From NCBI RefSeq assembly GCF_003144095.1, contig NZ_NSKH01000023.1:1059745-1100355 (forward strand): DNA of 40,611 nucleotides. The letters are read 5' to 3'. Under the pieces are notes generated by a model that saw only the letters and a list, made by a program, of their open reading frames with translations, was not told the DNA's origin and searched no databases. The position numbers and the translations under genes were made by a program. Below are positions 1-40,611 of the stretch, in pieces; position 1 is the stretch's first letter; each line of letters starts with the position of its first letter. The DNA comes from Streptomyces sp. ICBB 8177 (GTDB lineage Bacteria; Actinomycetota; Actinomycetes; Streptomycetales; Streptomycetaceae).

Positions 1-1
1 T

Positions 2-412
2 CCGCGGCGTCTCACCCGCGCCGACCTGGCGGAAGTCCGCGCGTTGCGCGAGACGGTGCGTGGGGTGCTCGAACGGGCGAACGCGGACGCGGTCCAAGCC
101 GCGGCTCTGATCAACGACGGTCTGCGTCGCAGCCGCGCCACCCCGGTACTGCGCCACGAGGGCGACCGCTGGTGGACCGAGGTGACATCCGACACCGACC
201 GCTGCTCGACGCACCTTGCCGCGACCATGCTCAGCGCACTGGCCGCCGTGATCGCCACGCTCGGTCCCGCTCGTCTCGGCGTATGTGCCGGGCCGACCTG
301 CCGGGCCACTTTCGTGGACCTCTCGCGCAACGGCTCGAAGCAGTACTGCACCCGAACCTGCGCACACCGGGCCAGCGTCGCGGCCTACCGGAGCCGGCGC
401 AGCCCGCGTTGA
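2..412 (+). CDS. CGNR/ABATE-like zinc-finger protein, 5' end outside window
   Basis: The frame is open from base 2, so the gene starts before the window; the TTG at 44 is unlikely to be the real start because the upstream codons continue a plausible coiled 'adLaevRalRe' segment typical of this family. About 136 residues are visible. The C-terminal third carries two Cys pairs in the arrangement of the CGNR zinc finger (GVCAGPTC ... DLSRN ... YCTRTC), followed by the basic tail AYRSRR. The signature CGNR is changed to CAHR, so this is a divergent member. Family members are thought to be DNA-binding regulators with an N-terminal ABATE domain. A second, canonical member lies at 36661-37218. Family assignment is firm; role is inferred. 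Confidence 0.75.
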   Translation, partial: PRRLTRADLAEVRALRETVRGVLERANADAVQAAALINDGLRRSRATPVLRHEGDRWWTEVTSDTDRCSTHLAATMLSALAAVIATLGPARLGVCAGPTCRATFVDLSRNGSKQYCTRTCAHRASVAAYRSRRSPR

Positions 413-800
413 GCGCAGGCACCTGCCCCTGCCAGGCGGGCTCCGGGGTTTCGTCCGAGCCCGCCCTCGACGAACTCGTTCGGGGCTCCGAGGGCGTTCC
501 TCGCGACAATCCGCGTCGCAGCGAAAGTCGCAGTGCGGGCCCGAGACCGCAAGATCTCCGTTCCGGTCGTCCAGCACGCAGCGCGAGCCTGGTATCAGTC
601 CGACAAGGCGCGTGCTCTTCGCGCGTATCCGGAGCCGGACCGACTCCTGAAACAGCTCATCGACAATTCGCGCTCTTCGGCGCCGGGGGCCCGCACATCG
701 TTCGCCGCGGTTACTGAGTCGAAGCGGGGCCGACGGCAGTCGGAAGGGCCTACTGCGGATCGTCGTCACCCTGCCGAGGATCGGCCCCCGCGGGCAGTCA
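413..800. other. Non-coding stretch, possible gene remnant
   Basis: No ORF here has normal Streptomyces codon bias. A plus-strand frame (about 473 to 808) reads as a believable protein fragment near 545-670 (VPVVQHAARAWYQSDKARAL and following), but it uses many A/T-ending codons (GCA, AAA, TAT, GTT, AAT), has no start or RBS and is short. It may be the decayed end of an acquired gene or chance. No RNA gene or repeat was recognised. Confidence 0.3.
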
Positions 801-3028
<2,228 letters not shown>

Positions 3029-3032
<4 letters not shown>

Positions 3033-4027
3033 CCGACGCCGACCACACCTCGCAGCCCGGCCGGGCACCGAAGCCCGGCACCGGCCACGTTCCCGAGGCG
3101 GCCGGCGCCGACGGGTCGCCCGCCGCCCGCACCCACAGCGCGCTGCCCAAGGCCCGCATCCTCATCGAGGCGCTGCCCTGGCTGACCCGTTTCCACGGCA
3201 GGACCGTCGTCATCAAGTTCGGCGGGAACGCCATGGTGGACGAGGAGTTGAAGGCGGCGTTCGCGCAGGACGTGGTCTTCCTGCGGCACGCCGGACTGCG
3301 CCCGGTCGTCGTGCACGGCGGCGGACCGCAGATCACCGCGCACTTCGACAAGCTGGGCCTGGTCACCGAGTTCAAGGCCGGGCTGCGGGTGACCACGCCC
3401 GAGGCGATGGACGTGGTGCGGATGGTGCTGGCCGGGCAGGTGCAGCGCGAACTCGTCGGCCTGCTCAACCGGCACGGACCGCTCGCGGTCGGCCTGACCG
3501 GCGAGGACGCCCACACCATGACCGCCACCAAGCGGTACGCCGACGTGGACGGCGAACGCGTCGACCTCGGCCGGGTCGGCGAGATCACCGGCGTCGACGC
3601 GGGCGCCATCCAGGCCCTGCTGGACGACGGCCGCATCCCGGTCGTCTCCTCCGTCGCCCGCAGCGCCGACGACGGCCACGTCTACAACGTCAACGCCGAC
3701 ACCGCCGCCGCCGCGCTCGCCGTGGCACTCGGCGCCGAGACGCTGATGGTGCTGACCGACGTCGAGGGCCTGTACGCGGACTGGCCGGCCAGCGACGACG
3801 TGATCAGCCAGCTCACCGCGAGCGAACTGGAGAAACTGCTGCCCGACCTGTCAAGCGGCATGGTGCCGAAGATGGAGGGCTGCCTGTACGCGGTGCGCGG
3901 CGGGGTGGGCACCGCCCGGGTGCTCGACGGACGGGTGCAGCACTCGATCCTGCTGGAGATCTTCACCGACGAGGGGATCGGCACCATGGTCGTGCCGGAC
4001 CCGGCACCCGAGGGGGACGAGGCATGA
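3029..4027 (+). CDS. argB: Acetylglutamate kinase with N-terminal extension
   Basis: This 332-residue amino-acid kinase phosphorylates N-acetylglutamate. The ATP/phosphate-binding motif KFGGNAM lies at residues 63-69 and VVHGGGPQI at about 94-102; the C-terminal [12 protein letters not shown] segment is conserved. ArgB proteins usually run to about 300 residues; here about 37 extra Pro/Gly/Ala-rich residues precede the conserved [15 protein letters not shown] start. The ATG at 3029 overlaps the argJ TGA (ATGA), which supports the long form, but no separate RBS favours it over an internal start. The stop overlaps the argD ATG. Function is certain; the role of the extension is unknown. Confidence 0.95.
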
Positions 4028-5220
4028 CCGGCAACGCCGCGTTGACCGCCCGCTGGCAGAACGCGCTGATGGACAACTACGGCACGCCGAAACTCGCCCT
4101 GGTGCGCGGCGAGGGTGCCCGGGTGTGGGACGCGGACGGGAACGCGTACCTGGACTTCGTCGGCGGCATCGCCGTCAACGCCCTCGGCCACGCCCACCCC
4201 GCCGTCATCGAGGCCGTCACCCGCCAGCTGGGCACCCTCGGCCACGTCTCCAACCTCTTCGTCGCCGAACCGCCGGTCCAACTCGCCGAACGCCTCCTAC
4301 AGTTGACGGGACGTCAGGGGCGGGTGCTGTTCTGCAACTCCGGCGCCGAGGCGATCGAGGCCGCGTTCAAGATCGGCCGTCGCACCGGCCGAACCCACAA
4401 CGTCGCCACCGTCGGCGGCTTCCACGGCCGCACCATGGGCGCACTCGCGCTGACCGGCCAGCCCGCGAAGCAGGACCCGTTCCGCCCGCTGCCCGGCGAG
4501 GTCACCCACGTGCCGTACGGGGACGCCGACGCGCTGCGCGAAGCGGTCACCGAGCACACCGCCGCCGTCTTCATCGAACCCGTCCAGGGGGAGAACGGCG
4601 TGGTCGTGCCGCCGCAGGACTACCTGCGCGCCGCCCGCGAGATCACCCGGGCGACCGGCACGCTGCTGGTCCTGGACGAGATCCAGACCGGCATCGGCCG
4701 CACCGGCCACTGGTTCGCCCACCAGGCCCAGGGCATCGAGCCGGACGTCGTCACGCTCGCCAAGGGCCTGGGCGGCGGCCTGCCGATCGGCGCCACGCTG
4801 GCGTTCGGCCCCGCCGCCGAACTGCTGACGCCCGGTCAGCACGGCACCACCTTCGGCGGCAACCCGGCGGTGTGCGCCGCGGCCCTGGCCGTACTGGACA
4901 CCATCGAGGCGGACGGGCTGCTGGAGCGGGCCAAGCGCATCGGGGAGCGGCTGCGGCAGGGGATCGAGGGAATCGGCCACCCGCTCGTCGACCATGTGCG
5001 CGGTGCGGGCCTCCTGCTCGGTATCGTGCTCACCGAGCCCCTCGCGCCGCAGGTGCAGCAAGCGGCTCAGGGCGCCGGTCTCCTGGTGAACGCCTGCGTG
5101 CCGGACACGGTACGGCTCGCCCCCGCGCTGATCCTCGGCGACGAGGAGGTCGAGGTGTTCACGCAGGCGCTGCCGGGCGTCCTCGACGCCGCTTACGGGG
5201 ACCGACGAGCCGGAGACTGA
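4024..5220 (+). CDS. argD: Acetylornithine aminotransferase
   Basis: A 398-residue class III PLP aminotransferase that converts N-acetylglutamate semialdehyde to N-acetylornithine with glutamate as amino donor. Visible motifs are SNLF near the N-terminus, [33 protein letters not shown] and the PLP lysine in [11 protein letters not shown] (Lys247), then TFGGNP. Length is typical. The ATG overlaps the argB stop by 4 nt, continuing the string of overlaps from argC, so argCJBD is one tightly coupled operon. argR follows after 7 nt. Members can also act in lysine synthesis as DapC, but actinobacteria normally have a separate enzyme. Confidence 0.96.
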
Positions 5221-5227
5221 CGACGAG

Positions 5228-5755
5228 ATGACCGAGGCGCAGGGCGGCCCAGCCGTACCGCAGACCCGTACCGCACGGCACCGCCGGATCGTGGACATCC
5301 TCGGCCGGCAGCCGGTGCGCTCGCAGAGCCAGCTGGCCAAGATGCTGGCCGACGACGGGCTGAACGTCACCCAGGCCACGCTCTCTCGCGACCTCGACGA
5401 GCTGGGTGCGGTCAAGATCCGCAACGCCGGCGGCGAGCTGATCTACGCGGTGCCCTCCGAGGGCGGCTTCCGCACGCCGATGGCGCCGCTGGGCGAGTCG
5501 GTGAAGGAGGAGCGGATGGCCCGGCTCGCCGGTGAGCTGCTGATCAGCGCCGAGGCCTCCGCCAACCTCGTCGTGCTGCGCACGCCGCCGGGCGCGGCCC
5601 AGTTCCTGGCCTCCGCGATCGACCAGGCCGAGGTGCACGACATCCTCGGCACCATCGCGGGCGACGACACGCTGCTGCTGATCAGCCGTGACCCGGCCGG
5701 CGGCCAGCCGCTCGCCGACCACCTGCTGCGGCTGGCCGAACGCGACCGCGGCTGA
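5228..5755 (+). CDS. argR: Arginine repressor
   Basis: The 175-residue protein has an N-terminal winged helix (about residues 15-85, with [20 protein letters not shown] and [14 protein letters not shown]) and a C-terminal oligomerisation/arginine-binding domain that includes [12 protein letters not shown]. ArgR hexamers bind ARG boxes when loaded with arginine and repress the arginine genes. The start ATG is 7 nt after argD, with GACGAG as a modest RBS. As last gene of argCJBDR it is probably autoregulated through the argC promoter. A hairpin terminator follows at 5778-5815. Confidence 0.96.
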
Positions 5756-5777
5756 CGCCGTACCCGTACGATCCCAG

Positions 5778-5815
5778 CCCCGCATGGATGAATGACCATG
5801 CGGGGCTTTGATTTT
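5778..5815 (+). terminator. Intrinsic terminator after argR
   Basis: A perfect 10-bp stem CCCCGCATGG/CCATGCGGGG (5778-5787 and 5796-5805) with an 8-nt loop is followed by CTTTGATTTT. It lies 22 nt after the argR stop. Its T-rich tail overlaps the -35 box of the argG promoter, so the two signals share bases. Confidence 0.75.
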
Positions 5816-5842
5816 CCATACGGCATGCTGCATACTTATGCC
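5808..5842 (+). promoter_or_regulatory. argG promoter with putative ARG box
   Basis: The -35 box TTGATT (5808-5813) and -10 box CATACT (5831-5836) are 17 nt apart. The stretch GCATGCTGCATACTTATGCC (5823-5842) resembles the ARG-box-like sequence before argC, sharing a G-ATA-T-ATGCCA pattern. This implies that argGH has its own ArgR-controlled promoter rather than depending only on read-through from argR. Confidence 0.6.
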
Positions 5843-5914
5843 AGGCACCGCATGGATGCTGTCGTCCGCACCCGCACGCCACTTCAGTGCGCCACCACAG
5901 TGAAGGAGAAAGCC

Positions 5915-8535
<2,621 letters not shown>

Positions 8536-8561
8536 GCCCGAGGGACCCGAGGGGCGGGAAG

Positions 8562-8598
8562 GTCCGGCCGGTCACGTGCCACACGTGACCGGCCGGAC
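8562..8598 (+). terminator. Terminator hairpin after argH
   Basis: A perfect 17-bp inverted repeat (8562-8578 and 8582-8598, GTCCGGCCGG... core with CACGTG) with a 3-nt loop lies 26 nt after the argH stop. There is no T-tract, as is common for Streptomyces terminators. It separates the arginine operon from the following tetR. Confidence 0.7.
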
Positions 8599-8710
8599 GC
8601 GTTCGCGGGCCGACTGGCGCGGTGGTCCCTCGCACCGTTGCGTCCGCCGCCGTCGCCTCGTTAGCCGACAACACGGCACTGGGCGCCGATGTGAGACTGT
8701 CCTGAATGTG

Positions 8711-8742
8711 ATGAGACAGCATTGTCTCATGCGGGTTACCAT
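8711..8742 (+). promoter_or_regulatory. Palindromic TetR operator and tetR promoter
   Basis: ATGAGACA-GCAT-TGTCTCAT (8711-8730) is a perfect 8-bp inverted repeat with a 4-nt centre, the usual geometry of a TetR-family operator. A further TGTCTCAT-like copy (CGTCTCAT) runs into the tetR start at 8743-8750. GAGACA (8713-8718) and TACCAT (8737-8742) are 18 nt apart and could serve as -35 and -10. The predicted start site then falls at the ATG at 8749, which has no RBS, suggesting a leaderless, self-repressed transcript. Confidence 0.6.
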
Positions 8743-8748
8743 CGTCTC

Positions 8749-9297
8749 ATGAGCTTCGATCGTGAGCAGGTCCTGCGGGACGCGGCCGCGCTGCTGACCC
8801 GGCGCGCCACGGCGTCGCTGGACGAAATCGCCCGCGCCGCCGGCGTCAGCCGGGCCACCCTGCACCGGCACTTCCCCGGCCGGGAGGCTCTGGTGCGGGC
8901 GCTGGGCGCGCTCGGCGTCGCGCAGACCGAGGAACGCCTCGACGCCGCGCGCATCGAGGAGGGCGACCCCGTCGAGGCGGTGCGCCGCCTGATCGAGGAG
9001 GCCATCCCGGTCTCCGGCTTCCTCGCCTTCCTCTACGGCGAGAACCAGCTCTACGACGACGCGGAGCTCAACGCGGGCTGGGCCCGCATCGACGAACGCG
9101 TCAGCGCGCTCTTCCACCGCGGTCAGGAGCAGGGACTCTTCCGCTACGACCTGACCCCCGCCTGGCTCTGCGAGGCGCTCTACGCACTGATCGCCGCCTC
9201 CGCCTGGTCGGTGCAGGACGGCAAGATGGCCCCGCGCGACTGCGCTCGGATGGTCGGCGACCTGCTGCTCGGCGGCATGCTGCGGGAGCGCTCATGA
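8749..9297 (+). CDS. TetR/AcrR family transcriptional regulator
   Basis: The 182-residue protein has an N-terminal TetR helix-turn-helix (about residues 8-50: LDEIARAAGVSRATLHRHFPG, split by the usual spacing) and a helical ligand-binding C-terminal domain. The ATG at 8749 is used because the frame upstream runs into the palindrome and starts there would be TTG. No Shine-Dalgarno is visible, and the transcript may be leaderless. The stop overlaps the ATG of the MFS exporter, so regulator and pump form one operon, and the protein most likely represses both through the operator at 8711-8730 until an inducer, perhaps a pump substrate, is bound. Confidence 0.9.
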   Translation: MSFDREQVLRDAAALLTRRATASLDEIARAAGVSRATLHRHFPGREALVRALGALGVAQTEERLDAARIEEGDPVEAVRRLIEEAIPVSGFLAFLYGENQLYDDAELNAGWARIDERVSALFHRGQEQGLFRYDLTPAWLCEALYALIAASAWSVQDGKMAPRDCARMVGDLLLGGMLRERS

Positions 9298-10847
9298 CCT
9301 CCGGTGTGCTGCGTACCCCCGTCGTCGGGCCCGAGCGGCCGCACCCCGCCCGCTGGTGGGCGCTGGGCGTGCTCACCCTCGCGCTGCTGCTGGTCGCCGT
9401 GGACGCGACCGTGCTGGGCCTTGCCATGCCGTTCCTCAGCGAGGACCTGCGGCCCTCCTCCACCCAGCTGCTGTGGATCGGCGACGTCTACTCGTTCGTC
9501 ATCGCCGGGCTGCTGGTGTCGATGGGCGGCCTCGGCGACCGCATCGGCCGCAAGAAGCTGCTGCTGACGGGGTCCGCGGCGTTCGGTGTGCTGTCGCTGC
9601 TCGCCGCGTACGCGACCAGCCCCGGCATGCTGATCGCGGCCCGTGCGCTGATGGGTGTGGCCGGGGCGACCCTGATGCCCTCCACGCTGGCGCTGATCCG
9701 CAACATGTTCAGCGACGCGCGCGAGCGCAGCTTCGCCATCGGCGTGTGGGGCTCCGCCTCGATGGCGGGCGCCGCGGCCGGACCGGTCGTCGGCGGCTTC
9801 CTGCTGGAGCACTTCTGGTGGGGGTCGGCGTTCCTGATCAACCTGCCGGTGATGGCGGTCCTGATCGTCTTCGGCGTCAAGGTGCTGCCCGAGTCCCGCA
9901 ACCCGGCCCCCGGCCCCTGGGACACCCTCAGCGTGCTGCTCTCCCTGGCCGGCATGATCGGCGTGGTCTACGCGGTCAAGGAGACCGCGGCCTACGGCTT
10001 CGGGCCCGGTCACCTGGCGGCGGGCGTCGTCGGAGTGGGCTGCCTGGTGGCGTTCGTACGGCGGCAGTTGACGATCCCGGCGCCGCTGCTGGACATGCGG
10101 CTCTTCCGCAACCGCGGGCTCTCCGCCTCCGTGCTGGCCGACCTGCTGACCGTACTGGGGATGTCGGGCCTGATCTTCTTCCTGTCGCAGTACCTCCAGA
10201 TGGTGCAGGGGCGCTCCCCCCTACAGGCCGGGCTCGCCGAGATCCCCGCGGCGCTCGGCGCCGTCGTCACCGGGCTGATCGCGGGCAACGCCGCCCGCCG
10301 CTACTCGGTGCGCGCCGTCGTGGCGGGCGCTCTGGCCGTCATCGGCGCGGCGCTGGCCGCGCTCGTGGCGATCACCCCGGACACCGGCTATCCGGCACTG
10401 GGCGCGGTCCTGCTGGTGGTGGGCGTCGGCGCCGGGTTCTCGTTCACCGTGACCGCCGACGTGATCCTCTCGTCGGTGCCGAAGGAGCACGCGGGCGCCG
10501 CCTCCGCGGTCTCCGAGACCGCGTACGAACTCGGCGCGGCGCTCGGCATCGCGCTGCTGGGCTCGATCGTGACGGGCACGTACTCCGGCGTCTCGATGCC
10601 GCGAGGCGTACCGGCGCACGCCGCGGGACAGGCGCGGCAGTCGCTCGCCGACGCGCTGGACGCGGCGTCGGGGTTGCCGTCAGGCACCGCGGCGGCGCTG
10701 CGCGAGGCCGCCAGGGCGGCGTTCACCGACGGGCTGCGGGCCGCGTCCGCGGTCGGTGCGGCCGTGCTGCTGGTGGCGGCCGTCTGGGCGTGGCGGATGC
10801 TGCGCGGTCAGCGCCTCGCGGACCACACGCCGGGCGAGCACGGCTGA
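9294..10847 (+). CDS. MFS drug exporter, DHA2 (14-TMS) type
   Basis: The 517-residue membrane protein has about 14 hydrophobic segments. MFS motif A is GGLGDRIGRKK (between TM2 and TM3), and the antiporter motif C appears as GAAAGPVVGG in TM5, placing it among H+/drug antiporters of the SmvA/QacA/LfrA group. An acidic residue in TM1 (VAVDATVLGLAMP) matches the conserved D of this family. It starts with the ATGA overlap on tetR. The likely role is efflux of a toxic, possibly cationic, compound from the cytoplasmic membrane; the substrate cannot be read from sequence. Confidence 0.92.
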   Translation: MTSGVLRTPVVGPERPHPARWWALGVLTLALLLVAVDATVLGLAMPFLSEDLRPSSTQLLWIGDVYSFVIAGLLVSMGGLGDRIGRKKLLLTGSAAFGVLSLLAAYATSPGMLIAARALMGVAGATLMPSTLALIRNMFSDARERSFAIGVWGSASMAGAAAGPVVGGFLLEHFWWGSAFLINLPVMAVLIVFGVKVLPESRNPAPGPWDTLSVLLSLAGMIGVVYAVKETAAYGFGPGHLAAGVVGVGCLVAFVRRQLTIPAPLLDMRLFRNRGLSASVLADLLTVLGMSGLIFFLSQYLQMVQGRSPLQAGLAEIPAALGAVVTGLIAGNAARRYSVRAVVAGALAVIGAALAALVAITPDTGYPALGAVLLVVGVGAGFSFTVTADVILSSVPKEHAGAASAVSETAYELGAALGIALLGSIVTGTYSGVSMPRGVPAHAAGQARQSLADALDAASGLPSGTAAALREAARAAFTDGLRAASAVGAAVLLVAAVWAWRMLRGQRLADHTPGEHG

Positions 10848-10894
10848 GGCGGGCGGACACCGGGTCCACCCGTCTCAGGAGAGTCCAGCTCCCG

Positions 10895-11590
10895 CTAGGC
10901 CGCCTTGCCGTGGTCGGCGGCCTTCGCGGCCTTCGCCTTCGTCGCGTAGACGTCCACGTACTCCTGGCCGCCGAGCCGCATCACGTGGCTCATCACCTCG
11001 TCGGTGACCGCCCGCAGCACGTAGCGGTCGCGGTCCATGCCGTCGTAGCGGGTGAAGTCCAGCGCCGGGCCGAAGCGCACCGTCACCGGGCTGATGCGGG
11101 GCAGGCCGCTGCCGCCCGGCTGCACCCGGTCGGTGCCGATCATGGCGAACGGCACCACCGGCGCGCCGGTCATCAGCGTCAGGCGGGCGATGCCGGTGCG
11201 ACCGCGGTACAGGCGGCCGTCGGGGGAGCGGGTGCCCTCCGGGTAGATGCCGAAGACCTTGCCCTCGTCCAGCACCCGCTTGCCGGTCATCAGCGCCGCC
11301 ACGCCGCCGTGGCCGCCGTCCCGGTCGACCGGGATCATGCCGGCGGTGCCGAAGAACCACGCCATCAGCCGCCCCTTGAGCCCGCGCCCGGTGACGTACT
11401 CGTCCTTGCCGATGAAGTAGACCGGCCGCTTGACGATCAGGCTCAGGAAGAGGGAGTCGATGAACGTGACGTGGTTGCCCGCGAGGATCACCGGACCGCT
11501 GTGCGGAATGTTCTCCATGCCCTCGACCCGTGGGCGGAACAGGACGCGCATGAGCAGTCCGAGCAGCGCCTTGAGCAGGAAACGGGACAA
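10895..11590 (-). CDS. 1-acyl-sn-glycerol-3-phosphate acyltransferase family protein
   Basis: The 231-residue PlsC-domain protein carries the acyltransferase motif I NHVTFID (His40, Asp45) and motif III EGTRS (residues 118-122), with motif IV near VPFAMIG. Such enzymes acylate lysophosphatidic acid or related acceptors at the membrane during phospholipid synthesis. A hydrophobic N-terminal segment precedes motif I. A Lys/Ala-rich tail of about 15 residues ends the protein. It is convergent with the MFS gene, and the 47 nt between them hold no obvious hairpin. Streptomyces have several paralogues; the exact acceptor is uncertain. Confidence 0.9.
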   Translation of the reverse strand: MSRFLLKALLGLLMRVLFRPRVEGMENIPHSGPVILAGNHVTFIDSLFLSLIVKRPVYFIGKDEYVTGRGLKGRLMAWFFGTAGMIPVDRDGGHGGVAALMTGKRVLDEGKVFGIYPEGTRSPDGRLYRGRTGIARLTLMTGAPVVPFAMIGTDRVQPGGSGLPRISPVTVRFGPALDFTRYDGMDRDRYVLRAVTDEVMSHVMRLGGQEYVDVYATKAKAAKAADHGKAA

Positions 11591-11876
11591 CGGAACCCTC
11601 CGTCGGTGGTCGGCGGTACGGCGACAGCGTGCAGCGGGTGGAGCCGGGGCGAACCGGCGCGGAGGCGCCCTGCGGCCGGGCGGCCGGACTCACGTCGCTC
11701 CTGGTGGGGACCATACTCGCGGTTACCGATGAGTTCCACGCCGGGTTCACCCAGTCGATACGCCGAGTTGACACACCGCCTGCCCGGCCTCTCGCGCGGC
11801 CACCCCTCGGCCCCCCCGGACGGGTGAATCCCGGGGGATGGGAAACCGGCCGCGCGGCGCCGCGCGTTCCGATGGC

Positions 11877-12431
11877 ATGAGGACTTGTGAGAACGCGCCC
11901 TGGGGTGCGGACGCGGACGTGGAAGAGGACGTGCGGGCGGTCGCGGCCAGGCTTGGCGGCGCGCCGGCCGGCGCCGCGGGGCTCGCTGGGCTGCTCGCCG
12001 CCGAAGCCGCCGCGGAGGCGTGCGCCGTGGGCGTCGACCCCGCCGACCTGGAACAGGCCGTCTGGCTGCGGCTGTTGGACCGAGGCCCGGGACCGCCGCC
12101 GGACGCGGGCTGGCTGCGCGCGGCCGTGCGGGCCGAGGTACGCGGTGCCCGCCGCCGCGCGCTGCGGGAGGTGCCCTACGAGCCGGGCCACGGCCCCGAC
12201 GCCCCGTCGGCCGAAAACCACGTGCTCGACGCCGAGCGGCGCCGCGCGCTGCGGGCCGCCGTGGGGCGGCTGCCCGGCCGCTGCCCCCAGCTGCTATCGG
12301 TGCTGTTGTCCCGGTCCGACCTCACTTACCGGGAAATATCCCGGGAGTTGGGAATCTCACAAGGCAGCCTCGGCCCGCTGCGCTCACGGTGCCTGGCGTG
12401 CCTGCGGGTGATGCTCGGCGCCGAGGGTTGA
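11877..12431 (+). CDS. Sigma-70 family (ECF-like) protein with degenerate region 2
   Basis: About 184 residues. The C-terminal part is a clear sigma region 4 helix-turn-helix (LSRSDLTYREISRELGISQG, then RSRCLACLRVML). The N-terminal half is Ala/Arg-rich with a weak helical segment (VDPADLEQAVWLRLLDR), and I cannot see a good region 2.1-2.4, so promoter melting may be impaired or the region has diverged. The start is uncertain: ATG at 11877 or ATG at 11838 (13 residues longer); neither has a convincing RBS. It may be an atypical ECF sigma or a regulator derived from one. No adjacent anti-sigma gene is present. Confidence 0.7.
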   Translation: MRTCENAPWGADADVEEDVRAVAARLGGAPAGAAGLAGLLAAEAAAEACAVGVDPADLEQAVWLRLLDRGPGPPPDAGWLRAAVRAEVRGARRRALREVPYEPGHGPDAPSAENHVLDAERRRALRAAVGRLPGRCPQLLSVLLSRSDLTYREISRELGISQGSLGPLRSRCLACLRVMLGAEG

Positions 12432-12688
12432 AGCCGGGGGAGTACGGGGTAAGGAGCGGTAAACAGTCGGCGATCGGGCGCTTCTCCCCGTCCGGACCCG
12501 GCGTGCCACGGGTCTGTCGCACCGCGCTCGCCGAGCCGGACGACTGTGCGATCATCGGCGCCACGGACGTCGGAACGACCCTCTTGAACCCGAGCGGGCC
12601 GCGCCGCCTTCCGATCACAGGGCAAACATCCCGGACGCGCACCCTCCACCCTCATGCGTCCGGGAACTCTCAGGGGAGGCCTGCGCAC
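12432..12688 (+). promoter_or_regulatory. Leader region of the GNAT gene with hairpin near the RBS
   Basis: CCCGGACGC (12631-12639) pairs with GCGTCCGGG (12657-12665), a 9-bp stem whose 17-nt loop contains CCTCC, complementary to the RBS GGGGAGG at 12673-12679. Just upstream is CACAGGGCAAAC, and just downstream AACTCTCAGG. These fragments recall the c-di-GMP-I and glycine riboswitch cores respectively, but neither full consensus is met. A structured leader that hides the RBS is possible. Confidence 0.3.
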
Positions 12689-13195
12689 ATGGGCATGAGC
12701 GTGACCATCTCTACGGCGACCGACGACGACGCCGAGAACATCCTCAAGTTGCAGTACCTCTGCTTCCAGCGCGAAGCCGAGATCTACGGCGACTACGGCA
12801 TCGAGCCCCTCACCCAGAGCCTCGACGCCCTGCGCGCCGAACTCGGCGAGGGCTGCGTGCTGGTCGCCCGGCTCGGCGCCGAAGTGGTCGGCTCGGTCCG
12901 GGGCAGCGTGGACGCCGACGGCACCGCGCGCATAGCCAAGCTCATCGTCCACCCGCGCATGCAGCGGCACGGCCTGGGCGGGCGGCTGCTCAGCGCCATC
13001 GAGGAGCGGCTGGCCGCCGAGCGGGAGGCGAAGCGCTTCCGGCTGTTCACCGGCCACCGCAGCGAGGGCAACCTGCGGCTGTACCGCAGGCTCGGCTACG
13101 CGCAGACCGCCACCGAGCAGATCAGCCGCCGCTTCAGCCAGGTGACCCTGGAGAAGCCCGCCGCGCAGGCGCCGACGTTCGCCGCGACCGCCTGA
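12689..13195 (+). CDS. GNAT family N-acetyltransferase
   Basis: The 168-residue single-domain acetyltransferase has the acetyl-CoA pyrophosphate-binding signature in RMQRHGLGGRLL (Q/R-x-x-G-x-G) after a beta strand ARIAKLIVHP, and a C-terminal LYRRLGY motif. The ATG at 12689 has GGGGAGG 9 nt upstream; a second ATG lies 6 nt further on and cannot be excluded. The substrate is unknown. The long upstream region may form a regulatory hairpin. A perfect palindrome just after the stop ends transcription here and from the opposite strand. Confidence 0.88.
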   Translation: MGMSVTISTATDDDAENILKLQYLCFQREAEIYGDYGIEPLTQSLDALRAELGEGCVLVARLGAEVVGSVRGSVDADGTARIAKLIVHPRMQRHGLGGRLLSAIEERLAAEREAKRFRLFTGHRSEGNLRLYRRLGYAQTATEQISRRFSQVTLEKPAAQAPTFAATA

Positions 13196-13203
13196 CCGGC
13201 CGT

Positions 13204-13233
13204 CGTCGTGCCGGGGCCGGCCCCGGCACGACG
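13204..13233. terminator. Bidirectional terminator between convergent genes
   Basis: A perfect 30-bp palindrome centred on GGCC (arms CGTCGTGCCGGGGCC and its complement) lies between the GNAT stop at 13195 and the end of the opposing membrane protein at 13236. It can fold as a long hairpin from either strand. Confidence 0.75.
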
Positions 13234-13235
13234 CG

Positions 13236-13733
13236 TCAGGCCGCCTCGGCCCGTTCCGGGGCGGCCCGGCGCAGCCACAGGATGCCGGTGATCGGCAGCG
13301 CCAGGGGGATCAGCAGGTAGTCGACGCCGTAGTACGACCACACCGTCTGGTCGTGGAAGAGCGACGGCGTCACGATGGTGAGCGTGCCCACGATCAGCAC
13401 GCCCGCGAGTTCCGCCGCGCAGCACACGATGCCGATCCGCCGCGCCGACTCCCCGCCGCGCACCAGCGTCACCAGGATGAACGCGTAGACGACGGCGGCG
13501 ACCGCGGACAGCACGTAGGACAGCGGCGCGCGGTGGAACTGGGCGATCAGCTGGAAGACGGACCGCGATCCGGCGGCCACGGTGAACAGTCCGTAGAGGG
13601 AGACGATGAGCCGCCCCGGTCCCTCGCCGATCTTGCGGCGCGGGCGGCCCGCGGCGGGTGCCGTGTCCGTCGTCGCTTCCCCGATGGTCTTCCCGGCCGT
13701 GCCGGTGCCGGGCGTCGTGCCGGTGTCAGCCAT
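13236..13733 (-). CDS. Conserved integral membrane protein
   Basis: The 165-residue protein has a hydrophilic Thr/Ala/Gly-rich N-terminus of about 38 residues and then roughly four transmembrane segments (IVSLYGLFTVAAGSRSVFQL, the ALSAVAAVVYAFILVTLV-like stretch, IGIVCCAAELAGVLIVGTL and LLIPLALPITGILWL). No catalytic motif is visible. Its ATG lies 8 nt inside the end of the preceding gene (13726-14094), so the two are co-translated and may form a membrane complex. It resembles hypothetical membrane proteins common in Streptomyces; the function is unknown. Confidence 0.8.
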   Translation of the reverse strand: MADTGTTPGTGTAGKTIGEATTDTAPAAGRPRRKIGEGPGRLIVSLYGLFTVAAGSRSVFQLIAQFHRAPLSYVLSAVAAVVYAFILVTLVRGGESARRIGIVCCAAELAGVLIVGTLTIVTPSLFHDQTVWSYYGVDYLLIPLALPITGILWLRRAAPERAEAA

Positions 13734-14094
13734 GGCCGCCTCCCCAGATGTCGAAGAGCCTGATTTCCAGGACGGCCAGCACCAGGCCGCCCGCCGTCAC
13801 GATCGCCGAGCCCCAACGGGTGCGCTCCAGCAGCGACATGAAGCCCGCCGCCGGCACCGCGAGCGCGGCACCCGCGAGGTAGGCGAGGAAGAGGGCGTCG
13901 CCGCCGTCCGCCTTGTGCCCGCTCGCCGTCTTCGCGATGCCCACCACCAGTTGGGCCACCGCGAGCACGGAGACCACGGCCATGCCGACGAAGTGCCAGT
14001 CCTTGGTGGACTGGTCGCGGGCGGTGGCCAGACCGCACCACGCCGCGAGCAGCAGGGCGGTCACCGTCACCGCGACGGTAAGCGCACCGATCAC
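13726..14094 (-). CDS. Small integral membrane protein
   Basis: A 122-residue protein with about four hydrophobic segments (VIGALTVAVTVTALLLAAW at the N-terminus, VGMAVVSVLAVAQLVVGIA, LFLAYLAGAALAVPAAGFM and SAIVTAGGLVLAVLEIRLF). The GTG at 14094 follows GGAGGATCC, a strong RBS; the open frame extends much further upstream but without coding character. It overlaps the following membrane protein by 8 nt, so the pair is a two-gene operon read leftward. No family with known function was recognised. Confidence 0.75.
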   Translation of the reverse strand: MIGALTVAVTVTALLLAAWCGLATARDQSTKDWHFVGMAVVSVLAVAQLVVGIAKTASGHKADGGDALFLAYLAGAALAVPAAGFMSLLERTRWGSAIVTAGGLVLAVLEIRLFDIWGGGHG

Positions 14095-14291
14095 CGGATC
14101 CTCCGGAAGGCGGGACGTACCGGACGGCGCGGACCGGCCGGGCGGGCGTATGGGGGCATGCGGTGACTTTAGTACGGAGCCGTCCCCGCTCCCGCCACGG
14201 GTCGTCCCGCGAGGCCGACGCGCGGTCGTGACACCGCCCGGCCCGTCCACACCCGACCGCTGTCCGCATCCCGGACAAGGTGACCGGTATG

Positions 14292-14320
14292 TGGAATGGT
14301 GCTCCGGTGTCTGGTTTACT
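14292..14320 (+). promoter_or_regulatory. Possible promoter of the metNIQ leader transcript
   Basis: TTTACT (14315-14320) is a reasonable -10 box with a weak -35, TGGAAT (14292-14297), 17 nt upstream. Transcription would begin near 14327, at the ATG of the short leader ORF, giving a leaderless message. This is a prediction from spacing only. Confidence 0.4.
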
Positions 14321-14327
14321 GGTGCGC

Positions 14328-14411
14328 ATGACGACGACGAACCGCCGCACCCGCGCGACCGAGGCGATGACGCCCGGTGTTCGTCGTATGTGCCGAATGT
14401 GTGCGCTCTGA
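14328..14411 (+). CDS. Putative Cys/Met leader peptide upstream of metNIQ
   Basis: A 27-codon ORF (ATG 14328 to TGA 14411) ends in VRRMCRMCAL: two Cys and two Met codons within seven residues near the stop. The terminal codons are unusual for this genome (CGT CGT, CGA, TGT). Short ORFs ending in Cys-containing clusters precede sulfur-metabolism operons in actinobacteria, and some mediate cysteine-responsive attenuation. Here the downstream operon imports methionine. An internal ATG at 14367 would give a 14-residue form. A small stem CTCGC/GCGAG lies just downstream at 14428-14445. The position about 310 nt before metN fits an attenuator, but its working is inferred. Confidence 0.5.
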   Translation: MTTTNRRTRATEAMTPGVRRMCRMCAL

Positions 14412-14722
14412 GGGCCCCTGCCTGAGCCTCGCGCCCCGAAGCGAGACCCGACGCGCGAACGGCCGTGACCGTTCCCCGCAGCACCACGGACACCGCACAC
14501 CATGAACCTCCCCACGCACCACGCGTACCCCGCGTTCGGCCGTTGCCGGATCGCGCACCACCCGCAGCCGCCCGGCACCCGCTGCGTCTGACCCCCTCCA
14601 CCGCCGGCCCGGTCCAGGGCCGCCCCCGGCATGCGCACGTCCGCGTGCCGTACCGGATTCCGAGATGAATGCCGTACGCGCCGAAGACCCCGGCCGCGTA
14701 CTCGACAGTGACGGAAACCCCA
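14412..14722 (+). other. Long leader between the short ORF and metN
   Basis: About 310 nt without a gene. It holds a 5-bp stem with 8-nt loop at 14428-14445 and a smaller ACGG/CCGT hairpin near 14460-14473. I looked for a SAM riboswitch, which often precedes met genes, and did not find its conserved core. The metN start itself is ambiguous within the last 55 nt. Confidence 0.35.
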
Positions 14723-15817
14723 GTGATCACCACCACGGGCCTGAGGAAGGTCTACCACTCGCGAGATCGCGAGAGCGTCGCCCTCGACGGCGTCGACCTG
14801 CACGTGCGCGAGGGCGAGGTGTTCGGCGTCGTCGGCCGCAGCGGCGCCGGCAAGTCCACGCTCATCCGCTGCGTCAACCTGCTGGAGCGGCCCACGTCGG
14901 GCACGGTCGAGGTGGCCGGCGCCGACCTGACCGCGCTGGCCGGACGCTCGCGGCGCGCCAACCCCGCGCTGCGCGCCGCCCGCAGCCGGATCGGCATGGT
15001 CTTCCAGCACTTCAACCTGCTCGCCTCCCGCACGGTGCAGGACAACGTCGAACTGCCGCTGGAGATCCTCGGCGTCTGTGGGCGCGAACGCACCCGCAAG
15101 GCGCGCGAACTGCTCGACCTGGTCGGGCTCGCCGACAAGGCGAAGGCGTACCCGGCGCAGCTGTCCGGCGGCCAGAAGCAGCGCGTCGGCATCGCCCGCG
15201 CGCTGGCCGGGGACCCCAAGGTGCTGCTGTCGGACGAGGCCACCTCGGCGCTCGACCCGGAGACCACGCGATCCATCCTGCGGCTGCTGCGCGACCTCAA
15301 CGAGCAGCTGGGACTGACCGTGCTGCTGATCACCCACGAGATGGACGTGGTCAAGGCGGTCTGCGACTCGGCGGCGCTGATGCGGGCCGGACGGATCGTG
15401 GAGTCCGGCACGGTCGCGGAACTGCTGGGCACGCCCGGCTCGGAGCTGGCCGACGAACTCTTCCCGGTGGGCGGCGAACCGTCGCGGCCGGGCCGCACGG
15501 TGGTGGACCTCACCTTTCACGGCGAGGTGGCCACCCAGCCGGTCGTCTCCCAGCTCGCGCGCACCTACAACATCGACATATCGATCCTGGGTGCGGCGAT
15601 CGAGACCGTCGGCGGCCGCCAGATCGGCCGCATGCGCATCGAACTGCCCGGCGCCTTCGAGGAGAACGTCGTCCCCATCGGCTTCCTGCGCGAGAAGGGA
15701 CTGCGCGTCGACGTCGCGGACCCGGCCACCGCGCCGGATACCGGCGGTCCGGCCGCCGGTAATTCGCAGTCCGAGGCCGGTGGAGACGCCGCCCTGGTCG
15801 AGGAGGCCGCCAAGTGA
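14723..15817 (+). CDS. metN: Methionine ABC transporter ATP-binding protein
   Basis: A 364-residue ABC ATPase: Walker A GRSGAGKST (residues 38-46), Q-loop in VFQHFNLL, signature LSGGQKQRVGIARAL, Walker B VLLSDEATSALD, and the switch His in LITHEMD. The C-terminal NIL domain (from about residue 258) binds methionine and inhibits transport when the cell is full. It powers uptake of D- and L-methionine through MetI. The GTG at 14723 matches the usual MITT start of homologues; GTG 14708 and ATG 14669 are in-frame alternatives with no better RBS. The stop overlaps the GTG start of metI. Confidence 0.93.
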   Translation: MITTTGLRKVYHSRDRESVALDGVDLHVREGEVFGVVGRSGAGKSTLIRCVNLLERPTSGTVEVAGADLTALAGRSRRANPALRAARSRIGMVFQHFNLLASRTVQDNVELPLEILGVCGRERTRKARELLDLVGLADKAKAYPAQLSGGQKQRVGIARALAGDPKVLLSDEATSALDPETTRSILRLLRDLNEQLGLTVLLITHEMDVVKAVCDSAALMRAGRIVESGTVAELLGTPGSELADELFPVGGEPSRPGRTVVDLTFHGEVATQPVVSQLARTYNIDISILGAAIETVGGRQIGRMRIELPGAFEENVVPIGFLREKGLRVDVADPATAPDTGGPAAGNSQSEAGGDAALVEEAAK

Positions 15818-16539
15818 CCTGGAACGAACTCCAGCCCCTCTTGTGGCCCGCGTGTTGGGACACCGTCTACATGGTGCTGTGGTCCTCCGCGATCGCGGTC
15901 CTGGTCGGCCTGCCCATCGGCGTGCTGCTCGTCCTGACCGACCGCGGCGGCCTGCTGGGCAACGCGGCCGTCAACAAGGTGCTCGGCGCGGTGGTGAACG
16001 TCGGCCGCTCGCTGCCGTTCATCATCCTCATGGTCGCGCTGATCCCGTTCACCCAGTTCGTGATCGGCACCAGCATCGGCTCCGAGGCGGCCGTCGTGCC
16101 GCTGGCCATCGGCGCCATCCCGTTCTTCGCCCGGCTCGTGGAGACGGCGGTGCGCGAGGTGGACCACGGCCTCGTCGAAGCCGTGCAGGCGATGGGCGGT
16201 GGCACCTGGACGGTCGTGCGCAAGGTGCTGCTGCCCGAGTCGCTGCCGTCGCTGGTCTCCGGCCTGACCACGACCGCGGTCGCCCTCGTCGGGTACTCGG
16301 CGATGGCCGGCGCGATCGGCGCCGGCGGCCTGGGTGACCTCGCCATCCGCTACGGCTACCAGCGCTTCGAGACCAACGTGATGCTCTACACCCTGGTCGT
16401 GCTGGTCGCGCTGGTCACCGCCATCCAACTGCTCGGCGACTTCGCCGCGCGCGCACTGGCGCACCGCGGCCGTTCGCAGGCCGCGCCCCGGCTGCGGCTG
16501 CTGCGCGCCAAGTCGCCCACCGCGGACACCGCCTCCTGA
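15814..16539 (+). CDS. metI: Methionine ABC transporter permease
   Basis: A 241-residue permease with about five transmembrane helices. The EAA loop, which contacts the ATPase, reads EAVQAMGGGTWTVVRKVLLPE. The segment LPFIILMVALIPFTQFVIGT is typical of MetI. Its GTG start overlaps the metN stop (GTGA), giving coupled translation of the two membrane-complex subunits. A 91-nt gap precedes metQ. A C-terminal basic tail of about 25 residues faces the cytoplasm. Confidence 0.95.
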   Translation: MTWNELQPLLWPACWDTVYMVLWSSAIAVLVGLPIGVLLVLTDRGGLLGNAAVNKVLGAVVNVGRSLPFIILMVALIPFTQFVIGTSIGSEAAVVPLAIGAIPFFARLVETAVREVDHGLVEAVQAMGGGTWTVVRKVLLPESLPSLVSGLTTTAVALVGYSAMAGAIGAGGLGDLAIRYGYQRFETNVMLYTLVVLVALVTAIQLLGDFAARALAHRGRSQAAPRLRLLRAKSPTADTAS

Positions 16540-16630
16540 GCCCCTTCGACTCCCTTCCGTTCCCCGCCCCGTGACGCCGTCACGGCGGTCGCAGCCGCGA
16601 CACCCCGAGAAACAGCGAAAGGCACTTTTC

Positions 16631-17482
16631 GTGCGTAACGTCACCCGCATCACCGTCTCCGCCGTCGCGCTCGGCGCGCTCACCTTCTCCCTGAGCGCCT
16701 GCGCCTCCTCCTCCGACGGAGGCGGCGGCCAGAGCAGGAGCGCCGACGCGCCGCTCATCGTCGCCGCGAGCCCCACCCCGCACGCCCAGATCCTCGACTA
16801 CGTCAAGGACCACCTGGCCGCCAAGGCCGGACTCAAGCTCCAGGTGAAGGTCTTCAGCGACTACGTGACGCCCAACACCGCCACCGAGAACGGCGACGTG
16901 GGCGCCAACTTCTTCCAGCACAAGCCGTACCTCGACGACTTCAACAAGAAGAACGGCACCCACATCGTGCCGGTCGTCGACGTCGAGCTGGAGCCGCTGG
17001 GCCTGTACTCGCACAAGCTGAAGTCCCTCAAGGACCTCAAGGACGGCTCCACCATCGCCGTACCGAACGACACCACCAACGAGGGCCGCGCCTTCAACCT
17101 GCTCCAGGCCAACGGACTGCTCACCCTCAAGCCGGGCAGCGGCGACTCCGCGACCCCCTCCAGCGTGGCGAGCAACCCCAGGCACCTGAAGTTCAAGGAG
17201 CTTGAGGCCGCCGAACTGCCGCGTTCGCTGGGCGACGTGGACGCCGCCGTCGTCAACGGCAACTACGCGCTCGGGGCGGGCCTGAACCCGGCCAAGGACG
17301 CGCTGGTGCTGGAGAAGGCGCAGGGCAACCCCTACGCCAACTTCCTCGCGGTCAAGGACGGCGACCAGAACGACCCGCGCGTGGTGAAGCTCGCGAAGCT
17401 TCTCAACTCGCCGCAGGTCAAGGAGTACATAGAGAAGACCTTCAAGGGCGCGGTCGTCCCCGCCTTCGGCAAGCCCGCGTAA
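16631..17482 (+). CDS. metQ: Methionine-binding lipoprotein
   Basis: The 283-residue lipoprotein captures methionine outside the membrane and delivers it to MetNI. The N-terminus is a lipoprotein signal peptide with lipobox LSAC (Cys24). A Ser/Gly linker and the NlpA/MetQ fold follow, with recognisable segments VFSDYVTPNTA, GANFFQHKPYL and VPNDTTNEGRA. The GTG at 16631 has an AAAGG 10 nt upstream; the longer frame would add a basic stretch ahead of the signal peptide and is rejected. It ends the metNIQ operon, with a terminator at 17504-17537. Confidence 0.95.
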   Translation: MRNVTRITVSAVALGALTFSLSACASSSDGGGGQSRSADAPLIVAASPTPHAQILDYVKDHLAAKAGLKLQVKVFSDYVTPNTATENGDVGANFFQHKPYLDDFNKKNGTHIVPVVDVELEPLGLYSHKLKSLKDLKDGSTIAVPNDTTNEGRAFNLLQANGLLTLKPGSGDSATPSSVASNPRHLKFKELEAAELPRSLGDVDAAVVNGNYALGAGLNPAKDALVLEKAQGNPYANFLAVKDGDQNDPRVVKLAKLLNSPQVKEYIEKTFKGAVVPAFGKPA

Positions 17483-17503
17483 ATCAAGCGGACCCCCTGG
17501 CCG

Positions 17504-17537
17504 GTGGCCGCGGCGCCCCGTCCGGCGCCGCGGCCAC
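17504..17537 (+). terminator. Terminator of the metNIQ operon
   Basis: A perfect 14-bp stem (GTGGCCGCGGCGCC and its complement, 17504-17517 and 17524-17537) with the 6-nt loop CCGTCC lies 21 nt after metQ. The opposing methyltransferase gene ends at 17571, so it may work in both directions. Confidence 0.75.
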
Positions 17538-17570
17538 TTCCGCGCCGGCACCCCGGGTGTCCGCGCGCGT

Positions 17571-18341
17571 CTACGGGCGCCAGTGCAGCCAGTACACGTC
17601 GGTGGTGTACGGCATCTCCAGCCGCTCCTCGCCACGGGTGACGCCCTGCCGCCGGAGCAGGTCCACCGCCTGCGCGCGGACCTCCTCCTGCTCCCGCTCG
17701 CCCAGCACCACGATGTGGCTGGAGGACATCATCCGCTCCACCACGTCGGCGACCGTCGTCACGTGCGGGTTGGGGAAGTGGCTCTCGCCTGCCACGGACC
17801 AGCCGGGCCGCCCGGTGAACGCCGCGCGCCAGCCGTCGTCCAGCGGGCTCGGCAGATCGCGCGGCGCGCAGCGGAAGTAGATCTCCTGGAACTCGGCCAC
17901 CCACGGCACCGCCGTGTCGTAGGTATTCCACACCAGCCCCAGCGCTCCGCCGGGCCGCAGCAGCCGTTCCACCTCGGCCAGCGCCCGGGGGGCGTCGAAC
18001 CAGTGCCACGCCTGCGCGGCCACCACCGCGTCCGCGCAGGCGTCCGGCAACCCGGTGGACTCCGCCGTGCCCGCCGTCGCCGCCACCCCCGGCAGCAGCT
18101 CGGCCAACCGCTCACGCATCTCCGCCACCGGCTCCACCGCGATCACCTCGGCACCCGTCAGGGCCAGCAGGCGGGTGAACTTCCCCGTGCCCGCGCCGAG
18201 ATCGACGACCGTGCGCCCGGCCTCCAACGGCAGCGCGTCCGCGAGCCGGGCGAGGGCCGCCATGGGATAGGAAGGCCGCGATCGCTCGTAGCCGCCCGCG
18301 GACCGCGGGTAACCGATTCCTGCTGCGTGGTGGACCGTCAC
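17571..18341 (-). CDS. Class I SAM-dependent methyltransferase
   Basis: A 256-residue Rossmann-fold methyltransferase (Methyltransf_11 type). Motif I is VVDLGAGTGKFTRLLAL, followed by the acidic motif II end VIAVEPVAEM, AESTGLPDACADAVVAAQAWHWF-type motif post-I residues and LRPGGALGLVWN (motif III). The segment HWFD and C-terminal LLRRQ are common in UbiE/trans-aconitate-like Streptomyces proteins. The GTG at 18341 was chosen because homologues start near HHAAGIGY; upstream codons are poor and the RBS is weak. It is convergent with metNIQ and monocistronic. The substrate is unknown. Confidence 0.85.
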   Translation of the reverse strand: MTVHHAAGIGYPRSAGGYERSRPSYPMAALARLADALPLEAGRTVVDLGAGTGKFTRLLALTGAEVIAVEPVAEMRERLAELLPGVAATAGTAESTGLPDACADAVVAAQAWHWFDAPRALAEVERLLRPGGALGLVWNTYDTAVPWVAEFQEIYFRCAPRDLPSPLDDGWRAAFTGRPGWSVAGESHFPNPHVTTVADVVERMMSSSHIVVLGEREQEEVRAQAVDLLRRQGVTRGEERLEMPYTTDVYWLHWRP

Positions 18342-18569
18342 GCGGGCAGACGGTAGCAGGAGCAGATGGCAACCGGCTGGTACGGGCGCGGGCCCGGACC
18401 GCCCCCGCACGACGCGCGCACCAGCGCCGTCGCCCGTCAGGCGGCCCCCGGCCCGCCCCGCCCCGCGCTGCGCGCACCCGTCCGGATGCTGCATGCTGTG
18501 CTTTTCACATGGCTCTGCACGAAGGGCCGGTCACACGGCTGCGGACACCAGCCCGTCGAGGAGCGGCGA

Positions 18570-19208
18570 ATGACATCCACCTTCCCTGACATCTCGATCA
18601 GCACGGAACGCCTCAGTCTGCGTGCCTACGACGAGGATGACATCCCGGCGCTGGCGGAGATGATGAGCGACGAGATGGTCACCGCCTGGAGCGACGCGCC
18701 CCACCCGTACACCGAGGCCGAGGCCCGGGCCTGGGTCACCACGACGGCGCCCGCCACCCGTGCCGAGGGCAGCGGAATCGTCTTCGCGGTCAGCGAGTTC
18801 CTCACCCAACGCCTCGTCGGCACCGTGTGGTTGAGGAACACCGACTGGGCCGTGCGCAGCACCGAGGTGCGCTACCTGACGGCACACTGGGCCCGCGGCG
18901 AGGGCTACGCGAGCGAAGCGGTGCTCGCCACCGCCCAATGGCTCTTCCAGGACCAGAAGTTCGAGCGCCTGGAGATGCGCACCGCCGCGGACAACACCGC
19001 CGCCCAGCAGGTCGCCCAGAAGATCGGCTGCATCAGCGAGGGCGTGCTGCGCCGCGCGGGCCTGGTGCGCTGCCGGGACGAGAACGGCGGATGGACCCGC
19101 GGCCGCACCGACCTCATCGTGTGGAGCCTGCTGCCCGAGGACCTCGACGGCATGTCCCTGCGCGGTGCCGACGAGGAAGGTTTCGCCGCCTACCCCGACT
19201 GGCGCTGA
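18570..19208 (+). CDS. RimJ/RimL-type GNAT acetyltransferase
   Basis: The 212-residue protein begins with the ISTERLSLRAY strand that marks RimJ/RimL-like acetyltransferases. The acetyl-CoA site is in HWARGEGYASEAVLATAQWLF, followed by NTAAQQVAQKIGC and a C-terminal WSLLPEDL. Such enzymes acetylate N-terminal amines of ribosomal proteins or small amines and antibiotics. The ATG at 18570 follows GAGGAGCGGCG at good spacing. Divergent from the methyltransferase at 18341, with about 230 nt of intergenic DNA between. The substrate is not determinable. Confidence 0.88.
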   Translation: MTSTFPDISISTERLSLRAYDEDDIPALAEMMSDEMVTAWSDAPHPYTEAEARAWVTTTAPATRAEGSGIVFAVSEFLTQRLVGTVWLRNTDWAVRSTEVRYLTAHWARGEGYASEAVLATAQWLFQDQKFERLEMRTAADNTAAQQVAQKIGCISEGVLRRAGLVRCRDENGGWTRGRTDLIVWSLLPEDLDGMSLRGADEEGFAAYPDWR

Positions 19209-19271
19209 GCCCCGCCGGCCGCGCCGGTCCCGTCCGCCCGCCGCGCCCGGCACCGACCGGCGTCCCCGGGA

Positions 19272-19311
19272 TACTGTGTTCCCCCAGGTGGCGTGAGCGC
19301 CATGGGCCTGG
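19272..19311 (+). promoter_or_regulatory. Possible promoter and leader hairpin of the precorrin methylase gene
   Basis: TACTGT (19272-19277) is a plausible -10 box. Immediately downstream a hairpin forms from CCAGG-TGGCG (19284-19293) and CGCCA-TGGG-CCTGG (19298-19311) with tetraloop TGAG and one 4-nt bulge. It lies 40 nt before the start codon. No cobalamin riboswitch consensus was seen around it. Confidence 0.35.
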
Positions 19312-19351
19312 AGGCGACGAGGACGGGTGAACCCCGCGGCGAAGGACGAGG

Positions 19352-20560
19352 ATGGCTGACCGGGTCACGGTGATCGGGTGGGACGGCACGCCGCCGACCG
19401 CGGCGGCACGGGCCGCGCTCAGGGCCGCCACGCTGGTGGCCGGCGCACCCCACCATCTGGCGCTGCCCGACGTCCCCGCCGCCGCGGAACGCGTCCGGCT
19501 CGGCAGCATCGACCTGGCCGCCCGCCGCGTCGCCGCCCACCGCGGCACCGCCGTGGTCCTGGCCGACGGCGACCCCGGCTTCTTCGGCGTCGTACGGGCG
19601 CTGCGCAAGCCGGAACACGGCCTGGAGGTCGAGGTGGTGCCCGGCGTCTCCTCCGTCGCGCAGGCCTTCGCCCGCGCCGGGATGCCATGGGACGACGCCC
19701 GCGTCGTCGTCGCCCACAGCCGCACCCTGCGCCGCGCGGTCAACGTGATCCGCGCCCACCCCAAGGTCGCCGTGCTCACCGCGCCCGGCGCCGGGCCGGC
19801 CGAACTCGCGCTCTTGCTGGGCGGAGTGCACCGCACCTTCGTCATCTGCGAGGCGCTGGGCACCGAGCGCGAGGAGGTCACCGTACTGACCTCCGACAAG
19901 GTCGCCGACCACACCTGGCGCGACCCCAACGTCGTCCTGGCCATCGGCGGCCCCTCCGCCTCCGACACCAGCGGCTGGATCGCCGGCCAGGACCCGCGCT
20001 ACCCCGGACCGCTGCGCGGCTGGGCCCTGCCCGCCGAGCGCTACGGACACGGACCCGGCGCGGCCTTCGGCTCGGCACGGCTGCGCGCCGTCCAGCTCGC
20101 CCGGCTCGGCCCGCGTACCGGTGACCTGCTGTGGGACATCGGCGCCGGGGCGGGCGAGGTCGCCGTGGAGGCCGCCCGGCTCGGCGCCGCCGTGATCGCG
20201 GTCGACCGGGACGCCGAGGCCTGCGCCCTGATCACCGCGAACGCCCGCCGCTTCGGCGTCGCCCCCCAGGTCGTCCACGGCACGGCGCCGCAGGTGCTGG
20301 AGGACCTGCCCGAGCCGGACGTGGTACGCGTCGGGGGCGGAGGCGCCCCGGTGGTGGCCGCCTGCGCCGCGCGCCGCCCGGAGCGCATCGAGGCCTCGGC
20401 CACCACGCGTGACGAGGCGGAGGAGATCGGCCGGGTGCTGGCCGAGGGCGGCTACGCGGTGGAACGCACCCTGCTGCAGTCCGTGGAGCTCGACGACGCC
20501 TGGGCGGAACGCGAACGCGCCACCGACTTCCTCCTCAGTGGCGAACTGACTCAACGGTGA
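19352..20560 (+). CDS. cobL: Precorrin-6Y C5,15-methyltransferase (decarboxylating), CbiE-CbiT fusion
   Basis: A 402-residue two-domain enzyme of corrin ring synthesis. Residues 1-205 are a tetrapyrrole methylase (CbiE) domain with LADGDPGFFGVV as the conserved glycine-rich loop and VVPGVSSVAQAFARAG. Residues about 215-400 form the CbiT class I methyltransferase domain with motif I WDIGAGAGEVAVEAARLG. Together they methylate C5 and C15 and decarboxylate the ring C acetate of the precorrin. The ATG at 19352 has GAAGGACGAGG upstream. It leads the cobalamin-related stretch ending at 26063. Family assignment is firm; oxygen-dependent or -independent route cannot be judged from this gene alone. 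Confidence 0.92.
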   Translation: MADRVTVIGWDGTPPTAAARAALRAATLVAGAPHHLALPDVPAAAERVRLGSIDLAARRVAAHRGTAVVLADGDPGFFGVVRALRKPEHGLEVEVVPGVSSVAQAFARAGMPWDDARVVVAHSRTLRRAVNVIRAHPKVAVLTAPGAGPAELALLLGGVHRTFVICEALGTEREEVTVLTSDKVADHTWRDPNVVLAIGGPSASDTSGWIAGQDPRYPGPLRGWALPAERYGHGPGAAFGSARLRAVQLARLGPRTGDLLWDIGAGAGEVAVEAARLGAAVIAVDRDAEACALITANARRFGVAPQVVHGTAPQVLEDLPEPDVVRVGGGGAPVVAACAARRPERIEASATTRDEAEEIGRVLAEGGYAVERTLLQSVELDDAWAERERATDFLLSGELTQR

Positions 20561-21010
20561 CCCGACTCGACGGCGAACCGGGTCAGCGGTGAACCCGCCG
20601 CTCGCGACGCAGAACCGGCCGCCCGGAAGGCTCGCTCCCGGACTGGCCTGTCAACGACCGTGCAGCGTACGTCTGTTCGGATGAAACCGGGGGCTCGGCA
20701 CACGATCGGGTGATCGCGCGGTAGGCTGGCGGACCGTCGTGCCGCGCGCCGGTGACCTCGCGATCCCTGCTGGGAGGTGGCGTGTTCTCGCTGGCGGCGG
20801 GCGCGGCGCCGGTGGGGGACGTGGCGCAGTCCACAGGTCCGGGAAGCCGAGTTGGGTGGCCACGGTGCGCGACCGGCCGGGACAATGAACGTCCCGGGGT
20901 GGTCGTGCCGCCTGCCACGCGTGCTCGTTCTTCCTTCGAGTGGCCTTGTGCCGCAGCCGCCGGCGCATCACGGGGCTGGAAGGAGCGACACCGATGGGCG
21001 AGGGGCACGC
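20561..21010 (+). other. 450-nt intergenic region before the BluB-CobT gene
   Basis: The region has a TAGGCT -10-like box at 20722-20727 and a GGAAGGAG-type purine run near 20980. The fragment GGGAAGCCG at about 20850 and CCTGCCACG at about 20912 superficially recall parts of a cobalamin riboswitch, but the GGTG and CCGC-ACTG core elements are missing. No protein-coding frame with Streptomyces bias was recognised, although the gene's own frame is open back to 20777. Confidence 0.3.
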
Positions 21011-24000
21011 ATGACTGACACCGGCCCGGTCCCCGGCGAGGGACTGCCGGGGAACGCAGGCGCAGAAGCGGTTCAGCAGCCGCACGCCGACCTGTCCGCG
21101 CAACCGGCCGGCACCCCGGCCGCGGCAGCCGGGTCGGGGCACGGCTGGAGCACCGACGCTTTCCTGGCCCCCGCGACGCCCGTCTTCGACTACCTCGACC
21201 AGCCGGAGGGCGTCGAGCCGCCGGTGGCCGCCGAGGACGACGACCTGCTGCTGATGCCCGCCCCGCAGGGTTCCTGGGGCGACCCGCAGCCGGTCCCGCC
21301 GCAGCCGCCGTTCCCGCAGCCGTCGGCCCCCGGGCAGGCCCAGGCACCGCAGCACGAGGCACCGGCCGCTGCGCAGGCGGTCGACACGGAGGAGGCCGTC
21401 GCGCCCGAGGCCGCCGTCGCGCAGCCCGGAAGCGGCCGGCCGGAGGCGGCGCAGGCAGAGCAGGTTCAGGCTGAGCCCGTTCAGGCTGAATCCGTTCACG
21501 CCGAGCCCGCTGAGGCCGGTCCCGTTCACGTCGATCCGGCTCAGGCCGATCCCGGTCACGGTGAGGCGCGGGCCGGGGCCGTGCCGCAGGAGGCGCTGCC
21601 CGCCGAGGGCGCCGTGCCGCAGGAGTCCGCCGACGCCGACTCCGCACGCATCGAGCCGGGTTCGCTGGACCTGGGCCACACCGGCCCCGGTCAGCCCGAA
21701 GCCGTCGAGGCGCTGCCCGACCCCGTGACGACCGGCGCCCAGCAGCCCGCCCAGGGCGCGGAGCAGGTGGCCGCCGCGCCGGTGGCCGGCGCGGACGGGC
21801 AGCCCGCGGCCGAGCCCGTCGCCGCCCCCGAGGCACCGGTGCAGGACGCGCAGGCCGCGCCGCCTGCCGGGCCCGCGCCGCTCGCCGAGCCCGTCCGGGA
21901 GAACGCCGCCGTGGACCCCGCCGCCGAGGCCGACCCCGCCGTCGCACCTGCGTCCCGCGTGCCCGCGCCTGGCGGCCCGGCGGGCTCCGCCGCCGGTCAG
22001 AACGGCCAGAACGGTCAGAACGGCGCGGTACGGCGGCCGTTGCACCTCGGTCCGCCCACCCCCGCCGCGCTGGGATCCGACTCGTCCGGCGGGGTGTCGG
22101 TGCGTTCGCTCGCCGACCGCGGCCCCACGCCGCCGCCCGTCGCGCCCACTCCGGTGCGCGACTCCGTCCCCGGCGACCCGACCACCGGACCCGAGTACCT
22201 CGACGTACCGGTGGACGAGACCGCCTCCATCCCGGCCCAGCAGAACGGCGAAGCGCCCGTGGCGGGCGGCCCCTGGGGCCCGACGCCGGCCGCTGCCGCC
22301 ACCGTGACGCCCGAGGCGCCCGCGCAGCCGCAGCCGCAGCCGGAAGCCGAGGCCCAGGACCCGCCCGAGGCGCAAGCGATCCCGCAGGCCGGGCGGCCGG
22401 TGGCGCCGGAGCGGCCTGAGGGGGCCCAGCAGCCCGAGGACGCCCAGCAGGCCGAACAGCCCGAGGCGGGGCCCGTGGTGGAGCCGGTCGCCGTACCGGT
22501 CGACGTCGCCGAGAGCCCGCGTGGCGGGCCGGCCGACGAGCCCGGGGCCCTGGCCGACCTCGACCGCGAGCCGGTGCGCGTGACGGTCGTCCCGGAGCCC
22601 CGGGCCGCCGAGCCGCAGGCCGAAGCCGTCCCCGTTCAGCCGGAGCGGGCCGAGACACCGGCGCAGGCCCCCGCCCCCGCTGACGACGCGACGCCAGCCG
22701 GTGCGACGCCCGCCGCCGACCAGGAGCCGTCGCCGCGGACGTCGGCCGTGGACACCGTTGCGGGCCCTGCCGTCGACACCGCGACGGACGCCGACGGTGA
22801 AGCCCCCGGGGAGACCTCCGGCAAGGCTGGGAGCGGTAGCGAGGGCGAAGCCGCCGCCACATCCGCCGCCGCGGGATACGACGAGGCCGTACGCGACGCC
22901 GTGCACAAGGTGATCCGCGAGCGCCGCGACATCCGCAACGGCTTCCGCCAGGACCCGATCCCGCACGAGGTGCTGCTGCGCGTGCTGGAGGCGGCGCACA
23001 CCGCGCCCAGCGTCGGCCACTCCCAGCCGTGGGACTTCGTGGTCATCCGCTCCGACAAGACCCGCGAGAAGATGCACGAACTGGCGATGCGTCAGCGTGA
23101 CGCGTACGCCAAGTCGCTGCCGAAGGCCCGCGCCAAGCAGTTCCGCGAGCTGAAGATCGAGGCGATCCTCGACACCCCGGTCAACATCGTGGTGACCGCG
23201 GACCCGACGCGCGGCGGCCGTCACACCCTCGGCCGCCACACCCAGCCGCAGATGGCCCCGTACAGCTCGGCGCTCGCGGTGGAGAACCTGTGGCTCGCCG
23301 CCCGCGCCGAAGGCCTCGGCGTCGGCTGGGTCAGCTTCTTCGACGAGCGCGAGATGGTCCGCGAACTGGGCCTGCCCGACCACCTGGAGGTCGTCGCCTA
23401 CCTGTGCGTGGGGTACGTGGACGAGTTCCCGGAGGACCCCGAACTGGTGCAGGCGGGCTGGTCCAAGCGCCGTCCGCTGGCCTGGGTGGTGCACGAGGAG
23501 GAGTACGGCAACCGCGCCCTTCCCGGCGAGGCACCGCACGACCTGCTGGACGAGACACTGCGCGGCATCCGCCCGCTGGACGCCAAGGCGCTCGGCGAGG
23601 CGTGGGAGCGGCAGAAGCGGATGACCAAGCCGTCGGGCGCGCTCGGCATGCTGGAGATCATCTCCGCGCAGCTGTGCGGTCTGTCCCGGCAGTGCCCGCC
23701 GCCCATCCCCGAGCCCGCCGCCGTCGCGATCTTCGCCGGTGACCACGGGGTGCACGCCCAGGGCGTCACCGCGTGGCCGCAGGAGGTCACCGGCCAGATG
23801 GTGGAGAACTTCCTCGCCGGGGGAGCGGTCTGCAACGCGTTCGCCAACCAGGTGGGCGCCGAGGTCTGCGTGATCGACGTCGGCGTCGCGTCCGAACTGC
23901 CCACCACGCCCGGCCTGCTGCCGCGCAAGGTGCGGCACGGCACCGGTGACTTCACCACCGGCCCGGCCATGACCCGCGAGGACGTGCTGCGGGCGATCGA

Positions 24001-24595
24001 GGTGGGCATCGAGACCGCCCGCGACCTGGTGGCCGCCGGCAACAAGGCGCTGCTCACCGGCGAGATGGGTATCGCCAACACCACCGCGTCCGCCGCGCTG
24101 ATCTCGGTCTACACCGGCGTCGACCCGGCCGAGGTCACCGGCCGCGGCACCGGCATCAACGACGAGATGCACGCCCGCAAGGTGGACGTGGTGCGCCGCG
24201 CCCTGGAGTTGCACAAGCCCGACCCCGCCGACCCCATCGGCGTCCTCGCGGCCATCGGCGGCCTGGAGCACGCGGCCATGGTCGGTCTGCTGCTCGGCGG
24301 CGCGTCGCTGCGCACCCCGGTCATCCTGGACGGCGTGAGCGCCGGGGCCGCCGCGCTGGTCGCCCGGGCCGTCGCTCCCGAGGCACTGGCCGCCTGCATC
24401 GCGGGTCACCGCAGCGCGGAGCCCGGCCACGTGGCGGCCCTGACCAAGCTCGGTCTGCGTCCGCTGGTCGACCTCGACCTGAGGCTGGGCGAGGGCACCG
24501 GTGCCCTGCTCGCGCTGCCGCTGGTGCAGAGCGCGGCTCGGGTGATGCACGAGGTGGCCACGTTCGACTCGGCGGGCGTCACCGAGAAGGGCTGA
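21011..24595 (+). CDS. cobT: BluB-CobT fusion with about 620-residue low-complexity N-terminus
   Basis: A 1194-residue protein. Residues 1 to about 620 are Pro/Ala/Glu/Gln-rich and probably disordered, with islands such as EDDDLLLMP and RRPLHLGPPTPAAL (about 340-355). Residues about 622-830 are a BluB nitroreductase-like domain (RDIRNGFRQDPIP, PWDFVVIRSD) that makes 5,6-dimethylbenzimidazole from FMNH2. Residues about 843-1194 are CobT, which attaches this base to nicotinate mononucleotide to give alpha-ribazole phosphate; the catalytic Glu lies in LRLGEGTGA (Glu1161). The fusion places two consecutive lower-ligand steps in one chain. The ATG at 21011 follows GAGGGG; ATG 20885 is an in-frame alternative. 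Confidence 0.9.
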   Translation: MTDTGPVPGEGLPGNAGAEAVQQPHADLSAQPAGTPAAAAGSGHGWSTDAFLAPATPVFDYLDQPEGVEPPVAAEDDDLLLMPAPQGSWGDPQPVPPQPPFPQPSAPGQAQAPQHEAPAAAQAVDTEEAVAPEAAVAQPGSGRPEAAQAEQVQAEPVQAESVHAEPAEAGPVHVDPAQADPGHGEARAGAVPQEALPAEGAVPQESADADSARIEPGSLDLGHTGPGQPEAVEALPDPVTTGAQQPAQGAEQVAAAPVAGADGQPAAEPVAAPEAPVQDAQAAPPAGPAPLAEPVRENAAVDPAAEADPAVAPASRVPAPGGPAGSAAGQNGQNGQNGAVRRPLHLGPPTPAALGSDSSGGVSVRSLADRGPTPPPVAPTPVRDSVPGDPTTGPEYLDVPVDETASIPAQQNGEAPVAGGPWGPTPAAAATVTPEAPAQPQPQPEAEAQDPPEAQAIPQAGRPVAPERPEGAQQPEDAQQAEQPEAGPVVEPVAVPVDVAESPRGGPADEPGALADLDREPVRVTVVPEPRAAEPQAEAVPVQPERAETPAQAPAPADDATPAGATPAADQEPSPRTSAVDTVAGPAVDTATDADGEAPGETSGKAGSGSEGEAAATSAAAGYDEAVRDAVHKVIRERRDIRNGFRQDPIPHEVLLRVLEAAHTAPSVGHSQPWDFVVIRSDKTREKMHELAMRQRDAYAKSLPKARAKQFRELKIEAILDTPVNIVVTADPTRGGRHTLGRHTQPQMAPYSSALAVENLWLAARAEGLGVGWVSFFDEREMVRELGLPDHLEVVAYLCVGYVDEFPEDPELVQAGWSKRRPLAWVVHEEEYGNRALPGEAPHDLLDETLRGIRPLDAKALGEAWERQKRMTKPSGALGMLEIISAQLCGLSRQCPPPIPEPAAVAIFAGDHGVHAQGVTAWPQEVTGQMVENFLAGGAVCNAFANQVGAEVCVIDVGVASELPTTPGLLPRKVRHGTGDFTTGPAMTREDVLRAIEVGIETARDLVAAGNKALLTGEMGIANTTASAALISVYTGVDPAEVTGRGTGINDEMHARKVDVVRRALELHKPDPADPIGVLAAIGGLEHAAMVGLLLGGASLRTPVILDGVSAGAAALVARAVAPEALAACIAGHRSAEPGHVAALTKLGLRPLVDLDLRLGEGTGALLALPLVQSAARVMHEVATFDSAGVTEKG
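21464..21568 (+). repeat. Seven imperfect 15-bp tandem repeats inside the BluB-CobT gene
   Basis: Units begin GTTCAGGCTGAGCCC, GTTCAGGCTGAATCC, GTTCACGCCGAGCCC and continue with more divergence. They encode pentapeptides of the form V-Q/H-A-E/D-P (VQAEP, VQAES, VHAEP, AEAGP, VHVDP, AQADP, GHGEA). The block lies at residues about 152-186 of the disordered N-terminus and probably varies in copy number between strains. Confidence 0.8.
21995..22021 (+). repeat. Three 9-bp repeats (GQN) in the BluB-CobT gene
   Basis: GGTCAGAAC, GGCCAGAAC and GGTCAGAAC encode GQNGQNGQN just before the conserved-looking RRPLHLGPPTP island. It is a short microrepeat in low-complexity sequence. Confidence 0.8.
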
Positions 24596-24629
24596 CCGGA
24601 GCCCGCGAGGGCGGATCCGGGCCCGTACG

Positions 24630-24662
24630 ACGGCGACCGCGCAGGCCGGGGCCGGTCGCCGT
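24630..24662 (+). terminator. Hairpin after the BluB-CobT gene
   Basis: ACGGCGACC (24630-24638) and GGTCGCCGT (24654-24662) form a perfect 9-bp stem around a 15-nt GC-rich loop, 35 nt after the stop. It probably ends the cobT transcript; a TAAGGT box at 24700-24705 could then start that of the next gene. Confidence 0.55.
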
Positions 24663-24839
24663 GCGATGTGCCTCGCCGCGCGGCGCCCGTCGCGCACCGT
24701 AAGGTTGTCACCACCGGCTGGGCGCCCACCCCGACCGCGGGCCGGCACGGGCCGGTCCGCCGGTCCCGGCCGGACTCCGGGCGACGGCACGGAGCCGTCG
24801 TCCCCCGCACCGCCGCATCGCATGAGGAGCCGCACCGCC

Positions 24840-26063
24840 ATGGACCGTAACGACGTGCCCGCCTATCCGGTCGGACTGCGCCTCGCCGGACGGCGGGTCG
24901 TCGTGCTCGGCGGCGGTCAGGTCGCGCAGCGCAGGCTCCCCTCCCTGGTGTCCGCGGGCGCCGACGTCGTGCTCATCTCCACCTCCGCCACCGCGTCCGT
25001 CGAGGCCATGGTCACCGCGGGGGAGGTGCGCTGGGAGCGCCGCCGTTACACGTACGGGGACCTGGAGGGCGCCTGGTACGTGGTGGTCGCCACCGACGAT
25101 CCCGAGGCCAACGCCGCCGCCTCCGCCGAGGCCGAGGAGCGCCGGGTGTGGTGCGTGCGCAGCGACGACGCCGACGCCGCCACCGCCTGGACCCCGGCGA
25201 CCGGGCGCAGCGAGGGCGTGACGGTCGCGGTGCTCACCGGAAGCGATCCGCGCCGCTCGGCGGCGGTACGGGACGCGGTGGTCGAGGGCCTGCGCGACGG
25301 CTCGCTGGCCGCGCCCCGGCGCCGGGCCCGCGGGGTCGGCGTGGCGCTGGTCGGCGGCGGCCCCGGGGACCCGGACCTGATCACCGTGCGCGGACGCAGG
25401 ATGCTCGCCGAGGCGGACGTGGTGGTCGCCGACCGGCTCGGACCGCGTGACCTGCTGGACGAACTGCCGCCGCACGTCGAGGTGATCGACGCCGCCAAGA
25501 TCCCGTACGGCCGGGCGATGGCGCAGGAGGCGATCAACGCCGCGCTGATCGAGCACGCCAAGGCGGGCAAGGCCGTCGTCAGGCTCAAGGGCGGCGACCC
25601 GTTCGTCTTCGGGCGGGGCATGGAGGAGGCGCAGGCGCTGGCCGAGGCGGGCATCCCGTACACCGTGGTGCCCGGGATCTCCAGCTCGATCAGCGTGCCG
25701 GGAGCCGCGGGCATCCCGGTGACGCACCGCGGCGTGGCGCACGAGTTCACCGTGGTCAGCGGCCACGTCGCACCGGAAGACCCGCGATCGCTGGTGGACT
25801 GGGCGGCGCTGGCGAGGCTGCGCGGCACGCTGGTGGTGCTGATGGGCGTGGAGAAGATCGGCGCCATCGCCGCCGCGCTCGTCGCCCACGGCCGGGACGC
25901 GGACACGCCGGTCGCCGTCGTGCAGGAGGGCACCACCGCGGCGCAGCGCCGGGTGGACGCCGTGCTCGGCACGGTCGGCGACGTCGTGAAGGCCGAGGGC
26001 GTACGGCCCCCGGCGGTGATCGTCATCGGCGACGTGGTCACGGTGGGCGCGGACCGTGACTGA
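24840..26063 (+). CDS. cysG: Precorrin-2 dehydrogenase / uroporphyrinogen-III C-methyltransferase fusion
   Basis: A 407-residue CysG-like protein. Residues about 5-155 form the Met8/CysG-N domain with the dinucleotide motif VVVLGGGQVAQRRLPSL, which oxidises precorrin-2. Residues about 165-405 are the SUMT domain (VALVGGGPGDPDLITVRG, VRLKGGDPFVFGRG, VVPGISSSISVPGAAGIPVTHRG), which methylates uroporphyrinogen III at C2 and C7. The products feed siroheme and cobalamin. The ATG at 24840 has GAGGAG 10 nt upstream, better than the in-frame ATG at 24822. Its stop overlaps the next gene by 8 nt. Chelatase activity cannot be confirmed by eye. Symbol cobA is sometimes used for the SUMT part. Confidence 0.92.
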   Translation: MDRNDVPAYPVGLRLAGRRVVVLGGGQVAQRRLPSLVSAGADVVLISTSATASVEAMVTAGEVRWERRRYTYGDLEGAWYVVVATDDPEANAAASAEAEERRVWCVRSDDADAATAWTPATGRSEGVTVAVLTGSDPRRSAAVRDAVVEGLRDGSLAAPRRRARGVGVALVGGGPGDPDLITVRGRRMLAEADVVVADRLGPRDLLDELPPHVEVIDAAKIPYGRAMAQEAINAALIEHAKAGKAVVRLKGGDPFVFGRGMEEAQALAEAGIPYTVVPGISSSISVPGAAGIPVTHRGVAHEFTVVSGHVAPEDPRSLVDWAALARLRGTLVVLMGVEKIGAIAAALVAHGRDADTPVAVVQEGTTAAQRRVDAVLGTVGDVVKAEGVRPPAVIVIGDVVTVGADRD

Positions 26064-26859
26064 CCCCATCACGATCGACGACCCCGACGACCCGCGGCTG
26101 CACGACTACACGTCGCTGACCGACGTCGAGCTGCGCCGCCGAAGGGAGCCCGCGGAGGGGCTGTTCATCGCCGAGGGCGAGAAGGTCATCCGCCGCGCGC
26201 GGCAGGCCGGTTACCGCATGCGCTCGACGCTGTTGTCGGCGAAGTGGATCGGCCAGCTGCGCGACGTCATCGACGAGGTGCCCGCTCCGGTCTACCTGGT
26301 CAGCCCGGAGCTGGCCGAACGGGTCACCGGTTACCACGTGCACCGCGGAGCCCTGGCCTCCATGCAGCGCAGGCAACTGCCCACCGTGAGCGAGGTGTTG
26401 GCGGGCACCCGGCGCGTCGCCGTCTTCGAGGACCTGGTCGACCACGCCAACCTGGGCGCCGCCTTCCGCAACGCGGCCGCCCTGGGCATCGACGCCGTCC
26501 TCCTCACGCCACGCTGCGCCGACCCCCTCTACCGGCGGGCAGTGAAGGTGTCGATGGGCGCGGTCTTCCACGTCCCCTGGACGCGGATGACCTCCTGGCC
26601 GCAGGACATCGAGGTGCTCCGCCGGCACGGCTTCGTGACGGCCGCCCTGTGCCTGTCGGACAAGTCGATCACCATCGACGAACTGGCCGCCCGCAGACAC
26701 GAGAAGCTGGCCCTGATGCTGGGCACCGAAGGCGACGGCCTGTCAGAAGGCGCCCTGAGGGCGGCCGATGAGCGGGTCCGCATCCCGATGGCCGCCGGAG
26801 TGGACTCCCTCAACGTCGCCGCGGCCTCCGCCGTCGCCTTCCATACGACGAGGTCCTGA
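26056..26859 (+). CDS. TrmH/SpoU family RNA 2'-O-methyltransferase
   Basis: The 267-residue protein has an N-terminal substrate-binding L30e-like part (FIAEGEKVIRRARQAGY) and a C-terminal SPOUT knot: motif 1 NLGAAFRNAAALG, motif 2 LMLGTEGDGLS, motif 3 SLNVAAASAVAFH. Such enzymes methylate a ribose 2'-OH in rRNA or tRNA, and related actinomycete proteins include thiopeptide-resistance methylases. The GTG at 26056 lies within the end of cysG (8-nt overlap), so translation is coupled although the functions look unrelated. The target nucleotide is not predictable here. Confidence 0.9.
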   Translation: MTDPITIDDPDDPRLHDYTSLTDVELRRRREPAEGLFIAEGEKVIRRARQAGYRMRSTLLSAKWIGQLRDVIDEVPAPVYLVSPELAERVTGYHVHRGALASMQRRQLPTVSEVLAGTRRVAVFEDLVDHANLGAAFRNAAALGIDAVLLTPRCADPLYRRAVKVSMGAVFHVPWTRMTSWPQDIEVLRRHGFVTAALCLSDKSITIDELAARRHEKLALMLGTEGDGLSEGALRAADERVRIPMAAGVDSLNVAAASAVAFHTTRS

Positions 26860-26892
26860 GACCCCGCTGCGCGAAACGCGCCCGGAACCAGT

Positions 26893-26939
26893 CCCGCGGC
26901 GGCCACCGGCGGGGCGGCCCGCCCACGTGGTGCCGCGGG
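26893..26939. terminator. Possible terminator between convergent genes
   Basis: CCCGCGGC (26893-26900) pairs with GCCGCGGG (26932-26939), and the enclosed GC-rich stretch can form further stems. It lies between the TrmH-like gene (+) and the acyl-CoA dehydrogenase (-). Confidence 0.45.
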
Positions 26940-26956
26940 CCGCTCCGCCGCCCGCC

Positions 26957-28084
26957 TCACCCCGCCGCGGGCAGGTTCACCAGGGCCGCCAGGCGGGTGC
27001 GGTGGTGGCCCGGGGTGCCCAGGGCGAGTTCGCAGGACTTGGCGCGCTTCAGGTGGAGGTGGGCGGGATGCTCCCACGTCATGCCGATGCCCGCGTGCAA
27101 CTGGACGCACTCCTCGGCCGCGTGGACCGCCGCCGTCGAGCAGTACGCCTGGGCGACGGCGACCGCCACCGCCGCGTCGGGGCTGCCGGTCGCCAGCGCG
27201 TCCGCCGCCGCCCTCGCCGCGGCCCGCGCCGAGACGACCTCCAGCCACACGTCGGCCAGCCGGTGCTTCAGCGCCTGGAACGAGCCCACGACACGCCCGA
27301 ACTGCCGCCGCTCGCCCAGGTATCGCATCGTCTCGTCCAGGCACCACTGCGCGACGCCGACCTGCTCCGACGCCAGCAGCCCCGCCCCCGCCAGCAGCGC
27401 ACCCTCCAGTGCGGAGGCCCCCGGGCCCGCCAGGCGGTGCGCCGTCGCGCCGTCCACGGTCACGTCGGCGATCGGGCGGGTCAGGTCGAGCGGGACGGCG
27501 GGAGTGACGCGCATCCCGGGCGTGTCGGACGTCAGCGCGTACAGCCCGGGCCCCTCCGGGCCGGTCGCCGGGACCACCAGGACGTCCGCCACCGCCGCGT
27601 CCGCGACGCTGGTCACCGTTCCGCTCAACACCCCGTCGGCATCGGCGCGTACGGCCTGCGGGAACGACACGCCCGGCCCGTACGTCAACGGCACCGCCAG
27701 CGCTCCCACCGACGCGCCGGAGGCCAACGAGTCCAGCAGACGCGCGACGCGTTCGTCCGCCGTGTCGCAGCCGAGCAGCGCAGTGGTCGCCAGCACCGCG
27801 CTGCCCAGGAACGGCACGGGCGCGACCGCCCCGCCCAGCTCCTCCAGTACGACCGCCGCCTCCCGCGCCGAGGCGCCCGCGCCACCCAGCTTCTCCGGCA
27901 CCAGCAGCCCGGCGAGACCGGAACCGGCCGCCAGCGTGCGCCACAGCCCGAGGTCGTACGGCTCGTCGCTCTCACAGCGCGCCAGCACCGCCGACGCCGG
28001 GCAGCGGTCGGTCAGCACGTCCCGCACCGTCGCGCGCAGATCGTCCTCGACGTCGGAGTAGAGCAGGTCGGGGGTGGCGCTCAT
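26957..28084 (-). CDS. Acyl-CoA dehydrogenase family protein (partner subunit)
   Basis: A 375-residue acyl-CoA dehydrogenase, shorter and more diverged than its upstream partner. An N-terminal helical domain (SDVEDDLRATVRDVL) precedes a middle domain and a C-terminal four-helix domain (QFGRVVGSFQALKHRLADVW, then CVQLHAGIGMTWEHPAHLHLKRA). Its ATG at 28084 overlaps the stop of the partner (ATGA), so the two are made together. In actinobacteria such adjacent pairs, for example in sterol side-chain degradation, form alpha2beta2 heterotetramers in which one subunit is catalytically incomplete. A heteromeric enzyme is therefore inferred. The acyl substrate is unknown. Confidence 0.88.
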   Translation of the reverse strand: MSATPDLLYSDVEDDLRATVRDVLTDRCPASAVLARCESDEPYDLGLWRTLAAGSGLAGLLVPEKLGGAGASAREAAVVLEELGGAVAPVPFLGSAVLATTALLGCDTADERVARLLDSLASGASVGALAVPLTYGPGVSFPQAVRADADGVLSGTVTSVADAAVADVLVVPATGPEGPGLYALTSDTPGMRVTPAVPLDLTRPIADVTVDGATAHRLAGPGASALEGALLAGAGLLASEQVGVAQWCLDETMRYLGERRQFGRVVGSFQALKHRLADVWLEVVSARAAARAAADALATGSPDAAVAVAVAQAYCSTAAVHAAEECVQLHAGIGMTWEHPAHLHLKRAKSCELALGTPGHHRTRLAALVNLPAAG

Positions 28085-29298
28085 CGGGGCAGGTCCTTCC
28101 ACGCGACGTCCTTGTCGGTACGGGGTTCCGAGGGCAGGCCGAGCACCCGCTCGGCGACGATGTTGCGCAGGATCTCCGACGTGCCGCCCTCGATGGAGTT
28201 GCCCTTGGCCCGCAGATAGCGGTACCCGGCGTCGTGGCCGAAGAAGTCGACCGTCTCCGGACGGGTCATCTCCCAGCCGTGGTACCGCAGACCCTCCTCG
28301 CCCAGCAGTTCCACCTCGAGACCGCTGACCGCCTGGTTGAGCCGGGCGAACGCCAGCTTCAGCCCCGACCCCTCAGGCCCCGGCGCGCCGACCGCGAGCT
28401 GCTGGCGGACGCGTTCCGCGGTGAGCCGGGCGACCTCGGAGTCCACCCACAACCGCAGCAGCCGCTCGTGCAGTTCGGGGGTGCGCAGCTCGGGCCGTTC
28501 GCGCCAGGTGGCGGCGGCCACGCCGATCATGCCGCCCTCGCGCGGCACGGCGCCGCCGCCGATCGCCACCCGCTCGTTCATCAACGTGGTCTGCGCGACC
28601 CGCCAGCCGTCGCCCTCGTCGCCGAGCCGGTGCGCGTCCGGGATCCGCACGTCGGTGAGGAAGACCTCGTTGAACTCCGCCTCACCGGTGATCTGCCGCA
28701 ACGGCCTGACCTCGACACCGGGCGCGGTCATGTCGCAGACGAAGTACGTGATGCCGCGGTGCTTGGGCACGTCGGGGTCGGTACGGGCGATCAGGATGGC
28801 CCAGCGGGCGTTGTGGGCGTTGGACGTCCACACCTTCTGGCCGTTGACCGTCCACGCGTCGCCGTCGCGCACCGCACGGGTGCGCAGCCCGGCGAGGTCG
28901 GAACCGGCACCCGGCTCGCTGAACAGCTGGCACCACACCTCCTCCCCGGTCCACAGCGGCCGCAGAAAGCGCGACTTCTGCTCCTCGGTGCCGAAGCGCA
29001 GGATGGTCGGCGCGGCCATGCCCAGCCCGATGCCGATCCGGCGCGGGTCGTTGTCGGGCGCGCCGGCCGCGGTCAGCTCCGCGTCCACCACGCCCTGCAA
29101 GGCGCGCGGCGCGCCGAGACCGCCGAGGCCCTCGGGGAAGTGCACCCAGGCCAGCCCCGCGTCGAACCGTGCCCGCAGGAAGGCGGCGCGGTCGGTCGTG
29201 ACCGGGTCGTGCTCCGCCAGGAACGCGCGGACCCGGCGCCGGACCTCCTCCGCGTCCAGCCCGCCCCGGCCGGTGGTGGCCGTCGTCTTCGTGGTCAT
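28081..29298 (-). CDS. Acyl-CoA dehydrogenase (FadE-like)
   Basis: A 405-residue flavoprotein that would introduce a double bond into acyl-CoA. Recognisable segments are QLFSEPGAGSDLAGL (FAD/substrate loop), WTVNGQKVWTSNAHNA, the C-terminal GNSIEGGTSEILRNIVAERVLGLP signature and an intact central beta domain. The ATG at 29298 follows GGGAGGACG on the minus strand; the frame upstream reaches into the regulatory region and lacks coding character. It is first of a two-gene operon with 26957-28084. A palindrome matching a KstR2-type operator lies 50 nt upstream, suggesting control by a TetR repressor of lipid or steroid catabolism encoded elsewhere. Confidence 0.92.
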   Translation of the reverse strand: MTTKTTATTGRGGLDAEEVRRRVRAFLAEHDPVTTDRAAFLRARFDAGLAWVHFPEGLGGLGAPRALQGVVDAELTAAGAPDNDPRRIGIGLGMAAPTILRFGTEEQKSRFLRPLWTGEEVWCQLFSEPGAGSDLAGLRTRAVRDGDAWTVNGQKVWTSNAHNARWAILIARTDPDVPKHRGITYFVCDMTAPGVEVRPLRQITGEAEFNEVFLTDVRIPDAHRLGDEGDGWRVAQTTLMNERVAIGGGAVPREGGMIGVAAATWRERPELRTPELHERLLRLWVDSEVARLTAERVRQQLAVGAPGPEGSGLKLAFARLNQAVSGLEVELLGEEGLRYHGWEMTRPETVDFFGHDAGYRYLRAKGNSIEGGTSEILRNIVAERVLGLPSEPRTDKDVAWKDLPR

Positions 29299-29347
29299 AC
29301 GCCGCGTCCTCCCAGACCCGCCCCGGGGGCGGGCCGTCCGTGAGCTA

Positions 29348-29361
29348 AGCAAGCGCTTGGT
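29348..29361. promoter_or_regulatory. Putative TetR-type (KstR2-like) operator
   Basis: AGCAAGCGCTTGGT fits the 14-bp consensus AnCAAGnnCTTGnT described for KstR2 of mycobacteria, with a perfect 10-bp core CAAGCGCTTG. It is placed 50-63 nt upstream of the acyl-CoA dehydrogenase start, where a repressor would block transcription. No regulator gene is adjacent. Other TetR proteins of fatty-acid genes use related sites, so the identity of the repressor is open. Confidence 0.6.
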
Positions 29362-29431
29362 AAGTTACCGAACGCGGCGGGAGCGCGCCAGCCCCTGGCG
29401 TGATGTGCGGGGATGGCGGGGGAGGTGTCGA

Positions 29432-29457
29432 CTACTTGTCGGTTTGTCGACAGGTAG
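29432..29457. terminator. Hairpin downstream of the kinase gene
   Basis: CTACTTGTCG (29432-29441) and CGACAGGTAG (29448-29457) form a 10-bp stem with one G-T pair around a 6-nt loop. It lies 79 nt beyond the kinase stop in its direction of transcription and could terminate it; no T-tract follows. A role as protein-binding site is also possible. Confidence 0.45.
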
Positions 29458-29535
29458 AGGCGTCAGGTGGGGCGGTCACGCGTGCGGCGGATCAGGGCGG
29501 TGGTCCGGCTCCGTGCTCGAACGGAGCGCGGTCGC

Positions 29536-30975
29536 CTACGGGGCGTCGGAGGGGCCCGCGGCGGCGTCTACCGTGCCGTCGTCCGGCGCGTTCGCGGCTG
29601 TCTCCGAGACGGTCGGCGTGCCCACGGCCGCGCCACCCGGCGCCTTCGCGGCCGCCCCGCCTTCCGGGGCCCGCGCCGCGCCGGAAGCGGCGCCGGACAC
29701 CGCGCCGGCGGCCGGGGCGCCGGAGGCCGTGGCGCCGCCGGTCGGTGAGGCCGTGCTCACCGGTGCGTGCGGGACCCCGAGGCCGTGGCTCGGGCCCTGA
29801 CACCCCTGCGCCGCCGCGATGCCCAGCGCGACCAGCAAGGTCACCGTGACGAAGACGATCACCCGCTGCCGCAGCAGCCTGCGGTCGGGCCTGCCGGGGC
29901 GGCGCCCGGCGGGGGTGCGGGGCGCGGGCGTACGCGCCGGGGCGCCGCGCTGGGCCGGAGGCCGCCCCGGGGCACGGCCCGCGGGCGTGCGCGCGGGGTG
30001 GCCGCGCGGGGGAGTGCGGACCGACGACGCCTCGTGCCCCGCCTCCGCCGGGCGGCGCTCGGTGCGCTGCCGCGCGTACTCCTCGGCGCGGGGGCCGGTC
30101 GGGCGCTCGGGATGCGGCCCCGCGGCCTTGCGCGGGGCACCGCTGTCCAGGCCGCGCGCCTCGCGGGCGGCGATCTCGGACAGGCGCTCCGCGAGCCGGG
30201 CCGCGCTCGGCCGGTCACCGGGCTCCTTGGCGAGGCACGCGTAGACCAGTGGCGCCAGCGCGTCGGGCACGCCGCGCAGGTCCGGCTCCTCGTGCACCAC
30301 CCGGTAGAGCATGACCTCGGAACTGCCCTGGCCGAACGGCGAGTCGGCCGCCGCCGCGTACGCCAGCGTGGCGCCGAAGGCGAAGACGTCGGTGGCCGGG
30401 GTGACCGCGGCGCCGCGCACCTGTTCCGGCGCGAGGAAGCCGGGCGAGCCGACGGCGGTGCCGACGTGCGTCAGCGTGCTGGCCCCGGTCGCCCAGGCGA
30501 TGCCGAAGTCGATGATGCGCGGGCCCTTGGGCGACAGCAGGATGTTGGACGGCTTCAGGTCGCGGTGGACCACGCCCGCGTCGTGCACCGCGACCAGGCC
30601 CTCGGCCAGCGCCGCGCCGATCCCCGCCACCTCGGCGGCCGGCAGCGGGCCCTCGGCGCCCACCTTGTCGTAGAGGGACGGGCCGGGCACGTACTGCGTG
30701 GCGAACCAGGGACGTTCGGTCTCCAGGTCCGCCGCGACCAGCCGCGCCGTGCAGCCGCCGCGGATGCGCCGGGCCGCGGACACCTCGCGGGCGAACCGCT
30801 GCCGGAACTCCTGATCCTCCGCCAGCTCCGGCCGGATCACCTTCAACGCCACGCGCTGGCCGCGTTTGTCGGAGCCGAGGTAGACCACGCCCATGCCCCC
30901 GGCGCCGAGCCGCCGGTGCAGCCGGAACGAGCCGACGACACGCGGATCCTCGCGCCGGAGCCGCATCATCGTCAT
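29536..30975 (-). CDS. Membrane Ser/Thr protein kinase (PknB-like, no PASTA)
   Basis: A 479-residue kinase. The N-terminal catalytic domain (about residues 15-265) has the glycine loop LGAGGMGVVY, the ATP lysine in VALKVI (Lys45), the catalytic loop HRDLKPSN (Asp139), DFG (156-158) and APEQ (182-185). A basic Pro/Arg-rich linker (about 275-370) leads to one transmembrane helix (about 371-389, VIVFVTVTLLVALGIAAA) and an extracytoplasmic Ala/Gly/Thr/Pro-rich tail of about 90 residues with no recognisable sensor domain. All catalytic residues are present, so it should be active. The ATG at 30975 follows GGAGG and GGGGAAG. It is monocistronic; ligand and targets are unknown. Confidence 0.93.
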   Translation of the reverse strand: MTMMRLRREDPRVVGSFRLHRRLGAGGMGVVYLGSDKRGQRVALKVIRPELAEDQEFRQRFAREVSAARRIRGGCTARLVAADLETERPWFATQYVPGPSLYDKVGAEGPLPAAEVAGIGAALAEGLVAVHDAGVVHRDLKPSNILLSPKGPRIIDFGIAWATGASTLTHVGTAVGSPGFLAPEQVRGAAVTPATDVFAFGATLAYAAAADSPFGQGSSEVMLYRVVHEEPDLRGVPDALAPLVYACLAKEPGDRPSAARLAERLSEIAAREARGLDSGAPRKAAGPHPERPTGPRAEEYARQRTERRPAEAGHEASSVRTPPRGHPARTPAGRAPGRPPAQRGAPARTPAPRTPAGRRPGRPDRRLLRQRVIVFVTVTLLVALGIAAAQGCQGPSHGLGVPHAPVSTASPTGGATASGAPAAGAVSGAASGAARAPEGGAAAKAPGGAAVGTPTVSETAANAPDDGTVDAAAGPSDAP

Positions 30976-31207
30976 CTTCTTCCCCTACCTCCGGTGGGGA
31001 GACCCGAATGTGCTGCCCGCCCGGTCCGTGTGACGAAGCACAGCTTACGGACTGACCGCCCCGGGTGCGGTCAGGCGCCGCCTGCGCCAACCGGCGGATT
31101 GTCAGTGGCCGGTGAGACGATCGACGCGTGGGAAGGTCCTCGGGCGCGGCCTCCGGCGGAGCCTGCCCACCTCACCAACCGGCTGTCTGTGAAGGGGGAT
31201 TGACGGC

Positions 31208-31462
31208 GTGAAAGGTGATCGCGTGGAGATAGTGGTGGACGCGGGCGACACGACCCGCACCTACGAGGTGGTGGCCACCCGTGCCGGGCGGCGGGTGGAG
31301 ACGGCGGTGCGCCGCGGCGTGGTGGAGGTGAGCGAAGTCACCAGAAGTGGATCAGTGGTACGGACCGCGCGTTTCATGGCGACGCGGGTGCTCGCCCTGG
31401 TCGAGCAGCCGGTGCCCAGGGCCGACGCCGAGACGCAGGAGGCAGTCGGCACGGCGGCGTAG
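31208..31462 (+). CDS. Small conserved hypothetical protein
   Basis: An 84-residue, beta-strand-rich protein with alternating hydrophobic pattern (RVEIVVDAGDTTRTYEVVAT, then RGVVEVSEVTRSGSVVRTA), which suggests a compact beta-sheet fold, and a C-terminal acidic/Ala-rich tail. GTG at 31208 follows GGGGGATTG; a second GTG at 31223 is possible. It has high GC3, consistent with a real gene. It is divergent from the kinase with about 230 nt between. No family with a known function was recognised. Confidence 0.7.
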   Translation: MKGDRVEIVVDAGDTTRTYEVVATRAGRRVETAVRRGVVEVSEVTRSGSVVRTARFMATRVLALVEQPVPRADAETQEAVGTAA

Positions 31463-31826
31463 CCGGCGCACGCGCAAGCGCTGTCCGGCTCTCCGCGCGG
31501 TGCCGTCCCACGTGCGGCGGCGGGGTGGCGGCCTTCGCCGGGCGGGGGCGCGCCACCGTGCGCGGAACGTCGCGCGCGGGACGACGGGCGGCCGTGCTCG
31601 ACGGGGACCCTGAGAGGGGTCGGGGGTCTCTCCACCCAGCGGAGTATCCCGTCCCGGCACGCCTCATCCTCGGGGAGGCCAGGGAAGGGGTACGACGGCA
31701 TGACGACCCGCACTTGCCGCGCGTCTAGTGTGGAGGGCAAGCGGCGGGCGGAGCACTCGTCCCCCGAGGTCAGACGCCCGCCGCCCCAAGTTGGAGACCA
31801 CGGCGGGACACACGGGGAGAGCGGTC
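31463..31826. other. 364-nt intergenic region
   Basis: The open frames here, including a minus-strand frame covering 31261-31740, have mixed codon use with rare codons and no RBS, so I call no gene. TAGTGT at 31726-31731 could be a -10 box for the next small gene. No clear terminator or RNA was seen. Confidence 0.3.
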
Positions 31827-32033
31827 ATGGCGGTGCACACGGCGGCACGGACGGTCAAGCGGGGACGCGGCCTGAGGGCGGCCGTGTTCACCGGCGGACG
31901 CCGGTCGGGGACCCGGCATCCACTGGTGGCCGTCGCCATGGCGGCGCCCGTGGGGGTGCTGCTCGCGGTGTGCGGAGGATGGCACGCGGTGGTCGTACAG
32001 GCGTCGTCCGTGGCCGGGTTGATGGGACGCTGA
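31827..32033 (+). CDS. Small putative membrane protein
   Basis: A 68-residue protein: a basic N-terminal half (VKRGRGLRAAVFTGGRRSGT) followed by one hydrophobic segment (HPLVAVAMAAPVGVLLAVCG) and a short tail. The ATG at 31827 has GGGAGAGCGG upstream. The longer in-frame start at 31728 would cover the likely promoter. It ends 170 nt before the tRNA-linked repeat array. A single-span membrane peptide is likely; whether it is truly expressed is uncertain. Confidence 0.5.
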   Translation: MAVHTAARTVKRGRGLRAAVFTGGRRSGTRHPLVAVAMAAPVGVLLAVCGGWHAVVVQASSVAGLMGR

Positions 32034-32203
32034 ACTCAAGCGTCACAGGTCCGGGAGAGCGGCCCGGACCGGGGACAAACCGGTAACAGACCCCGTGGGG
32101 ACGGGGGGCGCACGGACGGCACGGGGCCCGGACATCTGGAGGTGTCCGGGCCCCGAGACTTTCCGCCTCCGGCCGGCGGAGCCGCCCCCGAGGTCGGTCC
32201 CGC

Positions 32204-32610
32204 CCCTGGGGGTGCGGGTGGCGGAGCCTCCGCTTGGCGAGGCGGAGCCGAGCAGAAACGACAAGGGCGGGGTGGCTCGCGTTTTCCGCGAGCACACTCC
32301 GCCCTCGACTGCGAGCACACTCCGCCCTCGACTGCGAGCGGACTCCGTCCTCGACGTCGCGCGGCCCTGGGGGTGCGGGTGGCGGAGCCTCCGCTTGGCG
32401 AGGGGGAGCCGAGCAGAAACGACGAGGGTGGGGTGGCTCGCGTTTTCCGCGAGCACACTCCGCCCTCGATCGCGAGCGGACTCCGTCCTCGACGTCGCGC
32501 GGCCCTGGGGGTGCGGGTGGCGGAGCCCCCGCTTGGCGAGGCGGAGCCGAGCAGAAACGACGAGGGCGGGGTGGCTCGCGTTTTCCGCGAGCACACTCCG
32601 CCCTCGACCT
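32204..32610 (-). repeat. Tandem array of three tRNA-linked terminator-like repeats
   Basis: Three near-identical units start at 32204, 32365 and 32503 (161, 138 and about 107 bp). Each, read leftward from the tRNA genes, holds an arm CGAGGGCGGAGTG, an inner stem CTCGCG-GAAAA-CGCGAG, the closing arm CCACCCCGCCCTCG, then TCGTTTCTGCTCGGCTCCGC. Unit 1 also has an extra 23-bp duplication (about 32292-32337). The same family follows both tRNA-Val(CAC) genes at 38276 and 39006. Each unit can fold into a large hairpin followed by T-rich sequence, so they act plausibly as stacked terminators. Protein frames read through them are artefacts of the repeat. Confidence 0.85.
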
Positions 32611-32612
32611 TG

Positions 32613-32684
32613 TGGACGATACTGGGATTGAACCAGTGACCTCTTCCGTGTCAGGGAAGCGCTCTCCCGCTGAGCTAATCGTCC
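32613..32684 (-). tRNA. tRNA-Val(GAC), copy 3 of operon
   Basis: A 72-nt cloverleaf with acceptor GGACGAT/ATCGTCC, D-arm GCTCAGCGGGAGAGC, anticodon loop CTGACAC (GAC, reads GUC/GUU) and T-arm GGTTCAATCC. CCA is not encoded. It is the last tRNA before the repeat array. Confidence 0.97.
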
Positions 32685-32715
32685 GGGACGCACACCCCGC
32701 GAGGGGCGTGCCGCG

Positions 32716-32787
32716 TGCGCGATACTGGGATTGAACCAGTGACCTCTTCCGTGTCAGGGAAGCGCTCTCCCGCTGAGCTAATCGCGC
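32716..32787 (-). tRNA. tRNA-Val(GAC), copy 2 of operon
   Basis: The body is identical to the neighbouring copies, but the acceptor is GCGCGAT/ATCGCGC: both strands have changed at two pairs, keeping pairing. The anticodon is GAC. Confidence 0.97.
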
Positions 32788-32830
32788 GGGATGGTGCCGG
32801 GGGCACCGTTCGGGACCCTCACGGATCCAG

Positions 32831-32902
32831 TGGACGATACTGGGATTGAACCAGTGACCTCTTCCGTGTCAGGGAAGCGCTCTCCCGCTGAGCTAATCGT
32901 CC
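32831..32902 (-). tRNA. tRNA-Val(GAC), copy 1 of operon
   Basis: Identical over 72 nt to the copy at 32613-32684, with acceptor GGACGAT/ATCGTCC and anticodon GAC. It starts 1 nt after the end of tRNA-Cys in transcription order. Confidence 0.97.
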
Positions 32903-32903
32903 G

Positions 32904-32974
32904 AGGTGGAGACGGGATTTGAACCCGTGTAGACGGCTTTGCAGGCCGTTGCCTCGCCTCTCGGCCACTCCACC
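32904..32974 (-). tRNA. tRNA-Cys(GCA)
   Basis: A 71-nt cloverleaf: acceptor GGTGGAG/CTCCACC, anticodon loop CTGCAAA (GCA), T-arm GGTTCAAATCC. It is the second gene of the leftward operon Gly-Cys-Val-Val-Val. No CCA is encoded. Confidence 0.97.
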
Positions 32975-32999
32975 AACGGGGATCACAGGACCCCCATCG

Positions 33000-33072
33000 A
33001 GCGGACGACGGGATTCGAACCCGCGACCCTCACCTTGGCAAGGTGATGCTCTACCAACTGAGCCACGTCCGC
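33000..33072 (-). tRNA. tRNA-Gly(GCC)
   Basis: A 73-nt cloverleaf: acceptor GCGGACG/CGTCCGC, D-arm GCTCAGTTGGTAGAGC, anticodon loop TTGCCAA (GCC), T-arm GGTTCGAATCC. It is the first gene of the tRNA operon, about 40 nt after the predicted start site. Confidence 0.97.
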
Positions 33073-33117
33073 GTGTGCCGTGATCCGGGGCGCTCCCGCG
33101 TCCCGGCGACGTGTTGA

Positions 33118-33145
33118 ACTCTAGCGGAATTCCGCGTCAGCTCAA
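33118..33145 (-). promoter_or_regulatory. Promoter of the Gly-Cys-Val tRNA operon
   Basis: On the minus strand, TTGAGC (33145-33140) and TAGAGT (33123-33118) are 16 nt apart, a good housekeeping promoter. The spacer holds the perfect 12-bp palindrome GCGGAATTCCGC (33124-33135), an unusual position that could be a regulator site. Confidence 0.6.
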
Positions 33146-33313
33146 ATTCCGTTTCCGCAGCGTGCCGGGCGGTGTGAGGGGTCACCGCCAGGTGGTCCAC
33201 GGCGGTAGCGTCGGGAGCGGGACGTGGGCGCCGCGGCGGCCGCGTGCCGACGTCGTGGGACAGCTGGTCATGAACGCGACGACGAACCGACTCCGGTGGA
33301 GGGCCGACCCTTG

Positions 33314-34132
33314 ATGATCTGGGTGAACGGTGGACTGAGGGAAGAGGACGACGCGACCGTCTCCGTCCTCGACCACGGACTGACGGTGGGCGACGGCGTG
33401 TTCGAGACGGTGAAGTCCGTCGACGGTGAGCCGTTCGCCCTCGACCGACATCTGGCCCGGCTCGCCCGCTCCGCCCGCGGCCTCGGTCTGCCCGAGCCGG
33501 ACGCCGACGAGGTGCGGCGGGCGTGCCTGGCGGTGCTGGAGAGCAACCCGGTGCCCCTGGGGCGGCTGCGCATCACCTACACCGGAGGCATCTCGCCGCT
33601 CGGCTCCGAGCGCGGCGACCACGGCGCGACCCTCGTCGTCGCCGTCTCCGGGGCGCACCCCCGGCCGGAGACCACCGCGGTCGTCACCGTCCCGTGGGTG
33701 CGCAACGAACGCGGCGCGCTGAGCGGCCTGAAGACCACCTCGTACGGCGAGAACGTGCTCGCGCTCGCCCGGGCCCACGAGCACGGCGCGTCCGAGGCGC
33801 TGTTCGGCAACACCCGGGACCGGCTGTGCGAGGGGACCGGCTCCAACGTCTTCGTCGTGCTCGACGGTGAACTGCTCACCCCGCCCCTGGAGTCCGGCTG
33901 CCTGGCCGGGATCACCCGGCAGCTGGTGATCGACTGGGCCGGAGCGCGCGAGGCCGACCTGCCGCTGGAGGTGCTGGAGCGCGCGGAGGAGGTCTTCTTG
34001 ACCTCGACCCTGCGGGACGTGCAGGCCGTGCACCGGGTCGACGACCGCGAACTGACGGGCGCCCCGGGCCCGGTGACCGCCAAGGCCATGCGGGTCTTCG
34101 CCGAGCGGGCCGGGGCGGAGCCCAACCCGTGA
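33314..34132 (+). CDS. Class IV aminotransferase (aminodeoxychorismate lyase-like)
   Basis: A 272-residue fold-type IV PLP enzyme. It has the LDHGLTVGDGVFET segment at 19-32, the PLP lysine in SGLKTTSY (Lys140), and FGNTRDRLCEGTGSNVFVVLDGEL followed by TPPLESGCLAGITR, typical of the BCAT/DAAT/PabC family. PabC-type members make p-aminobenzoate for folate; branched-chain or D-amino-acid transaminases are closely related, so the specificity is uncertain. ATG at 33314 has GGTGGAGGGC upstream. The stop overlaps the GTG of the following double-GNAT gene. No pabAB gene is adjacent to support the lyase call. Confidence 0.88.
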   Translation: MIWVNGGLREEDDATVSVLDHGLTVGDGVFETVKSVDGEPFALDRHLARLARSARGLGLPEPDADEVRRACLAVLESNPVPLGRLRITYTGGISPLGSERGDHGATLVVAVSGAHPRPETTAVVTVPWVRNERGALSGLKTTSYGENVLALARAHEHGASEALFGNTRDRLCEGTGSNVFVVLDGELLTPPLESGCLAGITRQLVIDWAGAREADLPLEVLERAEEVFLTSTLRDVQAVHRVDDRELTGAPGPVTAKAMRVFAERAGAEPNP

Positions 34133-34959
34133 CCACCACCCTGCGCCCGGCCGGGCCGGAGTCGCGCGAGCCGGACGGGGCCAGATCCCGCGACTTCACC
34201 GTCTGCGTCAACAGCCGCCCGGTCGGCTCGATCCGGCTGGCCACCGACCGCCGTTACGGCCCCCGCACGGGCCGCGTCGTCCAACTGCGGATCGACGAGC
34301 GGGACCGGCGGCGCGGTCGCGGCACCGTCGCCGCGCTCGCCGCCGAGGAGGTGCTGCGCGGCTGGGGGTGCCGGCAGGTGGAGGCGAGCGTCCCGGCCGA
34401 GGCGCCCGCCGCGCTGCGGCTGATGTCCGCGCTCGGCTACACCGAACGCAACCGCGCGATGGTCAAGGCACTGGGCGAGGAGCCGTCGTTGCCGCCGGGC
34501 GTGACCGTCCGCGCCATGGGCGCCGACGACTACGCGGTCTGGCACGCCAGGACCCGCGACGAGTACGTCGACGACTGGGTCGCCAGGGGCCTGACCAGGC
34601 AGCGCGCGGTGGAGCTGGCCGACGCCGACTACGCCGCCACCCTCCCGGAGGGCCACCTCACCCCAGACACGGCCTTGCGGGTGCTGGGCGCGGACGGCGC
34701 GGACGTGGGCTGGCTGTGGGTGCGGCTGCGGGCGGACGAGGGCCGCCCGGCCTGGGTCTACCTGGTCGAGGTCGCCGAGCCGCACCGCGGCCGGGGCCAC
34801 GGCCGCACCCTGATGCTCACCGCCGAACGCGAGTGCCTCGCCGCGGGCGTGCGGTCCGTGGGGCTCAACGTCTACACGGCCAACTCGGCGGCGATGCGGC
34901 TCTACGAGTCGCTCGGCTACCGCCCCACGTCGCACGAGATGACCAAGTCCCTGCTGTGA
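34129..34959 (+). CDS. Tandem GNAT-domain acetyltransferase
   Basis: A 276-residue protein with two GNAT folds in tandem. Domain 1 (about 20-125) has a CoA loop RRRGRGTVAALAAEEVL and a closing LMSALGYTERN. Domain 2 (about 135-276) has HRGRGHGRTLMLTAE and LYESLGYRPTSHEMTK. Both CoA loops look intact. Double GNAT proteins include mycothiol synthase MshD; that identity is not supported here beyond architecture. The GTG at 34129 overlaps the aminotransferase stop (GTGA), so they form one operon. The substrate is unknown. Confidence 0.85.
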   Translation: MTTTLRPAGPESREPDGARSRDFTVCVNSRPVGSIRLATDRRYGPRTGRVVQLRIDERDRRRGRGTVAALAAEEVLRGWGCRQVEASVPAEAPAALRLMSALGYTERNRAMVKALGEEPSLPPGVTVRAMGADDYAVWHARTRDEYVDDWVARGLTRQRAVELADADYAATLPEGHLTPDTALRVLGADGADVGWLWVRLRADEGRPAWVYLVEVAEPHRGRGHGRTLMLTAERECLAAGVRSVGLNVYTANSAAMRLYESLGYRPTSHEMTKSLL

Positions 34960-35040
34960 CACGACGACTGTGACACGACGGCGGTGCTCCCCACCGCTCG
35001 GCGCGGCCGGGAGCGCCGCCGGACGGACAGGCCGCCGCCG

Positions 35041-35547
35041 CTAGCCGCGCAGCGCCTCGTCGACGAGCTGTTCGACGCGTTCGCGCAGCCCGTCCTGGCT
35101 CTTGCCGCCGTCGAGGCGGACCCCGCCAACGACATACGTGGGCGTGCCCGTGACGCCGATCGCCCGGCCCTCGGCCTGGTCGGCGTCGACGACGAGCAGG
35201 TGGCGGCCGTCGACCAGCGCGGTGTCGACCTCCTCCGCGTCCACCCCGAGCTCCCCGGCGATCTCCGTCAGCAGAGCCTCGCCCCGCTCGCCCAACTCCT
35301 CGGCCCGCGCCAGCACCGCCTCCAGGTACGGCCACCCCCTGCCCTGCGCGAACGCCTCCTCCACGGCCTGGGCGGCTGCGTAGGCGTGGGCGTGCTTGTC
35401 GAGGGGGAAGTGGCGCAACTGGATCTCCAGCGCGTCGCCGTAACGGGCGCGCAGCGCGCGCAGGTCGTCCAGCGCGGCGCGGCAGTCGGGGCACTGCGCC
35501 TCGCACCAGTACTCGACGACGACCGGGGACGGGGTGGGTCGGTTCAT
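35041..35547 (-). CDS. DsbA family (thioredoxin-fold) protein
   Basis: A 168-residue cytoplasmic-looking thioredoxin-fold protein with active-site CPDC (residues 19-22) after the strand VVVEYWCEAQ, a helical insertion (about 55-125) and the cis-proline loop GVTGTPTYVV. There is no signal peptide, so it is closer to the FrnE/2-hydroxychromene isomerase-like intracellular DsbA group than to a secreted oxidase. It probably acts as a disulfide oxidoreductase. ATG at 35547 is well placed but with a weak RBS. It is convergent with the double-GNAT gene. Substrates are unknown. Confidence 0.88.
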   Translation of the reverse strand: MNRPTPSPVVVEYWCEAQCPDCRAALDDLRALRARYGDALEIQLRHFPLDKHAHAYAAAQAVEEAFAQGRGWPYLEAVLARAEELGERGEALLTEIAGELGVDAEEVDTALVDGRHLLVVDADQAEGRAIGVTGTPTYVVGGVRLDGGKSQDGLRERVEQLVDEALRG

Positions 35548-35741
35548 GGCCTCAGTCTCTCAAGCCCCCGGCGCACCCCGTCACGTCGGACCGGCACCTG
35601 CGAAGGAGGCGTACCCGGAGATCTCCCTGAGGCGGTCGCGGGGGCGTGGCCCGGGCGGCTGGGGCGAGGCACGATGGATGGCAGGCACGTCCGTGGGATT
35701 GGAGACATCATGTCCGCAACCGGCACGAGGAGTGGTCGGCC

Positions 35742-36200
35742 GTGCTGACCGCGACCGTGTGTGTGGCCCTGTCCGGCGCGGGCCTCGCCGTGGCACTGCT
35801 CACGGCCTGGCGACGCCGTTTCCTGCGGGCCGTCCGCGTCGCCGCGGTGTCGTTGCTGCCGGTCGGGCTGTACCTGGCGGGGCTCATCACCATGTTCCGC
35901 AAGATCGGCGAGGCGGTCGGCGACTGGGCGGCCGGCCTGGTCCTCAAGCCGTCGGTCTGGCTGGGCTTCGCGGTGCTCGCCCTGGCCGTCCTGCTCTACC
36001 TGATCGCCCGTCTCGCCTCCGGGCGTTCGGGACGGCGCGCCGAACGCCGGGCGGCGGCCGGCGCGGGGACCGGGACCGCCGTCGAACCCGCGGCGCGGCC
36101 GGGACCTCGGCAGGTGGAGGCGAAGAGGGCGAAGGCGGGCAAGGGCGGATCGTCGGAGTTCGACGACATCGAGGAGATCCTGCGCAAGCACGGCATCTGA
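35742..36200 (+). CDS. Conserved membrane protein with cytoplasmic tail
   Basis: About 152 residues from GTG 35742, chosen for GAGGAG 10 nt upstream. Three hydrophobic segments are visible (TATVCVALSGAGLAVALLTA, VAAVSLLPVGLYLAGLITMF and VWLGFAVLALAVLLYLIARL). The C-terminal half is basic and Ala/Lys-rich and ends in a conserved-looking acidic helix EFDDIEEILRKHGI. In-frame upstream starts (from 35646) lack an RBS. A 12-codon ORF with its own GGAG (35710-35748) overlaps the start. A perfect hairpin follows at 36264. Similar membrane proteins occur near ssgB in Streptomyces, as I recall; no function is known. Confidence 0.78.
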   Translation: MLTATVCVALSGAGLAVALLTAWRRRFLRAVRVAAVSLLPVGLYLAGLITMFRKIGEAVGDWAAGLVLKPSVWLGFAVLALAVLLYLIARLASGRSGRRAERRAAAGAGTGTAVEPAARPGPRQVEAKRAKAGKGGSSEFDDIEEILRKHGI

Positions 36201-36263
36201 ACGGATCGCGCGGGCACGGCGCCTGAGCGGGTCCGCGTGAGCCCGGCATCGGAACACACGGTC

Positions 36264-36292
36264 TGCGGCGTCTCACACAATGAGACGCCGCA
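36264..36292 (+). terminator. Terminator after the membrane protein gene
   Basis: A perfect 12-bp stem TGCGGCGTCTCA/TGAGACGCCGCA with 5-nt loop CACAA lies 63 nt after the stop at 36200. It is strong but lacks a T-tract. Confidence 0.65.
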
Positions 36293-36344
36293 TCCGCATG
36301 CCAGAAAACCACCCCTGCGGGTACGCGTGTTGGTTGCGGGGGCG

Positions 36345-36385
36345 GGGGGTCGGCGCGCGATGATCGCGGCGATCGTCAGACCCCC
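36345..36385. other. Composite hairpin of unknown role
   Basis: An outer stem GGGGGTC/GACCCCC encloses GATGATCG and CGATCGTC, which pair (one G-T) over a 3-nt loop, with an asymmetric 7-nt bulge on one side. It sits between the terminator at 36264 and the microprotein at 36488. It could be a leader structure, terminator or small RNA. Confidence 0.45.
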
Positions 36386-36487
36386 AACTCCCGCCTGAGG
36401 CAACCGACTTGGGACACACGGCCGCGTACTGTTGTGCGAGTCAGTCCCCTGTCGAGTGACCCATGACCTGTTGAGGCCACGCACCAC

Positions 36488-36607
36488 ATGAACGACGAGC
36501 CCCGCGGGTGCCTGTTCGCGCTCTCCCAGCCGCCCCTGATGTTCTTCCTCGGGTTCATCGGCACGCTGCTGTTCTTCGGGGCGTGCCTCGACCTCTTCGG
36601 GTTCTGA
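36488..36607 (+). CDS. 39-residue putative membrane microprotein
   Basis: The ORF from ATG 36488 to TGA 36607 encodes a short polar start (MNDEPRGCLFALSQPP) and one long hydrophobic helix (LMFFLGFIGTLLFFGACL) ending DLFGF. Codons are strongly GC3-biased (CTG, TTC, GGC), as in real genes of this genome. TGTTGAGGCC lies upstream, and TACTGT at 36427-36432 may be a -10 box. It is a single-span membrane peptide of unknown function, convergent with the CGNR gene, which ends 54 nt away. Coding status is likely but unproven. Confidence 0.6.
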   Translation: MNDEPRGCLFALSQPPLMFFLGFIGTLLFFGACLDLFGF

Positions 36608-36660
36608 CCCGCACCCTCCCGCCTTTCCCGTTCCCCCGGCTGTGCGGCCCGGGGCGTGTT

Positions 36661-37218
36661 TCAGCCCGTGGTCTCCCGTCTGCGGGCCCGGTAGGCGGCG
36701 ACGTGCAGCCGGTTGCCGCAGGTGCGGCCGTCGCAGTAGCGGCGCGAGCGGTTGCGCGACAAGTCGACGAAGGCCCGGCCGCAGTCCGGCGCCGCGCACC
36801 GCCGCAGCCGGTCCCGCTCACCCGCGACCAGCAGGAACGCCAGGGCCATCCCACCGTCCGCGGCGAGGTGGTGGGCGAGCGAGGCGCCCGGGGCGAAGTA
36901 GTGCACGTGCCAGTCGTAGCCGTCGTGGTCGGTGAGGCGGGGAGTGGTCCCGGCCTCGGCGACCATGGTGTTGATCAAGGCGCTCGCCGCCTGTCCGTCC
37001 TCGGCGGCGAACACCCCGGCGAATCGTTCCCGCAGCGCGCGCACCGCCGCCAGGTCGCCCGCGGTGAGCGGTCCCACGTCGCTGAACCGGTGCCGGGCCA
37101 CGAAGTCGCCGAGCGCCACGAGATCCGTCAGCGAGTCGTCGTCCTCGCCGTCCGGCGCGGTGTTGAGCAGGTCCACCACACTGTCGAGCGCGCACCGGGT
37201 GTCGTGGTTGATCAGCAC
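36661..37218 (-). CDS. CGNR zinc-finger / ABATE domain regulator
   Basis: A 185-residue protein with the two-part architecture of the family. The N-terminal ABATE domain (about 1-135) includes LLNTAPDGEDDDSLTDLVAL and a histidine-rich middle. The C-terminal zinc finger has CAAPDC, DLSRNRSRRYC and the intact CGNR motif, followed by LHVAAYRARR. It is predicted to be a stress- or ligand-responsive transcription factor. The GTG at 37218 has AGGGAG upstream. It lies next to ssgB on the same strand but is separated from it by a strong terminator (37325-37376), so it is transcribed separately. Confidence 0.9.
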   Translation of the reverse strand: MLINHDTRCALDSVVDLLNTAPDGEDDDSLTDLVALGDFVARHRFSDVGPLTAGDLAAVRALRERFAGVFAAEDGQAASALINTMVAEAGTTPRLTDHDGYDWHVHYFAPGASLAHHLAADGGMALAFLLVAGERDRLRRCAAPDCGRAFVDLSRNRSRRYCDGRTCGNRLHVAAYRARRRETTG

Positions 37219-37324
37219 GCTTTCGCTCCCTGGCGTCGAGGGTCGGCGACGACCGGCACGACGACGGAATCCGCACCGGCTCGTCGCGTGACTCTAGCGC
37301 GCCCGCCGCACCGGCCGGGAAAGC

Positions 37325-37376
37325 GCGCGAGCGCCGTGGCCCCACCCCGGACGGGGTCGGGCCACGGCGCTCGCGC
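37325..37376 (-). terminator. Terminator of ssgB
   Basis: A perfect 18-bp stem (37325-37342 and 37359-37376, GCGCGAGCGCCGTGGCCC arm) encloses a second small stem ACCCC/GGGGT. Read leftward from ssgB it is followed by GCTTTCCC. It lies 65 nt beyond the ssgB stop. Confidence 0.8.
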
Positions 37377-37440
37377 CGAGCGTGCTGATCGGGCCGCGCC
37401 GTCCCCCCGAGTAAGGACGGTCGCGGATGTCGGGCGGGGC

Positions 37441-37854
37441 TCAGCTCTCCGCGAGGATGTGCGACAGCTCCGTGTCCAGGTCGAAGTGGCGGTGCTCGGT
37501 GCCCGGCGGCACCGCGGCGTCCGTCCGCTTCAGGAACGACTCCAGGGCCCGCGCCGGGGCCTCCAGGAGCGCTTCGCCCTCCGGCGAGCTGAGGGCGATG
37601 CAGACGACGCCCTGGCCGTGACTGCGCGATGGCCAGACACGAACGTCGCCGGTGCCGGTGGGGCGGTGCAGACCCTCGGCGAGCAGGTCACGGGCGAACA
37701 CCCATTCGACCGTCTCTTCGGCACCGGTGTGGAAGGTGGCGTGCACGGCGTAGGGATCGGCCGTGTCGTACCGCAGGCCCGCGGGCACGGGCAGTGAGGA
37801 TTCGCTCGACACAACGAGGCGCAGGTGCAGCTCGCAGCTGACCGTGGTGTTCAT
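37441..37854 (-). CDS. ssgB: Sporulation-specific cell division activator SsgB
   Basis: The 137-residue SsgA-like protein (MNTTVSCELHLRLVVSSESS start, DPYAVHATFHTG, VEWVFARDLL, GTGDVRVWP) is practically the sequence of SsgB known from Streptomyces, the most conserved SALP. In sporulating aerial hyphae SsgB, positioned with SsgA, tethers FtsZ to future septum sites; mutants do not make spores. This is a strong genus-level marker. The ATG at 37854 fits the known N-terminus; AAAGG lies 12 nt upstream. A sigma-H-like promoter precedes it and a strong terminator follows. Confidence 0.97.
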   Translation of the reverse strand: MNTTVSCELHLRLVVSSESSLPVPAGLRYDTADPYAVHATFHTGAEETVEWVFARDLLAEGLHRPTGTGDVRVWPSRSHGQGVVCIALSSPEGEALLEAPARALESFLKRTDAAVPPGTEHRHFDLDTELSHILAES

Positions 37855-37913
37855 AAGCGCCAGGGCCTTTCGCTCAGTGTGCGCTCGGGGATTCGCACGT
37901 CGGCGAAATCGAC

Positions 37914-37939
37914 ATGCCACCTGCGAGGACGTTGTAAAC
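37914..37939 (-). promoter_or_regulatory. Sigma-H-like promoter of ssgB
   Basis: On the minus strand GTTT (37939-37936), a 16-nt spacer and TGGCAT (37919-37914) match the stress sigma pattern GTTT-N14-16-GGGTAT with two mismatches in the -10 box. It would give a leader of about 50 nt. ssgB is known to depend on sigma-H in S. coelicolor, which supports this reading. Confidence 0.6.
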
Positions 37940-38197
37940 CCCTCTGACTGGTTTGTGAAGCTTCCGGTACTTCGTTCGGACCAGCTTCGGCGCGTGATCG
38001 TGGGCCGATGTGGTGATGGGACCGAATCGGGAGGTTTGCGAAGTCGTCACAGAGGGTGATCGTTGAGTGTCTGTGTGCGGCGAGCGCGGAGGGCCGGCGG
38101 TGATCGTCCCGGGTGGCGTGGCGCCCTCGTCGGCGACGGGATCCGCGCAGGTGGTCAGGGGCCCCCGCTGACATGCGCTAATGTTGTCCCCGCACCC
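37940..38197. other. Intergenic region between ssgB and tRNA-Val
   Basis: No gene with proper codon bias was seen. TAATGT at 38179-38184 is a likely -10 box for the tRNA-Val(CAC) that follows 14 nt later; a good -35 is not evident. The sequence near 37950-38060 is less GC-rich than its surroundings, as expected of a regulatory region. Confidence 0.35.
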
Positions 38198-38269
38198 GGG
38201 CGATTAGCTCAGCGGAAGAGCGCTTCGTTCACACCGAAGAGGTCACTGGTTCGAACCCAGTATCGCCCA
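38198..38269 (+). tRNA. tRNA-Val(CAC), first copy
   Basis: A 72-nt cloverleaf: acceptor GGGCGAT/ATCGCCC, anticodon loop TTCACAC (CAC, reads GUG), T-arm GGTTCGAACCC. It is followed 7 nt later by a perfect 21-bp terminator hairpin. Confidence 0.97.
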
Positions 38270-38275
38270 CCGGGT

Positions 38276-38390
38276 CGAGGGCGGAGTGGGCTCGCGGAAA
38301 CGCGAGCCCACTCCGCCCTCGGTGTCTCCCGGCTCGGCTCCGGCTCGCGGTGGGGCTCCGCCGCCCACACCCCCGTCTCGTGGTCGAGGC
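38276..38390 (+). repeat. tRNA-linked repeat / terminator, single copy
   Basis: The first part is a perfect 21-bp stem (38276-38296 and 38301-38321, arm CGAGGGCGGAGTGGGCTCGC plus G) closed by a GAAA tetraloop, an extremely stable terminator. It is followed by CCGGCTCGGCTCCGGCTCGC and a GGTGGGGC/GCCGCCCACACCCCC tail, the same layout as the units at 32204-32610 and 39006-39240. Confidence 0.85.
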
Positions 38391-38428
38391 GGTCCCACCG
38401 TTCCCGGACGAGGCGTCACACTGAGGCC

Positions 38429-38890
38429 ATGGACTGGTGCCGGTACCGCTTTCGCAGCGTCTGGCGGCTCGCCGCTCCCGTCGAGGCCGTGTACGCGGTC
38501 CTGGCGGACCCTGAGGGGTACCCGCGCTGGTGGCCGCAGGTGCGAGAGGTGGACCGGATCGACGAGGTCTCCGGAACGATGCGTTTCCGCTCGCTGCTCC
38601 CGTACGACCTCGTGGTCGGCGTCCGGCAGGTCCTGCGCTCGCCCGATGACGCGGTCCTCCAGGTCGCGATGAGCGGGGACCTGGAGGGGTGGGTCCGGTG
38701 GACCCTCACGCCGGACGGGAGCGGATGCCGGGCGCTGTACGAACAACGGGTCGTCGTCCGCAAGCCCCTCATGCGTCGCCTCGCGCTCCCCGGCCGGCCG
38801 TTCTTCCTCGTCAACCACGCCGTGATGATGCGCCGCGGGCTCGGCGGACTGCGCGCCGCGCTGGCGGGCCGCCCCCGGGACGCCGTTTGA
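38429..38890 (+). CDS. SRPBCC family protein (polyketide cyclase/dehydrase-like)
   Basis: A 153-residue START/Bet v1-like protein. The N-terminal strand FRSVWRLAAPVEAVYAVLADPEGYPRWWPQV is the classic SRPBCC opening, where the Trp pair follows the first helix; FRSLLPYDLVVGVRQVL and the C-terminal long helix (HAVMMRRGLGGLRAAL) complete the fold. These proteins bind hydrophobic ligands in a cavity; function is not predictable. The ATG at 38429 follows ACTGAGGCC, a weak RBS. The gene sits alone between two identical tRNA-Val(CAC) genes, and its stop codon overlaps the promoter of the second. Confidence 0.85.
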   Translation: MDWCRYRFRSVWRLAAPVEAVYAVLADPEGYPRWWPQVREVDRIDEVSGTMRFRSLLPYDLVVGVRQVLRSPDDAVLQVAMSGDLEGWVRWTLTPDGSGCRALYEQRVVVRKPLMRRLALPGRPFFLVNHAVMMRRGLGGLRAALAGRPRDAV

Positions 38891-38916
38891 ACGCGGGGTC
38901 CCCGGCCCTGTATTGT
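38887..38916 (+). promoter_or_regulatory. Promoter of the second tRNA-Val(CAC)
   Basis: TTGAAC (38887-38892) and TATTGT (38911-38916) are 18 nt apart, 11 nt before the tRNA. The -35 box overlaps the stop codon of the SRPBCC gene. Confidence 0.6.
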
Positions 38917-38927
38917 TCACGTCGTCC

Positions 38928-38999
38928 GGGCGATTAGCTCAGCGGAAGAGCGCTTCGTTCACACCGAAGAGGTCACTGGTTCGAACCCAGTATCGCCCA
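38928..38999 (+). tRNA. tRNA-Val(CAC), second copy
   Basis: Identical over 72 nt to the tRNA at 38198-38269, with anticodon CAC. It is followed by a hairpin with T-tract at 39006-39060. Confidence 0.97.
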
Positions 39000-39005
39000 C
39001 TCGAT

Positions 39006-39240
39006 CGAGGGTGAAGTGTGCTCGCGGAAAGCGCGAGCGGCTTCGCTCTCGTTGTTTTTTGGCTCGGCTTCGCCTCGCGGGTGGGGCTTCGCCACCCACA
39101 CCCCCCATGCCGTGGCCGAGGGTGAAGTGTGCTCGCGGAAGGCGCGAGCGGCTTCGCTCTCGTTGCTTTTGGCTCGGCTTCGCCTCGCGGGTGGGGGCTT
39201 CGCCACCCACACCCCCCCATGCCGTGGCCGAGGGTGAAGT
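39006..39240 (+). repeat. Tandem tRNA-linked repeats / terminators (2.1 copies, about 111 bp)
   Basis: Units begin CGAGGGTGAAGTG at 39006, 39117 and 39229 (the last one is cut short). The first forms an imperfect hairpin GCTCGCG-GAAA-GCGCGAGC extended by CGAG/CTCG arms and followed by TTGTTTTTT, a classic intrinsic terminator. The second half of each unit (GGCTCGGCTTCGCCTCGCGG, then GGTGGGGCTTCGCCACCC) folds into further stems. The layout matches the arrays after the other tRNA-Val genes. Confidence 0.85.
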
Positions 39241-39292
39241 GGGGGAGGCTTCCCCCCCCGCCTCGCGTGAGTCGGAGTCACGGCGTCAACGC

Positions 39293-40021
39293 CTAAGCCG
39301 CCTCCGGGAGTTCGGGCCGCAGCGGCCAGGCCGGGTCGCAGCGCTCGGGGGAGCCGTTGCGGGCGAACCAGGCCTGCAACCCGCGCGCCTGCGCCGCGTG
39401 CCACAGGGCCTGCCGCACGTGCAGTTCGGCGGCCGGGATCGCGCCTATGCCGCGCTCCGCGTACCGCCGTCCCATCGCCCGTACGACGTGGAGCGAGGCG
39501 AGTGCGTCGGCCGCCGCGTCGTGCGCGTCGGTGAGCGACACCTCGTAGTGCGCGCACAGATCGGTGAGCGTACGGCGCCCCTTGCGGTAGCGGTCCGCGT
39601 ACTTGTCGAGCACCCGCGGATCGAGCACGCACATCGCGGAACGCTCCAGGTAGCCGGCGAGCGTCAGGCCCCGGTGCCGCTTCAACTCCCGGTCCAGCAG
39701 CGTCAGATCGAACGGCGCGTTCATCACCACCAGCGGCACCGCGCGCACCGAGAGCGCCGCCAGTGCCCGCGCCATCTCCTCCGTCGCGGGACCCGGCGCC
39801 GTGCCGTGCGCCCGCAGGAGCGCGTCGGTCAACCCGTGTATGGCCCTCGCCGCCTCGGGTACCGGCACTCCCGGGTTCACCAGCCAACGCCGCGTGCGCG
39901 GCGCCGAATCGGGGGTGTCCTGCACCACCAGCGCCGCCGACACGATGCGGTCGTGCTCGACGTCCACGCCCGTGGTCTCGGTGTCGAACGAGGCGAGGGG
40001 CCCCTCGAACCAGCGTGCCAT
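39293..40021 (-). CDS. DEDDh 3'-5' exonuclease (DnaQ-like)
   Basis: A 242-residue single-domain exonuclease. Exo I is FDTETTG (Asp13, Glu15), Exo II is NAPFDLTLLDRE (Asp105) and Exo III is HDAAAD (His167, Asp172), so all DEDDh metal ligands and the general base are present. It resembles the epsilon proofreading subunit but stands alone; such proteins in actinobacteria serve in repair or RNA/DNA turnover. The ATG at 40021 has GGGAGCC upstream on the minus strand; the longer frame adds an unconserved stretch. It is monocistronic, next to the tRNA-Val repeat block, and transcribed toward it. Confidence 0.92.
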   Translation of the reverse strand: MARWFEGPLASFDTETTGVDVEHDRIVSAALVVQDTPDSAPRTRRWLVNPGVPVPEAARAIHGLTDALLRAHGTAPGPATEEMARALAALSVRAVPLVVMNAPFDLTLLDRELKRHRGLTLAGYLERSAMCVLDPRVLDKYADRYRKGRRTLTDLCAHYEVSLTDAHDAAADALASLHVVRAMGRRYAERGIGAIPAAELHVRQALWHAAQARGLQAWFARNGSPERCDPAWPLRPELPEAA

Positions 40022-40308
40022 GACCGGCTCCCTGCTTGCTGACCCTGCTGACGGTGATACGTGCGATGTCGGGTACGGGCGGTGACGGGCGGTCAACGTC
40101 CCGCGTGGTCAAGCCCCGTCATGGCCTGCGGGTTGACGCCCTGTCCCTTTCATACCCGTGACCCAGCGTCAGCGAACCGTGCCGGTTTGCGAAACCTCGC
40201 CGCCGGTGACAACACAGTTGACGGCCCGTTCGGCCGACAGCCGACGACCGCCGTCCAAGGACTCGTCGCGGAGCGCGGCTCCGCAGCCCGGAAGGCACGG
40301 CCGGAGCC
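40022..40308. other. Divergent intergenic region
   Basis: It separates the exonuclease (-) from the DUF4365-like gene (+). Two TTGACG boxes (40133-40138 and about 40218-40223) are possible -35 elements, but matching -10 boxes at proper spacing are not clear. No ORF with Streptomyces bias was recognised. Confidence 0.3.
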
Positions 40309-40611
40309 ATGGCGCTCGCCCAGCCCGATCCGGCGCCGTTGACGGACGGGCCGCTCCAGGAGCGGCCGGTCCCGCTGCGGGGCTCGATCGCCACCACCAG
40401 TTGCATGGAGACACTTCAGGTCGGTTACCTGCACGCGGTCGCCGCCGCCTCGGGGTGCTCGCTCGCCCAGCCGTTCCCCGACAACGGCATCGACTGGCAC
40501 GTCAGTCACAGCTCACGCGGCCACGAGGTGGACGACGAGGTCACCATCAAGGTGCAGTTGAAGTGCACCTACCAGGTGGCGCCGAACCCGCCCGGGCCGT
40601 TCTTCTCCTTC
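40309..40611 (+). CDS. DUF4365-like protein, 3' end outside window
   Basis: The frame is open from ATG 40309 to the window edge (101 codons). After a variable Pro-rich start it reads CMETLQVGYLHAVAAASGCS, then FPDNGIDWHV and VTIKVQLKCT. This is the pattern of DUF4365 domains (GID...QxK), which by fold are relatives of PD-(D/E)XK nucleases; here Asp in NGIDW and Gln-Leu-Lys in VQLKCT would be the catalytic set. Similar stand-alone proteins are common in Streptomyces, as I recall. The RBS is weak (GAAGG 13 nt upstream, GGAG 3 nt upstream). The function is unknown, and nuclease activity is an inference from motif. Confidence 0.75.
   Translation, partial: MALAQPDPAPLTDGPLQERPVPLRGSIATTSCMETLQVGYLHAVAAASGCSLAQPFPDNGIDWHVSHSSRGHEVDDEVTIKVQLKCTYQVAPNPPGPFFSF

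Follow-up and report, generated by a model that had tools for sequence, protein, structure and literature searches.

In our opinion, the palindrome that precedes two adjacent acyl-CoA dehydrogenase genes in the window (the whole stretch of 40,611 nucleotides analysed here) very probably belongs not to the steroid repressor KstR2 but to a different, apparently unstudied repressor of the TetR type, here called TetR-A, which would repress a small beta-oxidation regulon and be released by an acyl-CoA. Its sequence and its conservation mark the palindrome as a genuine regulatory site, which has exactly the look of a steroid repressor's operator, and its assignment as a TetR-type operator, kept upstream of orthologous gene pairs in part of one family, is supported. 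What the analysis offers for the Streptomycetaceae is a regulator open to test, four putative targets and a dehydrogenase that may be heterotetrameric.

The 14-mer AGCAAGCGCTTGGT at 29348-29361 fits the KstR2 consensus AnCAAGnnCTTGnT exactly, which confirms what had been read from the sequence alone, and it is the only match to this consensus in the window; shuffles contain 0.02 matches on average, and 2 of 100 reach one. It is part of a 20-bp near-palindrome, CTAAGCAAGCGCTTGGTAAG (Table 1), located 46 nt upstream of the ATG (29298) of subunit 1, a minus-strand gene. A scan for a sigma-70 type promoter around the operator recognised none. The genome-wide scan for the motif, proposed together with that first reading, gave a divided answer. 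In the genome that contains the window (G000) the loose 14-mer occurs at three distinct places versus four for the reversed control, which is chance level and no enrichment. When up to three mismatches are allowed, CTAAGCAAGCGCTTGGTAAG is found at two places in the whole genome (0 and 1 mismatch) and its control at none, so that the extended site is rare.

Table 1. The dehydrogenase pair, its operator, the candidate regulator and like sites. Positions without a prefix are those of the window; the others lie in G000.
Feature	Position	Strand	Score	Remarks
Acyl-CoA dehydrogenase subunit 1, 405 aa	28081..29298	-		ATG 29298-29296; acyl-CoA dehydrogenase domains
Acyl-CoA dehydrogenase subunit 2, 375 aa	26957..28084	-		acyl-CoA dehydrogenase domains
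ATGA start/stop overlap coupling subunits 1 and 2	28081..28084	-		read in the sequence
20-bp near-palindromic operator CTAAGCAAGCGCTTGGTAAG, site before the window pair	29345..29364	-	20/20	CTTACCAAGCGCTTGCTTAG when read toward the operon; includes AGCAAGCGCTTGGT
Site before acyl-CoA dehydrogenase/TesB thioesterase operon	C22:392120		19/20	CTNAGCAAGCGCTT at C22:392126
Site just before the TetR-A gene	C17		15/20	
Site before the MaoC gene near TetR-A	C17		16/20	
CTNAGCAAGCGCTT inside an unrelated called gene	C11:2074101			
TetR-A, 207 aa	C17:810117-810740			TetR_N and TetR_C_24; behind an acyl-CoA dehydrogenase gene, beside a MaoC gene

Downstream of the operator, the two acyl-CoA dehydrogenase genes are indeed coupled by an ATGA overlap (28081-28084), and the unequal conservation that the sequence-only reading ascribed to them is confirmed as well. 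Subunit 1 is matched in 190 of 249 same-family genomes; in 20 loci that we picked among the best of these 190, favouring genera close to G000, identity is 79-98% for subunit 1 and 60-94% for subunit 2, the latter being lower in every locus. At the two positions that we take to be catalytic in acyl-CoA dehydrogenases, alignment with three other dehydrogenases of G000 places Glu242 (in NERV) and Gly in subunit 1; in the same alignment, subunit 2 has Gly and Leu there and no Glu at either position. A SEPGAGSD segment is retained in subunit 1 (residues 127-134), and ERRQFG is retained in subunit 2 (residues 258-263). The PDB matches of both subunits are led by 6wy8/6wy9 and 4x28, and the nearest NCBIfam model of subunit 2 is IpdE2, at 199 bits and thus below the cut-off of 450.

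Alpha2beta2 acyl-CoA dehydrogenases are defined (PMC8399759) by one catalytic Glu per heterodimer and by FAD at the dimer interface. The window pair has adjacent, coupled genes and the catalytic Glu in one subunit alone, and its possession of the residue pattern of these enzymes is accordingly a supported reading of the two sequences; an alpha2beta2 quaternary structure is what we infer from it. The known enzymes of this kind, ChsE4-ChsE5 (4x28), Tcur3481-Tcur3483 (6wy8/6wy9) and IpdE1-IpdE2, resemble the pair in having adjacent genes and a Glu in one subunit, whereas the window pair forms a distinct lineage and lies outside any steroid cluster here. Of the likeness to heterotetrameric steroid-degrading enzymes proposed earlier, the part that survives is the residue pattern; the pair is not IpdE1/IpdE2, and a steroid role is unsupported.

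The operator is conserved in some members of the family and absent from others. In 13 of the 20 same-family loci (L075 to L087, stretches of 4.0-4.8 kb) a site of at least 16/20 precedes the pair, in two of them with a MaoC gene in between. Three further loci, L117, L122 and L130 (genomes G101, G194 and G033), have the pair inside a longer operon with the site at the operon head (17/20, 18/20 and 15/20, respectively), which makes 16 of 20 in total. Around the pair of the other four (G233, G010, G012 and G241) no site reaches 15/20, even though these genomes have TetR-A; in G233, G010 and G241, which belong to g10, the pair comes after a quinone-reductase-like gene. When the 13 promoters are aligned, identity per column averages 0.94 within the site versus 0.54 in the flanks, a contrast inflated by an alignment anchored on the site. 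Genes of the relatives were called with a simple ORF caller, so that their starts are approximate, and names given without a family scan were assigned by eye.

On a wider scale, the core CTNAGCAAGCGCTT occurs 162 times in 81 same-family genomes versus 17 times for its reversed control (136 versus 17 when G027 is set aside); 61 of the 81 genomes have at least one copy, and 15 have a control site. The core is absent from 20 of the 81, 18 of which belong to genera g2, g3 and g5, and 19 of these 20 still match subunit 1. Hence only some members of the family associate the site with the pair. A scan of named genomes, in which the best 80 of 587 were kept, gave 80 loci, 77 of them titled Streptomyces, Prauserella or Amycolatopsis; six of the 80 have, in the stretch examined, a site scoring 16/20 or more, and 20 permuted consensus strings gave none. 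Among 20 loci chosen from a search of the phylum, not one has a site within 200 bp of subunit 1, the best score being 12/20. Conservation of the motif upstream of orthologous pairs, whose absence the sequence-only reading had named as a refutation, is thus seen in 16 of the 20 loci picked close to G000; the motif is missing in several other genera.

In genus g10 we observed a common variant of the site, CATGCTAAGCAGTTGCTTAG, near TetR-A in three of five genomes (L154, L155 and L161), and the usual core in a fourth (L153). In two of the three genomes with the variant, G010 and G233, nothing near the pair reaches 15/20; the third, G067, has a weak site of just that score (L129). A drift of the operator in this genus is possible.

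The candidate regulator was recognised through its linkage to the pair. In L119 and L120 the site, a MaoC gene, subunit 1, subunit 2 and a TetR-A homologue of about 205 aa follow one another in one apparent operon, and in L117, L122 and L307 a TetR-A homologue and two reductase-like genes, behind a site of their own, lie a few kb from the operon of the pair, which has its own site in the same cluster. A profile of four such linked TetRs, searched in 30 genomes from genera other than g2, g3 and g5, finds TetR-A at E 1e-25 in 23 of them: 23 of 24 same-family genomes and none of six others. At 17 of the 25 loci matched, CTNAGCAAGCGCTT lies within about 1.5 kb. The eight loci without it comprise L139 and L140, where the site stands at the head of a shared operon, L154, L155 and L161 with CATGCTAAGCAGTTGCTTAG, and L151, L162 and L163 with neither. 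The sites at the pair and at TetR-A have one common core, which is in part a matter of construction, the sites having been selected by score or by core.

The TetR-A of G000 itself is not next to the pair, and its identity to the pair-linked TetRs of other genera is just 51-55%; orthology is therefore likely but short of proven. Between the MaoC protein of G000 and its counterparts in L119 and L120, identity amounts to 63-65%, and for this reason the one-operon arrangement in those loci and the split arrangement in G000 look like one unit. The closest solved relative of TetR-A is PDB 3him, which we believe to be from Rhodococcus RHA1 (residues 18-206, 152 bits). Among the open-licence papers searched, we recognised none that describes TetR-A or this operator in Streptomyces, although one may exist, and none of the operators of seven streptomycete TetRs described in PMC3511530 has the AGCAAGCGCTTGGT word.

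In G000, CTNAGCAAGCGCTT occurs five times and its control does not occur at all. The earlier suggestion that the pair is an isolated member of a regulon has to be given up, since three more like sites stand at acyl-CoA genes of the same genome (Table 1). Those at TetR-A and MaoC are weaker than the site of the pair (15/20 and 16/20). In G101, a thiolase and an acyl-CoA synthetase are also grouped around a site. The content of the regulon consists of general beta-oxidation parts, namely MaoC, dehydrogenases and a thioesterase. The same operator thus accompanies both the regulator gene and the pair, and in some genomes the two are linked; this does not hold for every genome.

The following scheme would account for these arrangements. 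A dimer of TetR-A would most likely sit on the palindrome, 46 nt away from the start codon, and block transcription of the two-gene operon; it would also repress its own gene, the MaoC-type dehydratase and the acyl-CoA dehydrogenase/TesB operon. An acyl-CoA that signals the presence of substrate would bind TetR-A, and TetR-A would then leave the operator. The two subunits may assemble into an alpha2beta2 enzyme, to which subunit 1 would contribute the catalytic Glu while subunit 2 would help to hold FAD, and this enzyme would presumably perform the first step of beta-oxidation on an acyl-CoA. What is observed is the site with its conservation and its linkage to TetR-A, the genes around it and the residues of the two subunits; binding, repression, ligand, subunit assembly and substrate are all predicted.

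One competitor of this scheme takes up the sequence-only reading: a KstR2 repressor would bind the operator, and the substrate of the pair would be a steroid (HIP-type) acyl-CoA. AGCAAGCGCTTGGT is letter for letter the site in the kstR2 promoter of all four mycobacterium-like genomes (f3/g19, a label inferred from their KstR2 locus), each of which has three clustered sites, and the best NCBIfam model of subunit 2 is that of an IpdE2. These four genomes, our positive control, have the 14-mer at 4 places versus 4, 5 and 4 for the reversed pattern in three of them and at 10 versus 0 in the fourth, so that the genome-wide count says little and the evidence lies in the three clustered sites. The EMSA-positive site of M. 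tuberculosis Rv3557c/Rv3558 (PMC3068626) also has a core whose reverse complement is AGCAAGCGCTTGGT. However, G000 has no KstR2 orthologue, a finding that had been named beforehand as one that would overturn the KstR2 operator claim. Our query, the protein beside the middle site in G321 (365 bits to KstR2 4w97), finds as its best match in G000 a protein of 29% identity (72 bits, E 2e-19). The scores of KstR2 itself are 373-426 bits in three mycobacterium-like genomes, and two members of the family reach 195-198 bits (50%). KstR2 is thereby ruled out as the regulator in G000, identical motif notwithstanding, barring a gene in unassembled sequence, and the stated completeness of the genome is 99.99.

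The steroid part of that proposal fares no better. No protein of G000 exceeds the cut-off for IpdE2, whereas the positive control, the IpdE2 of G321, scores 583 against 450. In KstR2 loci a CoA-transferase-like gene occupies what we call the IpdA position; we assume that it is IpdA, and an NCBIfam scan of it returned nothing at E 1e-30. With the gene of the G006 KstR2 cluster as query, there is no match at E 1e-10 in G000 or in its genus sister, while seven of 16 same-family genomes have one at about E 6e-99 or better and nine are without (one of them with a weak match at 6e-11). The site before the pair occurs both with and without this gene, and so it is kept in family members that do not have it. 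The pair itself is also of another kind. The IpdE1/IpdE2-type genes of G321 and G629 are 36-38% identical to the window pair (in G321, 36% for the IpdE1-type protein and 38% for IpdE2), and both genomes contain elsewhere a closer pair, with 57% and 43-44% (57% and 43% in G321); pairs of 69% and 57-60% are found in G343 and G395. Because G321 holds IpdE1/IpdE2 and, elsewhere, a pair closer to that of the window, the window pair represents a separate lineage, and the IpdE2 score (199 versus 450) together with this co-occurrence rules out membership in IpdE1/IpdE2. Both the gene names FadE30 to FadE33 and our labelling of the gene next to the first KstR2 site as IpdE1 are presumptive. With IpdE2 below its cut-off, the IpdA-position gene unmatched and the pair not IpdE1/IpdE2, we withdraw the steroid role, and we regard the KstR2 reading as a whole as very unlikely. 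What the KstR2 regulon of mycobacteria and rhodococci (PMC3068626) shares with our proposal is a TetR repressor, an identical 14-mer at kstR2, autoregulation and acyl-CoA dehydrogenases among the targets; it differs in that KstR2 is 29% identical to TetR-A and that its HIP and steroid ring genes are in one cluster, absent in G000 as far as tested.

If a TetR other than KstR2 reads the site, it need not be TetR-A. A SACE_7040-type TetR (C22:391445-392047) adjoins the second-best site of the genome, the one of 19/20 at C22:392120, scores above the NCBIfam cut-off for SACE_7040 (282 versus 250), and might regulate both operons. We find this unlikely: the divergent promoter toward its carboxylase operon has, by eye, a different imperfect inverted repeat, GTTAACGCTCGCTAAC, and among relatives it is TetR-A that accompanies the CAAGCGCTTG-type site, a protein unlike the SACE_7040-type TetR in sequence (36% over 88 residues). 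There is, of course, no shortage of other TetRs, as at least 84 TetR_N places were found in G000, 83 over the cut-off, when 150 of 196 candidates were scored. One of them, at C17:819022-819621 downstream of an acyl-CoA-synthetase-like gene, is the best KstR2 match mentioned above (29%). It is nevertheless quite unlikely that such a gene reads the site, given that no site of at least 15/20 lies near it in the 20 kb read and that the neighbourhoods read show no linkage between such a gene and the pair. Finally, the unenriched loose 14-mer (3 versus 4) would fit a chance palindrome without function, yet both position and letters are conserved across several genera and the extended site is rare and in G000 stands mostly at acyl-CoA genes, so that chance is hardly conceivable. 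TetR-A remains in our opinion the regulator to be preferred.

At the locus of the SACE_7040-type TetR (L137, 15270-16260; G000:C22), the gene lies between a leucine-catabolism-like operon (carboxylase, lyase and dehydrogenase, by eye), whose promoter has GTTAACGCTCGCTAAC, and the acyl-CoA dehydrogenase/TesB operon, whose promoter has the site of the TetR-A type. The window contains a TetR gene of its own (8722-9297), immediately ahead of what is by eye an MFS-transporter-like gene and with only weak matches to TetR models; it was considered and set aside.

The question why a KstR2-type site should occur without KstR2 deserves some attention. The AGCAAGCGCTTGGT word is used by the KstR2 sites of mycobacteria and rhodococci (PMC3068626) and by the AtuR and RdmA sites of Pseudomonas as well (PMC9973270). 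Of the AtuR 13-mers AGCAAGCGCTTGG and CCAAGCGCTTGCT, each is the reverse complement of the other, and one copy of AGCAAGCGCTTGG lies in the window. Since the operators of KstR2, AtuR and RdmA share it, the word does not name its regulator. As described in PMC9973270, AtuR and RdmA (acyclic terpenes and DSF) are TetRs of unusual acyl catabolism with the same palindrome, as in our proposal, but they have two copies of the word per promoter, belong to other bacteria and act on other targets.

Genomes G006 and G078 are instructive here, as they hold both KstR2 (50%) and TetR-A. An exact AnCAAGnnCTTGnT is absent from their 20-kb KstR2 regions (L299 8156; L300), and the best-scoring match in that of G006 is AACAAGTGTTTGGT. 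It is tempting to speculate, and we do so tentatively, that AGCAAGCGCTTGGT is read by at least three groups of TetRs (KstR2 for steroids, AtuR/RdmA for terpenes and DSF, and TetR-A for acyl-CoA in Streptomycetaceae), and that the KstR2 operators of G006 and G078 have drifted off the word. If true, the operator would track unusual acyl-CoA catabolism rather than one regulator, and the drift would insulate the two regulons from each other. The proposed regulon would be a new one of a known type; the shared operator word is the more interesting point. A KstR2-type motif can suggest steroid catabolism, and here an exact match is found in a genome without KstR2, where a regulon governed by a TetR of its own accounts for it better. 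This is a warning that steroid genes should not be named by motif alone.

Several observations stand apart from the above. G027 has 26 copies of CTNAGCAAGCGCTT; of the 19 that were read (L301-L311), nine are in called genes, two look regulon-like (at the cluster of the pair in L307) and eight are between other genes, three of these eight being 30 bp apart in L305. Perhaps a palindromic repeat with the same word as the operator is scattered through this genome. In the window itself, three copies of a 138-nt repeat (72%, the reference and 96%) at 32150-32586 adjoin five tRNA genes at 32612-33072 (three Val-GAC, Cys and Gly). Pieces of 54 nt occur again at 38276 (67%), 39006 and 39117 (96%), near two tRNA-Val (CAC) genes at 38198 and 38928. 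Further, one long frame at about 20777-24595 combines, by eye, a very long low-complexity N-terminus rich in Pro, Ala and Glu with nitroreductase-like and CobT-like sequence, and the frames of relatives that share its C-terminal end differ in length.
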